The position numbers and the translations under genes are program-made. This document shows, in pieces, positions 1 to 64,000 of a DNA stretch of 64,000 nucleotides. How positions within the stretch are numbered: the first letter of the stretch is position 1; each line of letters opens with the position of its first letter. Under the pieces are notes generated by a model, which was not told the DNA's origin, did no database searches, and saw only the letters and a program-made list of their open reading frames with translations. Source of the DNA: Psychrobacillus psychrodurans (lineage in GTDB: Bacteria; Bacillota; Bacilli; Bacillales_A; Planococcaceae); NCBI GenBank assembly GCA_900114885.1, contig FOUN01000010.1:1-64000 (forward strand), given 5' to 3'.

Positions 1-119
1 AGTCTAGTGATGATGGCGAAGAGGTCACACCCGTTCCCATACCGAACACGGAAGTTAAGCTCTTCAGCGCCGATGGTAGTTGGGGGTCTCCCCCTGTGAG
101 AGTAGGACGTCGCTGGGCA
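1..119 (+). rRNA. rrf: 5S ribosomal RNA
   Basis: Complete 5S rRNA of about 117 nt. The conserved core (GAAGAGGTCACACCCGTTCC, CGAACACGGAAGTTAAGC, GAGAGTAGGACG) is present. The 5' GTCTAGTGA at 2-10 pairs with TCGCTGGGC at 110-118 to form helix I, which sets the ends. It lies at the window edge, so the 16S and 23S genes are presumably just upstream. It is followed directly by a terminator, so it closes the rRNA operon. Confidence 0.96.
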
Positions 120-126
120 CCAAAGA

Positions 127-161
127 AAAGTCGTTACCGAATTATCGGTAGCGGCTTTTTT
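127..161 (+). terminator. rRNA operon terminator
   Basis: Hairpin AAGTCGTTACCGA / TCGGTAGCGGCTT followed by a T run, 8 nt after the 5S gene. The same hairpin recurs after each of the two partial 5S copies downstream. Confidence 0.9.
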
Positions 162-174
162 GTATTTAGATAAA

Positions 175-448
175 AGCCGTAGGCAGTCTATTTCTATAAA
201 AAAGTATGCGAGAAAGTAGAGGGGCAAAGAGTTCGAGGAAGCAAGCGAGAGAGACTCGGAGCGTATAACATACGCGAGAATTGAACGAGTGCGGCTGACG
301 AAGAAATCTGCCGCCTATCTGCTTTCGCAGCCCCGGACACGGAAGTAAAGCTCTTGCGCCGATGGTAGTTGGGGGTCTCCCCTGTGAGAGTAGGACGTCG
401 CTGGGCACCAGAAAAAGTCGTTACCGAATTATTGGTAGCGACTTTTTT
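175..448 (+). repeat. tandem 5S-derived unit, copy 1
   Basis: First of two tandem units with a period of 286 bp (GCCGTAGGCAG at 177 and again at 463). Each has about 155 bp of structured, purine-rich sequence (including GCGGC...GCCGC arms), then the 3' two thirds of a 5S gene, then the rRNA terminator hairpin (412-449 here). The unit looks like a duplication of the 5S tail and terminator joined to an intergenic element. Confidence 0.8.
331..408 (+). pseudogene. 5S rRNA 3' fragment, copy 1
   Basis: Matches the intact 5S gene from about its position 41 to its 3' end. It has small deletions (CTCTTGCGCC for CTCTTCAGCGCC, GTAAAG for GTTAAG, one C lost in the CCCC loop). The 5' strand of helix I and the GAAGAGGTCACACC region are missing, so it cannot fold as normal 5S rRNA. 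It keeps the terminator behind it. Confidence 0.85.
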
Positions 449-460
449 GTATTAACAAAT

Positions 461-739
461 AAGCCGTAGGCAGTCTTTCTCTATAAAGAAGTATGCGAGA
501 AAGTAGAGGGGCAAAGAGTTCAAGGAAGCAAATGAGTGAGACTCGGAGCGTATAACATACGCGAGAATTGAACGAGTGCGGCTGACGAAGAAATCTGCCG
601 TCCATCTGCTTTCGCAGCCCCGGACACGGAAGTTAAGCTCTTGCGCCGATGGTAGTTGGGGGTCTCCCCCTGTGAGAGTAGGACGTCGCTGGGCACCAAA
701 GAAAAGTCGTTACCGAGCAATTGGTAGCGACTTTTTTGT
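461..739 (+). repeat. tandem 5S-derived unit, copy 2
   Basis: Second unit of the 286-bp tandem. It has the same order: structured spacer, 5S 3' fragment, terminator hairpin (703-740, loop changed to GCAA). Differences from copy 1 are scattered substitutions, so the duplication is not very recent. Confidence 0.8.
617..696 (+). pseudogene. 5S rRNA 3' fragment, copy 2
   Basis: Second truncated 5S copy. It is closer to the intact gene than copy 1 (GGAAGTTAAGC and the full CCCCC are kept), but it shares the CTCTTGCGCC deletion and the CGCAGCCCCGGACACGG junction. The two fragments therefore descend from one truncated ancestor. Confidence 0.85.
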
Positions 740-913
740 TTTAAAAAATTGTAATTAAACTATTTCTTATTTTTGCTTAGCATGAATATTTCCATCGTTA
801 TCTCTGATTTCATACCTTTCAAAAGTCTGGACCATCCATTTCAAATACTTAAAAGTCCCAAAACATATAGAGGTTGTAGACCCATTAGGACTGCAAATGT
901 ATTAGTAAAAAGT

Positions 914-941
914 AAAGTGCCTGCTATATGCAAGGCACTTT
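914..941 (-). terminator. terminator of the FAD monooxygenase gene
   Basis: Perfect 9-bp stem AAAGTGCCT/AGGCACTTT with a T run on the minus strand. The stop codon of the minus-strand gene sits at its foot. The stretch 741-913 holds no gene I can support. Confidence 0.8.
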
Positions 942-2082
942 ATTTTAATTTCACATCGAATAAGAATTTTAGTCTTCCCATTAAAAGCTTTGAGGGGATA
1001 AAAGGGAATAAAAAATCACGAACTCTGGCGAGTGGGCGAAACTTGATTTGAGCGGTTGCCCCTATTTGACGAGAAAGACGGATTACTTTTGCAGTTCTTG
1101 CAACTCGTTTTTGTTCATAAAATGCTAACACATTCTCCACATGTTCAAATTGTTTGAAGCCATTTCCAAGGACAATGGCATCTTCAATTGCTTGCCCAGC
1201 TCCTTGTCCCATATTGGGTGTGGTGGCATGAGCCGCATCCCCAAGAAGAACCACTCTGCCAAAAACAAATTGTCGCAGCGGTTTAATATCAGAAATATCA
1301 TGATGTAGAATATTTTCTGGAGGTGTTGTAGATATTATGTTATTTACAACTTCAGGAAAGTGGTCAAATAAGTTTCCGATATCCTGAGAAGCGAGATGCT
1401 GAATTTGTGGATTCCTTGCAGATGTATTAATACAAGCGAACCAATATACTAACTCATCCTTCATAGGAGCCATACCAAATCGTCCTTTAGTGGACCATAA
1501 TTCGGTAGAGGTGTATTTATCAATTCTGCCTTTGTTTTCTGTAATGCCTCTCCAGCATGTATAGCCAGAGTATCTAAGAACAGAACCTGGAACTAGCTGT
1601 TGACGTATAGAGGAGTTTATACCGTCTGCGGCTATTAGTAGATCTACGCTTACTGTTTCTCCATCTTCGAAATGGATGGTTACTTGAGTATCGTTTTGGT
1701 CGACAAATATGCATTTTTTATTGAAATGAAGTGTATTAGGCTGAAGTGCTTTCAGAAATGTCCTGTGTAAATCAGCTCGGTGAATAGTAATATTTTCTTG
1801 GCCATAAAGTTCCTTTAGTACAGTAAAATCAATCGTATTCAGTGTCTTCCCTAGTGCATCCTGAAAGACCTGTGTATGAAGGGCATGGCCATTTGCAAAT
1901 ACATCCTTACCGACACCAATTTCCATAAGTGCCTGCAAAGCGTTGGATCCTATTCCAATACCAGCGCCTACCGGATGAAAAGTTGCATTTGATTCGTATA
2001 CCTGAACAGAAAAACCTTGTTTTTGTAAGGTTACAGCAGCACAGAGCCCCCCGATACCTCCACCAATTATTGCTATTTTCAT
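940..2082 (-). CDS. FAD-dependent monooxygenase (UbiH/salicylate hydroxylase-like)
   Basis: A 380-residue class A flavoprotein monooxygenase; such enzymes use NAD(P)H and O2 to hydroxylate aromatic or similar small molecules in the cytoplasm. The N-terminus carries the dinucleotide fold motif IAIIGGGIGGL (about residues 3-13). A DG motif is at about 155 (LLIAADGINSS), and the second FAD motif GDAAHATTPNMGQG is near 280. Length is normal for the family. The start has a strong AGGAGGAGGT site. The gene stands alone, divergent from the acetyltransferase gene, with its own terminator. The substrate cannot be told from sequence. Confidence 0.85.
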   Translation of the reverse strand: MKIAIIGGGIGGLCAAVTLQKQGFSVQVYESNATFHPVGAGIGIGSNALQALMEIGVGKDVFANGHALHTQVFQDALGKTLNTIDFTVLKELYGQENITIHRADLHRTFLKALQPNTLHFNKKCIFVDQNDTQVTIHFEDGETVSVDLLIAADGINSSIRQQLVPGSVLRYSGYTCWRGITENKGRIDKYTSTELWSTKGRFGMAPMKDELVYWFACINTSARNPQIQHLASQDIGNLFDHFPEVVNNIISTTPPENILHHDISDIKPLRQFVFGRVVLLGDAAHATTPNMGQGAGQAIEDAIVLGNGFKQFEHVENVLAFYEQKRVARTAKVIRLSRQIGATAQIKFRPLARVRDFLFPFIPSKLLMGRLKFLFDVKLK

Positions 2083-2134
2083 TTGGCAATACCTCCTCCT
2101 CTTGTGATATGCTGATTAAAAAGGGGTGAAACTC

Positions 2135-3115
2135 ATGATTAGGCTTACTATATATAATGACGATTATAGAAAATCGCTAGAGAATTATCCGTTATCTGAA
2201 GAGCATCTATCATTTACTGGTCATCCGTTAGAATTATTAGAACGTGCTCAAGTTAATGTAACGTATACTCCCATTATTATAACGAAAGACGATCAGGTTG
2301 CTGGTTTTTTTGTGCTAGATACTGGTGCGGATAAATTCCATTATACAGATATTCCGGAGAGTATTTTACTAAGAGGATACTCCATACATCCAGCTTACCA
2401 GGGGAGAGGAATTGCTCAAAAGTCTATGAAGCTACTGCAAACCTTTGTAGCTAAGCATTTTTCAGATATAAATAGAATAGTACTTGGGGTGAATGAAGCA
2501 AACAAGGCTGCACAAACCGTGTATGCAAAATCGGGTTTTATCGATGAAGGGAGAAGGTTTAATGGAAGATCAGGTATACAAATTGCTATGTCGCTTTCAT
2601 TAGATATAATTGAGGTTCGCATGGCACAGGCTGGTGATGAACATGGAATAGTTGATGTTTGTATAGCTGCTCAATGGAATACGTACAAAGATTTGTATTC
2701 GAATGATTACATAGAAGGAATTATAGCAAAATTTTATACAGTGGAAAGAATTTCGAAGGAAATTAAAGATACAAATCGAAGCTGGAATGGTTATTTTGTT
2801 GCGCAGTTAAATGAGGAAATTGTTGGTGCAATCGGTGGGGGAGTAGATGAAGATGGAGTAGCTGAAATTTATGTTCTTTACTTGCATCCAGCAAAAAGAG
2901 GTCAAGGTATCGGTACAAAATTACTAAGTTACTTAACAGAGATTCAACGTGCTGAATATGGAGCGCATGAACAATGGGTTTCTGTCACCAAAGGAAATCA
3001 ATTGGGCATTCCGTTTTATGAAGCACGAGAATTCACTTTTCAATATGAGCAACAGGCGTATGAAAGCGAAGCGGAAGATAATGCTGTTTCATTAAAATAT
3101 AAAAGATCCATTTAA
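2135..3115 (+). CDS. tandem GNAT-domain N-acetyltransferase
   Basis: About 326 residues made of two GNAT acetyltransferase domains. Domain 1 (about residues 1-155) has the acetyl-CoA loop HPAYQGRGIAQK and the C-terminal motif NKAAQTVYAKSGF. Domain 2 (about 160-326) has HPAKRGQGIGTKLL and a matching TKGNQLGIPFYEA segment. The family moves an acetyl group from acetyl-CoA to an amine; the acceptor is unknown. I chose ATG 2135 because AAGGGGTG lies 6 nt ahead; a GTG at 2126 is in frame but would overlap that site. The gene is divergent from the monooxygenase gene, 52 bp apart. Confidence 0.85.
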   Translation: MIRLTIYNDDYRKSLENYPLSEEHLSFTGHPLELLERAQVNVTYTPIIITKDDQVAGFFVLDTGADKFHYTDIPESILLRGYSIHPAYQGRGIAQKSMKLLQTFVAKHFSDINRIVLGVNEANKAAQTVYAKSGFIDEGRRFNGRSGIQIAMSLSLDIIEVRMAQAGDEHGIVDVCIAAQWNTYKDLYSNDYIEGIIAKFYTVERISKEIKDTNRSWNGYFVAQLNEEIVGAIGGGVDEDGVAEIYVLYLHPAKRGQGIGTKLLSYLTEIQRAEYGAHEQWVSVTKGNQLGIPFYEAREFTFQYEQQAYESEAEDNAVSLKYKRSI

Positions 3116-3140
3116 TCCTCCTGAAAAGGAGGATTTGTTT
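3114..3140 (+). terminator. terminator after the GNAT gene
   Basis: Stem AATCCTCCT/AGGAGGATT with a GAAA loop and a short T-rich tail, overlapping the stop codon. Confidence 0.75.
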
Positions 3141-3161
3141 TGAATCGATATCTCCCGACTT

Positions 3162-4163
3162 TTATTTTATCCTATACAGCACGTCATCGTCCTCACCAGG
3201 TGTTCCGCGTCCGTCGGTATTATTAGTGATGAAATAAAGGGATTCCCCATCAGAGAATACATCACGTACTCGTCCGAATCCTGTAATCGAATGTTCCACT
3301 TTGCCAGTTTCTACATTCATCACTTTAACAGACTCTCCACGAAGTGTTGCTACATATAGTTCGCCTTTATGAAATGTAATGCCAGATGGTGCCCAGGTTT
3401 CGTCACTACCAGAAGTAACAATAGGAGTTTCAAGCCCTTCTTCACTTTTCTCCCCCTCGATAATTGGATAGCCATAGTTTTTACCTTGTTCGACTAAATT
3501 GATTTCGTCGTTAGCTGACTGGCCATGCTCAGCTTCGTATAGCGCTCCATCTGCGGCCCAAGCAAGTCCCTGTGGATTACGGTGCCCCATGGAGAATATT
3601 TCAAAAGAGCCATCGTCTTCCATGCGAAGAATTTTCCCATTTAGTGAAGTTGGGTCTTGTGCATTACTAGGATTACCTGCGTCTCCAACGGTCACATACA
3701 ACGAACCATCTGGTCCAATCTCCAAACGCCCCCCATGATGAATGTTGCCGGTCGGTATGCCGTCTAAATGAATCGCAGTTTCTTGCCATTCGTCTTCTCC
3801 TCGTTTGAGAGTCACGACTTTGTTAAAGGGCTCTCCGTTTATATCATACGTATAGTAAGCAAATGCTTCACCTGTTTCTTCAAAGTCAGACTTCAGCACA
3901 AAGCCGAGTAATCCAGCTTCAGAGATAGCTGCAAGATTATCCGAAAGTCGAACTGGTTCATGTACAACAGAACCACCTTGTATACGTGCAATCGTTCCGA
4001 CTCGTTCTGATATATAAAAGGTATTATTGTGTAAATTGATAGACCATGGAATATTTAAATTAGTAGTGATCTTCTCTGCAATTGGACCCTGAGTGGTTAA
4101 CTTTACAGCCTCCTCTGTACAACCAAATAATACTAGTGAAATAACTAATAACCATTTCTTCAT
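3162..4163 (-). CDS. PQQ-dependent sugar dehydrogenase-like lipoprotein
   Basis: A 333-residue exported lipoprotein. The signal peptide MKKWLLVISLVLFGC ends in a lipobox (LFGC, Cys15 lipidated). The rest is a six-bladed beta-propeller of the glucose/sorbosone dehydrogenase family, as in soluble aldose sugar dehydrogenase. It has the typical segments HHGGRLEIGPDGSLYVTVGD, LNGKILRM, GHRNPQGLAW and AEHGQSANDEIN. Family members oxidise sugars with PQQ outside the membrane. Many Gram-positive hosts lack PQQ synthesis, so the cofactor and true substrate are uncertain. Monocistronic; convergent with the GNAT gene. Confidence 0.85.
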   Translation of the reverse strand: MKKWLLVISLVLFGCTEEAVKLTTQGPIAEKITTNLNIPWSINLHNNTFYISERVGTIARIQGGSVVHEPVRLSDNLAAISEAGLLGFVLKSDFEETGEAFAYYTYDINGEPFNKVVTLKRGEDEWQETAIHLDGIPTGNIHHGGRLEIGPDGSLYVTVGDAGNPSNAQDPTSLNGKILRMEDDGSFEIFSMGHRNPQGLAWAADGALYEAEHGQSANDEINLVEQGKNYGYPIIEGEKSEEGLETPIVTSGSDETWAPSGITFHKGELYVATLRGESVKVMNVETGKVEHSITGFGRVRDVFSDGESLYFITNNTDGRGTPGEDDDVLYRIK

Positions 4164-4282
4164 GAAATCCCTCCTTATATTACTACTTCCCTTAAGAGTA
4201 CTATATTCCTTTCAAAGATGATAAGTTTTTCATATGCAAAACGATAATAACTATCGAATTTACTTATGATAGGAGTCAAGGT

Positions 4283-4324
4283 ATGCTAAAAGAACAAAAG
4301 TGGTTTTTGAAAGAAGGCATTTAA
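4283..4324 (+). CDS. possible 13-residue leader peptide upstream of the TSUP gene
   Basis: Short frame MLKEQKWFLKEGI with a good site (TAGGAG, 7 nt before ATG). Its stop TAA is directly followed by the ATG of the permease gene at 4325. The arrangement suggests translational coupling, because the permease's own site (GAAAGAAGG) lies inside this frame. No homologue is known to me. Confidence 0.4.
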   Translation: MLKEQKWFLKEGI

Positions 4325-5059
4325 ATGGAGTTTTTAATCTTTTTCATCATAGGAATTGTGGGGAATGTAGTAGGCACATTAGTAGGTGGGGGAGGTCTTA
4401 TAAGCTTGCCGATGATGCTATTAATGGGACTGCCAGTGCATTCTGCCATTGGGGCAAATAAAGTGTCCAACACTGTCAGCTCGCTTTCAAGTTTTCTAGT
4501 GATTTTCACTAAAAAGGAAGTAACCGGAAAAGAGGCACTTTCGGTATTGGTATTTTGTTTAGGAGGAGGAATAATAGGAGGGCTCATTGCATCTTTTCTA
4601 AGTGGAGAGGTACTAACGATAATTGCTATTATTTTACTTAGCTTCGCCTTTGTTACATCCTTTATGGGAAAAGGGAACTTTGGGGGAAAGGAAACCTTTC
4701 AACTGAATAAAAAAACAGTTCCAGCATTATTAGGAATTGGTATGTACGATGGCATGTTCGGCCCTGGGAGCAGCACACTTGCTCTATACTTGTACGCGAG
4801 TGAAAAAATAGCCTACATTCGAGCTGTTGGGCTTGCTCGAATTGGTGTATTCTCTAGCTGCTTTGGAGCATCGATTACGTATATTTCTACTGGAAAAATA
4901 ATATGGCCAGTGACACTAGCATTAATGCTAGGTGCAATAATAGGTGCCCAGCTTGGACTTCGCCTTGCACGAAAGTTAAAGGCAGAGCATGTTAAGCCGT
5001 TATTACGAGTGGTCACTATATTACTTTTAGTGCAAATTGTTGTGGATTATTTGAAATAG
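4325..5059 (+). CDS. TauE/SafE (TSUP) family permease
   Basis: A 244-residue membrane protein with about 7-8 hydrophobic segments in two related halves, typical of the TauE/SafE family. Members export or import sulfite, sulfoacetate or other small organic anions. Visible family features are the N-terminal VGTLVGGGGLISLPMMLLMG loop and its echo MYDGMFGPGSSTLALYLY in the second half. Length is normal. The 2-hydroxyacid dehydrogenase gene starts 12 nt after the stop, so the two are likely cotranscribed, which hints at a 2-keto or hydroxy acid substrate; this is inference. Confidence 0.85.
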   Translation: MEFLIFFIIGIVGNVVGTLVGGGGLISLPMMLLMGLPVHSAIGANKVSNTVSSLSSFLVIFTKKEVTGKEALSVLVFCLGGGIIGGLIASFLSGEVLTIIAIILLSFAFVTSFMGKGNFGGKETFQLNKKTVPALLGIGMYDGMFGPGSSTLALYLYASEKIAYIRAVGLARIGVFSSCFGASITYISTGKIIWPVTLALMLGAIIGAQLGLRLARKLKAEHVKPLLRVVTILLLVQIVVDYLK

Positions 5060-5071
5060 GGAGGAATTAGT

Positions 5072-6031
5072 ATGAGGATACGTTGTGCTATTCTAGATGA
5101 TTATCAGCAAGTTGCCTTAAAAATTGCCGACTGGTCAACTATTACAGAGAAGGTCGAGATTGTATCGTTTTCTAAGCACTTTTATGATGAAAATGAACTA
5201 GTAGACTACATTAGTGATGCAGAGATAGTAATTGTTATGCGCGAGCGCACACCTTTTGGAGTCACACTTTTTGAAAAACTACCTAAACTTAAATTGCTGA
5301 TTACATCTGGAATGAGAAATACATCGATTGACCTTGTGGCTGCAGCTGCTCATGGAGTAACTGTTTGTGGAACTGCGAGTTCTTCAGAGCCACCAACAGA
5401 ATTAACATGGGCCTTAATACTGAATTTGGCACGTAATATTATGAAGGAAAACACTGATCTACGTAGTAAAGGATTATGGCAGAGCACGGTTGGGTCGGAT
5501 TTATATGGCAAGCGTTTAGGTCTCCTAGGGCTGGGGAAAATAGGTGGTCGAATGGCAACTATAGCGAAAGCCTTTGGAATGGATATAATTGCTTGGAGTC
5601 AAAACTTAACGAAGGAGCAGACGGATCAGTTAGGTGTTCAGTTGGCAAGCTCAAAAGAAGAGTTGTTGGAAACAAGTGATTACGTTTCTATTCATCTAGT
5701 GTTAAGCGACAGAACTAGAGGTCTTATCAGTGAAAATGACTTACAACTCATGAAAAGCTCAGCCTATTTGGTTAATACATCTCGTGCTGCTATAGTTGAC
5801 CAGCAAGCTCTCATAAAAGCTATCCATGAAAACTGGATTGCAGGAGCAGGATTAGATGTATTCGATATCGAACCGCTTCCAGTGGACCATCCATTCCGTA
5901 CAATGCCGAACGTATTAGCAACTCCACATTTAGGGTATGTAACAGAAAGAAATTACACTACATATTACCGAGAAGCAATTGAAGATATTCAAGCGTACTT
6001 GGATGGAAGAGTGATTCGTTCCTTAATTTAA
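5072..6031 (+). CDS. D-2-hydroxyacid dehydrogenase (NAD-binding)
   Basis: A 319-residue member of the D-isomer-specific 2-hydroxyacid dehydrogenase family, which interconverts a 2-keto acid and a D-2-hydroxy acid with NAD(P)H. The Rossmann motif LGLLGLGKIGGRMA lies near residue 147. The catalytic region includes NTSRAAIVDQQAL (Arg of the catalytic set), a Glu in DVFDIEPLP, and His in ATPHLGY. The start has AGGGAGGAATTAGTATG. It is likely in one operon with the TSUP permease just upstream and is closed by a terminator. The substrate is unknown. Confidence 0.88.
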   Translation: MRIRCAILDDYQQVALKIADWSTITEKVEIVSFSKHFYDENELVDYISDAEIVIVMRERTPFGVTLFEKLPKLKLLITSGMRNTSIDLVAAAAHGVTVCGTASSSEPPTELTWALILNLARNIMKENTDLRSKGLWQSTVGSDLYGKRLGLLGLGKIGGRMATIAKAFGMDIIAWSQNLTKEQTDQLGVQLASSKEELLETSDYVSIHLVLSDRTRGLISENDLQLMKSSAYLVNTSRAAIVDQQALIKAIHENWIAGAGLDVFDIEPLPVDHPFRTMPNVLATPHLGYVTERNYTTYYREAIEDIQAYLDGRVIRSLI

Positions 6032-6047
6032 TAAATATAGATAAGAG

Positions 6048-6083
6048 AAAGGCTATCCGAGTTCACTCTCAGATAGCCTTTTT
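6048..6083 (+). terminator. terminator of the TSUP-dehydrogenase pair
   Basis: Stem AAAGGCTATC/GATAGCCTTT, 14-nt loop, T run. Confidence 0.88.
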
Positions 6084-6154
6084 CAAATGAAAGCACTAAC
6101 CTGTACCTTGAGTTGTAGGAGGGTGACGGACAGTTAAACGCCATAAGATTTCCG

Positions 6155-6197
6155 AAAAAAGAGATGCTGGTCGTGACCACAGTCACAATCAGCATCC
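6155..6197 (-). terminator. terminator of the M28 peptidase gene
   Basis: Minus-strand hairpin GGATGCTG...CAGCATCTC, with inner GTGAC/GTCAC arms, followed by a TTTTTT run. Flank and stem resemble the terminator at 10243. Confidence 0.8.
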
Positions 6198-6214
6198 TCC
6201 CGGTTATTCTATTA

Positions 6215-8365
6215 TTATTTTAATGCCTCTAGCTTTTTAGCAAGCTCTTGTACAGCAATGATTTCTTCAGCTGTAGTTTTTTGCAGTAGTGCTTTCTGTC
6301 TTTCAAGTGCTTCATTCAGAGAGGCTAGTTCTGCGGATATATCGGCATCTTCTTGTCCACTTTTTTCGATTAATGCGTTGATTGGATTGAATAGATTTTC
6401 GTGGCCAACAATTCTACCATCACCCCACATAAGTTTTTCCTTAGGAGCGTCTAGCACATAGTTTGTGAAATAATCGAATACCTCTTTCTCAAAATCGTAT
6501 GCATACCAGTTATTGTCAATAGCCCATAGGTATTCATCAATCGCAGTAGTTATATCTCCTTTATTTAAGGCATCAATAGCTAGTGTAAGATTTGTAATAT
6601 TATTTTGAGCATGTTCGTGTGGGAATATTTGATCATCCTCCCATGTTAAGCGAACGAATTGATCTTCAGCGTATTTGAATGCAGAGAGTAGACCACTATT
6701 CAATTCTCGGCTATCTTCATATAATTTTTGTGCCTTATCTGTATCTTCTTCAGTTAAAGCGGTTAGGTAATTGTCATTAACTTTTAAAACTTTTGTATTA
6801 ACTTCTTCTGCAAGCGCAATTGCTTTGTCAATCTCCGCAACTAATTGGTCGGAAGAAACTTCAGCTTGACCAAAAATATCAGCATCAATTACTTTTTTCA
6901 TTTCTGTCAAACGCGTTGTGAAATCCAATGGAACAACCGCTGTTTCATCGTAATGCATCGAGAGTAATCCGTATAGATTCAAATGGAACTTCAGTGCATC
7001 AGCATTATAGGTGTCCTCGTTATCAAATTGGGAATGATAATGAGTGCGCATGAAATCACTATCTTGGAAATCATTCCGAAGAGCCGGAACACCAGCAATT
7101 CCAAATGAAAAATCATCGGACCAAGTACGAAGTGGAGAAACAACGGAAATGCCGTCTTTATAGACACCATCTACGCTGGGTACAGTTTTAGCAAATTTAG
7201 TTAAATAATTATTCAATTCGTAGACAGAACGAATTTCATCCTGTGTTGTATGCTCATACGCTGGAAGCTCGAAGTTCATATTGGCAAATGCTTTTCCAAC
7301 CCATTCAGGATGAATATTGAATATTTGGTTGTAAGCTCCGGTTGACCAGTCATAGCGAGAATTAGAAACTCCCCATTCCTCAGCAGCAAGTGCATTAAAA
7401 ATAATCGTTTTTTCTGGTTGATACCCACTATCTACTAATCCTTTAGCAACACCCATCATTAACCCGATTGCTGCATGGTCGTCCTGGAATCCTGTGAAGT
7501 AAGAATCGTAATGAGCAGATAAAATGATATAGGAATCAGGGTCTTTACCGATAATTTTTCCGTAATAGTTATACGACTTTCCATCCATTTTCACAATAGA
7601 TTTAGCATCGAATTTTACAGTCATCGTCCCATTTTCACTAGATTCTAAAGCTTTCTTAAGTTGATTGGCATCTGTTTGGGACATAGAAAATGCAGGAGCA
7701 TCATCTGGTCCACAGATATCCTGTGCATTAAGCGCGTCTTCATCTGTTTCTGCATATCCAGCTTCCTGAACTGCAATAACTGCAGCAGCTCCTTTTAAAT
7801 GAGCTTGATAGGCAGGGTAGTTAATCCACCATTCCTCGCGTTGATTTATGTCAATTAAAACTAACTTACCTTCGACATCAAGATTTGCTAAATCATTAGC
7901 AGTACCTTTGCCTCCGTATACAATCTCAAGCTCCTTTACACCATTCGTATCAAAATTTACTTGGTAAGCCCCTAAAACTGCTAAATGTTCCTCGCCGTTT
8001 TCATCAACGAAAGTTAGGTCAGCCTTTTCAAATTCCCATGTGTCTAAGGTAAACTCGTCCTTTGTTACTTCAGTAAGTCCAATTTCTTTCATTTCTTCAG
8101 CAATTTTTTCCCCAGTTTTCAGCTCTGCCACTGATCCAGCAGTTCGGTAACCAAGTTTTTCATTCGTTTTAAATTCCTCTAGGCTCTTTGTGAACTCAAA
8201 AGCATAATCGACATCGACGGCTGATAAGTAATCTTTATTCGCATCCACTAAATCTTTTACAGGCGCAACCTCTTCTTTTACATCTGTCGACTCTTTAGGT
8301 GCACAGGCCCCCAATGTCATACCGATTAACATGGAAAATGCTAATCCTCCTATAAACTTGTTCAT
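6215..8365 (-). CDS. M28 family metallopeptidase lipoprotein
   Basis: A 716-residue surface lipoprotein. The signal peptide ends at Cys20 (LGAC). It is followed by a PA-type insert (about 150-260, VLIDINQREEWW) and a zinc aminopeptidase domain of family M28. Candidate ligands and catalytic residues are His/Asp in SAHYDSYFTGFQDDHAA, the Glu pair in NALAAEEWG and His in TRTHYHSQFDNEDT. The C-terminal 200 residues are helical. The family removes N-terminal residues from peptides using two zinc ions. The protein is larger than simple M28 aminopeptidases because of the C-terminal extension. Monocistronic, divergent from the XRE regulator. Confidence 0.88.
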   Translation of the reverse strand: MNKFIGGLAFSMLIGMTLGACAPKESTDVKEEVAPVKDLVDANKDYLSAVDVDYAFEFTKSLEEFKTNEKLGYRTAGSVAELKTGEKIAEEMKEIGLTEVTKDEFTLDTWEFEKADLTFVDENGEEHLAVLGAYQVNFDTNGVKELEIVYGGKGTANDLANLDVEGKLVLIDINQREEWWINYPAYQAHLKGAAAVIAVQEAGYAETDEDALNAQDICGPDDAPAFSMSQTDANQLKKALESSENGTMTVKFDAKSIVKMDGKSYNYYGKIIGKDPDSYIILSAHYDSYFTGFQDDHAAIGLMMGVAKGLVDSGYQPEKTIIFNALAAEEWGVSNSRYDWSTGAYNQIFNIHPEWVGKAFANMNFELPAYEHTTQDEIRSVYELNNYLTKFAKTVPSVDGVYKDGISVVSPLRTWSDDFSFGIAGVPALRNDFQDSDFMRTHYHSQFDNEDTYNADALKFHLNLYGLLSMHYDETAVVPLDFTTRLTEMKKVIDADIFGQAEVSSDQLVAEIDKAIALAEEVNTKVLKVNDNYLTALTEEDTDKAQKLYEDSRELNSGLLSAFKYAEDQFVRLTWEDDQIFPHEHAQNNITNLTLAIDALNKGDITTAIDEYLWAIDNNWYAYDFEKEVFDYFTNYVLDAPKEKLMWGDGRIVGHENLFNPINALIEKSGQEDADISAELASLNEALERQKALLQKTTAEEIIAVQELAKKLEALK

Positions 8366-8505
8366 TTATCACATTCCTTTACAAATTTTTTTAACAACTA
8401 GAATATTAAACGATAAAACATAAATAATTACAAGATTATTTTTCATTATTATTCATTCCCTATTAATAAAAGAAAAAACACTAAATCTATTGTCTACTTT
8501 ACACC

Positions 8506-8527
8506 TTTAGTGTAAAATTACACTAAA
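8506..8527. promoter_or_regulatory. palindromic operator upstream of the XRE regulator
   Basis: Perfect inverted repeat with 10-bp arms TTTAGTGTAA and TTACACTAAA and a 2-bp spacer. An overlapping TTTACAC half site is at 8499, and ACACTAAAT occurs again at 8477. It lies 32 bp before the XRE gene and between the divergent genes, so autoregulation by the XRE protein is likely (inference). Confidence 0.65.
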
Positions 8528-8559
8528 TAGAAAGAGTATTCATTATAAAGGGGCATTTT

Positions 8560-9015
8560 ATGGATAAAGAATATGTAATTCAGCTTATTTCTGTGAGGAT
8601 TCGAATGGTTCGACTTGAAAAAGGATATTCACAGGATAAAATGGCAAGCATTATGGGAATTTCGAAGAAAACGCTTGTCCAAATAGAGAAAGAAAGAGTG
8701 CTAGCTGGTTGGACAAATATAATTGCTGTATGTGCGTTGTTTCGAGATAGTGAAATTTTGCATTCTGTGTTAGGAGATGAGCCATTGGAAGTGATTGAAA
8801 CAATTGCTCATGATGGCATTGATCGCCCAAAGGACAAATCGATGGGTGGTCATGTGTGGTGGAAGGAAGTAAGTTCAAAGGGGAATTTCCGAATGCAACA
8901 AAATGTTATCAGCCAACATTACCGCATTTTAGACGATAAAAATTATCGTTGGTTCAGTTCTTTTGATGAAGAGGAAACAAATATTCGTCTAAGCGAACTA
9001 TTCAAAACAGAGTAA
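8560..9015 (+). CDS. XRE-family DNA-binding regulator
   Basis: 151 residues. Residues 5-60 form a Cro/C1-type helix-turn-helix (IRMVRLEKGYSQDKMASIMG, then ISKKTLVQIEKER). The C-terminal 70 residues (GGHVWWKEVSSKGNFRMQQN) are a conserved but uncharacterised extension. Such two-part regulators sit beside PstS-like genes in Bacillales. The binding-protein gene starts 18 nt downstream, so the pair forms an operon. The palindrome at 8506 is the probable target. The signal is unknown. Confidence 0.8.
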   Translation: MDKEYVIQLISVRIRMVRLEKGYSQDKMASIMGISKKTLVQIEKERVLAGWTNIIAVCALFRDSEILHSVLGDEPLEVIETIAHDGIDRPKDKSMGGHVWWKEVSSKGNFRMQQNVISQHYRILDDKNYRWFSSFDEEETNIRLSELFKTE

Positions 9016-9032
9016 CAACAGGGGGAATTGGG

Positions 9033-10196
9033 ATGAAAGTAGAGTCGAAAATTGGAGGAGTAATACTTTCTATTTTTGCTTTGATTGGGATGGTGTTCTT
9101 TGTATTCGTTGGTTTGTTTTTTGTACTTATAATGGGGGGAATAGATTATATTGCATTGCTTATAACTGGTGGAGTTGTATTATATGTGTTGTTTGTGTTT
9201 AATATATTTCACTTTTTTCAAACGAAAAAGCGGAAAATCATATTTGGTAGTTTAGCCGGAGCAGCAATATTAATCAGTGCGATTGCTCCCATAAAGGATA
9301 TATATACTCATTTAATACCGACAGTAGATGCTGAAGTAGATATAGCTAAGTACGAACCCTTTTCACAATTTGGCAAAGTAACAACTTTAAATGAGAAAGC
9401 GACACTTCAGCTTACTGATGATCTACCAAGATTGGACGGTGCAACTGCGCTTTATCCGTTATACGCGGCAATCGTAGAAGCAACTTACCCAGAAAAATCC
9501 TATCCATCTTACAATAGTGAAGTATTGGTGAGTACTACACCATATGCTTATGAGAATCTTTTTAGTGGAAAGGTTGATATGATTTTCGCGGCAGCTCCCT
9601 CCGAATCACAAAAGAAAATTGCAGAGCAAAAAGGATTAGAGCTTACAATGACACCTATTGGTCGAGAAGCATTTGTCTTTTTTGTCAATCAAAAAAATCC
9701 AGTTGATAACCTTACTGTAGATCAGATAACAGATATATATACGGGAAAAGTGTCTAGCTGGGAGCAGCTAGGGGGGAAAAATGATCCAATTCGTGCTTTT
9801 CAACGACCAGAAGACAGTGGGTCACAATCTGCGCTTCAATCTCTGATGAAGGGAATGCCACTTATGGATCCACCTTCAAAAGATATCGTTACAGGAATGG
9901 GAGGAATCATAAATGAGGTATCTCAATATAGAAACTATAAAAATGCAATTGGCTTTACATTCCGCTTTTATTCTACAGAAATGGTCGGTAATGATCAGAT
10001 CAAGTTGTTAGAAATAAATGGAGTTGCCCCAACGAAAGAAAATATTCGAGCAGATACCTATCCTATAACATCCGAACTGTATATTGTGACAGCTGGAACG
10101 GATAATCCCAATGTGGAGCCGTTAATTGAGTGGATTTTATCGGACCAAGGGCAAGCACTTGTGGAAAAAGTAGGTTATGTACCAATAAGTGAATAG
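9033..10196 (+). CDS. membrane-anchored PstS-like substrate-binding protein
   Basis: 387 residues. The first 90 form three hydrophobic segments (about 10-35, 40-60, 70-88). A phosphate-binding-protein-like domain follows (about 125-387) with the hallmark LPRLDGATALYPLY, which corresponds to the ligand loop of PstS, and later QRPEDSGSQSALQ. There is no lipobox; the three-helix anchor replaces it. No ABC permease or ATPase follows, so it may be a sensor for the upstream regulator rather than a transport component (inference). A terminator lies 47 nt downstream. Confidence 0.75.
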   Translation: MKVESKIGGVILSIFALIGMVFFVFVGLFFVLIMGGIDYIALLITGGVVLYVLFVFNIFHFFQTKKRKIIFGSLAGAAILISAIAPIKDIYTHLIPTVDAEVDIAKYEPFSQFGKVTTLNEKATLQLTDDLPRLDGATALYPLYAAIVEATYPEKSYPSYNSEVLVSTTPYAYENLFSGKVDMIFAAAPSESQKKIAEQKGLELTMTPIGREAFVFFVNQKNPVDNLTVDQITDIYTGKVSSWEQLGGKNDPIRAFQRPEDSGSQSALQSLMKGMPLMDPPSKDIVTGMGGIINEVSQYRNYKNAIGFTFRFYSTEMVGNDQIKLLEINGVAPTKENIRADTYPITSELYIVTAGTDNPNVEPLIEWILSDQGQALVEKVGYVPISE

Positions 10197-10242
10197 AGAT
10201 CACAGTTAGAGAAGGGGAAATCCAATAAGATTACTGAAAAAA

Positions 10243-10280
10243 GATGCAGTCCATGACGTTAGTCAAGAACTGCATCTCTT
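10243..10280 (+). terminator. terminator of the XRE/PstS-like operon
   Basis: Stem GATGCAGT/ACTGCATC with an 18-nt loop and TCTTT tail. Confidence 0.8.
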
Positions 10281-10319
10281 TAAAATTTACCGGTAATAAT
10301 AGAATCAGATTTTGTTCTT

Positions 10320-10342
10320 AAAGGATTGTCATCACCAATCCT
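10320..10342 (-). terminator. weak terminator of the minus-strand LytTR/small export genes
   Basis: Stem AAGGATTG/CAATCCTT with a 7-nt loop, inside a longer GAATC...GATTC pairing. The minus-strand T tract is poor. Confidence 0.4.
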
Positions 10343-10357
10343 TAATATTATTAGATT

Positions 10358-10798
10358 CTAATCACGTACAAAAAAGTCAAAGCCAAGGGAGGTTGCAACA
10401 CCAAATACAATTGCCCAAGCACCTATACTTATTGTTGACCAAACGAGTGTTTTTACTTTAGATGCACCAAGTGTCATCCCAATAAATGCAGCAATATGAG
10501 TCCCGATTAAAATAGGTCCAAGTAATAGCATCCCCGGTAGTCCATATTTGTTCCAAAGCTCTTTTGCACGTTCACTTCGCTTAGATGCTTTTTTCTCTTT
10601 TCCTTCATTTCGTTTGGCAAGCCAAAGTTTAAATTTATCGTAGCCAATAATTAGCGCAATGACCGTGACCATATTCCCTATAAAACCGAAGATAATCACT
10701 GCTACAGGATTCATCCCCGAAATAATTCCAAGTGGAATGACTAGCGCTAATTCTAGCCAAGGGATGGCAGCTCCCAAAAATACTAAAAAGTAATCCAT
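10358..10798 (-). CDS. small multi-drug export family protein (COG2426)
   Basis: 146 residues with about four membrane segments and a basic cytoplasmic loop (KRNEGKEKKASKRSERAKELWNKYG). This pattern and the ending GPILIGTHIAAFIGMTLG are typical of the COG2426 'small multi-drug export' family. The name is historical and transport has little direct proof. It lies 59 bp after the DUF3021 gene on the same strand, so it may be the last gene of that operon, but the gap has no clear signal. Confidence 0.75.
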   Translation of the reverse strand: MDYFLVFLGAAIPWLELALVIPLGIISGMNPVAVIIFGFIGNMVTVIALIIGYDKFKLWLAKRNEGKEKKASKRSERAKELWNKYGLPGMLLLGPILIGTHIAAFIGMTLGASKVKTLVWSTISIGAWAIVFGVATSLGFDFFVRD

Positions 10799-10857
10799 GA
10801 TCCATACACTTCCTTCCGTTCCTTTAGTTACGATGTAAGTGGAAGATAAGTTTCATT

Positions 10858-11268
10858 TTATAGCAGTTCAAGCTCATCGTTCAGTTTTTTTACTTGCCGC
10901 TTAAAATATAAATAAAAGCTAGCCCAAATAACTAAATAGACTACTAGGAATAATCCCATCGCTGTTAAAAAACTAGGGACGTTAAAAGGCACCCAGCCTA
11001 TCCCAAAGGCAAGTAAAAAGTAGAGAATAACAACCGTCACGAAATGGAGAATTGTTTGTTGCCATAATTGGAGCATTTTATTTTCGAAGTATAAAGGACT
11101 TACAGTGAAAAACCATCCACAAAATACAGATCCTAGTGAGTTTTTCAGAAATAGCGCACCATCTAGTGTATCTTTCTCACTAAATAAGACAACTGAATTG
11201 GTCAGTATAACTGCGATAAACGCTCCAAAGAAAATACCAATCATACTTCTAAATAGGAAGGTTTTCAT
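10858..11268 (-). CDS. DUF3021 membrane protein, likely inhibitor of the LytTR regulator
   Basis: 136 residues, four predicted membrane helices (about 8-28, 42-60, 70-92, 100-122) and a short basic tail. This is the DUF3021 pattern. Its start overlaps the stop of the LytTR gene (ATGA, 11265-11268), so the two are translationally coupled. In known LytTR regulatory systems such as HdrRM and BrsRM of streptococci, the membrane partner holds the cytoplasmic LytTR protein inactive. The same role is inferred here. Confidence 0.8.
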   Translation of the reverse strand: MKTFLFRSMIGIFFGAFIAVILTNSVVLFSEKDTLDGALFLKNSLGSVFCGWFFTVSPLYFENKMLQLWQQTILHFVTVVILYFLLAFGIGWVPFNVPSFLTAMGLFLVVYLVIWASFYLYFKRQVKKLNDELELL

Positions 11269-11747
11269 CCGTTTTTCCTCCTGTTCATTTTCAACGCATC
11301 TTTAATAGCACTAACGTAGGTACGGGAAACATATTCCTTTACACCGGATTTAAAATACACGCATAAAGTTCCGTTAAATGATGCCTCAAACCTACTTAAT
11401 TCATGTAAATTGGCAATGACTGATTTTGAAAGTCGTATAAACTTATTAGAGGGAAGAATATCTTCAAGTTCGTACAGCTTTTCCTTCAATTTATAGGAAC
11501 CGTTTGCGTTGACTGCTAAAACGGAGTCATTTTCGGTATGAAAAAAATGGATGTCTTGAGGCTTTAGTATATGTTGCATCTCTTCCACTTTTCCGACCAA
11601 AAATTCTGTATCTCTCCCCTTTATAAAATCTAACACCTCTTGCACAGAGGCATCTAATGTAGGCGTCTCTATTATTACTTTTGTTTCTTTATAATCACGA
11701 TCGATATCTAGTAAAACCTTCAACTCAAACTCACACTCCTCTTTCAT
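11265..11747 (-). CDS. LytTR-domain DNA-binding regulator without receiver domain
   Basis: 160 residues. The N-terminal third is a short alpha/beta part (LLDIDRDYKETKVIIETP). The C-terminal 100 residues are a LytTR domain (IHFFHTENDSVLAVNANGSYKL, then FIRLSKSVIANLHELSRFEA and YVSRTYVSAIKDAL). There is no phospho-acceptor receiver domain, so activity is probably controlled by the coupled DUF3021 protein. The LytTR family binds direct repeats upstream of target promoters. The likely target is its own operon with the ABC exporter. Confidence 0.85.
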   Translation of the reverse strand: MKEECEFELKVLLDIDRDYKETKVIIETPTLDASVQEVLDFIKGRDTEFLVGKVEEMQHILKPQDIHFFHTENDSVLAVNANGSYKLKEKLYELEDILPSNKFIRLSKSVIANLHELSRFEASFNGTLCVYFKSGVKEYVSRTYVSAIKDALKMNRRKNG

Positions 11748-11776
11748 TTAAGTGTAATAGTTTCACTGAGGGGTGG

Positions 11777-12523
11777 CTATCCTATTTTTCGTTTATTTTG
11801 AATATGGAGGCATATCAACGCTACCATTACAAGTAATGCTAAGTATCCACTAGAGAGAAGTGTCTGTGAGTCCAATGAAAACTGGCCGTTCCAAATAGCG
11901 ATGAAAAGATTGTTCATATGATACAGAGGGTTAAAGTCTGCAACTACTTGTATAAAGTTGGGCATTAGTCGTATAGGCATAGCTAAGCCACCTGTGAAAA
12001 TAACCACTTGAAAAATAACTATAGAAAACACCAATGCACTGTTCATACGTTGAAAGAAAGAGTAAATAGCTGAAGCTAGGATGAGCAAAACTGCATTCAA
12101 TAGGATGAAAAATCCGTATGACAATATGACACTCCAAAATCTAAGTTGTAAATCATACATTAGATAACCAATAACAGAAATTAGCACAAAACCAAAGCTA
12201 GTCATAAGAATAGCGCGAATAATACTAGAAAGGAGCAGTATTTTTTTTGAAACTGGAGAGATGCTGATTCGTTTTTCCACTCCTGTTGTACGCTGCATTA
12301 CTTGATCGAACCCAAAGGCAAAAAATACAACCGTAAACGTGATAACTAGTATGAAGGATGGTGTATATGTTTCTGCGTAATTTAAATTACCGGCATAAGT
12401 TTGTTCCCCAAATAATTGCCCCATGAATAAATACGTAACTGGTGGTACGACGATTGTGAATACTAAGTAAAATAATTCTCTTGAAAACATTAGTAAGTCA
12501 TATTTCAATTGAGTCATTAACAT
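11777..12523 (-). CDS. ABC-2 type transporter permease
   Basis: 248 residues with six membrane segments in the ABC-2 pattern. The first helix carries FTIVVPPVTYLFMG, and the central QRTTGVEKRISISPVSKKILL loop is typical of drug or antibiotic exporters. It follows the ATPase gene by 11 nt and precedes the LytTR gene by 29 nt, all on the minus strand. With the ATPase it should form a homodimeric exporter. The substrate is unknown; LytTR-linked exporters often serve peptide or antibiotic defence (inference). Confidence 0.87.
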   Translation of the reverse strand: MLMTQLKYDLLMFSRELFYLVFTIVVPPVTYLFMGQLFGEQTYAGNLNYAETYTPSFILVITFTVVFFAFGFDQVMQRTTGVEKRISISPVSKKILLLSSIIRAILMTSFGFVLISVIGYLMYDLQLRFWSVILSYGFFILLNAVLLILASAIYSFFQRMNSALVFSIVIFQVVIFTGGLAMPIRLMPNFIQVVADFNPLYHMNNLFIAIWNGQFSLDSQTLLSSGYLALLVMVALICLHIQNKRKIG

Positions 12524-12534
12524 ATGATTTCCTC

Positions 12535-13245
12535 CTATATCGTTACTTTCTGAAGATAAAATTCATGGACAGATGGAAAACCAGAAGCTAGGATTCCGGA
12601 GGTCGTATCAAAAACTTCGTTAATCCCATTATTGATGAGCATTACTTTGTCACAGTACATCTCAATTTCCTCCATATTATGAGTAGTCAATATGACTGTT
12701 CCACCGGTACGAGTATTGTAGTTTGTAATATAGGTCCAAAGCATGTTACGCATATGCGGATCTAACCCAGTAGTTGGTTCATCCAAAATCAGTAATTTTG
12801 GTTCAGATAAAAAAGCAATCGCTAAACTCACTATTTGTTTCCAACCGCCTGAAAGGTTATCAAAATATTTCTTACGGTGTGGCTCTAATTGGAAGTCCAT
12901 TATAATCTGGTGAATCTTTATATTTGATCGATAATAGGCCTTGAATAATTTCAAAAGCTCTTCTACTTTTAGTGTTTTATAAAATTGAGTAGGTTGAAGG
13001 ACCACTGAGATTTGCTTTCGAATTTGGTCTAAATTACTCTCTTGAATATCTTTTTGAAATAGAACTACATGACCACCATCATAATCTTTGATAGTCATTA
13101 ATATCTCTAAAAATGTAGACTTCCCAGCTCCGTTCTTTCCAATCACTCCAATTATTTCTCCAGCCTGTGCTTGAAAGTTTAACCCTCTTAAAACCTGATT
13201 AGAGCCATAAGACTTTTCTAAATTGTGGACTTCCACTATATTCAT
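12535..13245 (-). CDS. ABC transporter ATP-binding protein (exporter type)
   Basis: 236 residues. Walker A is GVIGKNGAGKSTFL, the signature is NLSGGWKQIVSLA and Walker B is LLILDEPTTGLDP, followed by the switch His in LTTHNMEE. All are intact, so the protein should hydrolyse ATP. The LSGGWKQ variant belongs to the drug-exporter subfamily. I chose the ATG at 13245 because GGGAGGAACAGAC precedes it; a longer frame from 13278 has no site. It is the first gene of the four-gene LytTR operon. Confidence 0.9.
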   Translation of the reverse strand: MNIVEVHNLEKSYGSNQVLRGLNFQAQAGEIIGVIGKNGAGKSTFLEILMTIKDYDGGHVVLFQKDIQESNLDQIRKQISVVLQPTQFYKTLKVEELLKLFKAYYRSNIKIHQIIMDFQLEPHRKKYFDNLSGGWKQIVSLAIAFLSEPKLLILDEPTTGLDPHMRNMLWTYITNYNTRTGGTVILTTHNMEEIEMYCDKVMLINNGINEVFDTTSGILASGFPSVHEFYLQKVTI

Positions 13246-13451
13246 GTCTGTTCCTCCCGTAACTTCTTTGTACACCAAGTGTATGACAATAAGGGGTTCA
13301 AGGTCTGCCGTTTCAAGGTGAGATGTATAAATAGCAGAGCAACTTGTAGATTAGGGGAGGTCAGTTGCAGCGGAAGCAGAAAAACCATATGGCGGAAAAT
13401 TTTAAAGAGTGCGATAATATGTTTCAAAGTAATTTTGAAAGGAGGAGTAAT

Positions 13452-14381
13452 GTGGTTTATTTAAGTATGGTGTTATTTCAAGTGGTTGCTCCTATTTTAA
13501 TAATGCTTGTGATAGGAGCAATCCTACAACTTAAGTTCCGTTTTAACTTAAAAGCGTTATCTAATCTAATCACATACTGCTTAATGCCAGCAGCGGTGTT
13601 TATTAATATTTATGAGACGCAAGTAAATGCAAAAGTCCTAAGTAGTATTATCGTTTATTTACTTATTTTTAGTATTTGCCTTATGATGATTAGTTGGTTA
13701 TTTAGCAAATTATTAAAGCTTAATAGAAGCCAGGCAGCAATTTTTAATAATAGTATTGTTTTGATAAACTCAGGCAATTATGGGATCCCGGTTAGTCAAA
13801 TGCTATTTGTGGCAAATCCGCTTGGAACATCGATTCAAGTAATCATTGTTATATTCCAAAACATTATTACCTATACATATGGTTTATATAATTTAATCTC
13901 CTCAACCAAATCAGGTTTGGACATACTTCGCAGCTTACTACGTCTGCCGATTGTTCATGCATTAATCATTGGTGCAATAATGAACTTTTGGAATATAGGC
14001 CTTCCTATTACATTTAGAATTCCGATTGAGTACTTAGCGAATGCTTTTATATCAATAGCGCTTATTACATTAGGTGCTCAGCTGGCGCAGATAGAGTTAA
14101 AAACAATATTTAACAAGGTAATTTTCACTAGCACAGTTGGTCGATTAATAATTGGTCCTACATTAGCTTTGGGGTTAATCCTATTAATGGGGTTTGACGG
14201 AGTAGTAGCTCAATCACTGTTTATAGCAAGTGCATTTCCAACATCTCGTAATAGCTCCACACTAGCGCTAGAGTATGATGTGGAGGCAAACTTGGCTGCA
14301 CAAATTGTCTTGTTTTCTACTATTATGAGCTGTATAACGGTAACTATTGTAATTTATATTTCTACTATTTTATGGGGATAG
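13452..14381 (+). CDS. AEC family transporter (auxin efflux carrier type)
   Basis: About 309 residues with ten hydrophobic segments in two halves. The AEC family covers bacterial malate, malonate and related carboxylate carriers. I chose the GTG at 13452, which has AGGAGG 6 nt upstream; the frame is open to 13365 but that part is hydrophilic and unlike the family. The stop is 3 nt before the sensor kinase start, so transport and sensing genes share an operon. That setting supports a carboxylate substrate. The first helix is LFQVVAPILIMLVIGAI. Confidence 0.85.
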   Translation: MVYLSMVLFQVVAPILIMLVIGAILQLKFRFNLKALSNLITYCLMPAAVFINIYETQVNAKVLSSIIVYLLIFSICLMMISWLFSKLLKLNRSQAAIFNNSIVLINSGNYGIPVSQMLFVANPLGTSIQVIIVIFQNIITYTYGLYNLISSTKSGLDILRSLLRLPIVHALIIGAIMNFWNIGLPITFRIPIEYLANAFISIALITLGAQLAQIELKTIFNKVIFTSTVGRLIIGPTLALGLILLMGFDGVVAQSLFIASAFPTSRNSSTLALEYDVEANLAAQIVLFSTIMSCITVTIVIYISTILWG

Positions 14382-14384
14382 AGA

Positions 14385-16004
14385 GTGATAAGCGTGAAAA
14401 AGAAGTCGTTACAATCTCGTATTTTTTTAATTGGTGCTGTATTTGTATCGCTTGTTGCAATTATAATCGGAATTTCTTTTTACTTTATTGTTTCAGATGC
14501 AGTAGAACAACAAGTAGGAGAACGGGCTCTTAGTATTGCGAAAACGACTGCAGAGCGGCCTGATATTTTGGCAGGATTTCAATCAGAAAACCCTACAGAA
14601 ATACTTCAGCCAATTGCCACTGTTATAAAGGAGAAAACAGGAGCGGAGTATGTAGTAATAGGAAATGAAGAGGGGATTCGCTACGCCCATCCAGTATCAG
14701 AGAGACTAGGCAAGAAAATGGTCGGTGACGATAATGAACAAGCACTTATTCATGGGAAATCATACATATCCGAAGCAACCGGTACATTGGGGAAAGCTTT
14801 ACGTGGAAAGGCACCTGTTATAGATGAAAATGGACAAATTATTGGTATAATTTCGGTTGGTTTTTTAAAGGATAATATCGCTACAATCTTTTCTCAGTAT
14901 ATAAATAACATTGCGTATATCGTACTAATTGCTATTTTGCTAGGTATTATTGGGTCGAGTATATTAGCACGCAATATTAAAAAAGAATTGTTTAACTTGG
15001 AGCCGTCAGAGATTGCGAATCTATTTACAGAGCGAAATGCATTGATAGAGTCTGTCCGGGAAGCGATTATTACAGTAGATGCTAATGGAGTTATTAGAAT
15101 GGTAAATAACGCGGCATATGAGATTTTATCGCTACCTACCTATACAGAGTTAATCGGTCGAAACATTTGGGATGTTATTCCGAATACAAGCCTACCACAG
15201 GTCATGGAATCGGGTGAGGGGCAGTTAGACCGCCCTATGGAAATACGAGGTAAAAAAGCAATAGTTAATCGAATACCGATACGCGTGGGAGATAAAATTG
15301 TCGGAGCAGTATCTAGCTTTCGTTTACAGTCTGATTTTGATCGCTTAGCTGAGGAGTTATCGCAAGTGAAACAATATACAGAGGCGCTGCGTGCCCAAAC
15401 GCATGAATACAATAACTCTTTATATACAATTTCAGGTCTTATCCAATTGCAGTCATATGAAGAGGCACTAGAATTGATACATATAGAAACTGCTGAGCAC
15501 CAATCACTTATCCAATTTATGACGAAACGGTTGCAGGATCCTTTCCTCGGAGGGATAGTAATAGGTTTTTTCAATCGTGCAAAAGAATTAAAGGTACGAT
15601 TCATCTTAGATGAAGATAGCAATTTAGAACGATTACCAAAACACCTTCAAAAAAACTTATTGGTTTCAATCATAGGAAACTTAGTAACAAATGCATTTGA
15701 AGCAGTTGATAATCTTGCGGAGGAACAACGGATTGTTCGCATATTAGTAGTGGAGACAGAGGAAGAAATAGTAATAGAGGTGGAAGATTCAGGTGAAGGA
15801 ATTGCAGATAATTTATTTGGAAGAGTATTATTGGAGAAAATTTCGACTAAAAGCGAAAATGATCGAGGATATGGATTGCTTAAGGTTCAGGAAAATGTAA
15901 GTGATTTAGGTGGAGTGATAGCAATAGAATCTGGTGATTTGGGTGGGGCATTGTTTATCGTGTCGATACCAAAAGGGGGGTACTTATATGACAGAGCAAA
16001 TTGA
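14385..16004 (+). CDS. CitA/DcuS-type sensor histidine kinase
   Basis: 539 residues. A membrane helix is at about 12-34, then an extracytoplasmic PDC/Cache sensor domain (35-175). A second helix follows (180-200), then a cytoplasmic PAS domain (about 218-320) and a kinase core with the phospho-acceptor at His340 (RAQTHEYNNSLYTISG). ATP-binding boxes are GNLVTNAFEAV and DSGEGI. The subfamily senses C4-dicarboxylates or citrate. The start is GTG at 14385; GTG at 14394 is also possible. The end overlaps the response regulator by 17 nt. Gene order points to control of the TctCBA transporter downstream. Confidence 0.9.
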   Translation: MISVKKKSLQSRIFLIGAVFVSLVAIIIGISFYFIVSDAVEQQVGERALSIAKTTAERPDILAGFQSENPTEILQPIATVIKEKTGAEYVVIGNEEGIRYAHPVSERLGKKMVGDDNEQALIHGKSYISEATGTLGKALRGKAPVIDENGQIIGIISVGFLKDNIATIFSQYINNIAYIVLIAILLGIIGSSILARNIKKELFNLEPSEIANLFTERNALIESVREAIITVDANGVIRMVNNAAYEILSLPTYTELIGRNIWDVIPNTSLPQVMESGEGQLDRPMEIRGKKAIVNRIPIRVGDKIVGAVSSFRLQSDFDRLAEELSQVKQYTEALRAQTHEYNNSLYTISGLIQLQSYEEALELIHIETAEHQSLIQFMTKRLQDPFLGGIVIGFFNRAKELKVRFILDEDSNLERLPKHLQKNLLVSIIGNLVTNAFEAVDNLAEEQRIVRILVVETEEEIVIEVEDSGEGIADNLFGRVLLEKISTKSENDRGYGLLKVQENVSDLGGVIAIESGDLGGALFIVSIPKGGYLYDRAN

Positions 16005-16680
16005 AATACTAATCATAGAAGATGATAAAAGAATTTCGGATATACATCGACGATTTATTGAGAAGCTTGATGGTTTTAAAGTAATTGGAGCAGCAAACAC
16101 AGCAGAAGAAGCGAAGGATTGGATTCTATCCTACAAACCAGATTTAATACTTTTGGACGTTTATTTACCAGATGCACTTGGGACAGATTTATTAGCAATT
16201 ATTCAATCACATAGTCCGGAAACGGATATTATCTTTATAACAGCAGCAGCAGAATCAGAAATTGTAAAAAAAGCATTTCGAAGTGGGGTTGCAGACTATA
16301 TTTTGAAGCCTTTAACCTTTGAAAAATTTAAGGAAAGCCTACTTGGATATAAATCTAAAAGGGAAATACTAGCAGCAGAGGGAAGTGTCGAGGAAGATTT
16401 AATCAAGTCTCTATGGAATAACACGATGTCTTCGCCAATATTTTCAGAGATAACACCACCCAAAGGAATAGATCCAATAACAAAAGAGAAGGTAGTAGAC
16501 TATATAAAAAAAATAGAGGATGGCATCACTGCTGAGTCTCTTGGAGGAGCAGTAGGGATAAGTCGTTCCACGGCGAGACGCTATTTAGAATACTTAGCTT
16601 CTGAAAAACTTGTTTACGCCGAATTAATATATGGAACTGTTGGTAGGCCGGAACGGAGATATTTTACCAAATCATTGTGA
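15988..16680 (+). CDS. CitB/DcuR-type response regulator
   Basis: 230 residues. The receiver domain (about 1-125) has the phospho-acceptor Asp57 (LILLDVYLPD), the acidic pair IIEDD and the conserved Lys in ILKPLTF. The C-terminal part has a helix-turn-helix (ESLGGAVGISRSTARRYLEYL) of the CitB/DcuR type. I chose the ATG at 15988 for its AAGGGGGGT site. It probably activates the tctCBA genes that start 136 nt downstream. Confidence 0.9.
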   Translation: MTEQIEILIIEDDKRISDIHRRFIEKLDGFKVIGAANTAEEAKDWILSYKPDLILLDVYLPDALGTDLLAIIQSHSPETDIIFITAAAESEIVKKAFRSGVADYILKPLTFEKFKESLLGYKSKREILAAEGSVEEDLIKSLWNNTMSSPIFSEITPPKGIDPITKEKVVDYIKKIEDGITAESLGGAVGISRSTARRYLEYLASEKLVYAELIYGTVGRPERRYFTKSL

Positions 16681-16774
16681 ACTTTATGAACAAAATGCAC
16701 TTTAAAATCATTATCTAACTTATTACCAAAAACATCGAATATAGGGAATGTTTTGATAAATTATGTTTAGGCGT

Positions 16775-16790
16775 TTGAAAGCGCTATCAA
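16775..16790 (+). promoter_or_regulatory. cre site (CcpA operator) before the TctCBA genes
   Basis: TTGAAAGCGCTATCAA matches the full cre consensus WTGNAARCGNWWWCAW with no mismatch. It is 27 nt upstream of the binding-protein start. Repression by CcpA-HPr when a preferred sugar is present is expected. Confidence 0.75.
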
Positions 16791-16816
16791 ACATATGGTA
16801 TGAGGGGGATTAATAA

Positions 16817-17833
16817 ATGTGGAAGAAAATCACTACGGTTGCTTTTGCGGCAACTTTGGCATTAGGGTTAGCTGCTTGTTCATCAAGTGATAGTGATGGT
16901 GCATCGTCGGATGGATCAGATTATCCCAAAAATAATATTACAATAGTTGCTCCGTCGGGTGCAGGCGGTGGATGGGATTTAACCGCACGCTCGGTTGCTA
17001 AAATTATGAATGAAACAAAGTTAGTGGAAAAAGCAATTACCGTGGAAAACAAAGCTGGTGGCGGTGGAGCAGTATATATGGCGGAATTTGCTACGAAAGA
17101 AGTAAAGAACGATTATGTACTAATGGTAAAATCTCCACCTATCCTAATAAATAATAATAAAGCTGAAGGTAACAGTCCTTATGGTTACAAGGATACGACA
17201 CCGCTTGCACAGTTGACTCGTGACTATGGTGCAATTGTTGTGAAAAATGATTCAGCATTCAAATCGTTAGAAGATGTTCTTGATGCTATTAAAAAGGATC
17301 CAACAACAGTTACATTAGCAGGTGGATCTGCACCTGGTTCAATGGACCACTTAGTAGGGGTACTGCCAGCATTTGAAGCTGGAATTGATCCGAAATCTGT
17401 GAAATACGTTTCATACGACGGTGGGGGAGAAGCAATAGCAGCGCTTTTAGGTAATAATGCGGATGTCATTGCAACGGATGCTTCTACGATTGCAACATAT
17501 GTAAAATCAGGTGACGTACGTGTGTTAGCGGTTAGTTCGGCAGAGCGTTTAGAGGGAGAACTTTCTGAAGTGCCAACTTTTAAAGAATCGGGCATCGATG
17601 CAGAGTTTACAATATGGCGTGGTATTTTCGGACCGAAAGAAATGTCTGATGATGCTAAAGAATATTGGAATGAAAAAATTGGTGCAATGGTTGAAACAGA
17701 CGAATGGAAGACAGAGCTTGAGAAGAACGGTTGGGCAAGTGAATACCGCAATGGGGAAGAATTTACTACTTATTTAGAAGAGCAGGATAAAGTTATAGTC
17801 GAGTTATTAACAGCGCTTGGAATGCAGAAATAA
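16817..17833 (+). CDS. tctC: tripartite tricarboxylate transporter substrate-binding protein (TctC)
   Basis: 338-residue lipoprotein. The signal peptide ends at Cys21 (LAAC) and is followed by a Ser/Asp-rich linker. The TctC-type domain begins with YPKNNITIVAPSGAGGGWDLTAR, the carboxylate-binding loop of the family. It captures a di- or tricarboxylate outside the membrane and delivers it to TctAB. A strong GAGGGGGATT site and a cre box lie upstream. First gene of tctCBA. Confidence 0.9.
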   Translation: MWKKITTVAFAATLALGLAACSSSDSDGASSDGSDYPKNNITIVAPSGAGGGWDLTARSVAKIMNETKLVEKAITVENKAGGGGAVYMAEFATKEVKNDYVLMVKSPPILINNNKAEGNSPYGYKDTTPLAQLTRDYGAIVVKNDSAFKSLEDVLDAIKKDPTTVTLAGGSAPGSMDHLVGVLPAFEAGIDPKSVKYVSYDGGGEAIAALLGNNADVIATDASTIATYVKSGDVRVLAVSSAERLEGELSEVPTFKESGIDAEFTIWRGIFGPKEMSDDAKEYWNEKIGAMVETDEWKTELEKNGWASEYRNGEEFTTYLEEQDKVIVELLTALGMQK

Positions 17834-17841
17834 TAGTTTGT

Positions 17842-17870
17842 AGGCGGCTATCACGGTCGCCTTTTCTGTT
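17842..17870 (+). terminator. intercistronic attenuator after tctC
   Basis: Short stem AGGCG/CGCCT with an 11-nt loop and a TTTTCTGTT tail between tctC and tctB. A partial terminator here would make more binding protein than permease, as is usual for such systems. Confidence 0.45.
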
Positions 17871-17883
17871 AGGAGGAATAACC

Positions 17884-18333
17884 ATGAACAAAAAATTTGA
17901 TAGAGTCGCAGGAATTGCTTTTTTATTAATTGGTATACTTTTTTTCATTGAGAGTCAAAAAATTTCGGACAGTGCATATGGATCATCTGTCGGTCCGAAG
18001 ATATTCCCAATGGGCCTTGGACTTATTTTGACCCTGCTAAGTATTCGCTTATTATATGAAACTTTTAAATATAAAACAGAGGATTCTACAAAAGATAAAC
18101 TACAGTATAAGAAGTTTTTTATTATTTTTGGGAGTGCTCTTTTATATGCATTTTTCTTAGAGAAAATAGGATATGTCGTTTCTACATTTCTATTTTTACT
18201 AATTGCTTTCCAAACATTAGAACGAGGTAAAGTAATCTATTCGATAATTATTTCTACTGTTTTTTCTGTTGGTATTTATTATATGTTTTCGGAGCTTCTG
18301 GGTGGTTCGTTACCAGGGTTTCCACTGTTTTAG
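17884..18333 (+). CDS. tctB: tripartite tricarboxylate transporter small permease (TctB)
   Basis: 149 residues, four membrane helices (about 8-22, 40-55, 78-98, 103-140). It has the family segment AYGSSVGPKIFPMGLGLIL after the first helix. TctB is the small membrane subunit that pairs with TctA; energy comes from an ion gradient. AGGAGG lies 7 nt ahead of the ATG. It is followed 15 nt later by tctA. Confidence 0.88.
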   Translation: MNKKFDRVAGIAFLLIGILFFIESQKISDSAYGSSVGPKIFPMGLGLILTLLSIRLLYETFKYKTEDSTKDKLQYKKFFIIFGSALLYAFFLEKIGYVVSTFLFLLIAFQTLERGKVIYSIIISTVFSVGIYYMFSELLGGSLPGFPLF

Positions 18334-18348
18334 GGAAGGGGTTTAGCA

Positions 18349-19875
18349 ATGGACACATTACAATTTTTAGCGGATGGATTCGGGGTTGCGTTTCAGTGGC
18401 ATAATATTCTGTTCGCATTAATCGGAGTTATTATTGGGACAGCAGTCGGTGTCTTACCAGGTATCGGTCCAATGAGTGGTGTCGCTCTTCTTATTCCTGT
18501 AACAGCAACGATTACTTCGGGAATGCCAACGGGAGCAGCGGCCGCTAGCTCAATTATTTTACTAGCAGGAGTATATTACGGAGCCATGTATGGTGGATCC
18601 ACTACTTCAATTTTACTTAACACACCAGGAGAATCATCCTCGGTCGTGACGACTTTAGATGGATATCAGATGGCGCAGCAAGGGAGAGCGGGAGCTGCAC
18701 TTGCTATCTCAGCTATTGGGTCATTTGTGGCGGGTATCATTTCCCTTATCGGACTAGTACTTCTAGCAGAGCCGTTGTCCAATGTTGCGATAAAGTTTGG
18801 ACCAGCGGAGTATTTTTCTCTCATGTTATTAGGGCTAGCTGCGGTTAGTGGTCTAGCGGGAAAATCGATGACAAAGGCAATAATGATGACAGTATTCGGA
18901 CTTATGTTGGGGACGATCGGAATAGATGCAGTTTCAGGTATTGCTCGATTTACATATGACCAGCCTATTCTATTTTCCGGGTTGGAGTTTTTAACAATTG
19001 CTGTTGGATTATTTGCACTTGGTGAAGTTGTAAAAACAGTTCTAGAAAAAGACGAGGAAACAGGTAGTATAGCAAAGATTAATCGAATATTACCAACAAA
19101 GCAGGATATGAAAGATAGTACAGTCCCAATCGTTCGTGGATCATTACTCGGTTTCTTTATAGGGGTTTTACCGGGAGCAGGAGCAACACTGGCATCATTT
19201 TTCTCATATACTACGGAGAAAAAGTTAAGTAAGAACCCTGAGAAATTTGGAAAAGGGCATATTGCGGGAGTAGCAGGGCCAGAATCAGCAAATAATGCCG
19301 CTTCTGGTGGTGCAATGATTCCACTACTAACTCTAGGGATACCAGGGTCCGGAACAACTGCGATATTGATGGGTGCACTTATCATGTATAACATCCAGCC
19401 TGGCCCATTATTATTTGATGAACACCCTGAGGTTGCTTGGGGGCTTATAGCTAGTATGTTCATCGGGAATTTGATGCTACTTGTGTTGAATATGCCATTA
19501 GTTCGGGTCTTTGCAAAAATTATTCAAACACCGAAAAAGTATTTATTGCCAATGATAATTGCCATTTCTTTTTTTGGAGTATATGCGGTACAGTATACGA
19601 CATTTGACCTCTATTTATTGTTAGGATGTGGAGTGTTAGGTTATTTACTCTCAAAGAATGACTACCCAGTTGCACCTTTAGTGCTGGCTCTTGTATTAGG
19701 GCCAATGATTGAAAACAATATGCGTAGGGCGTTAACGATTTCCAATGGTGACTTTAGTATATTTGTGACAAAGCCATTATCGCTACTATTTATCCTTGCT
19801 GCAGCGGCTTGGTTATTAGTCCCGTTATTGTTGAAACTTAAAGGACGTAAGATTATTATTAATGAGGAAGATTAA
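18349..19875 (+). CDS. tctA: tripartite tricarboxylate transporter large permease (TctA)
   Basis: 508 residues with about 11-12 membrane helices. The two re-entrant motifs of the TctA family are present: VGVLPGIGPMSGVALLIPVT (about 25-45) and IGVLPGAGATLASFFSY in the second half. TYYGAMYGGSTTSILLN-like text is conserved. It forms the translocation path for the carboxylate caught by TctC. Normal length. A strong terminator follows. Confidence 0.92.
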   Translation: MDTLQFLADGFGVAFQWHNILFALIGVIIGTAVGVLPGIGPMSGVALLIPVTATITSGMPTGAAAASSIILLAGVYYGAMYGGSTTSILLNTPGESSSVVTTLDGYQMAQQGRAGAALAISAIGSFVAGIISLIGLVLLAEPLSNVAIKFGPAEYFSLMLLGLAAVSGLAGKSMTKAIMMTVFGLMLGTIGIDAVSGIARFTYDQPILFSGLEFLTIAVGLFALGEVVKTVLEKDEETGSIAKINRILPTKQDMKDSTVPIVRGSLLGFFIGVLPGAGATLASFFSYTTEKKLSKNPEKFGKGHIAGVAGPESANNAASGGAMIPLLTLGIPGSGTTAILMGALIMYNIQPGPLLFDEHPEVAWGLIASMFIGNLMLLVLNMPLVRVFAKIIQTPKKYLLPMIIAISFFGVYAVQYTTFDLYLLLGCGVLGYLLSKNDYPVAPLVLALVLGPMIENNMRRALTISNGDFSIFVTKPLSLLFILAAAAWLLVPLLLKLKGRKIIINEED

Positions 19876-19877
19876 TA

Positions 19878-19916
19878 AAAATGCAGACTTCATTGTTCAC
19901 GAAGTCTGCATTTTTT
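19878..19916. terminator. bidirectional terminator between tctA and the RsbR-like gene
   Basis: 14-bp stem AAAATGCAGACTTC/GAAGTCTGCATTTT with T runs on both strands, so it can serve both convergent genes. Confidence 0.9.
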
Positions 19917-19920
19917 GTTA

Positions 19921-20703
19921 TTATTTTATATCCAGAGGGATAGTAAGGTTTTGATTGATACCTAAAGAATGTAGAGCTTGCTTAACTGTAGACTTGGTAG
20001 GAATGGAGTCTAGCTTATAATCTAACTGTATTGCCGTTAGAGCCAATTGTGGTCTTAACCCTGTAATAATTGAACGTACACCAAGCAAGGAAAGGACGTT
20101 ATTAATCTTAAATAGATAATCTGTCACAACACTGTTTAATGTATACATGCCAGAAAAATCAATGATTAAGAAATTAATGTCTTGTTCTTGTACTTTAAAT
20201 GGTACTTCATCTAGTAGTTGTTTTGCTCGATCCTCATCAATTGAACCCATTAAAGGCAATATAGCGATTCCATTTAATACAGGAACCAGTGTAGCTGATA
20301 ATTCATTGATTTCTTTCATAATTTCATGTTGCTTCAATTCTTTTTCTTTACGCTCGGTAATATCTCTAACATACGTTTGTATTGCTTTTGTCTTCCCAAT
20401 TTGAACGGGATGACAATATAATTCAACTTCTACAGTAGTCCCATCCATTCGGTAAATTGTTTCTTCAATAACTTTGGCTGGTTGTTGGTAGGCAGATTCT
20501 ATTCTTTTTTCAATAGCTAATTTAGAAGCTTCCTGAAAAATATCTAAAGGACTTGCTCCAATGATTTTATCTTTGGTTGCTCTGAAAAAATCTACCGCGA
20601 CATGGTTCACGTCAATTATTTTAAGGTTAGTATGAATAATTAACGGATCACGTGAATACTCCATTATCTCACGGTAATCTATTTGAGATAAGCTTTCGTT
20701 CAT
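19921..20703 (-). CDS. PAS-STAS protein, RsbR-like
   Basis: About 260 residues. The N-terminal PAS domain is at about 10-125 (MEYSRDPLIIHTNLKIIDVN...TYVRDITERK), with a short helical linker. The C-terminal STAS domain (150-255) is of the RsbR/YtvA kind found in stressosomes that control sigma-B. The phosphorylation region reads DFSGMYTLNS, with Ser at the positions that are Thr in RsbRA (DITG, DT). I chose ATG 20703, with AAGGAG upstream. No rsb partners are nearby, so it is an orphan input protein (inference). Confidence 0.8.
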   Translation of the reverse strand: MNESLSQIDYREIMEYSRDPLIIHTNLKIIDVNHVAVDFFRATKDKIIGASPLDIFQEASKLAIEKRIESAYQQPAKVIEETIYRMDGTTVEVELYCHPVQIGKTKAIQTYVRDITERKEKELKQHEIMKEINELSATLVPVLNGIAILPLMGSIDEDRAKQLLDEVPFKVQEQDINFLIIDFSGMYTLNSVVTDYLFKINNVLSLLGVRSIITGLRPQLALTAIQLDYKLDSIPTKSTVKQALHSLGINQNLTIPLDIK

Positions 20704-20938
20704 ATAAAGAACTCTCCTTAACAACTATGTATTACATATTTCATGAAATAATAGAAGGTGTATTTTAAACGAATTATATACAGATTTTGTATCATGTAAT
20801 GTGATTAATCATTATTCATTCTAAAAATTGTAGCAGTTTATTTATTCATCATACCACGCTTATAAGGATAAATTCTATGTAGTTGGATAGTTTGTAGGCT
20901 AGCTGTTTAAATTGTTTTTCATTTATTAATCATTTCAT

Positions 20939-20967
20939 TGGACAAATCCCAAAATGTGTTATATAGT
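20939..20967 (+). promoter_or_regulatory. candidate promoter of csp copy 1
   Basis: TGGACA, 17-bp spacer, TATAGT. It lies about 40 bp before the start of the sequence shared by the two csp loci, giving a long untranslated leader. The rest of 20725-20938 is AT-rich with nothing I can name. Confidence 0.4.
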
Positions 20968-21004
20968 TAGGACAATAATTAAATTGCTTAGTATAGAAAC
21001 AATG

Positions 21005-21071
21005 AATTCACATATTACAAAAGGTAATCGTGAGTCTTCGGTAGCTTTTTGCAATATGTGAATTTTTTTAT
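21005..21071 (+). promoter_or_regulatory. csp leader hairpin (terminator-like), copy 1
   Basis: Arms AATTCACATATTAC (21005-21018) and GCAATATGTGAATT (21051-21064), then a run of seven T. This is an intrinsic-terminator shape inside the leader, 24 nt before the csp start. Control by antitermination, or by temperature through folding, is likely. A 19-codon open frame from ATG 21002 runs through the whole hairpin. Confidence 0.7.
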
Positions 21072-21094
21072 TCACCAAAATGGAGGTTTTTTAC

Positions 21095-21295
21095 ATGACA
21101 CAAGGTACAGTAAAATGGTTTAACGCAGAAAAAGGTTTTGGATTTATCGAGGTTGAAGGTGGAAACGACGTATTCGCTCATTTCTCAGCAATCCAAGGCG
21201 AAGGATTCAAATCTCTTGACGAAGGTCAAAAAGTTGAATTTGACGTTGAAGATGGTCAACGTGGACCACAAGCAGTAAACATCGTAAAACTTTAA
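21095..21295 (+). CDS. csp: cold shock protein, copy 1
   Basis: 66-residue OB-fold cold shock protein. RNP1 is KGFGFIEV and RNP2 is VFAHFSAI; the aromatic residues that stack on single-stranded RNA or DNA are intact. Such proteins melt RNA structure and aid translation in the cold. The start is the ATG at 21095 behind TGGAGG. The protein differs from copy 2 at one residue (Glu for Asp, QGEGFKS). It is followed by a terminator, so the gene stands alone. Confidence 0.96.
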
Positions 21296-21329
21296 TTCTT
21301 AAGAATTTTAAGTAAAGATAATACTGTAT

Positions 21330-21363
21330 AAAGAGATGCTCTTTCGAGAGTGTCTCTTTTTTG
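21330..21363 (+). terminator. terminator of csp copy 1
   Basis: AAGAGATGCTCT, TTCG loop, AGAGTGTCTCTT, then T run. Confidence 0.85.
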
Positions 21364-21486
21364 TTGGCTTAAAAACTTGTAACGAGCAAATTGTAATTTT
21401 GGTAAACTATTAGTATCTTATTATTTAAAATAGACTCTGTAATTTAGGGTGATTAGAAACAGAACAAACTGAAGGGAGTGTAAAAA

Positions 21487-22305
21487 TTGTCCAATACTAC
21501 ACATAATCTACGCGCTGACTGTGAAAACTGCTTTGCTTTATGCTGTGTGGGGCTCCATTTTGCTGCATCAGTAGACTTTGCTGCTGATAAACTAGCTGGT
21601 ACACCGTGCACGAATCTTCAAACAGACTACCGTTGTGGTGTACATAAAAAGCTTAGGCAAGAAGGATATAAAGGCTGTACAGTATTTGAATGCTACGGGG
21701 CGGGGCAAAAGGTTTCGCAAGTTACTTTCAAGGGAGTAAGCTGGCGAGAGAGTCCAGAAATAGCGAGGGAAATGTTTGACGTTTTTCCAATTATGCAGGA
21801 GCTTCATGAAATACTTTCATATCTTACAGAGGCTCGTACAAAGGAAGAAACGATTACTATTCATAAAGAACTTAATCATGCAATAGATGAAACCGAAAGA
21901 CTTACGTTGCTTAGCTCTGATTTGCTCTTGGAGTTAAACATTCCAGTGCATCGTGCTAGGGTGAACCTCTTACTCGCAAAAACAAGTGAACTAGTTCGTA
22001 AAGATAAAGGTTCAACTAGTAATAGGAAAAAAGATCGTAGCAGAGCAGATCTTCTAGGAGCTAATTTACGAGGAGTAGATCTTAGAGGTGTAAATTTTAG
22101 AGGTGCTTACCTAATTGCTGCAAACCTTCAAAATGCTGATATGAGACATGCAGATTTAATTGGGGCAGACTTCCGAGATGCTAATCTAAGTGGAGCGGAT
22201 CTGACGGGAGCAATATTCCTCACACAAGTTCAGGTTAACTCTGCTAAGGGAAATGACCAAACTAAGTTGCCATCAACTGTTATGCGACCAATGCATTGGA
22301 CATAA
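21487..22305 (+). CDS. pentapeptide-repeat protein with Cys-rich N-terminus
   Basis: 272 residues from a TTG start with GGGAG 8-9 nt upstream. Residues 1-80 hold eight cysteines (ADCENCFALCCVG, GTPC, YRCGVH, GCTVFECYG), a possible metal site. A helical middle follows. From about 184 to 245 there are a dozen A(D/N)LXX pentapeptide repeats (ADLLGANLRGVDLRGVNFRG), which form a right-handed beta-helix. The function is unknown. Similar proteins occur widely in Bacillales. A pcp gene starts 29 nt downstream, so the two may be cotranscribed. Confidence 0.75.
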   Translation: MSNTTHNLRADCENCFALCCVGLHFAASVDFAADKLAGTPCTNLQTDYRCGVHKKLRQEGYKGCTVFECYGAGQKVSQVTFKGVSWRESPEIAREMFDVFPIMQELHEILSYLTEARTKEETITIHKELNHAIDETERLTLLSSDLLLELNIPVHRARVNLLLAKTSELVRKDKGSTSNRKKDRSRADLLGANLRGVDLRGVNFRGAYLIAANLQNADMRHADLIGADFRDANLSGADLTGAIFLTQVQVNSAKGNDQTKLPSTVMRPMHWT

Positions 22306-22334
22306 AAATTCATCAGAGGAAGAGAGGGTTAAGG

Positions 22335-22940
22335 ATGAAGAAACTACTATTAACTGGATTTGAACCATTTTTATCATTCACGGTGAATCCGACCATGAAA
22401 ATTGTAGAGGAATTAAACGGAACAAAAATAGGGAGATATGAGGTGATGAGTAGGGTTCTATCAGTTGACTTTTCACAGTCTGGAGACCAGCTTATTCATT
22501 ATCTAAAGGAGTTAAAACCAGATGCAGTTATCTCTTTGGGATTAGCTGGAGGAAGATATAAAATTACTCCAGAACGTGTTGCGATCAATGTGAAAGATGG
22601 AGCCGCAGACAATCAAGGCCAAATACCATTGGACGAAACAATCCAAATTGATGGAGAACCTGGATACTTTTCTACGCTGCCTATCCGTTCGATGGTCGAT
22701 GAACTTATAAAAGAAGGTCTCCCTGCTGCAATATCGAATACTGCAGGTACATACCTGTGCAATAACGTCATGTATGAAGCTTTACATTATGCAAAAATGA
22801 ACAATCTAGACGTACCCTCGGGATTCATTCATATACCAGCTTCTCATGAGTTAGCCATCCAACATGGGAAAATACCAAGCTGGTCCCACGTTGATTTAAA
22901 ACGATCGATAGAGATTTGTATAGAAGTGTTAGGTAAGTAA
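22335..22940 (+). CDS. pcp: pyroglutamyl-peptidase I
   Basis: 201-residue cytoplasmic cysteine peptidase (family C15) that removes N-terminal pyroglutamate from peptides. The catalytic triad is visible: Glu80 (ITPERVAIN), Cys142 (NTAGTYLCNN) and His166 (GFIHIPAS). The N-terminal substrate loop LTGFEPF is also present. I chose ATG 22335; the longer frame overlaps the upstream gene and lacks family sequence. Probably transcribed with the pentapeptide-repeat gene. Confidence 0.93.
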   Translation: MKKLLLTGFEPFLSFTVNPTMKIVEELNGTKIGRYEVMSRVLSVDFSQSGDQLIHYLKELKPDAVISLGLAGGRYKITPERVAINVKDGAADNQGQIPLDETIQIDGEPGYFSTLPIRSMVDELIKEGLPAAISNTAGTYLCNNVMYEALHYAKMNNLDVPSGFIHIPASHELAIQHGKIPSWSHVDLKRSIEICIEVLGK

Positions 22941-22958
22941 TAAAAAAAACTTAATACA

Positions 22959-22995
22959 AAAAGGAACCCTCGATAACAAAGTGATCAAGGGTTCC
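22959..22995 (-). terminator. terminator of the chemotaxis receptor gene
   Basis: Stem GGAACCCT/AGGGTTCC with GAT/ATC pairing inside. A T run follows on the minus strand, and the hairpin may also stop pcp. Confidence 0.8.
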
Positions 22996-23012
22996 ACATC
23001 ATATAACTTTCA

Positions 23013-24701
23013 TTAAGAAAGTTTGAATTTTTGTATTTCATCCTGTAGTTCTAAGGCATTTTGACTAAGTTCTACGGCTACTCCACTTACTTGTTCCATC
23101 GTCGCTGTTTGCTCCTCGATTGCAGCAGCAATACTTTCGATATTAGCAGATGCATTTGTTGTGCCAGTTGCAATTTCATTTGCAGAAGCTGATACCTGTT
23201 CAGCTGATGCAGAAATTTCCTCAGAGGTTGCAGAAATTTCTTCAATCTGGATATTCATCTTTTCTACTGCGGTTACGATTCCTTCGAAAGAAATCCCTGC
23301 TTGACCAATAATTTTTACACCATCTGATACAGAGGTTAAAGATTCTTCCGCTGCTTTCTCAACGTTTTCCATATCGCCCTTAATCTCTTGGATTAACTCA
23401 ACAATTTGGTTGGCAGATAACTTAGATTCCTCTGCTAACTTTCGAACTTCATCGGCTACTACTGCAAATCCTTTCCCTTGTTCGCCAGCACGTGCAGCCT
23501 CAATAGCAGCATTTAATGCAAGTAAATTGGTTTGATCAGTTATTGCGGTAATTACATTTGTAATATTTTCAATTTCAGCAGTTTGTTTACTTAGTCTTTG
23601 GACTAACTCATTTACCATATTAGATGAATGATTGATCGTATTCATTTGATTACTAGCTTGATCGATGATTTTTCCACCAGATATTGCTGTATGATAGGTT
23701 TCTTTAGAGCTTTCGTTCAAGCTTTGTGTGGATTCTGCGATACGTTGAACTCCAGTTGCAGTTTCTTCCATTGCTAAGGCACTTTCGCTAGCTGATTGCG
23801 CAGCAGATGTTGAAGCATGAAGTGTATCATTTGCGCGATTAGCCATTTCCGTTGTGGAAGCAGTAACTTCCTCGGTGCTAGCAGACAATTCTTCAGCTGC
23901 TGCACTCAAATGTTCGGAGTTTTCTTGGATCCGTCCGAGTAAAGAACGAAGGTTATTTTTCATCAAATTATTAGCAGTTGCTAATTGTCCAATTTCATCT
24001 TGTGATTCGACAGGTATATCATTTTGAGATAAGTCACCATTAGCGATTGAATGGGAAATACTAGCCATAGCTTTTAATGGTAAAGTTATTTTTTTATGTA
24101 CGAATAAAACTAATAAAATCCCTATAATTATACTAATGATACACATTACAATCGAGATAGTTGTTGATAGACTTAAAGCATCATTCGTTTCATCCGTTAA
24201 AATCTCTAATTGTTCATCCTGATACTCCATTATTTGTTCAGTCACTTGAAGAATATCGTCATTTGCTTTAGCGATATCTGTATTAAGTATCTCTGTACCC
24301 GCCTCTTTATTTTTTTCTTCCGCATATCCTAAATAGGTAGAAGTTGCAATGTTGAATGCCTCATTATGTGCATTTAATTGTTCTATTAACTCTGCCATCG
24401 TGTCTGAAGATGACATGCCATCGATTTCAATGATTCGTTCATCAACATAGTTGGCATAATATTCTAGTTTCTCTAATGTTTCAGGTGTGTTATCTGTTAG
24501 TAAAGCCCGGACATATTGTCCTTGCATTCCAATCCCTACTCGAATTTCTTCAATAACAAGTATTTGTTTTACCCGATCGTCTAGGGCCTCATCCACTTTG
24601 TCTTTTACATTTGTTGAACTTAATATTGCCATACCAGTTGATACAAAAAGTAATAATATCATTGCTATGAAGGATAGATTTAACTTTTTTCCTATACTCA
24701 T
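23013..24701 (-). CDS. methyl-accepting chemotaxis protein
   Basis: 562 residues. Membrane helix 1 (about 8-28), an extracellular four-helix-bundle sensor (30-180), membrane helix 2 (about 182-203), HAMP domain (205-258) and a long coiled-coil signalling domain follow. The highly conserved hairpin tip [20 protein letters not shown] is near residue 390. The sensor binds a ligand and signals to CheA/CheW to steer flagella. No other chemotaxis gene is near. The upstream 229 bp (24702-24929) are AT-rich and probably hold divergent promoters. Confidence 0.93.
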
Positions 24702-24929
24702 TTATATACCTCTTCTCGTTACTATTTAGTTCATGTGGTTATTATCGACTATTTTTTATCATGATGAAGCTGAATTATAAATAATTTTATATCTTTATTA
24801 CCATAATTACTTTTATTAATATATAATATTTTGATAAATTAAATAATTTTATATTTCCAGGTTACTTTTAATACTCTTAGTTGAAACAATATATCTACTT
24901 ATACGTATAAAAGGGAGGAGGGGATTTAC

Positions 24930-25880
24930 ATGTGGGAGGAATTACAGGAGCGTCAATCGGTTTTAAAGATGGAGATTAATAGGAGGGAAAAAGCAAAAAG
25001 AAAGCAGCAAACACTGGCAGAGCAATTAGAAACAGCATTACATAAAAAGCAGGAATATTGGACGAGATTAAAGGAAGAACAAAAAGATGTAGAAGATCTA
25101 GATAGGTTTTCAATTTTGAAAGTGGTTAGAACATGGACGGGAAAGCAGGATGTAATTCGAGAGAAGGAAATAAGCGAGCTAGCTGCTATAGAAGCGAAGT
25201 ATAGAGAAATTGAAAAAACAGTAATAGATTTGGAAAAGGATATAACCGTTAACGAAAGAGAATTAGAAAAAGGGGACTGGGAATCTCTTGACTTGGAGTG
25301 GAAACAGATTATTGAAAAGAAGAAACAATGGCTTCTTGTAAATAATCACGCTGAGGCGACTCGTCTCGAGAGGTTATACGAACAGAAGACGATTCTTGCA
25401 ACAAGTATCCGTGAAATAATAGAAGCCATAACAGCTGGTAATGAAGCTAAAATAGCATTAAAGAGAGCGTTAAAGTCGCTTGAAGGTGCTAAGGATTATT
25501 CTACGTGGGATACCTTTTTAGGAGGAGGAATAATCGCCACTTCTTTAAAACATAGTAAGCTTGACGAATCGGAAGAAGCAATTCACTATGCTCAGCGTTC
25601 CTTACAACGATTTCATACAGAACTTTTAGATATCCAGAAAATCAGTATCGAAAACATAGCTATTGAAAGAGAAAGTTTTGTTACGTTTGCAGATTATGTG
25701 TTCGATGATATTTTTTCAGCATGGTCAACTCATTCCAAAATAAACAATTCAATAGACCGAATGGAACAGACACTTCAAAATTTATCGAGTATATCTGACC
25801 AATTGCAAAAGCAGCTTAAAGAAACTCAAGAAAAACAATCTAATGTAGAAATAGAAATTGCCCAAATCATTGAGTACTAA
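24930..25880 (+). CDS. hypothetical coiled-coil protein
   Basis: 316 residues, highly charged and mostly helical, with long coiled-coil stretches at about 5-120 and 255-310. There is no signal peptide or membrane helix. The middle has a conserved-looking, less charged block (YSTWDTFLGGGIIATSLKHS) flanked by helices. The start is ATG behind GGGAGGAGGGG, a very strong site. I recognise no named family; similar unnamed proteins occur in Bacillus relatives. Isolated gene on the plus strand between a chemotaxis receptor and another unknown gene. Confidence 0.7.
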   Translation: MWEELQERQSVLKMEINRREKAKRKQQTLAEQLETALHKKQEYWTRLKEEQKDVEDLDRFSILKVVRTWTGKQDVIREKEISELAAIEAKYREIEKTVIDLEKDITVNERELEKGDWESLDLEWKQIIEKKKQWLLVNNHAEATRLERLYEQKTILATSIREIIEAITAGNEAKIALKRALKSLEGAKDYSTWDTFLGGGIIATSLKHSKLDESEEAIHYAQRSLQRFHTELLDIQKISIENIAIERESFVTFADYVFDDIFSAWSTHSKINNSIDRMEQTLQNLSSISDQLQKQLKETQEKQSNVEIEIAQIIEY

Positions 25881-25903
25881 CATAAAAGAATTTTATTCAG
25901 TTC

Positions 25904-25940
25904 TGACAGAGAGTAGAATGCGCTTTCTGTCATTATTTCT
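25904..25940 (+). terminator. probable terminator of the coiled-coil gene
   Basis: TGACAGA/TCTGTCA arms around a 15-nt loop, then TTATTTCTT. The rest of 25941-26171 shows nothing I can name. Confidence 0.5.
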
Positions 25941-26171
25941 TGGGAAATAATCTGACAAATTAAATGTATTTTCGTCTAAATATTTTGTTTAGGTAATGCT
26001 GAGTCGTTTAGTTAGATATTCTCGAGTGAATCATTGGTATTTACCTATACTTATTTTCAATAAATAGAGGATGAAGAATATCTAAAGTGATTGAAATTTC
26101 ACTTTACGTTGTGTCTGTATGTAGACTAAATAGGGAATAGTATAAGGACACTCAAGTCGGGAGGAAATGAT

Positions 26172-26687
26172 ATGTACGATCCAACTATCTTTGAAAATTT
26201 AAAAGTGGCATTTGAAAACCATGTATACGATTTAGATAACTTAGAACGAAAGATAGATATCAAAAATCGGGTTGACCAAATGGACCTTTCGATTATCGCT
26301 AGAACTTTTAAGATTGAATTTACTCTTGTTGACCAGTCAGACATAGCTGCGGAAATTATTTTAGACGCATCTCTAGAGGATCTAGCAGGTGAAATACTCG
26401 AAATTAGAAATAAAAATATAGGTTGTACACTGGCGTTGAAATTTAACAAAAATATTCAAAATCCTGATCTGCAATGTGAGGAAATAGAACAAGCTATCAA
26501 AAATATTTGGGAAGACGACATAGTGTTAACTCAAACACTAAGTTTTGAATTTGGAACAGAACTTTCTAGCTATACAAACACAATAGAGGTTAGGTTCACA
26601 CAGAAAATAAATGAAGATCAAATAAGTGATCTTGAAATGTTTCTTGAACATGTTTTAGAAACGTTAGACATATTAAATAAAATATAA
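26172..26687 (+). CDS. hypothetical protein, alpha/beta
   Basis: 171 residues with no signal peptide, membrane helix or cysteine-rich motif beyond two scattered Cys. The site CGGGAGGAAATGAT precedes the ATG. The sequence is acidic and alternates strands and helices (IIARTFKIEFTLVDQ, EEIEQAIKNIWEDD). I recognise no family. It lies directly before the second csp copy but faces the same way with a separate leader, so shared control is not evident. Confidence 0.65.
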   Translation: MYDPTIFENLKVAFENHVYDLDNLERKIDIKNRVDQMDLSIIARTFKIEFTLVDQSDIAAEIILDASLEDLAGEILEIRNKNIGCTLALKFNKNIQNPDLQCEEIEQAIKNIWEDDIVLTQTLSFEFGTELSSYTNTIEVRFTQKINEDQISDLEMFLEHVLETLDILNKI

Positions 26688-26764
26688 TAAGCAATTTACT
26701 ATCTTTCTGTGTGGAAATGGTATATAGTAAAGATAATAATTAAATTGCTTAGATAGAAACAATG

Positions 26765-26829
26765 AATTCACATATTACAAAAGGTAATCGTGAGTCTTCG
26801 GTAGCTTTTTGTAATATGTGAATTTTTTA
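26765..26829 (+). promoter_or_regulatory. csp leader hairpin (terminator-like), copy 2
   Basis: Arms AATTCACATATTAC and GTAATATGTGAATT form a perfect 14-bp stem followed by a T run. Relative to copy 1, one base in the right arm (C to T) restores the last pair. The same 19-codon frame (26762-26821) is kept, because TGC to TGT is synonymous. Confidence 0.7.
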
Positions 26830-26854
26830 TTCACCATAAATGGAGGTTTTTTAC

Positions 26855-27055
26855 ATGACACAAGGTACAGTAAAATGGTTTAACGCAGAAAAAGGTTTTG
26901 GATTTATCGAGGTTGAAGGTGGAAACGACGTATTCGCTCATTTCTCAGCAATCCAAGGCGACGGATTCAAATCTCTTGACGAAGGTCAAAAAGTTGAATT
27001 TGACGTTGAAGATGGTCAACGTGGACCACAAGCAGTTAACATTGTAAAACTTTAA
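26855..27055 (+). CDS. csp: cold shock protein, copy 2
   Basis: 66 residues, identical to the copy at 21095 except for Asp in QGDGFKS. RNP1 (KGFGFIEV) and RNP2 (VFAHFSAI) are intact. The duplication includes about 120 bp of leader (from about 26735) and ends just after the stop codon. Having two genes with the same leader should raise dose or allow different promoters. The start is ATG 26855 behind TGGAGG. Confidence 0.96.
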
Positions 27056-27090
27056 TTCTTAGGAATTAATTAAACATAGTTAGCAAATAA

Positions 27091-27123
27091 AAAGAGATGC
27101 CCATTTTGGGTGTCTTTTTTTTT
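27091..27123 (+). terminator. terminator of csp copy 2
   Basis: AAAGAGATGCCC/GGGTGTCTTT stem and a run of nine T. The sequence differs from the copy 1 terminator. Confidence 0.85.
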
Positions 27124-27363
27124 GCTGAATAATACCATTGAGATATAGTTGTTGTTTGGAAGCTTACTGTTCTAAATTTGAATGAAGGCAATACAAATTA
27201 TAATAAAAAGTTTACTGCGATTACTTTAGTGGCCTTGAATGAAACGAGTTCCTAGTGGATTATATATAGAACTTTTGGGATGTTTAAGATTTTGGACACA
27301 TGTCCCTGTCAGCTTTTATTCGCCAAAAGTGATAATATTATACTTAGAGAATATTAGAATGGG

Positions 27364-28014
27364 ATGAGTAAAAAGATGAGTAATACACATATTTTTTCAA
27401 AGCGTGAAGAGATAGCTAATGCGATTATTCATGGAATTGGTGCTGTTTTTAGTGTAGCTGCTCTTGTAATATTAATCGTATCCTCCGTAATGCATGGAAC
27501 AGCTTGGCATGTTGTAAGTTTTACATTGTTTGGTTCTTCGATGATCCTTTTATATTTGTCATCTACACTTGTCCACGGTTTTCCAGCAGGACGCGTAAAA
27601 GATTTCTTTGAGATCATGGATCACTCAGCTATCTACTTTTTTATAGCAGGTACTTATACACCTTTCTTATTTCTTGCTATTAAAGGTACATTAGGTTGGA
27701 CATTGTTTGGTATAGTGTGGGGGCTTGCAATTGCGGGTACTGTGTTTAAAGCTTTTTTTGTGAAACGTTTCTTGCATACTTCTACCTTATTATACGTCGT
27801 TATGGGCTGGTTATTGGTATTTGGATGGAAACCACTTTTGGAGAATGTATCTTCCCAAGGGATTATACTTCTAGCAATTGGGGGAATCCTGTATACAGTA
27901 GGAGCTGTTTTCTACGTGTGGCGTGGATTTACCTACCATCACGCAGTTTGGCATGTATTTGTTCTTGCAGCATCTATACTGCATTTCTTTGCTGTCATGA
28001 CATTGCTACCTTAA
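27364..28014 (+). CDS. hemolysin III / PAQR family membrane protein (TrhA)
   Basis: 216 residues with seven membrane helices. The three conserved PAQR motifs are present: NAIIHGIGAVFS (helix 1), IMDHSAIYFFIAGTYTPF (helix 3) and HHAVWHVFVLAASILHFFAV (helix 7). His and Asp of these motifs likely bind a metal. Bacterial members are linked to membrane fluidity and lipid homeostasis; the hemolysin name is historical. The start could be ATG 27364 or ATG 27376; neither has a perfect site. Confidence 0.9.
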   Translation: MSKKMSNTHIFSKREEIANAIIHGIGAVFSVAALVILIVSSVMHGTAWHVVSFTLFGSSMILLYLSSTLVHGFPAGRVKDFFEIMDHSAIYFFIAGTYTPFLFLAIKGTLGWTLFGIVWGLAIAGTVFKAFFVKRFLHTSTLLYVVMGWLLVFGWKPLLENVSSQGIILLAIGGILYTVGAVFYVWRGFTYHHAVWHVFVLAASILHFFAVMTLLP

Positions 28015-28148
28015 AGTAGTAAGCACTTAAACAATGGCTTTGTAGAGAGTTGTTTCAGCAAATGTTATAATAGTATCTAAATGTCTGGCACCAGGATTAG
28101 TACTGGGTGGCCTTTAAAGTTAGTATGAGGGAAGAGATGAGGATAGTT

Positions 28149-29216
28149 ATGAACAAAAAGTCTATATATGGATTAACATTAAATCAACTGATAGAGTGGC
28201 TTCATGAGCATGGCCACAAAAAGTCTAGAGCGCTAAAGGTTTGGGATTGGTTATATAGAAAACGTGTCACTAATTTTGCTGACATGACAGACGTGCATGA
28301 AGAATGTATTCAATTATTGCAAGATAACTATACAATACAAACGTTAACGGAGCATGTAAAACAAGAAGCAGCCGATGGAACGATGAAATTTTTGTTTAGA
28401 CTACAGGATGGAAACTTGATCGAAACAGTTATGATGAGACATAAATACGGCATTTCCGTTTGTGTGACGACTCAAGTCGGCTGTAACATCGGTTGTAGTT
28501 TCTGTGCAAGTGGCTTACTCGCAAAAAGTCGTGATTTATCAAGTGGAGAAATAGTGGAACAGATTATGAATATCCAATTGCATCTCGATCAATTGAAGCA
28601 AAAAGATATCGTGAGCCATATTGTCGTAATGGGGATTGGGGAACCATTTGATAACTTTACAAATTTGTTAGACTTCTTAAACGTAGTTATTGACCATAAA
28701 GGGCTAGCGATAGCTGCAAGGAAAATAACTGTTTCAACAAGTGGAATTGTAGGTAAAATCTATGAATTCACAGATACGAAGATTCCAGTAAATCTAGCGA
28801 TATCCTTACATGCACCAAATAACGAACTACGAACTAGAATTATGAAAATAAATCGAGCTATGCCAATTGAAAAGCTAATGGAATCTCTAAAATATTATTT
28901 AGCAAAAAACAACCGTAGAATTACGATTGAATATATTCTACTTAAGGATGTAAATGATACAAAAGAGGTAGCTGAAGAGCTTGCCGATTTACTTAATGAC
29001 ATAAAAGACCAGCTTTACGTCAACTTAATACCTTATAATCCTGTCGATGAACATAGCCAGTACCAAAGAAGTGAACAGGAATCTGTGTTGTCATTCTATG
29101 ACACGCTGAAAAAAAGAGGTGTCAACTGCAAAATTCGTCAAGAACATGGAACAGATATTGATGCGGCCTGTGGACAGTTGAGAAGCAAACAGCTTAAAAA
29201 GGAAAAAGTGCGTTAA
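28149..29216 (+). CDS. rlmN: RlmN-family radical SAM 23S rRNA (adenine-C2) methyltransferase
   Basis: About 355 residues. The radical SAM cluster motif is CNIGCSFC (Cys112, 116, 119). The second catalytic cysteine is Cys341 in [17 protein letters not shown] and [10 protein letters not shown] are also present. The family methylates C2 of A2503 in 23S rRNA and a tRNA adenine. After the cluster it reads [12 protein letters not shown] instead of the usual CASTLGGLKRNL, one residue shorter, so it may be a paralogue. ATG 28149 fits the family N-terminus; ATG 28137 also has a site. Standalone gene. Confidence 0.88.
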
Positions 29217-29241
29217 TTAGCGTACTTGTTTCCAATAAGAG

Positions 29242-29277
29242 CACTCAGATTTAGAACATATATCTGAGTGTTTTTTT
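29242..29277 (+). terminator. terminator of the rlmN-like gene
   Basis: Stem CACTCAGAT/ATCTGAGTG with a T7 run. Confidence 0.9.
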
Positions 29278-29412
29278 ATTTTGTTTGATACTCCACTTTA
29301 GTTAAGAAAAAAAGAAAACGATAACTTTATTTGACGAAGTGTGCCATTTAATTTATGGATAGTAAATTTAATGATACGATATTAGAATAAACTTATCATT
29401 GGGGGAGATTCC

Positions 29413-30030
29413 GTGTTTTTGGATAAGCTAAAGAAGGAACTGCATTACAAGCAGCCGCTTTTTATAGGAGAGGATACAGCGCTACGTTTTGCTGTTTTAA
29501 TACCACTTGTGCAAGTGGATGACGAATGGCATGTTTTATTCGAGGTGCGTTCATTAACCATGAGAAAGCAACCAGGGGACATTAGCTTTCCAGGTGGTCG
29601 AATCGATCCTACAGATGCATCTCCAATGGAAGCTGCAATAAGAGAAACACATGAAGAGCTAGGGGTCGATCCGAAATGTATTCAAGTTCTAGGACAGATG
29701 AGTGCATACATTGCATCTCCATCTTTTGTTGTCTATCCCTTTGTTGCAACGATTGACCATCATAAAATCGAATCTTTTAACAGACATGAGGTCGAGGCGG
29801 TATTCACTATTCCAGTCAGCTGGCTTAAAAACCATGAGCCTTACATGCACACAGTTTCTGTCCAGCCGATGCCACCTATGGATTTTCCATATGACAAAAT
29901 TGTCAACGGTGACAAATACCAATGGAGGCCGAGAGATATAGAAGAATGGTTCTACGACTATGAAAAATACACAATTTGGGGTCTAACTGCGAGGGTGTTA
30001 AAGCATTTTGTAGAGACAATTAAATTATAA
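29413..30030 (+). CDS. Nudix hydrolase, CoA pyrophosphatase type
   Basis: 205 residues. It carries the CoA-type Nudix signature VRSLTMRKQPGDISFPGGRID, followed by the Nudix box with the catalytic REXXEE helix (AAIRETHEELGVD). Members split CoA or oxidised CoA into 4'-phosphopantetheine and 3',5'-ADP with Mg or Mn. GTG start behind GGGGGAGATTCC. Single gene with a strong terminator after it. Confidence 0.88.
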   Translation: MFLDKLKKELHYKQPLFIGEDTALRFAVLIPLVQVDDEWHVLFEVRSLTMRKQPGDISFPGGRIDPTDASPMEAAIRETHEELGVDPKCIQVLGQMSAYIASPSFVVYPFVATIDHHKIESFNRHEVEAVFTIPVSWLKNHEPYMHTVSVQPMPPMDFPYDKIVNGDKYQWRPRDIEEWFYDYEKYTIWGLTARVLKHFVETIKL

Positions 30031-30067
30031 TATTTCAGTATAAAACGACCTTTATTGTGAGATTAAT

Positions 30068-30110
30068 AGAGCCCGTGTAGTGACGACGTCACTATCACGT
30101 GCTCTTTTCT
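30068..30110 (+). terminator. terminator of the Nudix gene
   Basis: GAGC...CGTG...AGTGAC-GAC-GTCACT...CACG...GCTC stem, then TTTTCTTTT. Confidence 0.85.
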
Positions 30111-30213
30111 TTTATATTTAGAAGTTGAAGAATCACTCAGATGTTACGAGTTTATATGTTCGAGTCGTTCAAAATTAATTGTTTCAATTAAACCCCCAAA
30201 TAATTATGTGATA

Positions 30214-30244
30214 TTAAATCGTTTTTTAATAAAAAACGATTTAA
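30214..30244. repeat. perfect 14-bp inverted repeat
   Basis: Arms TTAAATCGTTTTTT and AAAAAACGATTTAA around AAT. It stands between the Nudix terminator and the HD-GYP gene. It could be a terminator-like hairpin or a protein site. Just after it, 30252-30298 is a short relic (GGCTCCGCCTAGAG ... CGCTGTTCGGATT) of the GC-rich repeat seen in full at 58107. The rest of 30111-30490 holds no gene. Confidence 0.6.
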
Positions 30245-30490
30245 TAGATTTGAACGGAAAGGCTCCGCCTAGAGCATAAATAAACGCTGTTCGGATTACT
30301 TTATGTATAAAATGGACTTACTTATTTATTAATTTTATTAAAATTTTTTAGGCCTAGATGCCCAATGCTATTCTTTTTTATCTTTAAATATAATATAATA
30401 GGACTATTATTAATTATTACCTTTAGTATGTACATGTTGCAAAATTTAAGTACAATTGACTCATTATACTTAAAGTGGGGAGTTTGGGCG

Positions 30491-31597
30491 ATGCGATTAG
30501 TAAAAATAGATAAGTACAAGCCAGGAATGAAATTGGGTAAACCAATATTGAATGACAATGGTAAAATTTTGTTAGCAAAGGGAGTAGAACTGATAGATCG
30601 ACTCATCCCAAAATTGAAAAAGTATAATGTTTCAACCATTTACATAGAAGACGAAGAATCTGAAGGAATAGAAATTATTGAATCTATACCAGAAGCGTTA
30701 CGTGTGGAAGCTTTACATACAATTACCGAGGGGTTTCAAGCATTAACTGACTTGAATCAGTCAAACTCAAATCTTCAGAGAATGATGAAATCAAGTAGAA
30801 CAATACGTAGCTTTCAAAAGGTTTTTAAGGATATAGTTGCATCACTCACTGACAATCAACAAGCACTAAATTTATTGGCTACAACAAAAGTACACGAAAA
30901 CTACGTATTTAATCACTCATTAAACGTTTCTATATATGCGTGTCAGCTTGCACTCGAAAATGGATTACCTCTTAAAAATGTGGAAGAAATCGGAATGGGA
31001 GCTATGCTACATGATTTAGGAAAAGTACATGTTCCTTTAGAACTATTAAACAAACAAGGTGAATTAACAAAAGAAGAAAATGCCATAGTCAAACAACATT
31101 GTGAGAAAGGTTTTGAGGTACTACGAAAAATTCATGAAATTCCTTTAACAGTTGCTCATTGTGCATTTCAGCATCACGAGCGAATAGATGGTGCTGGCTA
31201 TCCTAGGGGATTAAAGGGAGACGAAATTCACAAGTATGCGAAAATCGTTAGTGTTGCAGACGTGTTTGATACAGTAACAAGTCCAAGAGCCTTCAAACCG
31301 GCAGTATTGCCACATCAAGGGCTCGAGATTTTGTATGCTGGAAGTGGTACGCAGTTTGACACACATCAAGTTAATTTGTTTAGAGAATGTATCGCCATTT
31401 ATCCTCCGGGCTTAACCGTTACATTAAATGATGGTCGTAAAGGTATTGTTTCAAAATATAATTATAATTCGGCTGGTAGACCAGTGATCAGAATTACCAA
31501 TAATGAAGTAAATGAAAATGTTTCCCCGTATGAAATTAATCTAGGAGCGCGGGAAAATCTAATGCTTGAGATTGTACTGGCAGATGCACTGATTTAG
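30491..31597 (+). CDS. HD-GYP domain protein, probable cyclic-di-GMP phosphodiesterase
   Basis: 368 residues. An N-terminal domain of about 100 residues (MRLVKIDKYKPGMKLGKPI) precedes an HD-GYP domain. The metal motif HDLGK, the HHERIDGAGYP motif and SVADVFD are present, so it should cleave cyclic di-GMP or a related dinucleotide. A C-terminal segment of about 60 residues follows. I chose ATG 30491 because the family N-terminus begins there and GTGGGGAG precedes it; the upstream open frame codes for an unlikely hydrophobic stretch. Single gene. Confidence 0.88.
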   Translation: MRLVKIDKYKPGMKLGKPILNDNGKILLAKGVELIDRLIPKLKKYNVSTIYIEDEESEGIEIIESIPEALRVEALHTITEGFQALTDLNQSNSNLQRMMKSSRTIRSFQKVFKDIVASLTDNQQALNLLATTKVHENYVFNHSLNVSIYACQLALENGLPLKNVEEIGMGAMLHDLGKVHVPLELLNKQGELTKEENAIVKQHCEKGFEVLRKIHEIPLTVAHCAFQHHERIDGAGYPRGLKGDEIHKYAKIVSVADVFDTVTSPRAFKPAVLPHQGLEILYAGSGTQFDTHQVNLFRECIAIYPPGLTVTLNDGRKGIVSKYNYNSAGRPVIRITNNEVNENVSPYEINLGARENLMLEIVLADALI

Positions 31598-31611
31598 GTG
31601 GTGTGTTAAAT

Positions 31612-31655
31612 AGGGCACCAGGTTCTTAAAATTGTGGCTAGAACCCGGTTCCCTT
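31612..31655. terminator. terminator between HD-GYP and epimerase genes
   Basis: Imperfect stem GGGCACCAGGTTCT/AGAACCCGGTTCCC between two convergent genes; tails are short on both sides. Confidence 0.5.
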
Positions 31656-31662
31656 TATGACT

Positions 31663-32631
31663 TTACGTCCACCACATCTGACTGATAGAATCTTTCACGA
31701 TAATGGGTTTTAAGTTTTCGACTGCTTTTGTGAATCCCTCTTCGATCGACATTAATCCATCCTCATGTTCGATACTTACTACATAATCATATCCATATAA
31801 TCGTAGAATACTAATGATGTCGGCCCATGTTTTTTGATCGTGTCCAAAACCAACAGATCGAAAATACCATGCGCGGTCACGCATATTGGCGAAATCGGTC
31901 ATATCCGTAAGTCCATTTTGGTTCATATTTTGCTGATCTATAATTGTATCTTTTGCATGGAAATGATGGATGGCATTCTCACGTCCGAGAATTTTTATGG
32001 CCTCAACTGGGTCAATACCTTGCCACCACATATGGCTAGGGTCAAGGTTAGCCCCAATCATAGGTCCGCATGCTTCTCTTAATCGCAATAGTGTTGCAGG
32101 AGTATGTACAGAGAAACCACCATGTAGTTCTAAACCGATCTTGACATTAAGTTTTTGTGCTAAATCATTTTTTTCTTTCCAGTATGGTATAAGTTTTTCT
32201 TCCCACTGCCATTTTAATATTTCTTGGAAATCATGTGGCCAAGGTGCTACTGGCCAATTAGGATAGAGGGCATTTTCATGATCACCCGGACATCCCGAGA
32301 ATGTATTTACTACAGGCACATCTAGTTTTGCTGCAAGATGCATTGTTTTTATAAATAATTCATCAGCTGGCCCAGCAATTTTTTTCTGTGGGTGCAGAGG
32401 ATTTGAATGGCAGCTTAAAGCGCTAATGATTAATCCATGATCACTGATTTTTTGCTTAAAGCTCTCCAATTTCGTATCATCGTTTAACAATTCATCCACT
32501 TTACAATGAGCATCGCCAGGATATCCACCAGTACCTAATTCAATTGCTTCTATGCCCTTAGAAGAAACATAACTTAACATGTCTTCAAAACTTTTATCGG
32601 AGAAGAGTACCGTAAAAACACCTAATTTCAA
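31663..32631 (-). CDS. sugar phosphate isomerase/epimerase family protein (TIM barrel)
   Basis: 322 residues of the xylose isomerase-like TIM barrel family (AP endonuclease 2 superfamily, as in IolE and IolI). Putative metal ligands sit in IGLELHGGFSVH (Glu), GANLDPSHMWW (Asp, His), HHFHAKD (His) and VSIEHED (Glu). The family isomerises or epimerises keto sugars and cyclitols. It is divergent from the LacI gene and its upstream region holds a LacI-type operator. It therefore belongs to the sugar cluster downstream. Confidence 0.88.
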   Translation of the reverse strand: MKLGVFTVLFSDKSFEDMLSYVSSKGIEAIELGTGGYPGDAHCKVDELLNDDTKLESFKQKISDHGLIISALSCHSNPLHPQKKIAGPADELFIKTMHLAAKLDVPVVNTFSGCPGDHENALYPNWPVAPWPHDFQEILKWQWEEKLIPYWKEKNDLAQKLNVKIGLELHGGFSVHTPATLLRLREACGPMIGANLDPSHMWWQGIDPVEAIKILGRENAIHHFHAKDTIIDQQNMNQNGLTDMTDFANMRDRAWYFRSVGFGHDQKTWADIISILRLYGYDYVVSIEHEDGLMSIEEGFTKAVENLKPIIVKDSISQMWWT

Positions 32632-32665
32632 TGAGAAAACCTCCTTTATTTATCAGAATATACTG

Positions 32666-32685
32666 TAATGTAAACCGTTACATTA
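32666..32685. promoter_or_regulatory. LacI-type operator O1, epimerase side
   Basis: TGTAAACCGTTACA flanked by TAA/TTA, a near-perfect palindrome 35 bp before the minus-strand epimerase gene. It shares TGTAA-n-CG-n-TTACA form with the sites at 32778 and 33887. Confidence 0.7.
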
Positions 32686-32743
32686 TTACCTTATATAAAT
32701 TGTTCAAGTAAATCAATAGTTATTTCTAATGAAAAAATAATTA

Positions 32744-32791
32744 TTGACGCATAATTCGGAATATAATAACATGTAAATGTAAACGATTTCA
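32744..32791 (+). promoter_or_regulatory. promoter and operator O2 of the LacI-family gene
   Basis: TTGACG (32744), 17-bp spacer, TAACAT (32767), then TGTAAACGATTTCA at 32778-32791 over the expected transcription start. The box also fits the CcpA cre consensus TGNAARCGNWWWCA, so CcpA could act here too. Confidence 0.6.
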
Positions 32792-32830
32792 TTTTCCTTT
32801 TATGAAATCAGAGAAAGTGAGACTACGTAA

Positions 32831-33814
32831 ATGACAAACATTCAGCAGGTGGCTAAACAAGCAGGGGTATCTGTAGCCACAGTATCAAGGGTATTAAACG
32901 GTCAAAATACTGTAACTTCGAAAACAAGAATTAAAGTAGAAGAGGCTATAAAAGATTTAAATTATGAGCCTAGTATGTTAGGGAGGAATTTAAGAAATTC
33001 AGAAAGTAGAATTTTTTTAATACTAATTCCGAGTATTTCTAACCCGTTCTATTTAGAAATTATTAAAGGAATTGAACATGTGGCGCTAAGTCAGAATTAC
33101 AATATCCTATTATGTGAGACTGATTCAAATCCGGAAAAAGAAAATATTTACTTTGACCTTGTTAAGAAAAAAATGGCAGATGGAATTATTTCAATGGATC
33201 CAGCAGTTAATATTGAAACTTTAAAAGAGCTAGCAGAAAAGTATTCCATCATTCAATGTAGTGAGTATAACGTTGATAGTGGGATACCTTACGTATCGAT
33301 AGATAATGAAGAAGCATCTTATCGGGCGGTCAAGCATTTGATACAAATAGGTCATAAAAAAATTGCTCTAATGAACTCCGATGAAAAATTTTTATATGCA
33401 AGACAGAGGGAGATGGGTTACCAACGAGCATTAGAAGAACATGGTATCCCTTGGAATGATGATTATATTATTTATACAAAACAACTAGGATTTGAACATG
33501 GACAACAAGCTGTGAAAAAGATTTTAGCAATACAGGATCGTCCAACAGCAATATTTGCTGTATCGGACCTTTTGGCAATCGGAGCACTCAAAGAAATAAA
33601 TGCATCTGGATTACATGTACCAAATGATGTAGCGGTAGTTGGTTTTGACAAAATCGATTTTTCTAGTATGACAAACCCAACGCTCACTACGATTGCTCAG
33701 CCTATGTATAAGATGGGTACTGTGGCTGGGGAAATGTTAATCGATAAGATCAGAGGTAATGTCGTGGATAGTGTCATATTGAACCATGAACTAGTTCTTC
33801 GAGAGTCTACGTGA
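32831..33814 (+). CDS. LacI-family transcriptional regulator
   Basis: 327 residues. The N-terminal helix-turn-helix and hinge helix are typical (NIQQVAKQAGVSVATVSRVLNG, then LNYEPSMLGRNLR). A periplasmic-binding-protein-like sensor domain follows (about 60-327), ending VGFDKIDFSSMTNPTLTTIAQP. It should repress the divergent epimerase gene, itself and the ABC operon through three related operators and release them on sugar binding. The inducer is unknown. Confidence 0.92.
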   Translation: MTNIQQVAKQAGVSVATVSRVLNGQNTVTSKTRIKVEEAIKDLNYEPSMLGRNLRNSESRIFLILIPSISNPFYLEIIKGIEHVALSQNYNILLCETDSNPEKENIYFDLVKKKMADGIISMDPAVNIETLKELAEKYSIIQCSEYNVDSGIPYVSIDNEEASYRAVKHLIQIGHKKIALMNSDEKFLYARQREMGYQRALEEHGIPWNDDYIIYTKQLGFEHGQQAVKKILAIQDRPTAIFAVSDLLAIGALKEINASGLHVPNDVAVVGFDKIDFSSMTNPTLTTIAQPMYKMGTVAGEMLIDKIRGNVVDSVILNHELVLREST

Positions 33815-33886
33815 GAATATACAACTAAGGTTATTGCTCTGTTATTAAATGGATATTAATAATAGAGCGTTGCCCTTAGTTTCACA

Positions 33887-33900
33887 TGTAATCGATTACA
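33887..33900. promoter_or_regulatory. LacI-type operator O3 before the sugar ABC operon
   Basis: TGTAATCGATTACA, a perfect 14-bp palindrome 33-46 bp before the binding-protein start. It is the most symmetric of the three sites. Confidence 0.72.
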
Positions 33901-33932
33901 AAAAGGGGAGCTTTCATAAAAACAAAGGGGGA

Positions 33933-34904
33933 ATGGTGTTGAAGAAGTTTCTGATCATATGTTTATCTTTAGTAACAGCTTTTAGTTTGGCAGCATGTAG
34001 TGATAATAAGAATTCTGCAAATGGAAAAGAAGACGATACTCTAAAAATCGGTATTTCTTTACCTTCAGCAACACATGGATGGATGGGAGCACTAATTGAT
34101 AGTGCTGAAAAGCAAGCTAAAGCACTTAAAGAAAGTGATGGCATTGAATATGTAATGACGAATGCAGCTGACCCAAATAAACAAGCAAATGATGTAGACG
34201 ATTTGATAGCACAGGGTGTGGATGTTATTGTCATGCTCCCAATTGAGTCTGCAGCACTTTCACCTGTAGGACAAAAGATTAAAGATGCGGGAATTCCTTT
34301 AGTAATAGTGGACCGTGAGCTTGAAAATGATGCAGCTACAGTTGTTGTAAAAGGCGATAATGAAGGTATTGGAGTAAATGCGGGTAAATATTTTGTAGAA
34401 AAGTTAAATGGAAAAGGAAAAGTTGTGGAAATTTCCGGACCACCAAGTTCAGTTACAGAACAACGTGGATCAGGATTTAAAGAAGCGATGGAAAGTGCAG
34501 AAGGTATGGAAATAATTGCTTCACAAAGTGGTGACTTTTCTACTGAAAAATCGCTAGAAGTGATGGAAAACATTTTACAAGCACATCCGCAAATAGATGC
34601 AGTATTTACACAAGACGATGGAATGGCACTTGGTGTCTTACAAGCTATCAAAGAAGCTAAGCGAACAGACATCCAATTTGTAACAGGTGCTGGTGGCGGA
34701 AAAGCTGTATTTGAGGATATCAAAGCAGACGGTTTTATAACAGCAACCTTCCTATACTCTCCAACGATGGTAGAGGATGCAGTGAAGATTGCGGCAGATA
34801 TTGCAAAGGGTAATGATCCAGAAGAATCTATGGTAGTCAAAGAAGCTACTCAGGTAACAAAAGAAAATGTGGATGAGTTCTATGATCCAGAATCTAAATT
34901 CTAA
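33933..34904 (+). CDS. sugar ABC transporter substrate-binding lipoprotein (RbsB-like)
   Basis: About 323 residues. The signal peptide ends in SLAAC (lipidated Cys). A type 1 periplasmic-binding fold of the ribose/galactose group follows (LKIGISLPSATHGWMGALID, VIVMLPIESAALSP, VFTQDDGMALGVLQAI). It binds a sugar or cyclitol at the cell surface. ATG 33933, GTG 33936 and TTG 33939 are consecutive; the AAAGGGGGA site is best spaced for TTG 33939. First gene of the ABC operon. Confidence 0.9.
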   Translation: MVLKKFLIICLSLVTAFSLAACSDNKNSANGKEDDTLKIGISLPSATHGWMGALIDSAEKQAKALKESDGIEYVMTNAADPNKQANDVDDLIAQGVDVIVMLPIESAALSPVGQKIKDAGIPLVIVDRELENDAATVVVKGDNEGIGVNAGKYFVEKLNGKGKVVEISGPPSSVTEQRGSGFKEAMESAEGMEIIASQSGDFSTEKSLEVMENILQAHPQIDAVFTQDDGMALGVLQAIKEAKRTDIQFVTGAGGGKAVFEDIKADGFITATFLYSPTMVEDAVKIAADIAKGNDPEESMVVKEATQVTKENVDEFYDPESKF

Positions 34905-34914
34905 ATGAATATTA

Positions 34915-34960
34915 GGAAATACAATAGTTGTGCAAACAGTTGTTGTATTTCCTCTTTTCC
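34915..34960 (+). terminator. intercistronic attenuator after the binding-protein gene
   Basis: 11-bp stem AGGAAATACAA/TTGTATTTCCT, 18-nt loop, CTTTTC tail. It lies between the binding-protein and ATPase genes and should lower expression of the membrane part. Confidence 0.6.
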
Positions 34961-34982
34961 TATATTAGGAGGGATAAATACC

Positions 34983-36497
34983 ATGACTAAAAATCCTTAT
35001 ATAACAATGAAGAACATGAAGAAGTCATTTAATGGTGTACCCGTATTAAAGAATGTGACTCTTCAAATTGAAAAAGGAGAGATTCATGCATTGTTAGGTG
35101 AAAACGGTGCAGGTAAATCCACTCTGATGAATATTCTAGGGGGAGTTCATCAACCTGATAATGGCTCTATCTACATAAACGATAAGGAAGTTAAGATGAG
35201 CAATCCAAGAATATCGCAGGAGCAAGGGATTAGCTTTATCCATCAAGAACTAAATATGGTAACAGATCTCAAAGTGTATGAAAATATGTTTTTAGGTTCT
35301 GAACTTCGAAACAAAATGGGATTTTTAAAAGTAGAAGAGATGTGCCAGCAAACACATGACATCTTAGCTAAGCTAGGTGTGGACATAGACCCAAAGGAAT
35401 ACGTAAGAAATTTAGCAACTTCCTATAAACAACTGATAGAAATATCGAAAGCCTTGCTTCATAAATCCACCATTATAATTATGGATGAGCCAACAACCTC
35501 ATTAGCTGAACATGAAGTGAATCGATTATTTGAGTTAATGAAGAATTTAAAGAAATCAGGCATCTCGATTATTTATATTTCCCACAAACTGAAGGAAATA
35601 AAAGCAGTTTGTGACCGTTATACCGTATTACGTGATGGAGAAATGATTAAAAGTGGAGATGTAGAACAAGAAGATCTAGATACAATAACTAAGCTAATGG
35701 TTGGAAAATCAATTTCCCAAAATCGATTTGTACATGAACATACATTTGGTCCAGTATTGCTAGAGGTGAATAATTTAACTAGCTTTGGATTATTTAAGAA
35801 CATTCATTTTCAGGTGAAAAAAGGAGAAATAGTAGGCTTTACTGGTCTAGCAGGGGACGGCCGTACAGAACTTTTTGAAAGCTTATTTGGATATCGAAAG
35901 AAATACACTGGTGAAATAAAGATCAATAACCAGTTGATAAAAATAGATCACCCACGAAAAGCGGTGGAAGCAGGAATAGGTCTTGTTCCAAAGGATCGCA
36001 AGGAAAATGCAATCATTAAAGATTTAAGTGTGATCCATAATATGAGCTTGTCATCTATAGGGAATTTTGAGAAATCAGGATTTATTCTAGATAATGCTGA
36101 GAGAGATAAATTTCAGTACTATAAAGAGCTGTTGAACATCAAAGTTCACAACCCACGTATTACAATCGATAAGTTAAGTGGTGGTAATCAGCAAAAAGTC
36201 ATCATCGCCAAATGGCTTGAAGTCGGAGCGGATATACTAATCTTCGATAACCCTACCCAGGGAATAGACGTAGGGGCAAAACAGGAGATTTATCAACAAA
36301 TTGTGGCATTAGCTGAACAAGGGAAATCGGTGATTATATTGTCCTCAGAGGCACCCGAGGTAATGAGAATTTGTCATACGATTAATGTGATGTACCAAGG
36401 GGAAATAACAGCACGATTTAACGGAGAAGAAGCAACGGAAGAAGAAATTATGCATTATGCAACCGGCTCGAAAAGGGAGGCCGCTAAAATTGGCTAA
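34983..36497 (+). CDS. sugar ABC transporter ATPase, double domain (RbsA/MglA-like)
   Basis: 504 residues, two fused nucleotide-binding domains. Domain 1 has an intact Walker A (GENGAGKSTLM) and Walker B (IIIMDEPTTSL), but its signature reads LATSYKQ instead of the usual LSxxxxQ form. Domain 2 has the degenerate P-loop GLAGDGRTEL typical of the family and a good signature LSGGNQQ. It powers sugar uptake with the permease downstream. ATG 34983 follows TAGGAGGG; the longer frame runs into the attenuator hairpin. Confidence 0.9.
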   Translation: MTKNPYITMKNMKKSFNGVPVLKNVTLQIEKGEIHALLGENGAGKSTLMNILGGVHQPDNGSIYINDKEVKMSNPRISQEQGISFIHQELNMVTDLKVYENMFLGSELRNKMGFLKVEEMCQQTHDILAKLGVDIDPKEYVRNLATSYKQLIEISKALLHKSTIIIMDEPTTSLAEHEVNRLFELMKNLKKSGISIIYISHKLKEIKAVCDRYTVLRDGEMIKSGDVEQEDLDTITKLMVGKSISQNRFVHEHTFGPVLLEVNNLTSFGLFKNIHFQVKKGEIVGFTGLAGDGRTELFESLFGYRKKYTGEIKINNQLIKIDHPRKAVEAGIGLVPKDRKENAIIKDLSVIHNMSLSSIGNFEKSGFILDNAERDKFQYYKELLNIKVHNPRITIDKLSGGNQQKVIIAKWLEVGADILIFDNPTQGIDVGAKQEIYQQIVALAEQGKSVIILSSEAPEVMRICHTINVMYQGEITARFNGEEATEEEIMHYATGSKREAAKIG

Positions 36498-37464
36498 TAC
36501 AAATGTAAAAGAATATAGTCCGCAAGTTTCAAGTGCAAAAAGTCGTCTTACATGGCTGTGGTCAGAATATAGCGTCATTATTGCTTTCATCATTATTTTT
36601 ATAGCATCTACTATTATGAATCCTAGATTTCTAGATATTAATAACCAGCTAAATATACTAATGCAGGTTTCTATAATTGGAATTGTTGCATTGGGTATGA
36701 CTGTCGTTATGCTTTCTGGTGGAATCGACTTATCGGTCGGATCCGTGCTTGCGCTAGTCGGTGTCATCACAGTTTTAGCGTTAAATGCGTCAGGAAGTAT
36801 ACTTGTTGGGATTTTTACTGCATTAGTTGTTGGTTCATTTGCAGGATTCTTAAATGGATTAATGGTTGCAAAAGGCAGGATTGCTTCGTTTATTGCTACA
36901 TTAGGAATGATGGCGGCAGCACGCTCCATTGCGTTATATATTGCAGAAGGTGGAAGTGTTTCAGGAGAGGTTAAGGGGTTTACTGCCATCGCGAATAATG
37001 ACTTATGGATATTTGATTATCCAGTTTTAATTTTCTTTGCCATGACCGCGTTGGTATATATTTTGATGCACAAAACGAGGTTTGGAAGATATGTGTATGC
37101 ACTTGGAAGTAATGAAAAAGCTGCTATGCTTTCTGCAATTCGAGTGGACCGTATTAAAATTGCTGTGTATAGTTTGGCTGGGTTATTGGTAAGTGTAGCT
37201 GCTATCATTGAAACGTCACGCTTAAATTCTATTTCATCCTCAAGCTCGGGAGTTCAATATGAGCTCGATGCGATTGCTGCCGTTATAATAGGTGGAACAA
37301 GGATGACAGGTGGTCGTGGGAAGATTATAGGGACACTTTTCGGAGTACTCATTTTAGGAATTCTAAATAATATGATGAATTTAATGAATGTTTCTCCGTA
37401 CCTACAAGGATTTGTAAAGGGCCTAATCATAATTATTGCTGTAGTATTCCAAAAAAGAGAGTAG
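36490..37464 (+). CDS. sugar ABC transporter permease (RbsC-like)
   Basis: 324 residues from TTG 36490, with GGGAGG 9 nt ahead; it overlaps the ATPase stop by 8 nt, so the two are coupled. It has about nine membrane helices of the RbsC/MglC type. Characteristic segments are GIVALGMTVVMLSGGIDLSVGS, GRIASFIATLGMM and the conserved loop YALGSNEKAA. It forms the transmembrane path as a dimer. Confidence 0.9.
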   Translation: MANTNVKEYSPQVSSAKSRLTWLWSEYSVIIAFIIIFIASTIMNPRFLDINNQLNILMQVSIIGIVALGMTVVMLSGGIDLSVGSVLALVGVITVLALNASGSILVGIFTALVVGSFAGFLNGLMVAKGRIASFIATLGMMAAARSIALYIAEGGSVSGEVKGFTAIANNDLWIFDYPVLIFFAMTALVYILMHKTRFGRYVYALGSNEKAAMLSAIRVDRIKIAVYSLAGLLVSVAAIIETSRLNSISSSSSGVQYELDAIAAVIIGGTRMTGGRGKIIGTLFGVLILGILNNMMNLMNVSPYLQGFVKGLIIIIAVVFQKRE

Positions 37465-37474
37465 GTGTAATCAT

Positions 37475-38509
37475 ATGGGGTTAAAAGTAGGGATTATTGG
37501 GTGTGGGTCAATTACTAAATTGCGCCATGCACCAGAATATAAAGCAAATCCATTCGTGGATGAAATCTTTTTTTATGATCGAAACCCTGAACGTGCAGAG
37601 GCGTTAGCAGTCATGTTTGATGGTACAGTAGTACAAAGCGTGGATGAATTATTTACAGATCCCACGATACAAGTAATTAGTGATTGTTCTTCGAATGAAT
37701 ATCACCATATATTTTCCACTAAAGCACTATTAAATGGGAAGCATGTTCTGTGTGAAAAGCCAATTTCCCTTACAATTGAACACGCAAAAGAAATACTTGA
37801 TGCCCAAAAGCAATCCGGGAAAAAATTTATGGTAGATCATAATCAGCGATTTACTCGCGCGCATCAAAAAGCGAAAGAAATCATTAAAAGTGAAGAACTT
37901 GGTAAAGTGCTGACTTTTAGAACAACTTTTGGACACTCGGGACCGGAACAATGGGGAATAAATAAATCAAATTCCACATGGTTCTTTCAAAAGGAGCGTT
38001 CTGGTCTTGGTGTTGCTGGAGATTTGGGAATCCATAAAGTGGATTTATTGCATTACTTATTAGATGATGAAATTGAGCAGGTAAGTGCCTTCCAGGGAGC
38101 ACTCGACAAAGTCGATGAAAATAACGAACCGATAGAAGTATGCGATAACATCGTATGTAGTTTAAAAACAAAAAAAGGTCGTATAGGTACTGCTACGTTC
38201 TCTTGGACATATTATGGTGAAGAAGATAATAGTACAATTATCTATTGTGAGAAAGGCATTTTGAAAATTTATCATAGTGAACAGCATCAATTAGAAGTGA
38301 TTACAAAAGATGGAGAGAAAATACAATATCAACTAGAGAATATCCAAACAAATAACAATCAAACAAATAGTGGTGTAATCGATGCATTTATCGAATGTAT
38401 TCGCTTTGACCAACAGCCGCTTGTCACTGGAGAGGATGCATTATCTTCGCTAAAAGTCATTTTAGGTATTATAGAAGCGGCTGAAACGAATGCGGTTGTA
38501 AAGATATAA
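37475..38509 (+). CDS. Gfo/Idh/MocA family oxidoreductase
   Basis: 344 residues. The N-terminal Rossmann fold has VGIIGCGSITKLRHAPEY and the conserved HVLCEKPISLT, where the Lys is in the active site. A C-terminal alpha/beta domain follows, with the GDLGIHKVDLLHYL motif (His). The family oxidises sugars or inositols with NAD(P). It starts 10 nt after the permease and is the last gene of the operon. No sugar kinase is present, so a non-phosphorylating oxidation route is suggested. Confidence 0.9.
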   Translation: MGLKVGIIGCGSITKLRHAPEYKANPFVDEIFFYDRNPERAEALAVMFDGTVVQSVDELFTDPTIQVISDCSSNEYHHIFSTKALLNGKHVLCEKPISLTIEHAKEILDAQKQSGKKFMVDHNQRFTRAHQKAKEIIKSEELGKVLTFRTTFGHSGPEQWGINKSNSTWFFQKERSGLGVAGDLGIHKVDLLHYLLDDEIEQVSAFQGALDKVDENNEPIEVCDNIVCSLKTKKGRIGTATFSWTYYGEEDNSTIIYCEKGILKIYHSEQHQLEVITKDGEKIQYQLENIQTNNNQTNSGVIDAFIECIRFDQQPLVTGEDALSSLKVILGIIEAAETNAVVKI

Positions 38510-38536
38510 AGCACAAGGGTTAAATTAAATTTAATA

Positions 38537-38574
38537 TAAAAGCCGTTTTCTGAGTGAACAGAAAACGGCTTTTA
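38537..38574. terminator. bidirectional terminator of the sugar operon
   Basis: 15-bp stem AAAAGCCGTTTTCTG/CAGAAAACGGCTTTT, usable on both strands; the SDR gene converges from the right. Confidence 0.92.
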
Positions 38575-38606
38575 TATTATAAAGATGATGTTTTTTGTGA
38601 ACCTAA

Positions 38607-39350
38607 CTATTTCGCAGTATAGCCGCCATCAACGTGAATAGTAGTACCAGTTACGAAGTCATTTTCTGCTAAGAAGACAACTGCGTGAGCAATTTCTTCA
38701 GGGTTACCAAGGCGACCCACTGGATGTTTTGCTACTAAACCATCATAGAAATCACCTAATGATTCTTTATTTACTAAACCTGATTCGATGAATCCCGGAG
38801 CTACAGCATTTACGCGAATGTTACGATCAGCATATTCTAATGCAACTGATTTTGTGATTAAGTTAACTGCACCTTTGCTAGCTGCGTAAGGGATTGACGT
38901 TGGTTCCCCAACAGTACCTAAAATCGAGGACGTATTAATAATTGCACCGCCACCAGTTTTTAACATTTCACGAAGTGCATACTTAATACCATAGAATACA
39001 CCATCTTGGTTTACGGCGATAACACGTTTGTATTCATCATCTGTTAATTCGTGTGTAGGTTTTTGAATACCAATACCAGCATTGTTGAAAATAATATCTA
39101 GTTGACCAAATTTATCAACCGCTGTTTTTACAAGGTTTTCAACAGATTGCTCGTCTGCTACGTCTGTACGTACAAATAATACATTTTCAAACGTTTCTTT
39201 TAATTGTTGTTCTACAGCTTTACCAGAATCCTCGTTGTAATCACCAATAACAACTTTTGCACCTTTTGCTAAAAAAGCTTTTGCAGTAGCTAATCCTATA
39301 CCAGAAGCTCCTCCTGTTACAACCGCTACTTTATCTTTTAAGTCAGTCAT
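38607..39350 (-). CDS. short-chain dehydrogenase/reductase
   Basis: 247 residues, classical SDR. The cofactor motif is TGGASGIG (about 12-19), then NNAGIG, the catalytic Ser in NTSSILG, and the YxxxK pair in YAASKGAV. C-terminal AENDFVTGTTIHVDGGYTA is typical of glucose 1-dehydrogenase and 3-oxoacyl-ACP reductase-like enzymes. Cys and membrane segments are absent, so it is cytosolic. Start ATG 39350 with TCCCTCC complement (GGAGGGA) just upstream. The substrate is unknown. Confidence 0.9.
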   Translation of the reverse strand: MTDLKDKVAVVTGGASGIGLATAKAFLAKGAKVVIGDYNEDSGKAVEQQLKETFENVLFVRTDVADEQSVENLVKTAVDKFGQLDIIFNNAGIGIQKPTHELTDDEYKRVIAVNQDGVFYGIKYALREMLKTGGGAIINTSSILGTVGEPTSIPYAASKGAVNLITKSVALEYADRNIRVNAVAPGFIESGLVNKESLGDFYDGLVAKHPVGRLGNPEEIAHAVVFLAENDFVTGTTIHVDGGYTAK

Positions 39351-39750
39351 GATAAATCCCTCCAATTAGTTTATATAAAAATTAATAACAATCTAATTGT
39401 ATTCCTCTCTTTAAGATATTTCAAATTAGAGAATCCTAATTATAAGATAAATATTAAAAGAACATTAGCACTTGGTGAAGATCGAGAACTTTTGCAAATT
39501 AGTATAGTGAGTAAAGCTGATGTTTGTAGTTATAGGTTACTGACCTGTCTCGAACTATCTTATAATATCCAACAACTTAGCTCTTCAATCATTTATAATT
39601 TATGTTTTTTCCTGTTTTGTTTCCATAGGAAATGAAACACCAGAATACTAAACAAGTTGATAGCACTATTTTTTAGAACTAGTATTGGTATCTAATTTAG
39701 TACAGCTTGATAATAATACTTGCAGTTTGTTTGGAAACAATATAATATTT

Positions 39751-39771
39751 AAATCGTAATCATTACTATTT
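39751..39771 (+). promoter_or_regulatory. Zur box 1
   Basis: AAATCGTAAT-C-ATTACTATTT differs at one base from the Bacillus Zur consensus (AAATCGTAAT-n-ATTACGATTT). It lies 39 bp before the CobW-type gene. Repression when zinc is plentiful is expected. The rest of 39351-39809 is AT-rich with no gene. Confidence 0.82.
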
Positions 39772-39809
39772 ATAATTCGATACAATTGTGTTGAATGGTT
39801 AGGAGAAAA

Positions 39810-40952
39810 ATGGAAAATAGAATACCGGTAACAATATTAAGTGGATATTTGGGTTCAGGAAAGACAACTTTACTGAATCATATTTTACAAAATCGTCAAG
39901 GGCTTAAAGTAGCGGTCATCGTAAATGATATGAGCGAGGTGAACGTTGATGCTTCTTTGGTAAAACAGGGTGGTTTTTTACGTACGGAGGAAAAGTTGAT
40001 TGAAATGCAGAATGGGTGTATTTGCTGCACACTTAGGGAGGATTTGGTAATCGAAGTGGAGAAGTTGGCTCAACTTGGAGATATTGATTACATCGTAATT
40101 GAGTCCTCCGGTATCAGTGAGCCTGTTCCGGTAGCTCAGACATTCACTTATATTGATGATAGCCTGGGCATCGATTTATCAAAGTTTTGTAAACTAGACA
40201 CTATGGTTTCTGTCATAGATGCAAATAGATTTTGGCAAGATTTTTCTTCTGGAGAAACATTGCTAGATCGTAAGGAAGCAGCGACTCATGACGATGTACG
40301 AGAAATAGCCGATTTACTTATTGACCAGATTGAATTTGCGAATGTATTAATTTTGAACAAGGCTGATTTAGTTGATGAAGAGACAATAGGCGAGTTAAAA
40401 GCTGTCCTTAAAAGCTTGAATCCAGATGCGAAAATCATAGTGACAGTAAACGCAAATCTTGCTTTAAACGAAGTATTGAATACAGGCTTATTCGATTTTG
40501 AAACATCCAGTCAAGGAGCGGGGTGGATTAAAGAGTTAAACGAAGAACATGTTCCTGAAACCGAGGAGTATGGTATTGCCTCTTTTGTCTATCGAAGTCA
40601 AAGACCTTTTCATCCAGAGCGCTTAATGAATTGGATTATGGATTGGCCAGTTGAAGTGATACGGACTAAAGGATTTTTATGGCTAGCAACTCGGGATGAT
40701 ACTGCTGTACTGCTATCTCAAGCTGGGCCATCTCTAGGGATAGAGGGAGCTGGAAAATGGGATATGGAGTATGGCATCAAGATGACAGAACTAGTATTTA
40801 TCGGAATAGATATGGACCAGCAACAAATCACATCCGACCTAAACCATTGCTTGTTGACAGAACACGAGTATGCACAGGATTGGACTAGTTTTTCTGATCC
40901 ACTACCAGCTTTTGAAATTGCTATTCAGATTAAAGAGGAGGAAGTAAGATGA
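39810..40952 (+). CDS. zagA: CobW/COG0523 zinc-starvation GTPase (ZagA/YciC-like)
   Basis: About 380 residues. It has P-loop [11 protein letters not shown], the metal-binding CxCC motif (Cys70, 72, 73 in [11 protein letters not shown]), the [12 protein letters not shown] switch, and NKAD for guanine. The C-terminal CobW_C domain follows (about 255-370). In Bacillus subtilis the homologue acts as a GTP-dependent zinc chaperone under zinc limitation. ATG 39810 follows AGGAG. A Zur box lies upstream; the L33 gene overlaps its stop by 4 nt. Confidence 0.9.
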
Positions 40953-41098
40953 GAGTAAATATCACGTTGGCCTGCACAGAGACAGGTGATCGCAATTACA
41001 TAACGACCAAAAACAAAAGGAACAATCCAGAGCGTATTGAATTAAAGAAATACTGTCCAAGACTTCAGAAGGTGACACTTCACCGAGAAACGAAATAA
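40949..41098 (+). CDS. rpmG: 50S ribosomal protein L33, zinc-independent (C-) form
   Basis: 49 residues: [20 protein letters not shown], then [16 protein letters not shown] and [13 protein letters not shown]. Only one Cys remains of each CxxC pair (LACTETG, YCPRLQK), so it cannot bind zinc. It replaces the zinc-bearing L33 during zinc starvation, freeing zinc. ATG overlaps the GTPase stop (ATGA) and AGGAGGAAGTAAG precedes it, so the two genes are coupled and share Zur box 1. Confidence 0.93.
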
Positions 41099-41116
41099 AA
41101 AATTTTACGTAATTTT

Positions 41117-41137
41117 AAAACGTAATTATTACGATAT
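41117..41137 (+). promoter_or_regulatory. Zur box 2
   Basis: AAAACGTAAT-T-ATTACGATAT keeps the full core CGTAAT-n-ATTACG and differs from consensus at two outer bases. It sits between the L33 and S14 genes, so S14 may also have its own Zur-controlled promoter. Confidence 0.72.
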
Positions 41138-41150
41138 AGGAGAGGGTAAA

Positions 41151-41420
41151 ATGGCAAAAAAATCAAAAGTGGTAAAAGATAAAAAGCAACAGAAAATGGT
41201 GGCCCATTACGCAGAGCTTCGTAAAGAACTGAAAGATAAAAGGGATTACAGGGCACTAAGCAAGTTACCGAGGGATTCTTCACCTTCACGCTTGAAAAAC
41301 CGTTGTGAATTGACTGGTAGACCGAGAGGTTATATGCGCAAATTTAATATGTCGCGTATTGCTTTCCGAGAGCTTGCACACAAAGGGCAAATCCCTGGAG
41401 TTAAAAAAGCAAGTTGGTAA
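41151..41420 (+). CDS. rpsN: 30S ribosomal protein S14, zinc-independent form
   Basis: 89 residues, the long C- form of S14. Only one Cys is present ([11 protein letters not shown]), where the zinc form has two CxxC pairs. The end [25 protein letters not shown] is typical. It is a backup S14 for zinc-starved cells, as is YhzA in Bacillus subtilis. AGGAGAGG precedes the ATG. Zur box 2 is 13 bp upstream. Confidence 0.95.
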
Positions 41421-41462
41421 TGAAGTATTGAGGTATTATGTACTAACAGGGAGGTGAGGGAA

Positions 41463-41816
41463 ATGAACGAACGATTAATAGAGTTTCTCTTAAGAAGTGA
41501 AGTCGCAAATCTCCCAAAAGAAAAACAACGCCTTTATAAGTTTATTGTTGATGCAGAAGACTGCTTGGTCGATATAGCGGAAACAGTCGATGAGTTTCAA
41601 CAGTTGTTAGTGAAACACTCTCCATATGAACAGGCAGTACACCATTTCAACATACCTTTCAATGAGATTGTATACATGATGGATGAAATTGAAACGGAGC
41701 TTAACAGAAAAGTTAAAAAGCGATGTGAAAAAGTGGAATGGATAGATTATACGGACCAATTTTCTCGAAGCGTTACAGCTAATAGCAGCAAACGCATATA
41801 TTTGTTTATCAATTAG
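41463..41816 (+). CDS. hypothetical protein after rpsN, possible Zur unit member
   Basis: 117 residues, acidic and helical (EDCLVDIAETVDEFQQLLVKH), with a basic patch ELNRKVKKRCEK near residue 85. It has two Cys and three His but no clear metal motif. The site GGGAGGTGAGGGAA is strong. It follows rpsN by 42 nt with no terminator between, and a good terminator comes after it. It is therefore probably cotranscribed with the zinc-starvation genes. I recognise no family. Confidence 0.7.
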   Translation: MNERLIEFLLRSEVANLPKEKQRLYKFIVDAEDCLVDIAETVDEFQQLLVKHSPYEQAVHHFNIPFNEIVYMMDEIETELNRKVKKRCEKVEWIDYTDQFSRSVTANSSKRIYLFIN

Positions 41817-41882
41817 TGGAGTTAGTTATTTTCAAGATTGAATGTATGGACAATAAATAAATTCCCTAAATAACAAGAAGTG

Positions 41883-41910
41883 AAAAAGAGACCTGAACGG
41901 TCTCTTTTTC
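41883..41910 (+). terminator. terminator of the zinc-starvation unit
   Basis: Stem AAAAAGAGACC/GGTCTCTTTTT, loop TGAAC. Confidence 0.92.
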
Positions 41911-42006
41911 ATGAAGTTATGTGTTTAAATCCTAGAAGATCATTTCGTAGTGAGGATCATCTACAACGAATTAAACTATTTATTAATCCTTCATTTTAAA
42001 CTTGTG

Positions 42007-42438
42007 CTATGGATAAAATAGTTTTGTTTGAAGAATATCCATAGCACGTTCAATATCATCTAAATCTTCTTTGGAAGCATTCTCTAGTCGCTTTAGAAAA
42101 CGAGATTCTATAGTTGCAAAAGCTTCGTTCATCATGGCTTCTCCATCATTAGAAAGACGAATATATTGTTTTCGTCGATCTTCGGTATCATTTAATTTCT
42201 CGATTAAATTTTTCTTACTTAACTTGCTGAGCTCACGACTTGTGTTCGGCATAGACATGTTTTGACAATCGTTAATTTCACTTGGCGTAACAGGTTGACT
42301 AACTGAAATATATTCAAGAATGCTATATTGAACCTGCGAAATGGAGTCTGACTTCGCATTTTTTGTTAGTTCATGTGTTACTCGATGAACAGAAGATGTA
42401 AATGATACTAGTTTATAAAAAAGAGCATTTTTGTCCAT
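42007..42438 (-). CDS. MarR-family transcriptional regulator
   Basis: 143 residues, winged helix-turn-helix. Recognition region SEINDCQNMSMPNTSRELSKLSKKNLIEK and wing NDTEDRRKQYIRLSNDG are typical of MarR. It likely represses the divergent flavoprotein gene and itself through two palindromes in between. A Cys in the recognition region (NDCQN) could serve as a redox sensor, as in some MarR proteins (inference). ATG 42438 has AAGAGGTGAGAG upstream. Confidence 0.88.
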   Translation of the reverse strand: MDKNALFYKLVSFTSSVHRVTHELTKNAKSDSISQVQYSILEYISVSQPVTPSEINDCQNMSMPNTSRELSKLSKKNLIEKLNDTEDRRKQYIRLSNDGEAMMNEAFATIESRFLKRLENASKEDLDDIERAMDILQTKLFYP

Positions 42439-42484
42439 TCTCTCACCTCTTATAGACAAGGTAACAAAAATGTTATCGAAAAAC

Positions 42485-42541
42485 AATTATCATTTGATAA
42501 TTAAATTTCTTCGTGCTATTATTTAGTTATCAAATGATAAC
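42485..42541. promoter_or_regulatory. two MarR operators over a strong promoter
   Basis: Palindromes AATTATCATTTGATAATT (42485-42502) and GTTATCAAATGATAAC (42526-42541) share the form TTATCA-nn-TGATAA. The plus-strand promoter is TTGATA (42494), 17 bp, TATTAT (42517). One operator overlaps the -35 box and the other lies just after the -10 box. Confidence 0.8.
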
Positions 42542-42554
42542 AAAGAGGTGCGCT

Positions 42555-43211
42555 ATGAAGATGCTGTTAATTTACACATATCCAAATCACAATAGTTTAA
42601 ACTATGCATTTTTACAAAAAGTTATTAAGGGGAGTAATGAAAATACCAATATAGAGGAGTTACAGGTTTTAGATTTATATGAAGAGAACTTTGATCCTTT
42701 ACTAGTGTTTAACGAGCAAAAGCGAAGACGTGATATGCATACTGATCCAAATATTGAAAAATATAGGAAACAAATTATGTGGGCAGACAAAATTGTTTTT
42801 ATCTATCCAATATGGTGGGGTAGACCACCCGCAATGCTATTGGGATATATAGATCAATTATTTTCCTCTAATTTTGCTTATAAAGATAAGAAGGGACTTT
42901 TTCCAGAAGGACTTTTAAAAGGAAAGTCTGTAGTATGTGTGTCTACCATGAAGGGACCAACTAATTATCCATTTCTTTGGTTGAACAATTCTCACAAAAT
43001 TTTAATGAAAAGAGCACTATTTAATTTTGTTGGTATAAAGAAAGTGAAGTTCTTTGAATTTGGGAATATGGAAAGTCCGAAGGGAAATCAAAAGAAAAAG
43101 TTAGAAAAGGTTTATAATTATTTCAAAAAGATTGAGCATGAAGAAAACCGAAAAGATTTGTTATCGAAAAGATCTGAGAAATTTAAAGGAGATTCCTCAA
43201 TTAATTTATGA
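42555..43211 (+). CDS. NAD(P)H-dependent oxidoreductase, flavodoxin-2 fold
   Basis: 218 residues of the NQO/YwrO/KefF-type flavoprotein family. The N-terminal FMN loop is IYTYPNHNSLNYAF, and the conserved WADKIVFIYPIWWGRPPAMLLGYIDQLF follows near residue 75. Such enzymes reduce quinones or nitro and azo compounds with NAD(P)H by two electrons. The C-terminal 40 residues are very basic. It is controlled by the divergent MarR gene. ATG 42555 follows AAAGAGGTG. Confidence 0.87.
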   Translation: MKMLLIYTYPNHNSLNYAFLQKVIKGSNENTNIEELQVLDLYEENFDPLLVFNEQKRRRDMHTDPNIEKYRKQIMWADKIVFIYPIWWGRPPAMLLGYIDQLFSSNFAYKDKKGLFPEGLLKGKSVVCVSTMKGPTNYPFLWLNNSHKILMKRALFNFVGIKKVKFFEFGNMESPKGNQKKKLEKVYNYFKKIEHEENRKDLLSKRSEKFKGDSSINL

Positions 43212-43379
43212 AAAACAAGTATCTAATTTTTATAATCTGCAACAGGATATCTATATAAAGTTTTCCAAAGAAATTAGACAAGTTTATGTGAGAGGAAACT
43301 AAGTTATACTATAGGAGATTAGATTAAGTACTGAAAATCATAATTTCGTTATTATATTTTACGAACAGGAGTTATAAAG

Positions 43380-43622
43380 GTGAAAGAATTCAAAGTAACT
43401 TACTTTTTTGATGAAAACCATTATATAAGAAGATTTATCAATGTTGAGTCTCAAGAAAAGGCGGTAGAGTTAATTCAAAAAGAAAGGGATGAATTTATTT
43501 CATTTATCGATAGCAGGGGGATATACCATGAACTGAACACCAGCGGAGTTAGAGTGACTCAAATATCGGAATATCACAGAATAGATAAAACAAAGAAAGC
43601 ATTAGGGTCTGATAAAACCTGA
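43380..43622 (+). CDS. hypothetical small protein
   Basis: 80 residues from a GTG start with AGGAG 9-10 nt upstream. It looks like a compact alpha/beta fold (FKVTYFFDENHYIRRFINVES, then a helix with EKAVELIQKERDEF). No membrane segment or metal motif is present. The last codons form the left arm of its own terminator (43595). I recognise no family. Confidence 0.65.
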   Translation: MKEFKVTYFFDENHYIRRFINVESQEKAVELIQKERDEFISFIDSRGIYHELNTSGVRVTQISEYHRIDKTKKALGSDKT

Positions 43623-43637
43623 TGCTTTCTTCGTTTT
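43595..43637 (+). terminator. terminator overlapping the end of the small gene
   Basis: GAAAGCATTAGG/CCTGATGCTTTC stem with TTCGTTTT tail. Confidence 0.8.
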
Positions 43638-43656
43638 GCTATCTTGTCTTTGTTGT

Positions 43657-44190
43657 TTACCTTTTTACTTCATAATGCAACTCAGCAAACTGATTAAAAC
43701 GATTGATGCTTTTTAAGGTAAGCTCTAATTCAAAATCAACTTCTTTAAACAATGGAATCCCTTTTCCGATTAATACCGGAGACACTGTAATAATTAGCTC
43801 ATCCACTAATTTTTCATTGATAAATGAGTGTATTAGATCTCCACCACCCATTGCCCAAATACTTTTACCTTCTTTGTTTTTCAAGTGATTCGTTAAATCG
43901 ACAACATCTCCACTGAAAAATTTGACGTTCTCATTATCCTGACTTAAGGTTCTGGAGAAAACATAGCATTCCTTACCCTCATAAGGGAAGCTTTCAGTTT
44001 CTTGTTCAAGGAGCCAGTCGTAGGTACGTCTGCCCATAATAACCGTATCTACTGTGTCATAGAAGTCAGAATATCCATTATCTCCTTCACCATCTACCTT
44101 AAACAACCATTCCAAAGAGTCGTCCTCTGTGGCGATATATCCATCTAAGCTTGTTGCAATGAACAATACTAGTTTTCTTTGATTTGTCAT
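43657..44190 (-). CDS. dihydrofolate reductase family protein (RibD C-terminal-like)
   Basis: 177 residues. The motif VLFIATSLDGYIATEDDS opens the fold, TVIMGRRTYDWLL is the NADPH-binding segment, and IWAMGGGDLIHSFI is the glycine-rich loop. This is the YyaP/YwjB type of DHFR-like reductases, related to the RibD reductase domain. The substrate is unknown and it is unlikely to be the main DHFR. Single gene, with AAGGAGATTATT before the start. Confidence 0.88.
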   Translation of the reverse strand: MTNQRKLVLFIATSLDGYIATEDDSLEWLFKVDGEGDNGYSDFYDTVDTVIMGRRTYDWLLEQETESFPYEGKECYVFSRTLSQDNENVKFFSGDVVDLTNHLKNKEGKSIWAMGGGDLIHSFINEKLVDELIITVSPVLIGKGIPLFKEVDFELELTLKSINRFNQFAELHYEVKR

Positions 44191-44600
44191 AATAATCTCC
44201 TTTTAATTTGATTTCTAGAGAGACCACACCAAACAGGTTATAGATATAATAACGGAATTTCTTTCAATATGGGTTGTTGAGTGGGTTGCACAACGTGTCT
44301 GGTAAGTTCTTGTGTAAAAGTAGTATAAAGGTACCCGGGTTAAGATACAACACAGAAAAAATTCTAAGTAGTGTGGAAGTGGTGTCTAACAAAGGGAGCT
44401 TTAAAATAAATATAGGAGAAAATAAATGAAAATCTCGTTTCATAAATATCTAGCTTCACCAAGGTTCTGAGTGAATCTTGACCTGTTTCCGGTTTTGGGA
44501 TAGAAGGAAAATGCTTGAATCATGAAGGTTTTAATAAAAAATGTTAGAAGTGAATTTTTTAGGGAAAAGAAACATTAAGAAGAAAAATAGGAAGGTGAAT
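44191..44600. other. intergenic stretch
   Basis: No gene of normal size. A 14-residue frame MKISFHKYLASPRF (44426-44470) has a good TAGGAG site, but nothing else supports it. GGTACCCGGGTTAAGAT near 44330 and the direct repeat GTGTGGAAGTGGTGTC are not part of a larger structure I can see. Confidence 0.4.
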
Positions 44601-44759
44601 ATGATGAAAAAAGAGTCGAACCATGAAAAGGATTCAAATCAAAAAGATCTAACTGTTGAGCAAGGAAAGCCCAATGAGTTAAGTGAAAAACAGAAAGAAG
44701 AACTTCAAGTGAAAGATGGCCAAAATGATCATCATGTGGATGAACGGGGCGGAAGATAA
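44601..44759 (+). CDS. small hydrophilic hypothetical protein
   Basis: 52 residues, rich in Lys, Glu, Gln, Asn and Asp (KKESNHEKDSNQKDLTVEQG...), with no hydrophobic core, so it is probably disordered. The ATG pair at 44601/44604 follows AGGAAGGTGAAT. A long terminator follows 70 nt later. Its composition recalls small spore or stress proteins of Bacillales, but I cannot assign a family. Confidence 0.55.
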   Translation: MMKKESNHEKDSNQKDLTVEQGKPNELSEKQKEELQVKDGQNDHHVDERGGR

Positions 44760-44827
44760 GTGTAGAAAGTTAATAGGATGAAATCCATGACTTCATGTGG
44801 CATGCTAACTTAAAAGAATCAAACAAT

Positions 44828-44887
44828 AAAAACACCTTTCATTTAGGCAGGTATACAATACCTAATCATTAATGGAAGGTGTTTTTT
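44828..44887 (+). terminator. terminator of the small hydrophilic gene
   Basis: Tall stem AAAACACCTTTCATT/AATGGAAGGTGTTTT with an inner AGGTAT/ATACCT hairpin, then T run. Confidence 0.85.
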
Positions 44888-44889
44888 CT

Positions 44890-44967
44890 ATGGGAGAAAA
44901 CCATAAGGGGTCCAACCATAGTCATGCTAATGGTCGAATAATACTTGTTTACTATTCGTGTATGTAG
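44890..44967 (+). pseudogene. possible relic of a CDF metal transporter 5' end
   Basis: 25-codon frame starting MGENHKGSNHSHAN and ending soon after (IILVYYSCM). The His-rich start resembles CzcD-type cation diffusion facilitators (MGHNH...HSHxN), and GGAAGGTG precedes it. The match is short and the frame stops at once, so this is a weak call. Confidence 0.25.
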
Positions 44968-44992
44968 GTTTTCCTACGTAATAAGCCGTAAC

Positions 44993-45319
44993 TTATTTAT
45001 CCTCAACTTCTATCAAATAAATGCCTTTCTCAAATCCACCACGTTTTTGTTTCTTAGCAATACGGACTTTCTCTAAATCCTCGTAAGTTGCTTCGTGAAG
45101 AGGAAGAGCAGCATGAATTAACTCTAAAATGTCAGCTAGTTCCTCTAATGCAGATATATGGTTCATCGTTCTTTGGAACTCCTGTACTTCTTCATGTAGT
45201 TTTTTCTTTATTTCTGTTAAGTGTTCGGAAGGATCAAGTGTACGTGTCGTGAATTTGCTTCCTGAGTTTTTGATGACCTGTGGTATTAGGTCGCGTACTA
45301 GCTTGTTATAGACGGGCAT
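44993..45319 (-). CDS. MazG-like nucleoside phosphate pyrophosphohydrolase
   Basis: 108 residues, all-alpha. It has MPVYNKLVRDLIPQVI at the N-terminus and the metal-binding EExxE...ExxD pattern (KLHEEVQEFQ, then LEELADILELIHA). It belongs to the PRA-PH/MazG-like group that hydrolyses nucleotides to monophosphate and pyrophosphate. It is often labelled phosphoribosyl-ATP pyrophosphohydrolase, but no his genes are near, so a housecleaning role is likelier. ATG 45319 follows AAGGAGGATACCC. Confidence 0.82.
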   Translation of the reverse strand: MPVYNKLVRDLIPQVIKNSGSKFTTRTLDPSEHLTEIKKKLHEEVQEFQRTMNHISALEELADILELIHAALPLHEATYEDLEKVRIAKKQKRGGFEKGIYLIEVEDK

Positions 45320-45515
45320 TGGGTATCCTCCTTTTTCTTTTATTATAGAGAACATTGGATTATTTGAAAGGGAAGTTTTAGGGGATAAGTTTTTTGGTGG
45401 CATAGTTAATATATCTATTGCTCTTTCTCTAACAGATATTGTTATGAGTTTGATTTTCTTACGGTGGTTAAGAAAATCATTATTCGTAGCTGTCGCTGTA
45501 TAACCTATGTATTTG

Positions 45516-45544
45516 TTGAATACAAAAAAGTTTCTGTATACAAT
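45516..45544 (+). promoter_or_regulatory. promoter of the candidate antitoxin RNA
   Basis: TTGAAT (45516), exactly 17 bp, TACAAT (45539). It drives the plus strand toward the 3' end of the convergent toxin gene. No other feature is evident in 45320-45515. Confidence 0.65.
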
Positions 45545-45550
45545 GAACTT

Positions 45551-45680
45551 AGAAACATAATATAAAAGACTGGATACGCTAATATCCAGTCCTACAACTG
45601 CTAACCGCAGAAAGAGCGGTTGGTCCTGGGCCTAAAATAACCGTCGAACCTTTGCTGAGGGACGGTTATTTCTTTTTAAT
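45551..45680 (+). ncRNA. candidate antisense antitoxin RNA
   Basis: Predicted from the promoter at 45516 to the terminator at 45635-45680 (AATAACCGTC/GACGGTTATT, TTTCTTTTT tail). It folds into GACTGGATA/TATCCAGTC and AACCGC/GCGGTT hairpins. Its 3' end overlaps the end of the toxin frame and its mRNA 3' region. This is the geometry of the TxpA/RatA and related type I systems of Bacillus. Confidence 0.6.
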
Positions 45681-45773
45681 AAAGAAAATAATCAATGTCA
45701 CAACGATTGAAAAAGTTGCTAAAATTACAGCACTTAGCTGTATCAACAAGCTGATTGCTTCGTATGTGGTCAA
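45666..45773 (-). CDS. putative holin-like type I toxin
   Basis: 35 residues: MTTYEAISLLIQLSAVILAT followed by FSIVVTLIIFFIKKK. It has a short N-terminus, one membrane helix (about 8-31) and a Lys tail, which is the plan of the Hol-Tox/TxpA-like toxins that damage the membrane. The start is TTG 45773, 7-8 nt after AAGGAGGTG; ATG 45779 in the same frame is too close to the site. A TATAAT box lies at 45864-45869 on the minus strand. The antisense RNA from the other strand probably silences it. Confidence 0.75.
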   Translation of the reverse strand: MTTYEAISLLIQLSAVILATFSIVVTLIIFFIKKK

Positions 45774-45892
45774 TGGCATCACCTCCTTGAAAGGAAGTGA
45801 CAAACCACCAGCTCTGCTATGCAATTGTGCCTTTATTATCACTTAAGAAAATGAACGTTCTGTATTATATCGAAGATCATATTAAATAAACT

Positions 45893-45938
45893 ATCCAGGA
45901 AAGAAACAATCAGTAATGTTTCCTTTCTGGATTTTTTA
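45893..45938 (+). terminator. terminator-like hairpin upstream of splB
   Basis: ATCCAGGAAAGAAACA/TGTTTCCTTTCTGGAT with a TTTTTT tail on the plus strand. No plus-strand gene precedes it closely; it may stop read-through from the antitoxin RNA. Confidence 0.6.
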
Positions 45939-45947
45939 ATACTTCGC

Positions 45948-46018
45948 AAGAAACATTCGTGTTAGTTTGAAAAAACATGAATATCTAAACATTCGTGTTT
46001 GTTTGCTACACAGGGACA
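45948..46018. repeat. dispersed element with TACACAGGGA end, copy a
   Basis: AAGAAACATTCGTGTTAGTTTG ... CATTCGTGTTTGTTTGCTACACAGGGACA. It shares both internal motifs and the right end with the copy at 47198. The left TCCCTGTGTA end is missing here. Confidence 0.65.
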
Positions 46019-46080
46019 AGCACAATTTTCATAATTTCTCACTTTTAAGACAAGCTATAAAAAAAGAGAAAGGTGATCGA

Positions 46081-46122
46081 ATGGATTATAATTATGGAAT
46101 AGGTATTATGCAATATGAATAA
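46081..46122 (+). CDS. possible 13-residue leader peptide overlapping splB
   Basis: Frame MDYNYGIGIMQYE with AAAGGTGATCG upstream. Its stop lies 5 nt inside splB, whose ATG (46115) has no site of its own. Reinitiation from this frame is the simplest way to start splB. It stands where splA lies in Bacillus subtilis but is far too short to be SplA. Confidence 0.5.
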   Translation: MDYNYGIGIMQYE

Positions 46123-47143
46123 GCCCTTCGTACCGCAGCTTGTATATTTTGAACCCAATGCACTAGATTATCCGCTTGGAAAAGAACTGAAGCAAAAGTT
46201 TGAGAAAATGGGGATTGAAACACGTTTTACGACTTCGCATAATCAAATTCGAGATTTGCCTGGTGAAACGGACGCTCAAAAGTATCGTATCGCAAAATCC
46301 ACCTTAGTGGTAGGTATTCGAAAAACGTTAAAATTTGATACTTCCAAGCCTTCGGCAGAATATGCAATCCCGCTTGCGACGGGGTGTATGGGACATTGTC
46401 ATTATTGTTATTTGCAAACGACGATGGGAAGCAAACCGTATATTCGAACTTACGTAAACGTGGAGGAGATTTTCGAAGCGGCGGATCGCTACATCGAAGA
46501 ACGAGCACCTGAGATTACTCGGTTTGAAGCTGCGTGTACATCCGATATTGTAGGGATTGATCATTTAACGCATTCATTAAAAAAAGCAATTGAACATATT
46601 GGTCAAACAGAATTGGGTAGATTACGTTTTGTGACGAAATTCCATTTTGTCGATCATTTATTAGATGCCAAGCATAATGGGAATACCCGATTCCGTTTTA
46701 GCATAAATGCTGACTATGTCATTAAAAATTTCGAGCCTGGCACATCTCCTTTGGATAAAAGAATTGAGGCAGCAGGGAAAGTGGCAAGAGCTGGCTATCC
46801 GCTTGGCTTCATCGTTGCTCCCATTTACCTTCACGAAGGTTGGGAGGATGGCTACCGCAACATGTTTGAACGGCTTGATGAAGAATTGCCAAAAGATGCA
46901 AGAGATGATATTACATTTGAATTCATTCAACATCGGTTTACAAAGCCCGCGAAAAGAGTGATTGAAAAGAATTATCCAAAGTCAAAATTGGAGTTAAATG
47001 AAGATGAAAGACGCTACAAATGGGGTAAGTATGGAATTGGTAAGTATATTTATCAAAAGGACGAAGAGGATGAAATAAAATCTCGTCTATACGGCTATAT
47101 GGAAAAGTACTTTCCGAATGCGAAGTTAGAGTATTTTACTTGA
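46115..47143 (+). CDS. splB: spore photoproduct lyase
   Basis: 342-residue radical SAM enzyme that repairs the thymine dimer called spore photoproduct during germination. The cluster motif is CMGHCHYC (Cys91, 95, 98). The hydrogen-donor Cys141 lies in AACTSD. Tyr pairs of the radical path are near the C-terminal third. Length is the same as in Bacillus subtilis SplB. The gene shows that the organism forms endospores. There is no splA ahead of it, only a 13-codon frame that overlaps the start. Confidence 0.96.
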   Translation: MNKPFVPQLVYFEPNALDYPLGKELKQKFEKMGIETRFTTSHNQIRDLPGETDAQKYRIAKSTLVVGIRKTLKFDTSKPSAEYAIPLATGCMGHCHYCYLQTTMGSKPYIRTYVNVEEIFEAADRYIEERAPEITRFEAACTSDIVGIDHLTHSLKKAIEHIGQTELGRLRFVTKFHFVDHLLDAKHNGNTRFRFSINADYVIKNFEPGTSPLDKRIEAAGKVARAGYPLGFIVAPIYLHEGWEDGYRNMFERLDEELPKDARDDITFEFIQHRFTKPAKRVIEKNYPKSKLELNEDERRYKWGKYGIGKYIYQKDEEDEIKSRLYGYMEKYFPNAKLEYFT

Positions 47144-47151
47144 GCAATCAT

Positions 47152-47196
47152 AAAAAGCGTAAGGCTTCTGGGAACAGAGGCTTTACGCTTTTTTTG
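47152..47196 (+). terminator. splB terminator
   Basis: AAAAAGCGTAAGGC/GCTTTACGCTTTTT stem with a T run; the last T abuts the repeat at 47198. Confidence 0.9.
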
Positions 47197-47197
47197 T

Positions 47198-47278
47198 TGT
47201 CCCTGTGTAAGAAACATTCGTGTTAGTTCAAACAAACACGAGTGTTTGAACTTTCATGTTTGTTTGCTACACAGGGAG
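47198..47278. repeat. dispersed element with inverted ends, copy b
   Basis: Complete copy with ends TCCCTGTGTA (47200) and TACACAGGGA (47268). The inside has two CATTCGTGTT/CATGTTTGTTTG motifs and a TTCAAAC/GTTTGAA palindrome. It is about 81 bp, the size of a very small MITE-like element. Its right end supplies the last codons and stop of the LysR gene. Confidence 0.7.
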
Positions 47279-48160
47279 CACATTAAAATACTGCTTTGTC
47301 TTATTTATAAACGTATGAATAGCAGGTGATACGTAGCGGTTTTTTAAATATGTTAAATAGACAGTTCTTTCCAGTGCAGGTGAATTGATAGATTTTTTTA
47401 CAAGTGTATTATCTGGGAGGGCTTGAAGATAGTTTTCTGGAATTAGCGTTATTCCGATACCTTCTCGTACCAGACTTAAAGCTGTTTCAAAGCGTTCAAT
47501 CTCGTACTTGATGGTAGGGATTATATCTTCCATTTCAAAAGCATTCAACACATCTTCTCTTGTTTGGAAACCTTCACTACTAATAATGAACGGCTCTCCT
47601 ACAAGGTCTTTTAATGTTACTGATGAATTATTCGTTAACGAATTGCTTTCATGGAGTACTAATACGAGTTTTTCATTATATAAAGGAATGGTTTCGATAT
47701 CGTTCTCTTGAATAAATTGATTTGTTATGATGGCGTGTGTCTTGTAGTTTCGTAACGAATTTTTTACATTATCACCACTTAGAACTTCGGTTAATTTTAT
47801 GCGCATATTGGGAAAATCATCATTGTATTGAAGAATCACCTTTGGAATCCAATGCTTTACTGACTCAATCATTCCAAGTTGTATTTCCCCACTTCCTATA
47901 TGTTTTACTTCATCCATTTCTTTTTTTACCCTGTCCATCTCTAATAAAAGTTGAACTGCTTTACTATATAAAATAGCTCCTGCCTCAGTTAACTCAATGC
48001 TTCTCGTATTACGATCAAGAATTTGAAAGCCTAAATCACTTTCTAAAATTTTTATGGCATTACTAAGGGATGGTTGAGATATATGCAGTTTTTGTGCTGC
48101 TTTAGAAAAGGTCTTATAGTCGACAATCGTCACAAAATACGTAAGCTGTTTTAAATCCAT
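47267..48160 (-). CDS. LysR-family regulator next to hutG-gltS
   Basis: About 297 residues. The N-terminal winged helix (LKQLTYFVTIVDYKTFSKAAQKLHISQPSLSNAI) is followed by a LysR effector domain (about 90-297). It is divergent from hutG, with a T-N11-A palindrome between them, so it probably controls hutG-gltS in response to a glutamate-like molecule. The last codons (LPV and stop) lie in the repeat element at 47198. ATG 48160 follows AGGAGTGATAATT. Confidence 0.88.
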   Translation of the reverse strand: MDLKQLTYFVTIVDYKTFSKAAQKLHISQPSLSNAIKILESDLGFQILDRNTRSIELTEAGAILYSKAVQLLLEMDRVKKEMDEVKHIGSGEIQLGMIESVKHWIPKVILQYNDDFPNMRIKLTEVLSGDNVKNSLRNYKTHAIITNQFIQENDIETIPLYNEKLVLVLHESNSLTNNSSVTLKDLVGEPFIISSEGFQTREDVLNAFEMEDIIPTIKYEIERFETALSLVREGIGITLIPENYLQALPDNTLVKKSINSPALERTVYLTYLKNRYVSPAIHTFINKTKQYFNVLPV

Positions 48161-48179
48161 AATTATCACTCCTATCATT

Positions 48180-48196
48180 TATAGTTATAAACTATA
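48180..48196. promoter_or_regulatory. LysR-type binding box (hutG side)
   Basis: TATAGTT-ATA-AACTATA, a perfect palindrome with T-N11-A inside, 20 bp before the LysR gene. A second weaker box CTATATATCTATAG overlaps its right end at 48191-48204. Confidence 0.65.
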
Positions 48197-48279
48197 TATC
48201 TATAGTAATTATATATTAGAACTAATAAATGTGTTGATTTATAATTGATAAAAATATAAATTCATAAATTTCAGAAAGG

Positions 48280-49263
48280 ATGAATGGTTTGCTAAAAAAA
48301 GTAAAAGAGGATATTTGGTTAGGTCGGACCGATCATCTTGAGAATAGAACAAGTTTCCGGTATCACCAAATTGTTGAATTGGAACAAATAGAAAAGCTTG
48401 AATCCTTAAACGAAACTTGTGTAATTATCGGCTTTGAAAGTGAAGAGGGTGTCCGTAGAAATAAAGGTCAACTAGGAGCTGCAAAAGCACCTAACGCATT
48501 ACGGTCAGAATTGGCAAAGCTACCCTGGAAACTTTCTAAAGAAAAACGTCTTGCAGATATAGGGACAATTGAGTGTATTGGAAATGACTTAGAAAAATCC
48601 CAAAAACAACTTGGGGAAGTAGTTAACGAAGTTCTAAATAAAAAAATGATCCCGATTATTCTTGGCGGCGGTCATGAAACCGCTTACGGACATTATCTCG
48701 GTGTTCGAAATCATATTGGAGAAGATGCAAAATTAGGGATTATCAATATTGATGCACACTTTGACTTACGGCCATACGATGTACAGACTTCTTCGGGGAC
48801 GATGTTCAGACAAATACTTGAACAAGATGAAAATAGTAATTATTTCGTTCTTGGTATCCAACGATACGGGAATACACAAGAGCTATTTGACAAGGCAGAT
48901 GAATTAGATGTTACCTATATTTATGAAGAGGAAATGCATCGTGGACAGTTTGAACAAGTAAATACAGCTTTAGAGAAGTTCATCCAAAAACATGACTATA
49001 TTATGCTGACATTATGTACAGATGTACTAAACGCTGCATTTGCACCTGGTGTAAGCGCTCCATCACCTTTTGGTTTGGATCCGACTATTGTTCGTGCGAT
49101 TATCAAGGCAGTAACTTCCCATGATAAGGTGTTGTCTTTTGATATTTCCGAAGTAAATCCGACCATGGATGAAAATAATCGAACTGTAAAACTTGGAGCA
49201 TATTTAACAAATGAAGCAATTACATCATTTTTAGGAGGAAGAAAGAATGACACTAGCTCTTGA
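48280..49263 (+). CDS. hutG: formimidoylglutamase
   Basis: 327 residues of the arginase/ureohydrolase family. It turns N-formimino-L-glutamate into L-glutamate and formamide, the last step of histidine breakdown. Manganese ligands lie in GGGHETAYGH and NIDAHFDLRPY. The third site reads LCTDVLNAAFAPGVSAP, with Cys for the usual first Asp; I believe this is normal for HutG of this subgroup. The gene is alone, without hutH, hutU or hutI. ATG 48280 touches AAAGG; TTG 48289 is better spaced. It overlaps gltS by 17 nt. Confidence 0.88.
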   Translation: MNGLLKKVKEDIWLGRTDHLENRTSFRYHQIVELEQIEKLESLNETCVIIGFESEEGVRRNKGQLGAAKAPNALRSELAKLPWKLSKEKRLADIGTIECIGNDLEKSQKQLGEVVNEVLNKKMIPIILGGGHETAYGHYLGVRNHIGEDAKLGIINIDAHFDLRPYDVQTSSGTMFRQILEQDENSNYFVLGIQRYGNTQELFDKADELDVTYIYEEEMHRGQFEQVNTALEKFIQKHDYIMLTLCTDVLNAAFAPGVSAPSPFGLDPTIVRAIIKAVTSHDKVLSFDISEVNPTMDENNRTVKLGAYLTNEAITSFLGGRKNDTSS

Positions 49264-50440
49264 CCAAATTACAACAATCTTTCTTTCCATAGCACTTTTG
49301 GTTTTAGGTACATACCTAGTAAAGAAGGTTGGATTTTTAAATAAGTTCTGTATACCCGCTCCAGTGGTAGGTGGATTACTATTTGCATTCCTCGCTACAA
49401 TAGCCAAATCGTTTGGTTTGTTTGAAGTTACTTTGGATACATCTTTACAAGGATTGTTTATGCTTACCTTTTTTACTACAGTTGGCTTAGGCGCAAGTTT
49501 TAAACTGGTTAAATTGGGTGGGAAGTTACTAGTTATTTACTGGCTAGCTTGTGGATTTTTAGCGCTTGCACAAAACACAATTGGTGTGTCTATGGCATAT
49601 TTGTTTGACCTTCACCCTTTAATAGGAATGATGGCTGGAGCAGTTTCAATGGAAGGTGGACACGGTGCAGCAACTGCATTTGGACAAACTGTTGAAGACT
49701 TGGGCATTAATTCGGCACTTTCTATCGGTGTAGCAGCTGCTACGTTTGGTCTCGTTGCAGGGGGACTTATTGGAGGGCCAATAGTTAAATATCTTGTTAC
49801 AAAGTATGATCTGAAATCAACGGAAACGGATGTTGATACACCACAGATTGATCTTGAGGAAAATAATAAAGCAATCAAAACGAATACATTTTTCACACAA
49901 CTACTGCTAATCACTTTCTGTATGGCACTTGGTACATACTTAGGAGGCTTGTTCTCCTCAGCAACAGGATTTGTTCTTCCTGGATACGTTGGGGCTATGT
50001 TTGTAGCAGTTATCGTGAGAAATATTGTAGATAAGGTTAATCCTAAAACCGTAGATATGAAAAGTATCGGTTTAGTAGGTGACATTTCTTTAGGTATCTT
50101 CTTATCCATGGCACTAATGAGCATTAAACTATGGGAAATAGCGGATTTGGCGCTTCCTTTAATCGCAATCGTCATTGTCCAGGTTATATTCATTGTTCTT
50201 TTCGGTATCTTTGTTTTGTTCCGTCTATTAGGAAAAGATTACGATGCTGCTGTAATGGTAGCAGGATTCACGGGACATGGCTTAGGTGCAACGCCTAATG
50301 CAATGGCGAATATGGCTGCTGTAACCGAAAGATTCGGCCCATCGAAAAAAGCATATCTAGTCGTACCAATTGTTGGAGCATTCCTCATAGATGTGTTTGC
50401 AATGCCTATTATTATTACGACAATTAACTTATTCCAATAA
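49247..50440 (+). CDS. gltS: sodium/glutamate symporter
   Basis: 397 residues with about ten to eleven membrane helices in two inverted halves. The GltS motifs are visible: IPAPVVGGLLFA, the re-entrant GAVSMEGGHGAATAFG and its echo AGFTGHGLGATPNAMANM. The family takes up glutamate with sodium. The start overlaps hutG by 17 nt and AGGAGGAAGAAAG precedes it, so translation is coupled. Pairing with hutG suggests that the substrate may be glutamate or formiminoglutamate. Confidence 0.92.
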   Translation: MTLALDQITTIFLSIALLVLGTYLVKKVGFLNKFCIPAPVVGGLLFAFLATIAKSFGLFEVTLDTSLQGLFMLTFFTTVGLGASFKLVKLGGKLLVIYWLACGFLALAQNTIGVSMAYLFDLHPLIGMMAGAVSMEGGHGAATAFGQTVEDLGINSALSIGVAAATFGLVAGGLIGGPIVKYLVTKYDLKSTETDVDTPQIDLEENNKAIKTNTFFTQLLLITFCMALGTYLGGLFSSATGFVLPGYVGAMFVAVIVRNIVDKVNPKTVDMKSIGLVGDISLGIFLSMALMSIKLWEIADLALPLIAIVIVQVIFIVLFGIFVLFRLLGKDYDAAVMVAGFTGHGLGATPNAMANMAAVTERFGPSKKAYLVVPIVGAFLIDVFAMPIIITTINLFQ

Positions 50441-50449
50441 ACGATAAAT

Positions 50450-50481
50450 AATCCCTTGTTCATGTTGTTGAACAAGGGATT
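50450..50481 (+). terminator. gltS terminator hairpin
   Basis: AATCCCTTGTTCA/TGAACAAGGGATT stem with a 6-nt loop; the T tract is weak (TAATTAT). Confidence 0.65.
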
Positions 50482-50488
50482 AATTATC

Positions 50489-50515
50489 GTCCTTGAACAT
50501 TCGTGTTTGTTTGCT
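50489..50515. repeat. fragment of the dispersed element, copy c
   Basis: GTCCTTGAACATTCGTGTTTGTTTGCT matches the right-hand part of the element at 47198 without the terminal TACACAGGGA. Confidence 0.5.
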
Positions 50516-50535
50516 AAATCAAGAACAATCAACAA

Positions 50536-50719
50536 CTTGCGATTTGTGTTCCTGAACTTGCGATTTCTCGAAAGTATATTGCGATTCTCGAGGTAGACCT
50601 TGCGATTAGAAGCACTTGACTTGCGATACGCACAAAAACATGAGTCAACTTGCGATTTGTGTTCCTGATCTTGCGGTTTTCCGAAAGTATCTTGCGATTC
50701 TCGAGGTAGACTTTGCGAT
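50536..50719. repeat. phased array of TTGCGAT boxes, 21-bp period
   Basis: Nine boxes start at 50537, 50558, 50579, 50600, 50621, then 50650, 50671, 50692 and 50713. Eight read TTGCGAT and one reads TTGCGGT. The spacing is exactly 21 bp except one 29-bp step. Spacers differ within a block, but block 2 repeats the spacers of block 1 (GTTCCTGA, CCGAAAGTAT, TCTCGAGGTAGA). It is not coding in any convincing way and is not a CRISPR. Confidence 0.85.
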
Positions 50720-50753
50720 TCGTATTACTTGTACCCAACACAAGAGTGAATAA

Positions 50754-51149
50754 TCACCCCATCGCTTCATACAACTTCGTTAAAGCCTCATAACGCTCCG
50801 CATCAAAATCCTTCTGACCGCGCATAAACTTTTCTTTTAGATTAAAATAACATATCTCAAAATATTCCTCGTTATGATGATGAATGAAAGGATGCACCAC
50901 CTTCTCGTTAGATCCATCTCCGAAGTAACGCTCCATTTTATCTATCGTGCGAATATTAATATTGCGTGAACGCATTTCATGCAAAACAAGCTGGGTATAG
51001 GCAAACAAATCGTCTTTTGAATAGTCATAAATATAGTTAATCAAAATATGACGGTCTTCCTTTGCAAAAATACTATTCAATTCACGCCACTGTGCCAACA
51101 GTTGGGATTTCGGCAAAACGTTTAGTAAACTGTGGTGCCATAAACGCAA
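50754..51149 (-). CDS. pyrimidine dimer DNA glycosylase-like protein (TIGR02328-like)
   Basis: 131 residues beginning MRLWHHSLLNVLPKSQLLAQ, the hallmark of small proteins related to T4 endonuclease V (Pyr_excise) and grouped as TIGR02328. In endonuclease V the N-terminal residue attacks the damaged base; activity of this subgroup is not proven. TTG start with AGGAGGTG upstream. The HHHNEEYF block near residue 90 is His-rich. A broken copy of the 5' end lies just upstream. Confidence 0.72.
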   Translation of the reverse strand: MRLWHHSLLNVLPKSQLLAQWRELNSIFAKEDRHILINYIYDYSKDDLFAYTQLVLHEMRSRNINIRTIDKMERYFGDGSNEKVVHPFIHHHNEEYFEICYFNLKEKFMRGQKDFDAERYEALTKLYEAMG

Positions 51150-51247
51150 AAAATCACCTCCTGTTCAATCTATTGTAATGATAACAAAATAATTTCACTT
51201 TTATGTTCATAAAACCTTCCAGTAATGATAGAAGTGGGGGGAAATCC

Positions 51248-51361
51248 AATTCACGCCATTGGGCCAGCAGTTGGGATTTAGGCAAAAAGCTTAGTAAACT
51301 GTGGTGCCATAAACGAAAAAAATCATCTCCTGTTCAATCTGTTCTGCAGTAATGATAACAA
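51248..51361 (-). pseudogene. duplicated 5' fragment of the glycosylase-like gene
   Basis: Repeats about 115 bp of the intact gene (51068-51187), covering its start region and first 27 codons. The reading is FRLWHHSLLSFLPKSQLLAQ, with the start codon changed (TTG to TTT) and the upstream site weakened (GGAGATG). After the WRE codons it runs into unrelated sequence. It is not expected to be expressed. Confidence 0.8.
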
Positions 51362-51427
51362 ATTTCAAATACCAAGTACTAAAACAATTAAGACTAGCGC
51401 CCAAGCTTTATGAGAACCTAATACCTT

Positions 51428-52336
51428 TTACTGTCCAGGGACAACCTCTGGAAAAGACTCCTTTAGGAATTTTAGGAAATATTGCATCATCGGACTAAAA
51501 TGCTGATTTTTTCGGTAGATTAAATAGATATATCGCTCGTTTACATAGTTAGGTAATGGTTGGGAAAAGAATCGACCTTCTTTTATTTCTTTTTCTACGC
51601 TTAACTTCGGAAGGATAGCGACACCAATGTTGAGCTCTACTGCTTCTTTAATCGTTTGAATTGAACCGATTTCCATGATGATATTGAGTCGGATGCCGTT
51701 TTCGAGCATCCACTTTTCTGCTAATGTGTGACTTACTGCCTGCTTTTCATGCAAGATGAAAGCGTACTGGGATAACTCAAATGGCTTTATATTCTTTTTA
51801 ATTCGCAACGGATGATCTTTATGCATGATGAGAACAAGTTCATCTTCCATAATCGGGATGATTGTTAACTCGGGATCGTATAGCTTTCCATAAGCAATGA
51901 CGCCGAGGTCCAATTTATAGTTTTTAACCTCTTCTAAAATAGTAGGTGCTTTATGTACGACTAACGAAATATACATACGATTATGCTCTTTTTGAAATTG
52001 TGCTAAATACGGCGGCAAAATATAAGATGCTGTCGTTTGACTGGCGCCAAGCTGTAATTTACCGCGATTATTATTTTTATAGTCATTCATTACTTGTTCA
52101 GCCTGTTCAGAAAGCTGGATTATTTGATGAGCATAATGATAAAATGCTTCCCCGGCATCGGTTAGAATCCAACGTTTCAACTGAGGCTGTTCAAATAACT
52201 CCACACCTAACTTCTCCTGCAACCCTTTTAAATGGAAAGTTACAGTCGGTTGTTTTATTTTTAATAACTCCGCAACAGTACTTAGCTTTCCCGTTTGCAC
52301 TGTTAAGACGAATACGTTTAACTGTTGTAAATTCAT
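51428..52336 (-). CDS. LysR-family regulator of the ABC importer
   Basis: About 302 residues. The N-terminal helix-turn-helix (NLQQLNVFVLTVQTGKLSTVAELLKIKQPTVTFHLKGL in part) is followed by an effector domain. It is divergent from the ABC operon. A T-N11-A palindrome lies 30 bp upstream of its start, so it should control both itself and the transporter. ATG 52336 follows AGGTGG. Confidence 0.88.
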   Translation of the reverse strand: MNLQQLNVFVLTVQTGKLSTVAELLKIKQPTVTFHLKGLQEKLGVELFEQPQLKRWILTDAGEAFYHYAHQIIQLSEQAEQVMNDYKNNNRGKLQLGASQTTASYILPPYLAQFQKEHNRMYISLVVHKAPTILEEVKNYKLDLGVIAYGKLYDPELTIIPIMEDELVLIMHKDHPLRIKKNIKPFELSQYAFILHEKQAVSHTLAEKWMLENGIRLNIIMEIGSIQTIKEAVELNIGVAILPKLSVEKEIKEGRFFSQPLPNYVNERYIYLIYRKNQHFSPMMQYFLKFLKESFPEVVPGQ

Positions 52337-52365
52337 CACCAAGCCACCTACTTTCTTTGTTTAAT

Positions 52366-52380
52366 ATAGATAAAATCTAT
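52366..52380. promoter_or_regulatory. LysR-type binding box (ABC operon side)
   Basis: ATAGAT-AAA-ATCTAT, a perfect palindrome holding T-N11-A, in the 157-bp gap between the LysR and binding-protein genes. Confidence 0.65.
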
Positions 52381-52493
52381 GACTATATCAATATAATTCA
52401 GTATTATTTAATAAATCATTTACATTCCCTACATATTCTATTAATCGCCTTCCGTTACTCTAAGGATAACAAAAATTGAAAAGAGGTAGAGGA

Positions 52494-53570
52494 ATGAAAA
52501 AACATTATTGGTTATTATCTGGATTAGCAGCGTTAATGTTAGCAGGATGTTCGTCAGATGAAGAGAGTAAAACTGCTGAAGAAGCAAGTGCAGAAGCTCC
52601 GGAGTCAACAGAAGTCATGGAAGAAGGTCAAACAAAACAAACAGAACCACTTGTAGTGTATTTAAATGACTTTGATGAATTAATCGAGCCTTTATTTGAA
52701 GAAGCATCTGGCTACGATATTGAACTAGTTAGTGGTAATGGTGCAGAAGTACAATCACGCATTGAGGCAGAAAAATCTAATCCAAATTGGGATGTTGTGT
52801 GGATAGATGGTCAAGGCTCTTTTGCCAGATGGGAAGAGGATGGTATTTTACTAGAAGATATATCCTTAGAAAATGAAATAAACTTAAATGAATTTGGGGA
52901 ATCACTTGTACCGTCATCGAAAGCATATTACCCAACAGGCGCACATGCAGCAAGTGTCATCGTCTACAATACCAACGAAATATCCGCTGAGGATGCTCCT
53001 AAAACATGGGAGGACTTAACAAACTCTAAGTACAAAGGCGTTGTAGGTATGGCAGATCCTGCAGTAGCAGCACCTGCATATCCATTCGTCGCTTGGTTTT
53101 TTGAAGATTTAGGAATGGATGGCGGGAAGGAATTCTTCACAAAGTTATTTGATAATGGTACAAAAGTATATCCAAAAAATCCGAACGTTGTTGAGGCATT
53201 ATTAAGTGGAGATTTAAAAATAGCAGCGCTTCAAGAATCTAATGCTTACAAAATGAAACAAGACGGAGAGCCAATTGAAATCGTATGGCCTAAAGAGGGA
53301 GCACCAGCTTCTGTACGTTATGCAGCTATTAGTAAAGAGACTGACCAAGAAGAAGTGGCGAAAGCATTTATTTCCTTCTTATTAGAAAAAGAAACACAAG
53401 AAGAAATGATTTCAGCTGGTACAGAAGGTTACTTTACATCGCCAGTGAAAGAAGTAGCAAGCCCAGAGAATCGTCATCAGGATGCACCATTATTTATTGC
53501 TGATCCAGCTAATGCGGCCAAAAATGAAGCAGAAATAAAAGAATGGTTCGCTGACCAATCTGTTCAATAA
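52494..53570 (+). CDS. ABC transporter substrate-binding lipoprotein (Fe3+/phosphonate type)
   Basis: 358 residues. The signal peptide ends in LMLAGC (lipidated Cys). A long acidic linker (EEASAEAPESTEVMEEGQ) follows, then a type 2 binding fold of the AfuA/FbpA/PhnS group (LVVYLNDFDELIEPLFEEASG, WDVVWIDGQGSFARWEEDGI). The group covers ferric iron, 2-aminoethylphosphonate and similar ligands. The Tyr residues that mark iron binders are not obvious, so iron is not certain. First gene of a four-gene operon. ATG 52494 follows AAGAGGTAGAGG. Confidence 0.85.
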   Translation: MKKHYWLLSGLAALMLAGCSSDEESKTAEEASAEAPESTEVMEEGQTKQTEPLVVYLNDFDELIEPLFEEASGYDIELVSGNGAEVQSRIEAEKSNPNWDVVWIDGQGSFARWEEDGILLEDISLENEINLNEFGESLVPSSKAYYPTGAHAASVIVYNTNEISAEDAPKTWEDLTNSKYKGVVGMADPAVAAPAYPFVAWFFEDLGMDGGKEFFTKLFDNGTKVYPKNPNVVEALLSGDLKIAALQESNAYKMKQDGEPIEIVWPKEGAPASVRYAAISKETDQEEVAKAFISFLLEKETQEEMISAGTEGYFTSPVKEVASPENRHQDAPLFIADPANAAKNEAEIKEWFADQSVQ

Positions 53571-53603
53571 AGCTTATGGAAATCTTAAATAAAGAAGGTA
53601 CAA

Positions 53604-55370
53604 TTGCATATGCGTAATTTCTTTCAAAATAAGCACACTGCTCCAGCCATGCTGGGGTGGGGTGTTGTCCTTATATTATTCATCTTAATTTTACTTCCAC
53701 TTTTAGCAGTACTTATCCAAATATTTTTACCTGGTATTTTTTTCGGGAAGCTCGACTTTGCGGGATTCGGGTTAGTATTTGAGATTTTCGAAAGGAAACT
53801 GTGGAGTAAATCACTGACGAATTCTCTTATGTTAGCGACAGGCACCGCTGTTTTAGGTACTATACTCGGTACAGCATTAGCAATAATGCGTACATCGAGA
53901 GCATTTAAAACGAAATTTGCGCTTGATTTTACTGCGTGGGCATTATTGATATTACCATCTTTTATCATGGCGCAGGGTTGGGTTTTGTTTTCAAGTGGTA
54001 AAGGTATCGCAGCTAACGTATTTGGAATGGAGTGGGTAACCGATTTAGTGTTTCAACCAATAGGTCTCATATTCATAATGACTCTTTGTAAATTTCCATT
54101 TGCTTATTTAGCTGTAACGGCTGCACTAGAATGGAATGTTTCACAATATAATGAGGCGGCACGTCTAAATGGGGCTTCTGGCTGGCATGCGTTACGAACA
54201 GTGCAAATCCCATTAATGATTCCAGCATTATTATCTGGTGCTGCACTTATATTCATGGATACTATAGGAGACTTTGGTTTGCCAGCTTCTCTTGCTGCTG
54301 TCTATAGTTTTCCAACACTTTCTTATTCCATTTATACATCCTTATACACTGCACCGATTCGCTTTGATATGGCAGGGATTTTATCATTCTACTTAGTGGC
54401 AATCATTGTTGTAGTTATGCTATTTCAATTATTTATTCTTCGAAAAGGTGATTTTTCATTCATCACAGGACGTGCAATTCGAAAAGAGCCGTTACAAACA
54501 AAAAATAGCTGGATCTATGATGTTATTAATAGTCTTTTTTTAGTAGTCGCACTTGGTATTCCAATTGGCAGTAGCTTACTGGTTTCGTTTATGGATAAGC
54601 TTGGAGATGGTGTTTCGCTAAGTAATTTTACGTGGCGACATTATACGGAGCTACTTAACATAGATTCTACGATTTTTGTAGGACTGAAAAACTCCATAGT
54701 TATTGCGGCTTTTGCAGGTATGATTGGTCTTGTTGTTGGCGTATGTATTGGGTATGTATTAATATTTACCGATTTCAAATACCGCGCAATGATCGACTCA
54801 CTTTCGGTTATATCACTTGCTGTACCTGGAGTAGTACTAGGAATTGGCTATATTTTCATTTGGAATCAACCATTTTTAGAAAGCATCCATCTGCATTTAT
54901 ATGGGACACCCGCCATATTAGTTCTAGCTAGCATAGCAGGGGCTATTCCAATTGCAGCTCGACTTATGATTAGTTCCATGACGAAAATCCCTTCCAGTTT
55001 ATTGGCTTTTGCTTCAGTTCAAGGAGCATCATTATATTATCGGATTCGAACAATACTGTTGCCATTGATGCGTGCTTCCTTGCTCACGGCAGGCTTAACA
55101 GCATTCGGCACGAGTATTTTTGATTTGGCAATTACATCCATTTTATATCCGCCGAATTTTGTTACATTACCAGTAGCGATCAATAAGGCATTTGAAGATT
55201 TAAATTATGGATTTGCAACAGCTGCAACCATTACGAGTGGCACACTTATCATTGTTATTATGATGGCATTTAAATGGTTCGTTGAAAAAGGGTTTAGCCT
55301 TATGTTACGAGCAATAAAAAAGGAGAAAAAACATGTCATTACAGATTCAAAATGTATCAAAGAAATTTAA
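53604..55370 (+). CDS. ABC transporter permease, fused double domain
   Basis: 588 residues, about twelve membrane helices, two permease domains in one chain. Each half has an EAA-type loop: EAARLNGASGWHALRTVQIPLM in the first half and FASVQGASLYYRIRTILLPLM in the second. This is the FbpB/PhnV-like architecture. TTG 53604 and ATG 53610 are both possible; GAAGG is better spaced for TTG. The last 38 nt overlap the ATPase gene. Confidence 0.9.
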   Translation: MHMRNFFQNKHTAPAMLGWGVVLILFILILLPLLAVLIQIFLPGIFFGKLDFAGFGLVFEIFERKLWSKSLTNSLMLATGTAVLGTILGTALAIMRTSRAFKTKFALDFTAWALLILPSFIMAQGWVLFSSGKGIAANVFGMEWVTDLVFQPIGLIFIMTLCKFPFAYLAVTAALEWNVSQYNEAARLNGASGWHALRTVQIPLMIPALLSGAALIFMDTIGDFGLPASLAAVYSFPTLSYSIYTSLYTAPIRFDMAGILSFYLVAIIVVVMLFQLFILRKGDFSFITGRAIRKEPLQTKNSWIYDVINSLFLVVALGIPIGSSLLVSFMDKLGDGVSLSNFTWRHYTELLNIDSTIFVGLKNSIVIAAFAGMIGLVVGVCIGYVLIFTDFKYRAMIDSLSVISLAVPGVVLGIGYIFIWNQPFLESIHLHLYGTPAILVLASIAGAIPIAARLMISSMTKIPSSLLAFASVQGASLYYRIRTILLPLMRASLLTAGLTAFGTSIFDLAITSILYPPNFVTLPVAINKAFEDLNYGFATAATITSGTLIIVIMMAFKWFVEKGFSLMLRAIKKEKKHVITDSKCIKEI

Positions 55371-56421
55371 TCAATTTCATGCGGTCGACAAGGTCAGTTT
55401 TGCTGTCCAACCAGGAGAAATCGTCAGTATCTTAGGCCCATCTGGATGCGGTAAGTCTACTCTTTTACAAATTGTCGCGGGATTACAATCATTAGACGAA
55501 GGGGAAATCACCCTAAACGGTGAGGTTATTTCATCGTCACATTTCACATTACCCCCTGAAAAACGCGGTATTAATATGGTTTTTCAGGATTACGCATTAT
55601 GGCCTCATATGACTGTTCGTCAAAATATTTTTTATGGCTCAAAGGTTCGAAGGGTGAGCAAGCAGGAGCAATCGGAGAACCAAAAATTTTTATTTAATCT
55701 ACTTCAATTAAACGGATTGGAACATCGCTATCCTAGCGAACTTTCTGGTGGTCAGCAGCAGCGTGTAGCAATTGCACGTGCATTATCAACAAAGCCTGAG
55801 TTGTTACTACTTGATGAACCACTGTCTAATTTAGATATGCAGCTACGTTTTGAAATGCGGAATGAATTATCTTATTTATTGCGAAAGCTTGGTACTACAG
55901 CTCTACACGTCACACATGATCCAGTAGAAGCGTATGCTTTGGCGGACCGTATTTTAATGCTACGGGATGGTAAAATCGAACAATTTGGTACGCCTATGGA
56001 AGTGAGGCAAGCCCCAGCATCTTTATGGGTAGCTGGCTTGCTCGGGATGAATAACCGTCTGCAAGCAGTAGCTATAAATAGCAATACAGTAAGAATAGGT
56101 GCATCCATCCTGCATGGGATCGGCACACTTACGGTGAATGAGGATGTCATTGTAGTGATGGATTCAGAAGCGTTGAAATTAGAAGAACAACAAATAGATT
56201 CACAACAGAATACTTTAAATGGACGTGTGACACATTCTATTTTTGAAGGACATCGATGGCGTATTATGCTGGAAACAGCAGGAGGCCGTTTAACTGTACT
56301 CCATGATGTGTCAGTAGAAGTTGACAGGGATGTAATGGTGTCCTTCGATCCGAGCGATACATTTTTATATAAACAACCAGAACAGGCAGCTACTCCTTTT
56401 CTAGTAAATTCAGGAAAGTAG
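55333..56421 (+). CDS. ABC transporter ATPase (PotA/FbpC type)
   Basis: 362 residues. Walker A is GPSGCGKSTLL, the Q loop reads MVFQDYALWPHM, the signature LSGGQQQRVAIARAL and Walker B LLLLDEPLSNLD; the switch His is in LHVTHDPVEA. The C-terminal 110 residues form a TOBE-like domain as in iron, phosphonate and polyamine importers. AAGGAG precedes the ATG. The start overlaps the permease by 38 nt, so expression is coupled. Confidence 0.92.
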   Translation: MSLQIQNVSKKFNQFHAVDKVSFAVQPGEIVSILGPSGCGKSTLLQIVAGLQSLDEGEITLNGEVISSSHFTLPPEKRGINMVFQDYALWPHMTVRQNIFYGSKVRRVSKQEQSENQKFLFNLLQLNGLEHRYPSELSGGQQQRVAIARALSTKPELLLLDEPLSNLDMQLRFEMRNELSYLLRKLGTTALHVTHDPVEAYALADRILMLRDGKIEQFGTPMEVRQAPASLWVAGLLGMNNRLQAVAINSNTVRIGASILHGIGTLTVNEDVIVVMDSEALKLEEQQIDSQQNTLNGRVTHSIFEGHRWRIMLETAGGRLTVLHDVSVEVDRDVMVSFDPSDTFLYKQPEQAATPFLVNSGK

Positions 56422-56433
56422 GTGGATGTTTTG

Positions 56434-57048
56434 GTGCGTATTTTGGCTATTTCGGATATTCACGGACACGTCGATGCACTTCATGTATTACTGAAGTACG
56501 CAAATTACCAATCTGATCAAGATGAATTGTTTTTAGTAGGAGATTATATAGATAAAGGTCCAAATAGTGAGGAAACATTAAAGGCAGTGGAGCATTTAGT
56601 CCAAGAGGGGGCCAATGCCATTATGGGAAATCATGAGAAATGTGCACTCGATGATATCGCTATTGGAAAGACTGCATGGATAAAATGGAAAACCTTTTTA
56701 CAAAGTCTTCCACTTTATATTGAGAGGAAGCCATTTTTATTCGTCCATGCTGGCATTCGTACGGGAATACCCCTCCATGAACAAAAAATTACGGATTTGC
56801 TCACGATACGAGAACCTTTTTTCAATCAGCCAATTCAAGAAGACGTAACAGTCGTTTTTGGACATACGCCAACTAACCGACTAGGTGTAAACGTTGGCTC
56901 CCTGTGGAAGCAACAAAAGAAAATCGGAATTGACACTGGTGCGGGTCAACAACAATATCTTAGCTTAATCGACTTAACCAATAGCTTACAATACCGTATA
57001 CTCCTAGCAAATCAGTTAGATAGCCAAGTAGAGATTTTATCATTTTAG
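56434..57048 (+). CDS. calcineurin-like metallophosphatase (PrpE/PP1-like)
   Basis: About 204 residues. It has the two-metal motifs DIHGH, GDYIDKGPNS, GNHEK and a later FVHAG and GHTPT, in the usual order of the phosphoprotein phosphatase group. The site AGGTGG favours GTG 56434 (or TTG 56431) over GTG 56422. It follows the ATPase directly and is probably the last gene of the ABC operon, so the imported compound may be a phosphate ester (inference). No terminator follows closely. Confidence 0.85.
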   Translation: MRILAISDIHGHVDALHVLLKYANYQSDQDELFLVGDYIDKGPNSEETLKAVEHLVQEGANAIMGNHEKCALDDIAIGKTAWIKWKTFLQSLPLYIERKPFLFVHAGIRTGIPLHEQKITDLLTIREPFFNQPIQEDVTVVFGHTPTNRLGVNVGSLWKQQKKIGIDTGAGQQQYLSLIDLTNSLQYRILLANQLDSQVEILSF

Positions 57049-57221
57049 CTTGACACTGCTAGATAATTTTAGGTAACAGGTTCCAATACAATTTATACTA
57101 GTGTTCAAGTGGAGAAGCTTCAAAAATATAAACGCTTCTAAGTACCTGATACCCCGTTCACACAAAATTCGCGCCGTTGCAAACACGGACTACCTGTGCT
57201 TAGAATTTTTCATAAGAAACC

Positions 57222-57260
57222 AAAAGGTCTTCAGAATGTGATTATTCCGAAGGCCTTTTG
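57222..57260 (+). terminator. terminator of the ABC operon
   Basis: AAAAGGTCTTCAGAAT/ATTCCGAAGGCCTTTT hairpin. The remaining 57049-57438 holds no gene. Confidence 0.75.
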
Positions 57261-57438
57261 TCGTCAACTCGAAAAGTGAATGCAGTTAACATACCTGCAG
57301 TAAGTGCGTTCATTTAATACACTTCTTTGAATTTAAAGAAGGATTTATATAATAAAATATAGAATTGTAAAGTAGTTATATACACAAAGTATAAAAACTT
57401 TTGAGTGATAGCTAATTTATACGGAGAAGAGTGGTTCT

Positions 57439-57954
57439 ATGGAAAATCATCAATTGAGTAAAATGTATGATTACCATGTGTGGGCAAATCAACTAGTGAT
57501 TCAGCACATGAAGAAGCTTCCAGAGAAAGTTTATAACGAGAATGTTAAAAGTGTATTCTCATCGATTTCAGAAGTTTTAATTCACCTTTATGGTGCAGAT
57601 ATTATCTGGCTGGAGACCATGAAGGAAAGTAGCTTCCAAAATACGGTTGAGATAGTTAAGCGCCGAAAATCGGAAGTAGCAGGAGCTTCGATAGATGAAC
57701 TCGAAAAGTTCTATGCTGAGCTATCGGAAGAATTTTATAACTTTCTTGCGAATGAAGAGAATCTCGAACGAATTATCATCACGGAGCATCCCAAATATGG
57801 TCGATGTGAATTTGTACTTAATGATCTCCTAACTCATGTTGTAAATCATGGAACCTATCATCGCGGAAATATAACGGCGATGCTCCACCAACAAGGGGAG
57901 CAGGGTGTACCAACAGATTATGTATATTATATCTTCGCATCCCAAATGTCATAA
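57439..57954 (+). CDS. DinB family protein
   Basis: 171 residues, a four-helix bundle of the DinB/YfiT type. The putative metal His residues are in LIHLYGADIIW (helix 2) and HVVNHGTYHRGN (helix 4). The motif WANQLVIQHM lies near the N-terminus. Members include thiol transferases such as BstA-like proteins, but most are uncharacterised. Single gene with its own terminator. Confidence 0.85.
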   Translation: MENHQLSKMYDYHVWANQLVIQHMKKLPEKVYNENVKSVFSSISEVLIHLYGADIIWLETMKESSFQNTVEIVKRRKSEVAGASIDELEKFYAELSEEFYNFLANEENLERIIITEHPKYGRCEFVLNDLLTHVVNHGTYHRGNITAMLHQQGEQGVPTDYVYYIFASQMS

Positions 57955-57957
57955 CAA

Positions 57958-57987
57958 TTAAAACACCGTTCGAAAACCGTGTTTTAA
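57958..57987. terminator. DinB gene terminator hairpin
   Basis: TTAAAACAC/GTGTTTTAA stem; the tail is short on the plus strand. Confidence 0.55.
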
Positions 57988-58106
57988 CGATATCTTTATT
58001 TTCAATGAAAATATTTAATACCTGAGTCAATTTCAAATTACTTGTTTCATTTAAAAATACGAGTGTTTACTTAATATCGCAATATATTATTCGTTTTTTT
58101 AATGCA

Positions 58107-58312
58107 ATCCCGTTGATTGGAGTGGCGGCGACTCCAGCGGGAACAGCGCGAGCTGAAAGCCCCGCAGGAAAGACATTGGGCGAACTTTGTTTGACCAATG
58201 TCTTTGCGACGAGTAACCGCAGGAGCATATGTTTTCGTAGTGACGAGGAGATTGAAGCCGTGCCCGCGGAAAGCGTCCGCCTAGAGTGGAAATCAGCGTT
58301 GTTCGGATTTAA
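58107..58312. repeat. GC-rich Bacillaceae intergenic repeat, long copy
   Basis: ATCCCGTTGATTGGAGTGGCGGCGACTCCAGCGGGAACAGC at the left and GCCCGCGGAAAGCGTCCGCCTAGAG at the right, with an inner AAGACATTGG/CCAATGTCTT stem. This type of sequence is scattered in Bacillaceae genomes. G+C is far above the surroundings. An open frame through it (58113-58352) is accidental. Confidence 0.82.
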
Positions 58313-58375
58313 TTATATAATATTCTTTATGAAATTGATTCATGTGAAGTAGATTTTTAAAAGGAGCTGTAGAGG

Positions 58376-59050
58376 TTGGTAGATTATAAAATTAAAACCT
58401 ATGAAGAAGCTATACAAGTAATTGATGAGCTCGGGTTGCTACCTCTTGCGTCCTTAGTGCCTGGTTATCCCTCGTTGAATAGCATAACTTTAGAAGAAAA
58501 CTGGCACTCGGATACAGAATTTGATCCTTGGATATGGAGGACTAAATTTTCGTCTGACGGTATTGCAGGTTACGGGAAATTTATTAAGAAGAAATCAATA
58601 CTAGTATCTCCTAAACTTCTCCCATATCTAAAAATAATTTTGGGATCTGATGAATCGGTTGAAGACCGTTATTTAAGTGGAAATGTATCACGGGAAGCAT
58701 ATAGTTTATATAAGATTATTGTTCAAGAAGAAGGAATAGATACGAGAGCATTAAGGTCACAAGCGGGACTAAAGGAAAAAGAGAAAAAGAAGCTATTTGA
58801 AAACGCATTATTAGATTTACAGGGAACAATGGATATTGTAATCTCAGGTATACAAGAAAAAAAGAATGTAGATGGAGAAACGAATGGTTGGAGTAGTACC
58901 GCCTTTGAAACATATGATTCTTGGACAAGCAGAAATAAAATAGCGAGTATTGATATAAATAGAGAAGAAGCCAAGAAGTATCTATTGGCTCACTTTTCAA
59001 ATGTTTGTAGTAATGAATCCTTAAACAAATTCGAGAAAATTTTTAGATAG
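58376..59050 (+). CDS. hypothetical protein, AlkZ-related
   Basis: 224 residues from TTG 58376 with AAGGAG 9 nt upstream. The text YEEAIQVIDELGLLPLASLVPGYPSL, FDPWIWRTKFSSDGIAGYGKF and TRALRSQAGLKEKEKK (a winged-helix-like part) is of a Bacillales family that I recall being named AlkZ-related, but I cannot confirm a link to the DNA glycosylase AlkZ. No catalytic motif is clear. It stands between two repeat elements. Confidence 0.65.
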   Translation: MVDYKIKTYEEAIQVIDELGLLPLASLVPGYPSLNSITLEENWHSDTEFDPWIWRTKFSSDGIAGYGKFIKKKSILVSPKLLPYLKIILGSDESVEDRYLSGNVSREAYSLYKIIVQEEGIDTRALRSQAGLKEKEKKKLFENALLDLQGTMDIVISGIQEKKNVDGETNGWSSTAFETYDSWTSRNKIASIDINREEAKKYLLAHFSNVCSNESLNKFEKIFR

Positions 59051-59052
59051 AC

Positions 59053-59345
59053 TGTCCTTGTGTAAGAAGAGGCTGGGACAGATGTAGAAATTTTATTGGA
59101 TAAGGAAAAAAACTTTACTAAATAATGGATATTTAATAAAATTGTTTGGAATGGAGGGGTGACTCCTACGGGAATAGCGTGACGCCTGAGACTACAGGCT
59201 CAGGCCACGCCCGTGGAAAGCGTCCCTGGAATGGAAATCAATTTTGTGCACAGCAAAAAAACAGCATTTTTCTCACAGAGAAAAATGCTGTTTTGGGGTT
59301 CTGACCCAGCCTCTTGAACTTTCGCATTTGTTTGCTGCACAGGGG
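59053..59345. repeat. nested composite repeat
   Basis: The outer ends TGTCCTTGTGTAAGAA and GAACTTTCGCATTTGTTTGC-TGCACAGGGG match those of the element at 47198. Inside are AGAGGCTGGGACAGA (59068) and TCTGACCCAGCCTCT (59300), another common Firmicutes repeat. Innermost, 59146-59243 is a short GC-rich Bacillaceae repeat (GACTCCTACGGG...CCCGTGGAAAGCGTCC). It looks like stepwise insertion. Confidence 0.7.
59256..59296 (-). terminator. terminator of the minus-strand catabolic operon
   Basis: Stem AAAACAGCATTTTTCTC/GAGAAAAATGCTGTTTT; the T run on the minus strand follows. It lies inside the nested repeat, so the repeat provides the operon end. Confidence 0.85.
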
Positions 59346-59349
59346 AAAA

Positions 59350-60030
59350 TTATTCTATAAAAGCGACAGCTCGAACAGGGGAGGCTGTTGCATTTTTTAG
59401 TTTGAGTGGTAGAGCCATGAAAGTGAAGTGTTCATTTAGAGGGAGCTGATGAAGATTCACTAAGTTTTCTACTATATAAACAGGGACACTTAATAACTTT
59501 AAATGTACTTCGCGCATCATATTGTCGTGAATATCGATATTGGCCAAATCTAATCCCACACATTTTACTTGTTTTTCTAGGAGCCAGTCACCAGCACAAG
59601 GTGCAAAGGCATGCTCCTCATAAAACGAGCCTTCTCCCCAAGCCAGCTTACGAGTGCGAGTTAGGACAATATCATTAGGTTGAACTGTAATACCTTGACG
59701 TTTTTCAGCTTCCTCCAACATTTCACGTGTTACAGCTTGAAAAGGATCTTTATAATCGGATACGTCTAGTAGTAAAGCTTTTCCATAAGCTTGAGAAAGA
59801 TCCATTTCAGAAGTAGATTCACCATTACTCATAAAATGTAATGGTGCATCAATATGCGTACCACTATGATCGGACATTTTTAGCATGCGAGATTCAAAAC
59901 CTTCACATGGAGCCACGTAGCGATGTCGGGAATTTTCAAATGTTGATTCCTCTGCAATAGCGATAGGTGGATGTGATGTGTATGAGCGAAGTCCATCGTA
60001 AATTTCTAAAGATAAATCAATAAGTTTCAT
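59350..60030 (-). CDS. cyclase family protein (kynurenine formamidase-like)
   Basis: 226 residues. The metal motif HSGTHIDAPLHF (about 52-63) defines the cyclase/KynB superfamily, metal-dependent hydrolases that act on amides or cyclic esters. A second conserved part is KCVGLDLANID. It is the last gene of the minus-strand operon, 12 nt after the dehydrogenase gene. There are no tryptophan-degradation genes near, so true kynurenine formamidase activity is unlikely. Confidence 0.85.
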   Translation of the reverse strand: MKLIDLSLEIYDGLRSYTSHPPIAIAEESTFENSRHRYVAPCEGFESRMLKMSDHSGTHIDAPLHFMSNGESTSEMDLSQAYGKALLLDVSDYKDPFQAVTREMLEEAEKRQGITVQPNDIVLTRTRKLAWGEGSFYEEHAFAPCAGDWLLEKQVKCVGLDLANIDIHDNMMREVHLKLLSVPVYIVENLVNLHQLPLNEHFTFMALPLKLKNATASPVRAVAFIE

Positions 60031-60042
60031 GTAAATTCCTCC

Positions 60043-61086
60043 TTACATTTTAATAACTACTTTACCAGATGCTTTATTTAACGCGATTTCAAAACCTTCA
60101 AGGCAATCTTTAAATGAAACTGTCTGTGCAATTAGTTTTTGGAAGGGGTAGCGAGCATCTGCTGCAAGTGATAATACGGCTTCATAATTTGATTGTGTAA
60201 TGCCATAGCTTCCTTTTATACTGATTTCACCACGAACAATTTGATCCATCGGAACAGAAAAACTAGCAGGATTAATGCCGACTAAGACGAGTTCACCGCC
60301 TCGTTTCAAAAGTCGTAGTGCTGTGTTTGGAACCGTCGGATGTCCCGAACAGTCAATAATAGCATCGAAACCTTTGAACTCTTCATGTGGTATATTTTCC
60401 GCACTTTCAAAAACCTTTGTTACTCCAATATCTTTTGCAAGCTGAAGACGATCTTTATCTAATGCAGTGCCTAACATCATTACTTGGGGATTGCCTGATC
60501 CGACTAAAATAGCTGCTGCCCCTAAACCAATCGGTCCTGGACCAACTACTAGCACCGACTTTTGCGCAAAGTTCTCTATTTTCAGCACGGCGGTATAGCT
60601 AACTGCTAACGCCTCTGAGATTGCAGCAACCTCATCTGTTACCTCATTCGGGATAGGGATTAGATTTGTGTTGTCCACAACCATGTATTCTGCCATTCCA
60701 CCTGGTTCACGAAAGCCATAACGTAATGCTTCGGTTGGTGTTTTTATATATTTATAATCTTCGAAGTCACAGCGATTACTATCTCCTGCCAGGCAGAATT
60801 CGCATTTACCACAGTTTTTGTATGGGTTAATGACCATACGCTGCTGAGGAACTTCACCTTCACCCACAGCAATCACTGAGCCAGTTACCTCATGACCTAA
60901 CACAAGAGGATAGGTTACCCAATCATAGCCTCCGTGTCCGTCATACATATGTAAATCGCTGCCACATATACCCACAGCTTTTACTTTCAATAGGCATTGA
61001 TGAGGCTCTAAAGCAGGTATTTCGTATTTTTCAAATTTTATATCCTTTTGATTAGCTGTTTTTTTCACTAGTGCTTCATAATACAT
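60043..61086 (-). CDS. zinc-dependent alcohol dehydrogenase (MDR family)
   Basis: 347 residues. The catalytic zinc site is CGSDLHMYDGHGG with GHEVTG. The structural zinc uses four Cys (NCGKCEFCLAGDSNRC). The NAD motif VLVVGPGPIGLGA is near residue 178. It is of the sorbitol/threonine dehydrogenase type. It oxidises a secondary alcohol with NAD(P). The stop of the upstream gene and the ATG at 61086 abut, so the genes are coupled. The substrate is unknown. Confidence 0.9.
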   Translation of the reverse strand: MYYEALVKKTANQKDIKFEKYEIPALEPHQCLLKVKAVGICGSDLHMYDGHGGYDWVTYPLVLGHEVTGSVIAVGEGEVPQQRMVINPYKNCGKCEFCLAGDSNRCDFEDYKYIKTPTEALRYGFREPGGMAEYMVVDNTNLIPIPNEVTDEVAAISEALAVSYTAVLKIENFAQKSVLVVGPGPIGLGAAAILVGSGNPQVMMLGTALDKDRLQLAKDIGVTKVFESAENIPHEEFKGFDAIIDCSGHPTVPNTALRLLKRGGELVLVGINPASFSVPMDQIVRGEISIKGSYGITQSNYEAVLSLAADARYPFQKLIAQTVSFKDCLEGFEIALNKASGKVVIKM

Positions 61087-61974
61087 TTATTTTCCCACTT
61101 CCTCATCCTGAGCTGATACAGCCCTAATAATATTTAACAGAAAATCGTCTTTATGAGACATATATTGTTTTTTGTCGGTTTTGGACCAATCATAAAATCC
61201 TCTGTTTGTTTTCATGCCCAACTGATTATTTGCTATCAAATCTGCATGAACAGGTAATGGTTCTGTACAGTTTTCAAGAGTTGGATAAACGTATTTCGCA
61301 ATGGCCATATGCGTATCAATGCCATTAATATCTCGTTGTTCGAGAGGACCAGTGTTGGCTAAGCGAATACCTAAACTCCATTTAGCTATAAAATCCAGTT
61401 CTTCAGCTGAGACAATTCCTTTTTGAATAAGTGACATTGCCTCACGTGAAAGTGCACTTTGAAGACGGTTTGCCACAAACCCTGGAATTTCTTTTTTTAG
61501 CAGTACAGGTTTTTTATCAATGGATTTTAGAAAGGTCATCGTTTTTTGAATATGCTGATCATCCGTCAAAGCACTTGGCACAACTTCTACTAATGGAGTG
61601 ATATGTGCTGGTGAAAAGAAATGGGTGCCTATCAATCTTTCCTTATTCTTAACATTTTCTGCAATTTTGCTAATTAAATAGCTAGAAGTGTTTGTACAAA
61701 AAGTAGTAGAACTAGGGAAGTAATCATCTATTCTTTCAAATAGCTGCTGCTTAGCTTGTAGATTTTCCGTAATTGTCTCTATTATAAAATCTACTTCTTT
61801 ACAGTCCTCTATTGTTTCTAAAAAACGTACTTCTTGAAATGTTTTATTTGTCATTAATGCTCGCCGACGTATAGTATCTTCTTCCAATAGTGACACCTTG
61901 ACATGAGCATCCAAAAAATATTGGGCCAGTGATGCTCCCATAAAGCCACCACCAATTATGCAAACATGTTCCAT
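61087..61974 (-). CDS. 3-hydroxyacyl-CoA dehydrogenase family protein
   Basis: 295 residues. It has the N-terminal dinucleotide fold CIIGGGFMGASLAQ, and GTHFFSPAHITPLVEVVP with the catalytic His and Pro. The C-terminal domain contains GFVANRLQSALSREA and the NTGPLEQRDINGID loop. It is of the hydroxybutyryl-CoA or carnitine dehydrogenase type, converting a 3-hydroxy to a 3-keto group with NAD. It starts 14 nt after the CMD-like gene ends. Confidence 0.9.
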   Translation of the reverse strand: MEHVCIIGGGFMGASLAQYFLDAHVKVSLLEEDTIRRRALMTNKTFQEVRFLETIEDCKEVDFIIETITENLQAKQQLFERIDDYFPSSTTFCTNTSSYLISKIAENVKNKERLIGTHFFSPAHITPLVEVVPSALTDDQHIQKTMTFLKSIDKKPVLLKKEIPGFVANRLQSALSREAMSLIQKGIVSAEELDFIAKWSLGIRLANTGPLEQRDINGIDTHMAIAKYVYPTLENCTEPLPVHADLIANNQLGMKTNRGFYDWSKTDKKQYMSHKDDFLLNIIRAVSAQDEEVGK

Positions 61975-61988
61975 GATTTTACATCTCC

Positions 61989-62591
61989 TTAATCATTAAA
62001 AATTGCTTGAATACCTACAGCATAAATACAAATAGTTCGAGTATCCTGTAGTACTTCATCTGTTGCACCTAATTGAATCGCGTTCGTCTTGTGAATATCA
62101 ATGCCTTTTGGGTATTGATCGCAAATGTTAATTGCGTATAAAAGTAGTTCCTTTAAGAAACGGGAAACGACACCGTCACGAAGGATGGTGGTGCGTAAAT
62201 TGCTATATTTTAATAGTGTATCTGGTGCATACTCCACTAAATACGCTATCCATCTTGGAAGTTGCTCAAACTCAGATTGATAATAGCTTATACACTCTTC
62301 TTGAGTTGAGAACGCAGAAATATTTTTTGATTCGATCGTCAATTCAGTTTTTCCAGTTAGTTCAATTGATTTAGTAATAGCATCGATTCCTGATAACCAG
62401 GCTGGGATACCTCGAGAAATAATAGCTGAAGAAATTAGTTCTGCAATTTCGTTTACCGTATTGCCAGCATCAATAGCCACCTCTGTGAAGTGAATCATAG
62501 CTTGTTCCTCACGACGAGCTGCAAATAAACCAACTAATAGTAAAGATTTGTCCTTTTTAGAAAGGGAAGAATCATTTAGTAGTGAGTGCAT
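61989..62591 (-). CDS. carboxymuconolactone decarboxylase (CMD/AhpD)-like protein
   Basis: 200 residues, all-helical. The region KSLLLVGLFAARREEQAMIHFTEVAIDAGNTVNEIAELISSA has the layout of the CMD domain (helix, charged turn, His, then a glycine and helix). The Cys pair of AhpD peroxidoreductases (CxxC) is missing, so a redox role is unlikely. It is the second gene after the AtoE-type carrier gene in transcription order. ATG 62591 follows TGGAGG. Confidence 0.65.
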   Translation of the reverse strand: MHSLLNDSSLSKKDKSLLLVGLFAARREEQAMIHFTEVAIDAGNTVNEIAELISSAIISRGIPAWLSGIDAITKSIELTGKTELTIESKNISAFSTQEECISYYQSEFEQLPRWIAYLVEYAPDTLLKYSNLRTTILRDGVVSRFLKELLLYAINICDQYPKGIDIHKTNAIQLGATDEVLQDTRTICIYAVGIQAIFND

Positions 62592-62612
62592 AACAAAACC
62601 TCCATTTAAATG

Positions 62613-62647
62613 AAAAAGCCAATGTTATGAAAACAAAGGCTCTTTTT
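62613..62647 (-). terminator. intercistronic hairpin between the AtoE-type and CMD-like genes
   Basis: AAAAAGAGCC/GGCTTTTT around an 18-nt loop. It suggests that only part of the transcripts go on from the carrier gene. The rest of 62592-62774 holds no gene I can support. Confidence 0.5.
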
Positions 62648-62774
62648 GAAATTTTTACAGTCTCTGATAAAGTACTCCAGTTGATATTTGAACTAATGGT
62701 AATATATCCTTTGCTCTGAGCCACAGATGCTCCCAGAGCTAACCATAAAATCATCAGGTCTCTTCAATAGTGAT

Positions 62775-64000
62775 TTAGCCTAGGTAAGACCAAGCAAGCG
62801 TAGCAACGATATAAACAATTCCAACATAGAACATAATCATTACTAGGAAGCCCATGATGTCTTTTAGTTTTAAACGGGATAGTGCTAGTGCTGGTAAAAT
62901 CCAGAATGGTTGTACTAAATCATTCCATGCGTTACCAAGCATAACGGACATTGAAGTCTCTCCAAGTGAAGCTCCCAATGCTTTTGCTGCATCGATCATG
63001 AAAGGACCTTGTACTGCCCAATGACCACCAGCAGATGGTGCAAAGAAGTTGATGAAGAAAGAACTTATCAAGCCCCAGAATGGTAATGAATGCTGGGTAG
63101 AGATATCAACGAATACTTTAGCAATCGTATCCACTAAGCCAGAAGCCGCCATGATAGCCATAATTCCAGCATAGAATGGGAATTGAAGAATGATACCTGA
63201 TACTGTTTTGATACCATCTGATAAATGTTCTGTATATTTTGCGGGAGTACCAAGTAAAATAATCCCTACGAATAGAATGATAAAGTTAAGAATATTTAAA
63301 TCTAATGACTTTCCATTAACGAAATGGATGATTACATAAACAATACCTAAGCCCCCGATCAAATATGAAAGGATACGGCTATTATTTAATTTGTTAGCAA
63401 ATGTGTTTTCTTCCAATACATTTACTTTTAGTTTTTTTGCATCTGAGTGTAAAGCAGGGTCAATTTCTTTAACATTTTTTGGGTCCTTCGGATGAAGCAT
63501 AGAATTGAATAGTGGTAATGTGATTAACAGGAAAATAGCAGTGATAATCATTGGTAAACTAAAAATAGTTTCAGTTAAAGCGATAAGACCCATATTCTCT
63601 TCTAGGAAATGTCCAGGTGTTGAGATTAAAATTGGAATAGAAGCAGAAAGTCCTAAACCATAAAATGTGAAACCAGAGTAGGCAGCCGCGATAATTAATG
63701 GATAATGGACACCTTTCACTTTTAATGCTAACTTTTTAGCGATTATACCACCAATAACTAGTCCGAATCCCCAGTTCAAGTAACTTCCAATTCCACCTAC
63801 TAAAGTAGCGACAATAATTGCAGTCTTAGGTGTATGTACCATACTTGCAATCTTATTTAAGAAGCGATCTGTAATTGGTGCTGTTGCTAGTACATAACCC
63901 ATTGCTAGAATTACAGCCATTTGCGTAGTAAAGGCTAAAAGGTCCCAAAAGCCGTCACCCCATGAAGTTGTTAAATTTAGGAACGAAATATCCTCAATTA
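62775..64000 (-). CDS. short-chain fatty acid transporter, AtoE type (partial)
   Basis: The frame stays open to the window end, so the 5' end is missing (at least 407 residues are seen). Upstream of the internal Met at 63920 it reads ISFLNLTTSWGDGFWDLLAF, which is family sequence, so the gene does not start there. It has about ten to eleven membrane helices. SAGGHWAVQGPFMIDAAKALG and WNDLVQPFWILPALA are typical of the AtoE family, which takes up acetoacetate and short fatty acids. First known gene of the minus-strand operon. Confidence 0.9.
   Translation of the reverse strand, partial: IEDISFLNLTTSWGDGFWDLLAFTTQMAVILAMGYVLATAPITDRFLNKIASMVHTPKTAIIVATLVGGIGSYLNWGFGLVIGGIIAKKLALKVKGVHYPLIIAAAYSGFTFYGLGLSASIPILISTPGHFLEENMGLIALTETIFSLPMIITAIFLLITLPLFNSMLHPKDPKNVKEIDPALHSDAKKLKVNVLEENTFANKLNNSRILSYLIGGLGIVYVIIHFVNGKSLDLNILNFIILFVGIILLGTPAKYTEHLSDGIKTVSGIILQFPFYAGIMAIMAASGLVDTIAKVFVDISTQHSLPFWGLISSFFINFFAPSAGGHWAVQGPFMIDAAKALGASLGETSMSVMLGNAWNDLVQPFWILPALALSRLKLKDIMGFLVMIMFYVGIVYIVATLAWSYLG

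Follow-up and report, generated by a model that had tools for sequence, protein, structure and literature searches.

A phased array of nine short boxes in Psychrobacillus psychrodurans was confirmed as a real, non-random feature. Judged from sequence comparison, its boxes are probably clustered sites to which a NERD-domain protein binds; the gene of this protein lies beside degU, elsewhere on the chromosome. Within the genus Psychrobacillus, NERD genes are physically linked to arrays with a 21-bp step, and the boxes of these arrays are specific to the NERD clade. The array would thus belong to an apparently undescribed chromosomal system, in which a NERD gene stands beside its own array and arrays with the same box are scattered over the genome. 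If this is true, the NERD system supplies a protein, and hence a testable cause, for a class of phased intergenic repeats.

The array between gltS and the glycosylase-like gene

The window, i.e., the whole analyzed stretch of 64,000 nucleotides, contains the features listed in Table 1. The first-pass annotation had described nine TTGCGAT boxes here. Nine boxes are present and eight of them read TTGCGAT, but box 7 is TTGCGGT; in box 5 the next base is A in place of T. The steps were as claimed (21, 21, 21, 21, 29, 21, 21 and 21 bp), and the proposed block duplication of about 113 bp was borne out by a period of 113 bp (4 x 21 + 29) and by the recurrence of the block 1 spacers in block 2, which by eye was close for units 1-3 and loose for unit 4. 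The location between gltS and a DNA glycosylase-like gene was confirmed by Pfam matches.

Table 1. Features of the array region (positions in the window).
Feature	Position	Strand	Support
Phased array, nine boxes, 113-bp higher-order unit (4x21+29) and partial second unit	50535..50741	+	
Box 1, TTGCGATT	50537..50544	+	
Box 2, TTGCGATT	50558..50565	+	
Box 3, TTGCGATT	50579..50586	+	
Box 4, TTGCGATT	50600..50607	+	
Box 5, TTGCGATA, last before the odd 29-bp step	50621..50628	+	
Box 6, TTGCGATT, opens the second block	50650..50657	+	
Box 7, TTGCGGTT, variant	50671..50678	+	
Box 8, TTGCGATT	50692..50699	+	
Box 9, TTGCGATT	50713..50720	+	
gltS, sodium/glutamate symporter, left neighbour of the array	49247..50440	+	Pfam PF03616, E 4e-134
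Inverted repeat, probable gltS terminator, between gltS and the array	50441..50490	+	sequence reading
Pyrimidine dimer DNA glycosylase-like (Pyr_excise) gene, right neighbour, convergent to gltS	50754..51149	-	Pfam PF03013, E 4e-16

Five exact adjacent box pairs were observed in the window against a mean of 0.00 in 100 shuffles, therefore the array is not due to chance. A scan for 6-mers occurring three times in phase gave a single lag-21 cluster in the 64 kb, the array itself, and no cluster at eight other lags within 17-25. The array was absent from the output of Tandem Repeats Finder on the window, presumably because the box alone is conserved.

Some other repeats were seen in the same stretch. 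Positions 42-749 hold a 287-bp tandem repeat of 2.4 copies; by eye, its unit looks like 5S rRNA to which a terminator-like tail is attached. Just upstream of the complete glycosylase gene, the start of its region is repeated as a partial second copy (51240-51345, by eye). A degenerate imperfect-hairpin element, of the CCTGTGTAAGAAAC...GCTACATAGGG type in relatives and possibly a small MITE, is located in the gltS-array interval (about 50492-50527). By eye it recurs in further intergenic regions (L218 and L219 after gltS; L225, L226 and L230).

Recurrence, phasing and inheritance of the arrays

The genome-wide search suggested by the first-pass annotation gave 36 exact adjacent pairs in the own genome (G000), 18 per strand, against 0 in the reversed control. 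Using the 16-base form with two mismatches allowed, there were 104 pairs against 4 in the control. The comparison in related species, suggested there as well, found exact box pairs in 16 of the 19 Psychrobacillus genomes. Similar arrays, whose absence had been named as a sign of a chance minisatellite, are thus present in both the genome and its relatives. G000 holds eight TTGCGATT loci with at least three boxes, a ninth that is doubtful (C8:140963), and some TAGCGATT loci. No functional theme was seen among the genes flanking the own-genome arrays; apart from gltS, identified by Pfam, we take these neighbours to be degSU, ilvD, cggR, hisZ-like, SCO1-like and other genes. GTTGCG arrays were detected in 13 of the 19 genus genomes, G000 being without any. 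A single array (L318, G013:C11:377621-377977) joins two box dialects, of the GTTGCGAGTA and CTTGCGATT types.

Outside the genus, 14 of 82 genomes had one exact pair each, which is near chance since the reversed control scored in 7 of the 82. The shorter core TTGCGA, as three boxes, was found in 32 of 261 family genomes belonging to 7 of 19 genera, and the letters flanking this core differed among them. The reversed control of the core (AGCGTT at 21 bp) had several matches in G103 (20), G139, G255, G271, G272, G277 and others, which may be arrays with yet other boxes. When the exact three-box pattern was searched over genome contigs, many unrelated phyla and nine viral contigs appeared among the matches listed; these we take to be repeat-protein genes or cyanobacterial heptamers.

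The steps were pooled over the retrieved loci, made non-redundant by sequence. Among 989 steps, 864 were 21 bp, and the others were 17-20 (78), 22 (1), 28-30 (15), 36 (1), 38-40 (19) and 42 bp (11), with none at 23-27 or 31-35 bp. The commonest odd steps, 18, 29 and 40 bp, differ by 11 bp or about one helical turn. Together with the empty ranges, this indicates helical phasing. The step lengths were phase-locked across box dialects, and higher-order repeats of 102 or 113 bp occurred in arrays with unrelated spacers.

The step spectrum also bears on whether the array could code a repeated peptide, which we regard as scarcely credible. The window array has one minus-strand frame free of stops, and codon-type conservation on that strand had been named beforehand as evidence against binding sites. 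However, the 29- and 40-bp steps shift the frame, as do all of the 47 among the 989 steps that are not multiples of 3, making coding unlikely. A function as RNA (small RNA, terminator or 3' UTR element) would agree with the position of many arrays 3' of genes, but it is highly improbable: the folding of the window array was not unusual on either strand (z -0.87 and +0.84), the surrounding 901 bases had no Rfam match at gathering score, and the array sits beyond the gltS hairpin. Flanking gene directions, taken from a simple frame caller that called frames on both sides of 90 of 98 arrays, were convergent in 37, codirectional in 45 and divergent in eight, and in the 45 codirectional cases the orientation of the array to the genes was mixed (25 and 20), which again argues against an RNA.

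Boxes and spacers evolved differently. In six G000 arrays (78 units; the own arrays L013 and L267 contributed none), the eight box columns were 0.88-1.0 identical, and the spacer columns 0.24-0.34, near chance, apart from one column at 0.63. This contrast is partly circular because six of the eight box columns served for detection; the two unused columns (TT) had identities of 1.0 and 0.94. In eight orthologue pairs with 66 matched units, the boxes differed by 0.076 per site and the spacers by 0.214, a value that understates spacer change since the units were matched by spacer similarity. One of these pairs, L077/L316, displayed equal rates for box and spacer.

After arrays sharing a 50-mer with a kept array had been dropped, by which L217 was removed, 81 arrays (from 16 genomes and one doubtful assignment) were retained. 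Among these, 56 formed 14 groups matching in both flanks, and 13 groups crossed species. All of the 103 both-flank array pairs, a few of them within one split array, had the same orientation and none was inverted. Many arrays therefore keep their place and orientation across species despite changed spacers. G004 contains an orthologue of the window array, including both flanks, and arrays lie beside a right-hand flank similar to that of the window in G005 and G007; in G008 and G009 the gltS-glycosylase junction had no array. In G012 (L231 and L237), the gltS-like gene appears split into two open frames.

These comparisons also speak to a repeat of the minisatellite kind, selfish or neutral, that no protein binds and that expands through slippage and block duplication. 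Block duplication is evident, the junction array is present in G000 and G004 and absent in G008 and G009, and L077/L316 diverged equally in boxes and spacers, as such an origin would allow. Nevertheless, it fits poorly with conserved box columns, including the two unused in detection, beside own-array spacers near chance identity, with the lower divergence of boxes in orthologous units and with steps phase-locked across dialects, and we consider it quite improbable.

NERD-domain genes beside the arrays

The array beside degU (L003) adjoins the gene of a 305-aa NERD-domain protein (G000:C22:11183-12097, outside the window). The NERD domain (PF08378) was matched at aa 31-143 with E 1.2e-15 and 58.4 bits, against a curated cut-off of 22.1, and no second Pfam family was found at E 0.001. 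The nearest NERD match on the contig of the window lies about 96 kb from the array. The four 21-bp units of the window were compared with this NERD-linked array, and 31 and 30 of 52 spacer positions matched in register, compared to 9-19 of 52 in rotated registers and at most 26 in 20,000 shuffles. Such in-register agreement points to common ancestry, and by this sequence comparison the two arrays were shown to be homologous.

The degU-linked protein had 102 matches in the 19 genus genomes, of which 68, from all 19 genomes, were used for counting. Broken or cut NERDs (L364, L369 and L373) were excluded from the 68, which include four with an in-frame stop (L372, L386, L398 and L409), two of these among the array-linked loci. 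An array was scored when a 6-mer occurred three times in phase within 800 bp, with twelve other lags within 15-27 as control. Lag-21 arrays were found 3' of the NERD gene in 47 of 68 loci (other lags 0-2), 5' in 13 (other lags 0) and on either side in 54 (other lags 0-2). L347 and L356 contain many CGCAA words, the strict triple being absent 3', and no array was found at L393, one of the three own-genome NERDs. In 20 loci the 800 bp 3' of the gene held four or more CGCAA or TTGCG words; CGCAA predominated in the NERD sense in all 20, and the orientation of the array relative to the NERD gene is constant in these loci. The association of NERD genes with arrays within the genus is strong.

Paralogous NERD genes have different boxes (ATCGGATAAT, TTGGACAAT, ATCGCTCAATCT, CGAGACCAAT, AGCAACCAAT, AATCGCTAGAAT, CGCAAC and AATCGCAA), and paralogues with different boxes in one genome offer a natural set for the study of protein-box co-evolution. 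Over 47 array-linked NERDs, box similarity rose with protein identity (r 0.68; none of 2000 permutations as high). The correlation was alike for the NERD part and the C-terminus (r 0.69 and 0.68), and an attempt to separate the co-variation of the two with the box gave no separation. Since both parts track the box equally, the correlation is explicable by joint inheritance of the gene and its neighbouring array. The E, D, E-x-K and Q positions, which we take to be the catalytic set, were invariant in all 68 NERDs examined, so the degU-linked protein has the residues expected of a PD-(D/E)xK nuclease and may be regarded as a putative nuclease. Four cysteines are nearly invariant (0.98-1.0 of 54), suggesting a putative zinc ribbon, and the C-terminus may have a DNA-binding role.

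Two box searches mostly fitted the expectations from the NERD genes. The AATCGCTA box (TAGCGATT on the other strand) was found among the examined NERDs only in G000 (L269) and G004 (L398, whose matched region has a stop in frame at codon 2). Exact TAGCGATT pairs occurred in G000 and G004 only of the 19 genomes, including sites far from the NERD gene; as the G000 arrays were already known, this test rested on G004 and the other 17 genomes. In G000 these arrays make up a second family with a 21-bp step, comprising L269 (G000:C46:147404-147747), beside another NERD gene, and a remote array (L270, G000:C16:96505-96575). Pairs of ATTCGACC were expected in G005, G008 and G010 and found in all three, and additionally in G007 (2 pairs) and G015 (1 pair), both without a cognate NERD among the NERDs examined.

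Several genomes do not fit NERD-box pairing simply. G004, G005, G007, G008 and G013 contain TTGCGATT arrays, yet their NERD closest to the own one has a GTTGCG box, and in G008 this NERD is broken. G015 and G010 also contain TTGCGATT arrays, and the box of the closest NERD is somewhat different (TTGCGA[AG]TA type; TAACGCAAAC). In these misfit genomes, a NERD with a AATCGCAA box was not found among the NERDs examined, which are a subset of all. Cross-recognition of the shared TTGCG core, a further NERD or orphan arrays are possible explanations.

The arrays might alternatively bind a host nucleoid, segregation or replication protein, the NERD genes being merely frequent neighbours. Helical phasing, the frequent position at gene ends (see the flanking directions above) and the retention of many arrays at the same loci across species would suit such a protein. 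We nevertheless consider it unlikely, because boxes vary by NERD clade, lag-21 arrays adjoin most of the NERD loci examined and the two searched boxes occur mostly in genomes with a NERD bearing that box. Clade-specific boxes and NERD adjacency are not predicted by a single housekeeping binder, which is therefore disfavoured. The earlier proposal of repeated phased binding sites gains indirect support from the recurrence, the step spectrum, the kept boxes with changed spacers and the NERD link. For the specific kinds it had suggested, a replication iteron or nucleoid-protein sites, the evidence points elsewhere, as the arrays track NERD-domain genes.

Known systems, proposed mechanism and NERD loci outside the genus

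Iterons and ParR/parC-type centromeres are direct-repeat binding sites in helical phase. Unlike these, the present arrays occupy several chromosomal loci per genome with a NERD gene beside some of them, and no replication initiator or segregation gene was seen beside the window array (gltS, Pyr_excise) or, in translations read by eye, beside eight further own loci. CRISPR arrays likewise combine regular spacing, conserved boxes and variable spacers. Here, however, the boxes are 7-8 bp, the 13-bp spacers are block-duplicated and the linked family is NERD; judged only by eye, none of the open frames beside nine own-genome loci resembles a cas gene.

The nearest known parallel is the REP/RAYT (TnpAREP) REPtron. 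REPtrons are described as a domesticated enzyme gene with high-copy cognate repeats and enzyme-repeat co-evolution, in which HuH enzymes process the palindromic REPs in single-stranded form (PMC8266576). The NERD genes likewise have their own repeats nearby and dispersed, presumably cognate, repeats. In contrast to the palindromic REPs, the NERD boxes are direct repeats, for the most part not palindromic, that recur every two helical turns, and the linked protein is a PD-(D/E)xK-type NERD (PF08378) rather than a HuH (Y1) transposase-like enzyme. Inspection of TTGCGATT, TTGGACAAT and CGAGACCAAT showed no palindrome, and 73 TTGCGA-type arrays contained 559 forward boxes (at most one mismatch) against 5 exact inverted TCGCAA words. 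A few boxes have partial symmetry (AATCGATCG; TAGCGATTCTTCGCTA units).

By Pfam score and active-site residues, the degU-linked protein belongs to the known NERD proteins. A cell-division protein of staphylococci (PMC9040797) and a rare system of defence type (PMC12458937) contain NERD, in both cases without a stated link to repeat arrays in the portions of text considered. In the titles and abstract openings of open-access papers, no literature on such boxes or on NERD genes with repeat arrays was found. No anti-phage defence family scored above its cut-off; PADLOC gave one weak match (E 0.025) for three NERD proteins, and the NCBIfam model MAD6, with its cut-off at 460, scored 29.5 bits across aa 18-210, a stretch that includes the NERD domain. 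A phage or plasmid origin was also considered and rejected: with the L139 NERD protein as query, tblastn matched one plasmid record weakly and no phage record, and scanning viral contigs with the L109 NERD protein confirmed none.

With steps of 21 bp, or two helical turns, all boxes of a run would face the same way on the helix, allowing several copies of the protein to sit next to each other, and odd steps lying whole turns apart (18 + 11n) would rotate the groups of boxes each by about the same amount. Binding of the box by the NERD protein, cooperative assembly, possibly cutting, and some benefit to the cell would be parts of this mechanism. Arrays would grow by block duplication. Since the window array shares ancestry with the NERD-linked array, units have probably been copied between loci; how and in which direction this happened is conjectural, and cutting or repair might drive the duplication and spread of the arrays. 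More generally, we favour, with some reservation, a model in which each NERD-type PD-(D/E)xK protein recognizes a box private to it, both beside its gene and in arrays dispersed elsewhere. Protein and array would evolve together, with the enzyme itself building, spreading or maintaining the repeats. This would be a mostly non-palindromic, double-stranded counterpart of the REPtron, in Psychrobacillus and a minority of the NERD loci sampled in related genera and other families of Bacilli.

Outside the genus the NERD-array link is weaker and concerns a minority of NERD loci. Among 40 such loci chosen by hand, strict lag-21 arrays were found 3' in seven and 5' in five (other lags 0-3). With a looser score (threshold 0.86, our own choice, set after the strict results had been seen), the counts were 5 and 7 for lag 21 and 4 and 2 for lag 20, with none at five other lags. 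The strict 3' matches were all within the own family, with 0 in the 20 loci from other families. In these 20 loci, strict 5' matches numbered three and came from a single family (G350 and G338); L470 matched at lag 20, and L475 matched 3' under the looser score. Arrays with a 20-bp step were seen beside the NERD genes of L470, L478, L485 and L492. A series of 61 CGCAA words in Ureibacillus acetophenoni stops about 40 bp short of a NERD gene.
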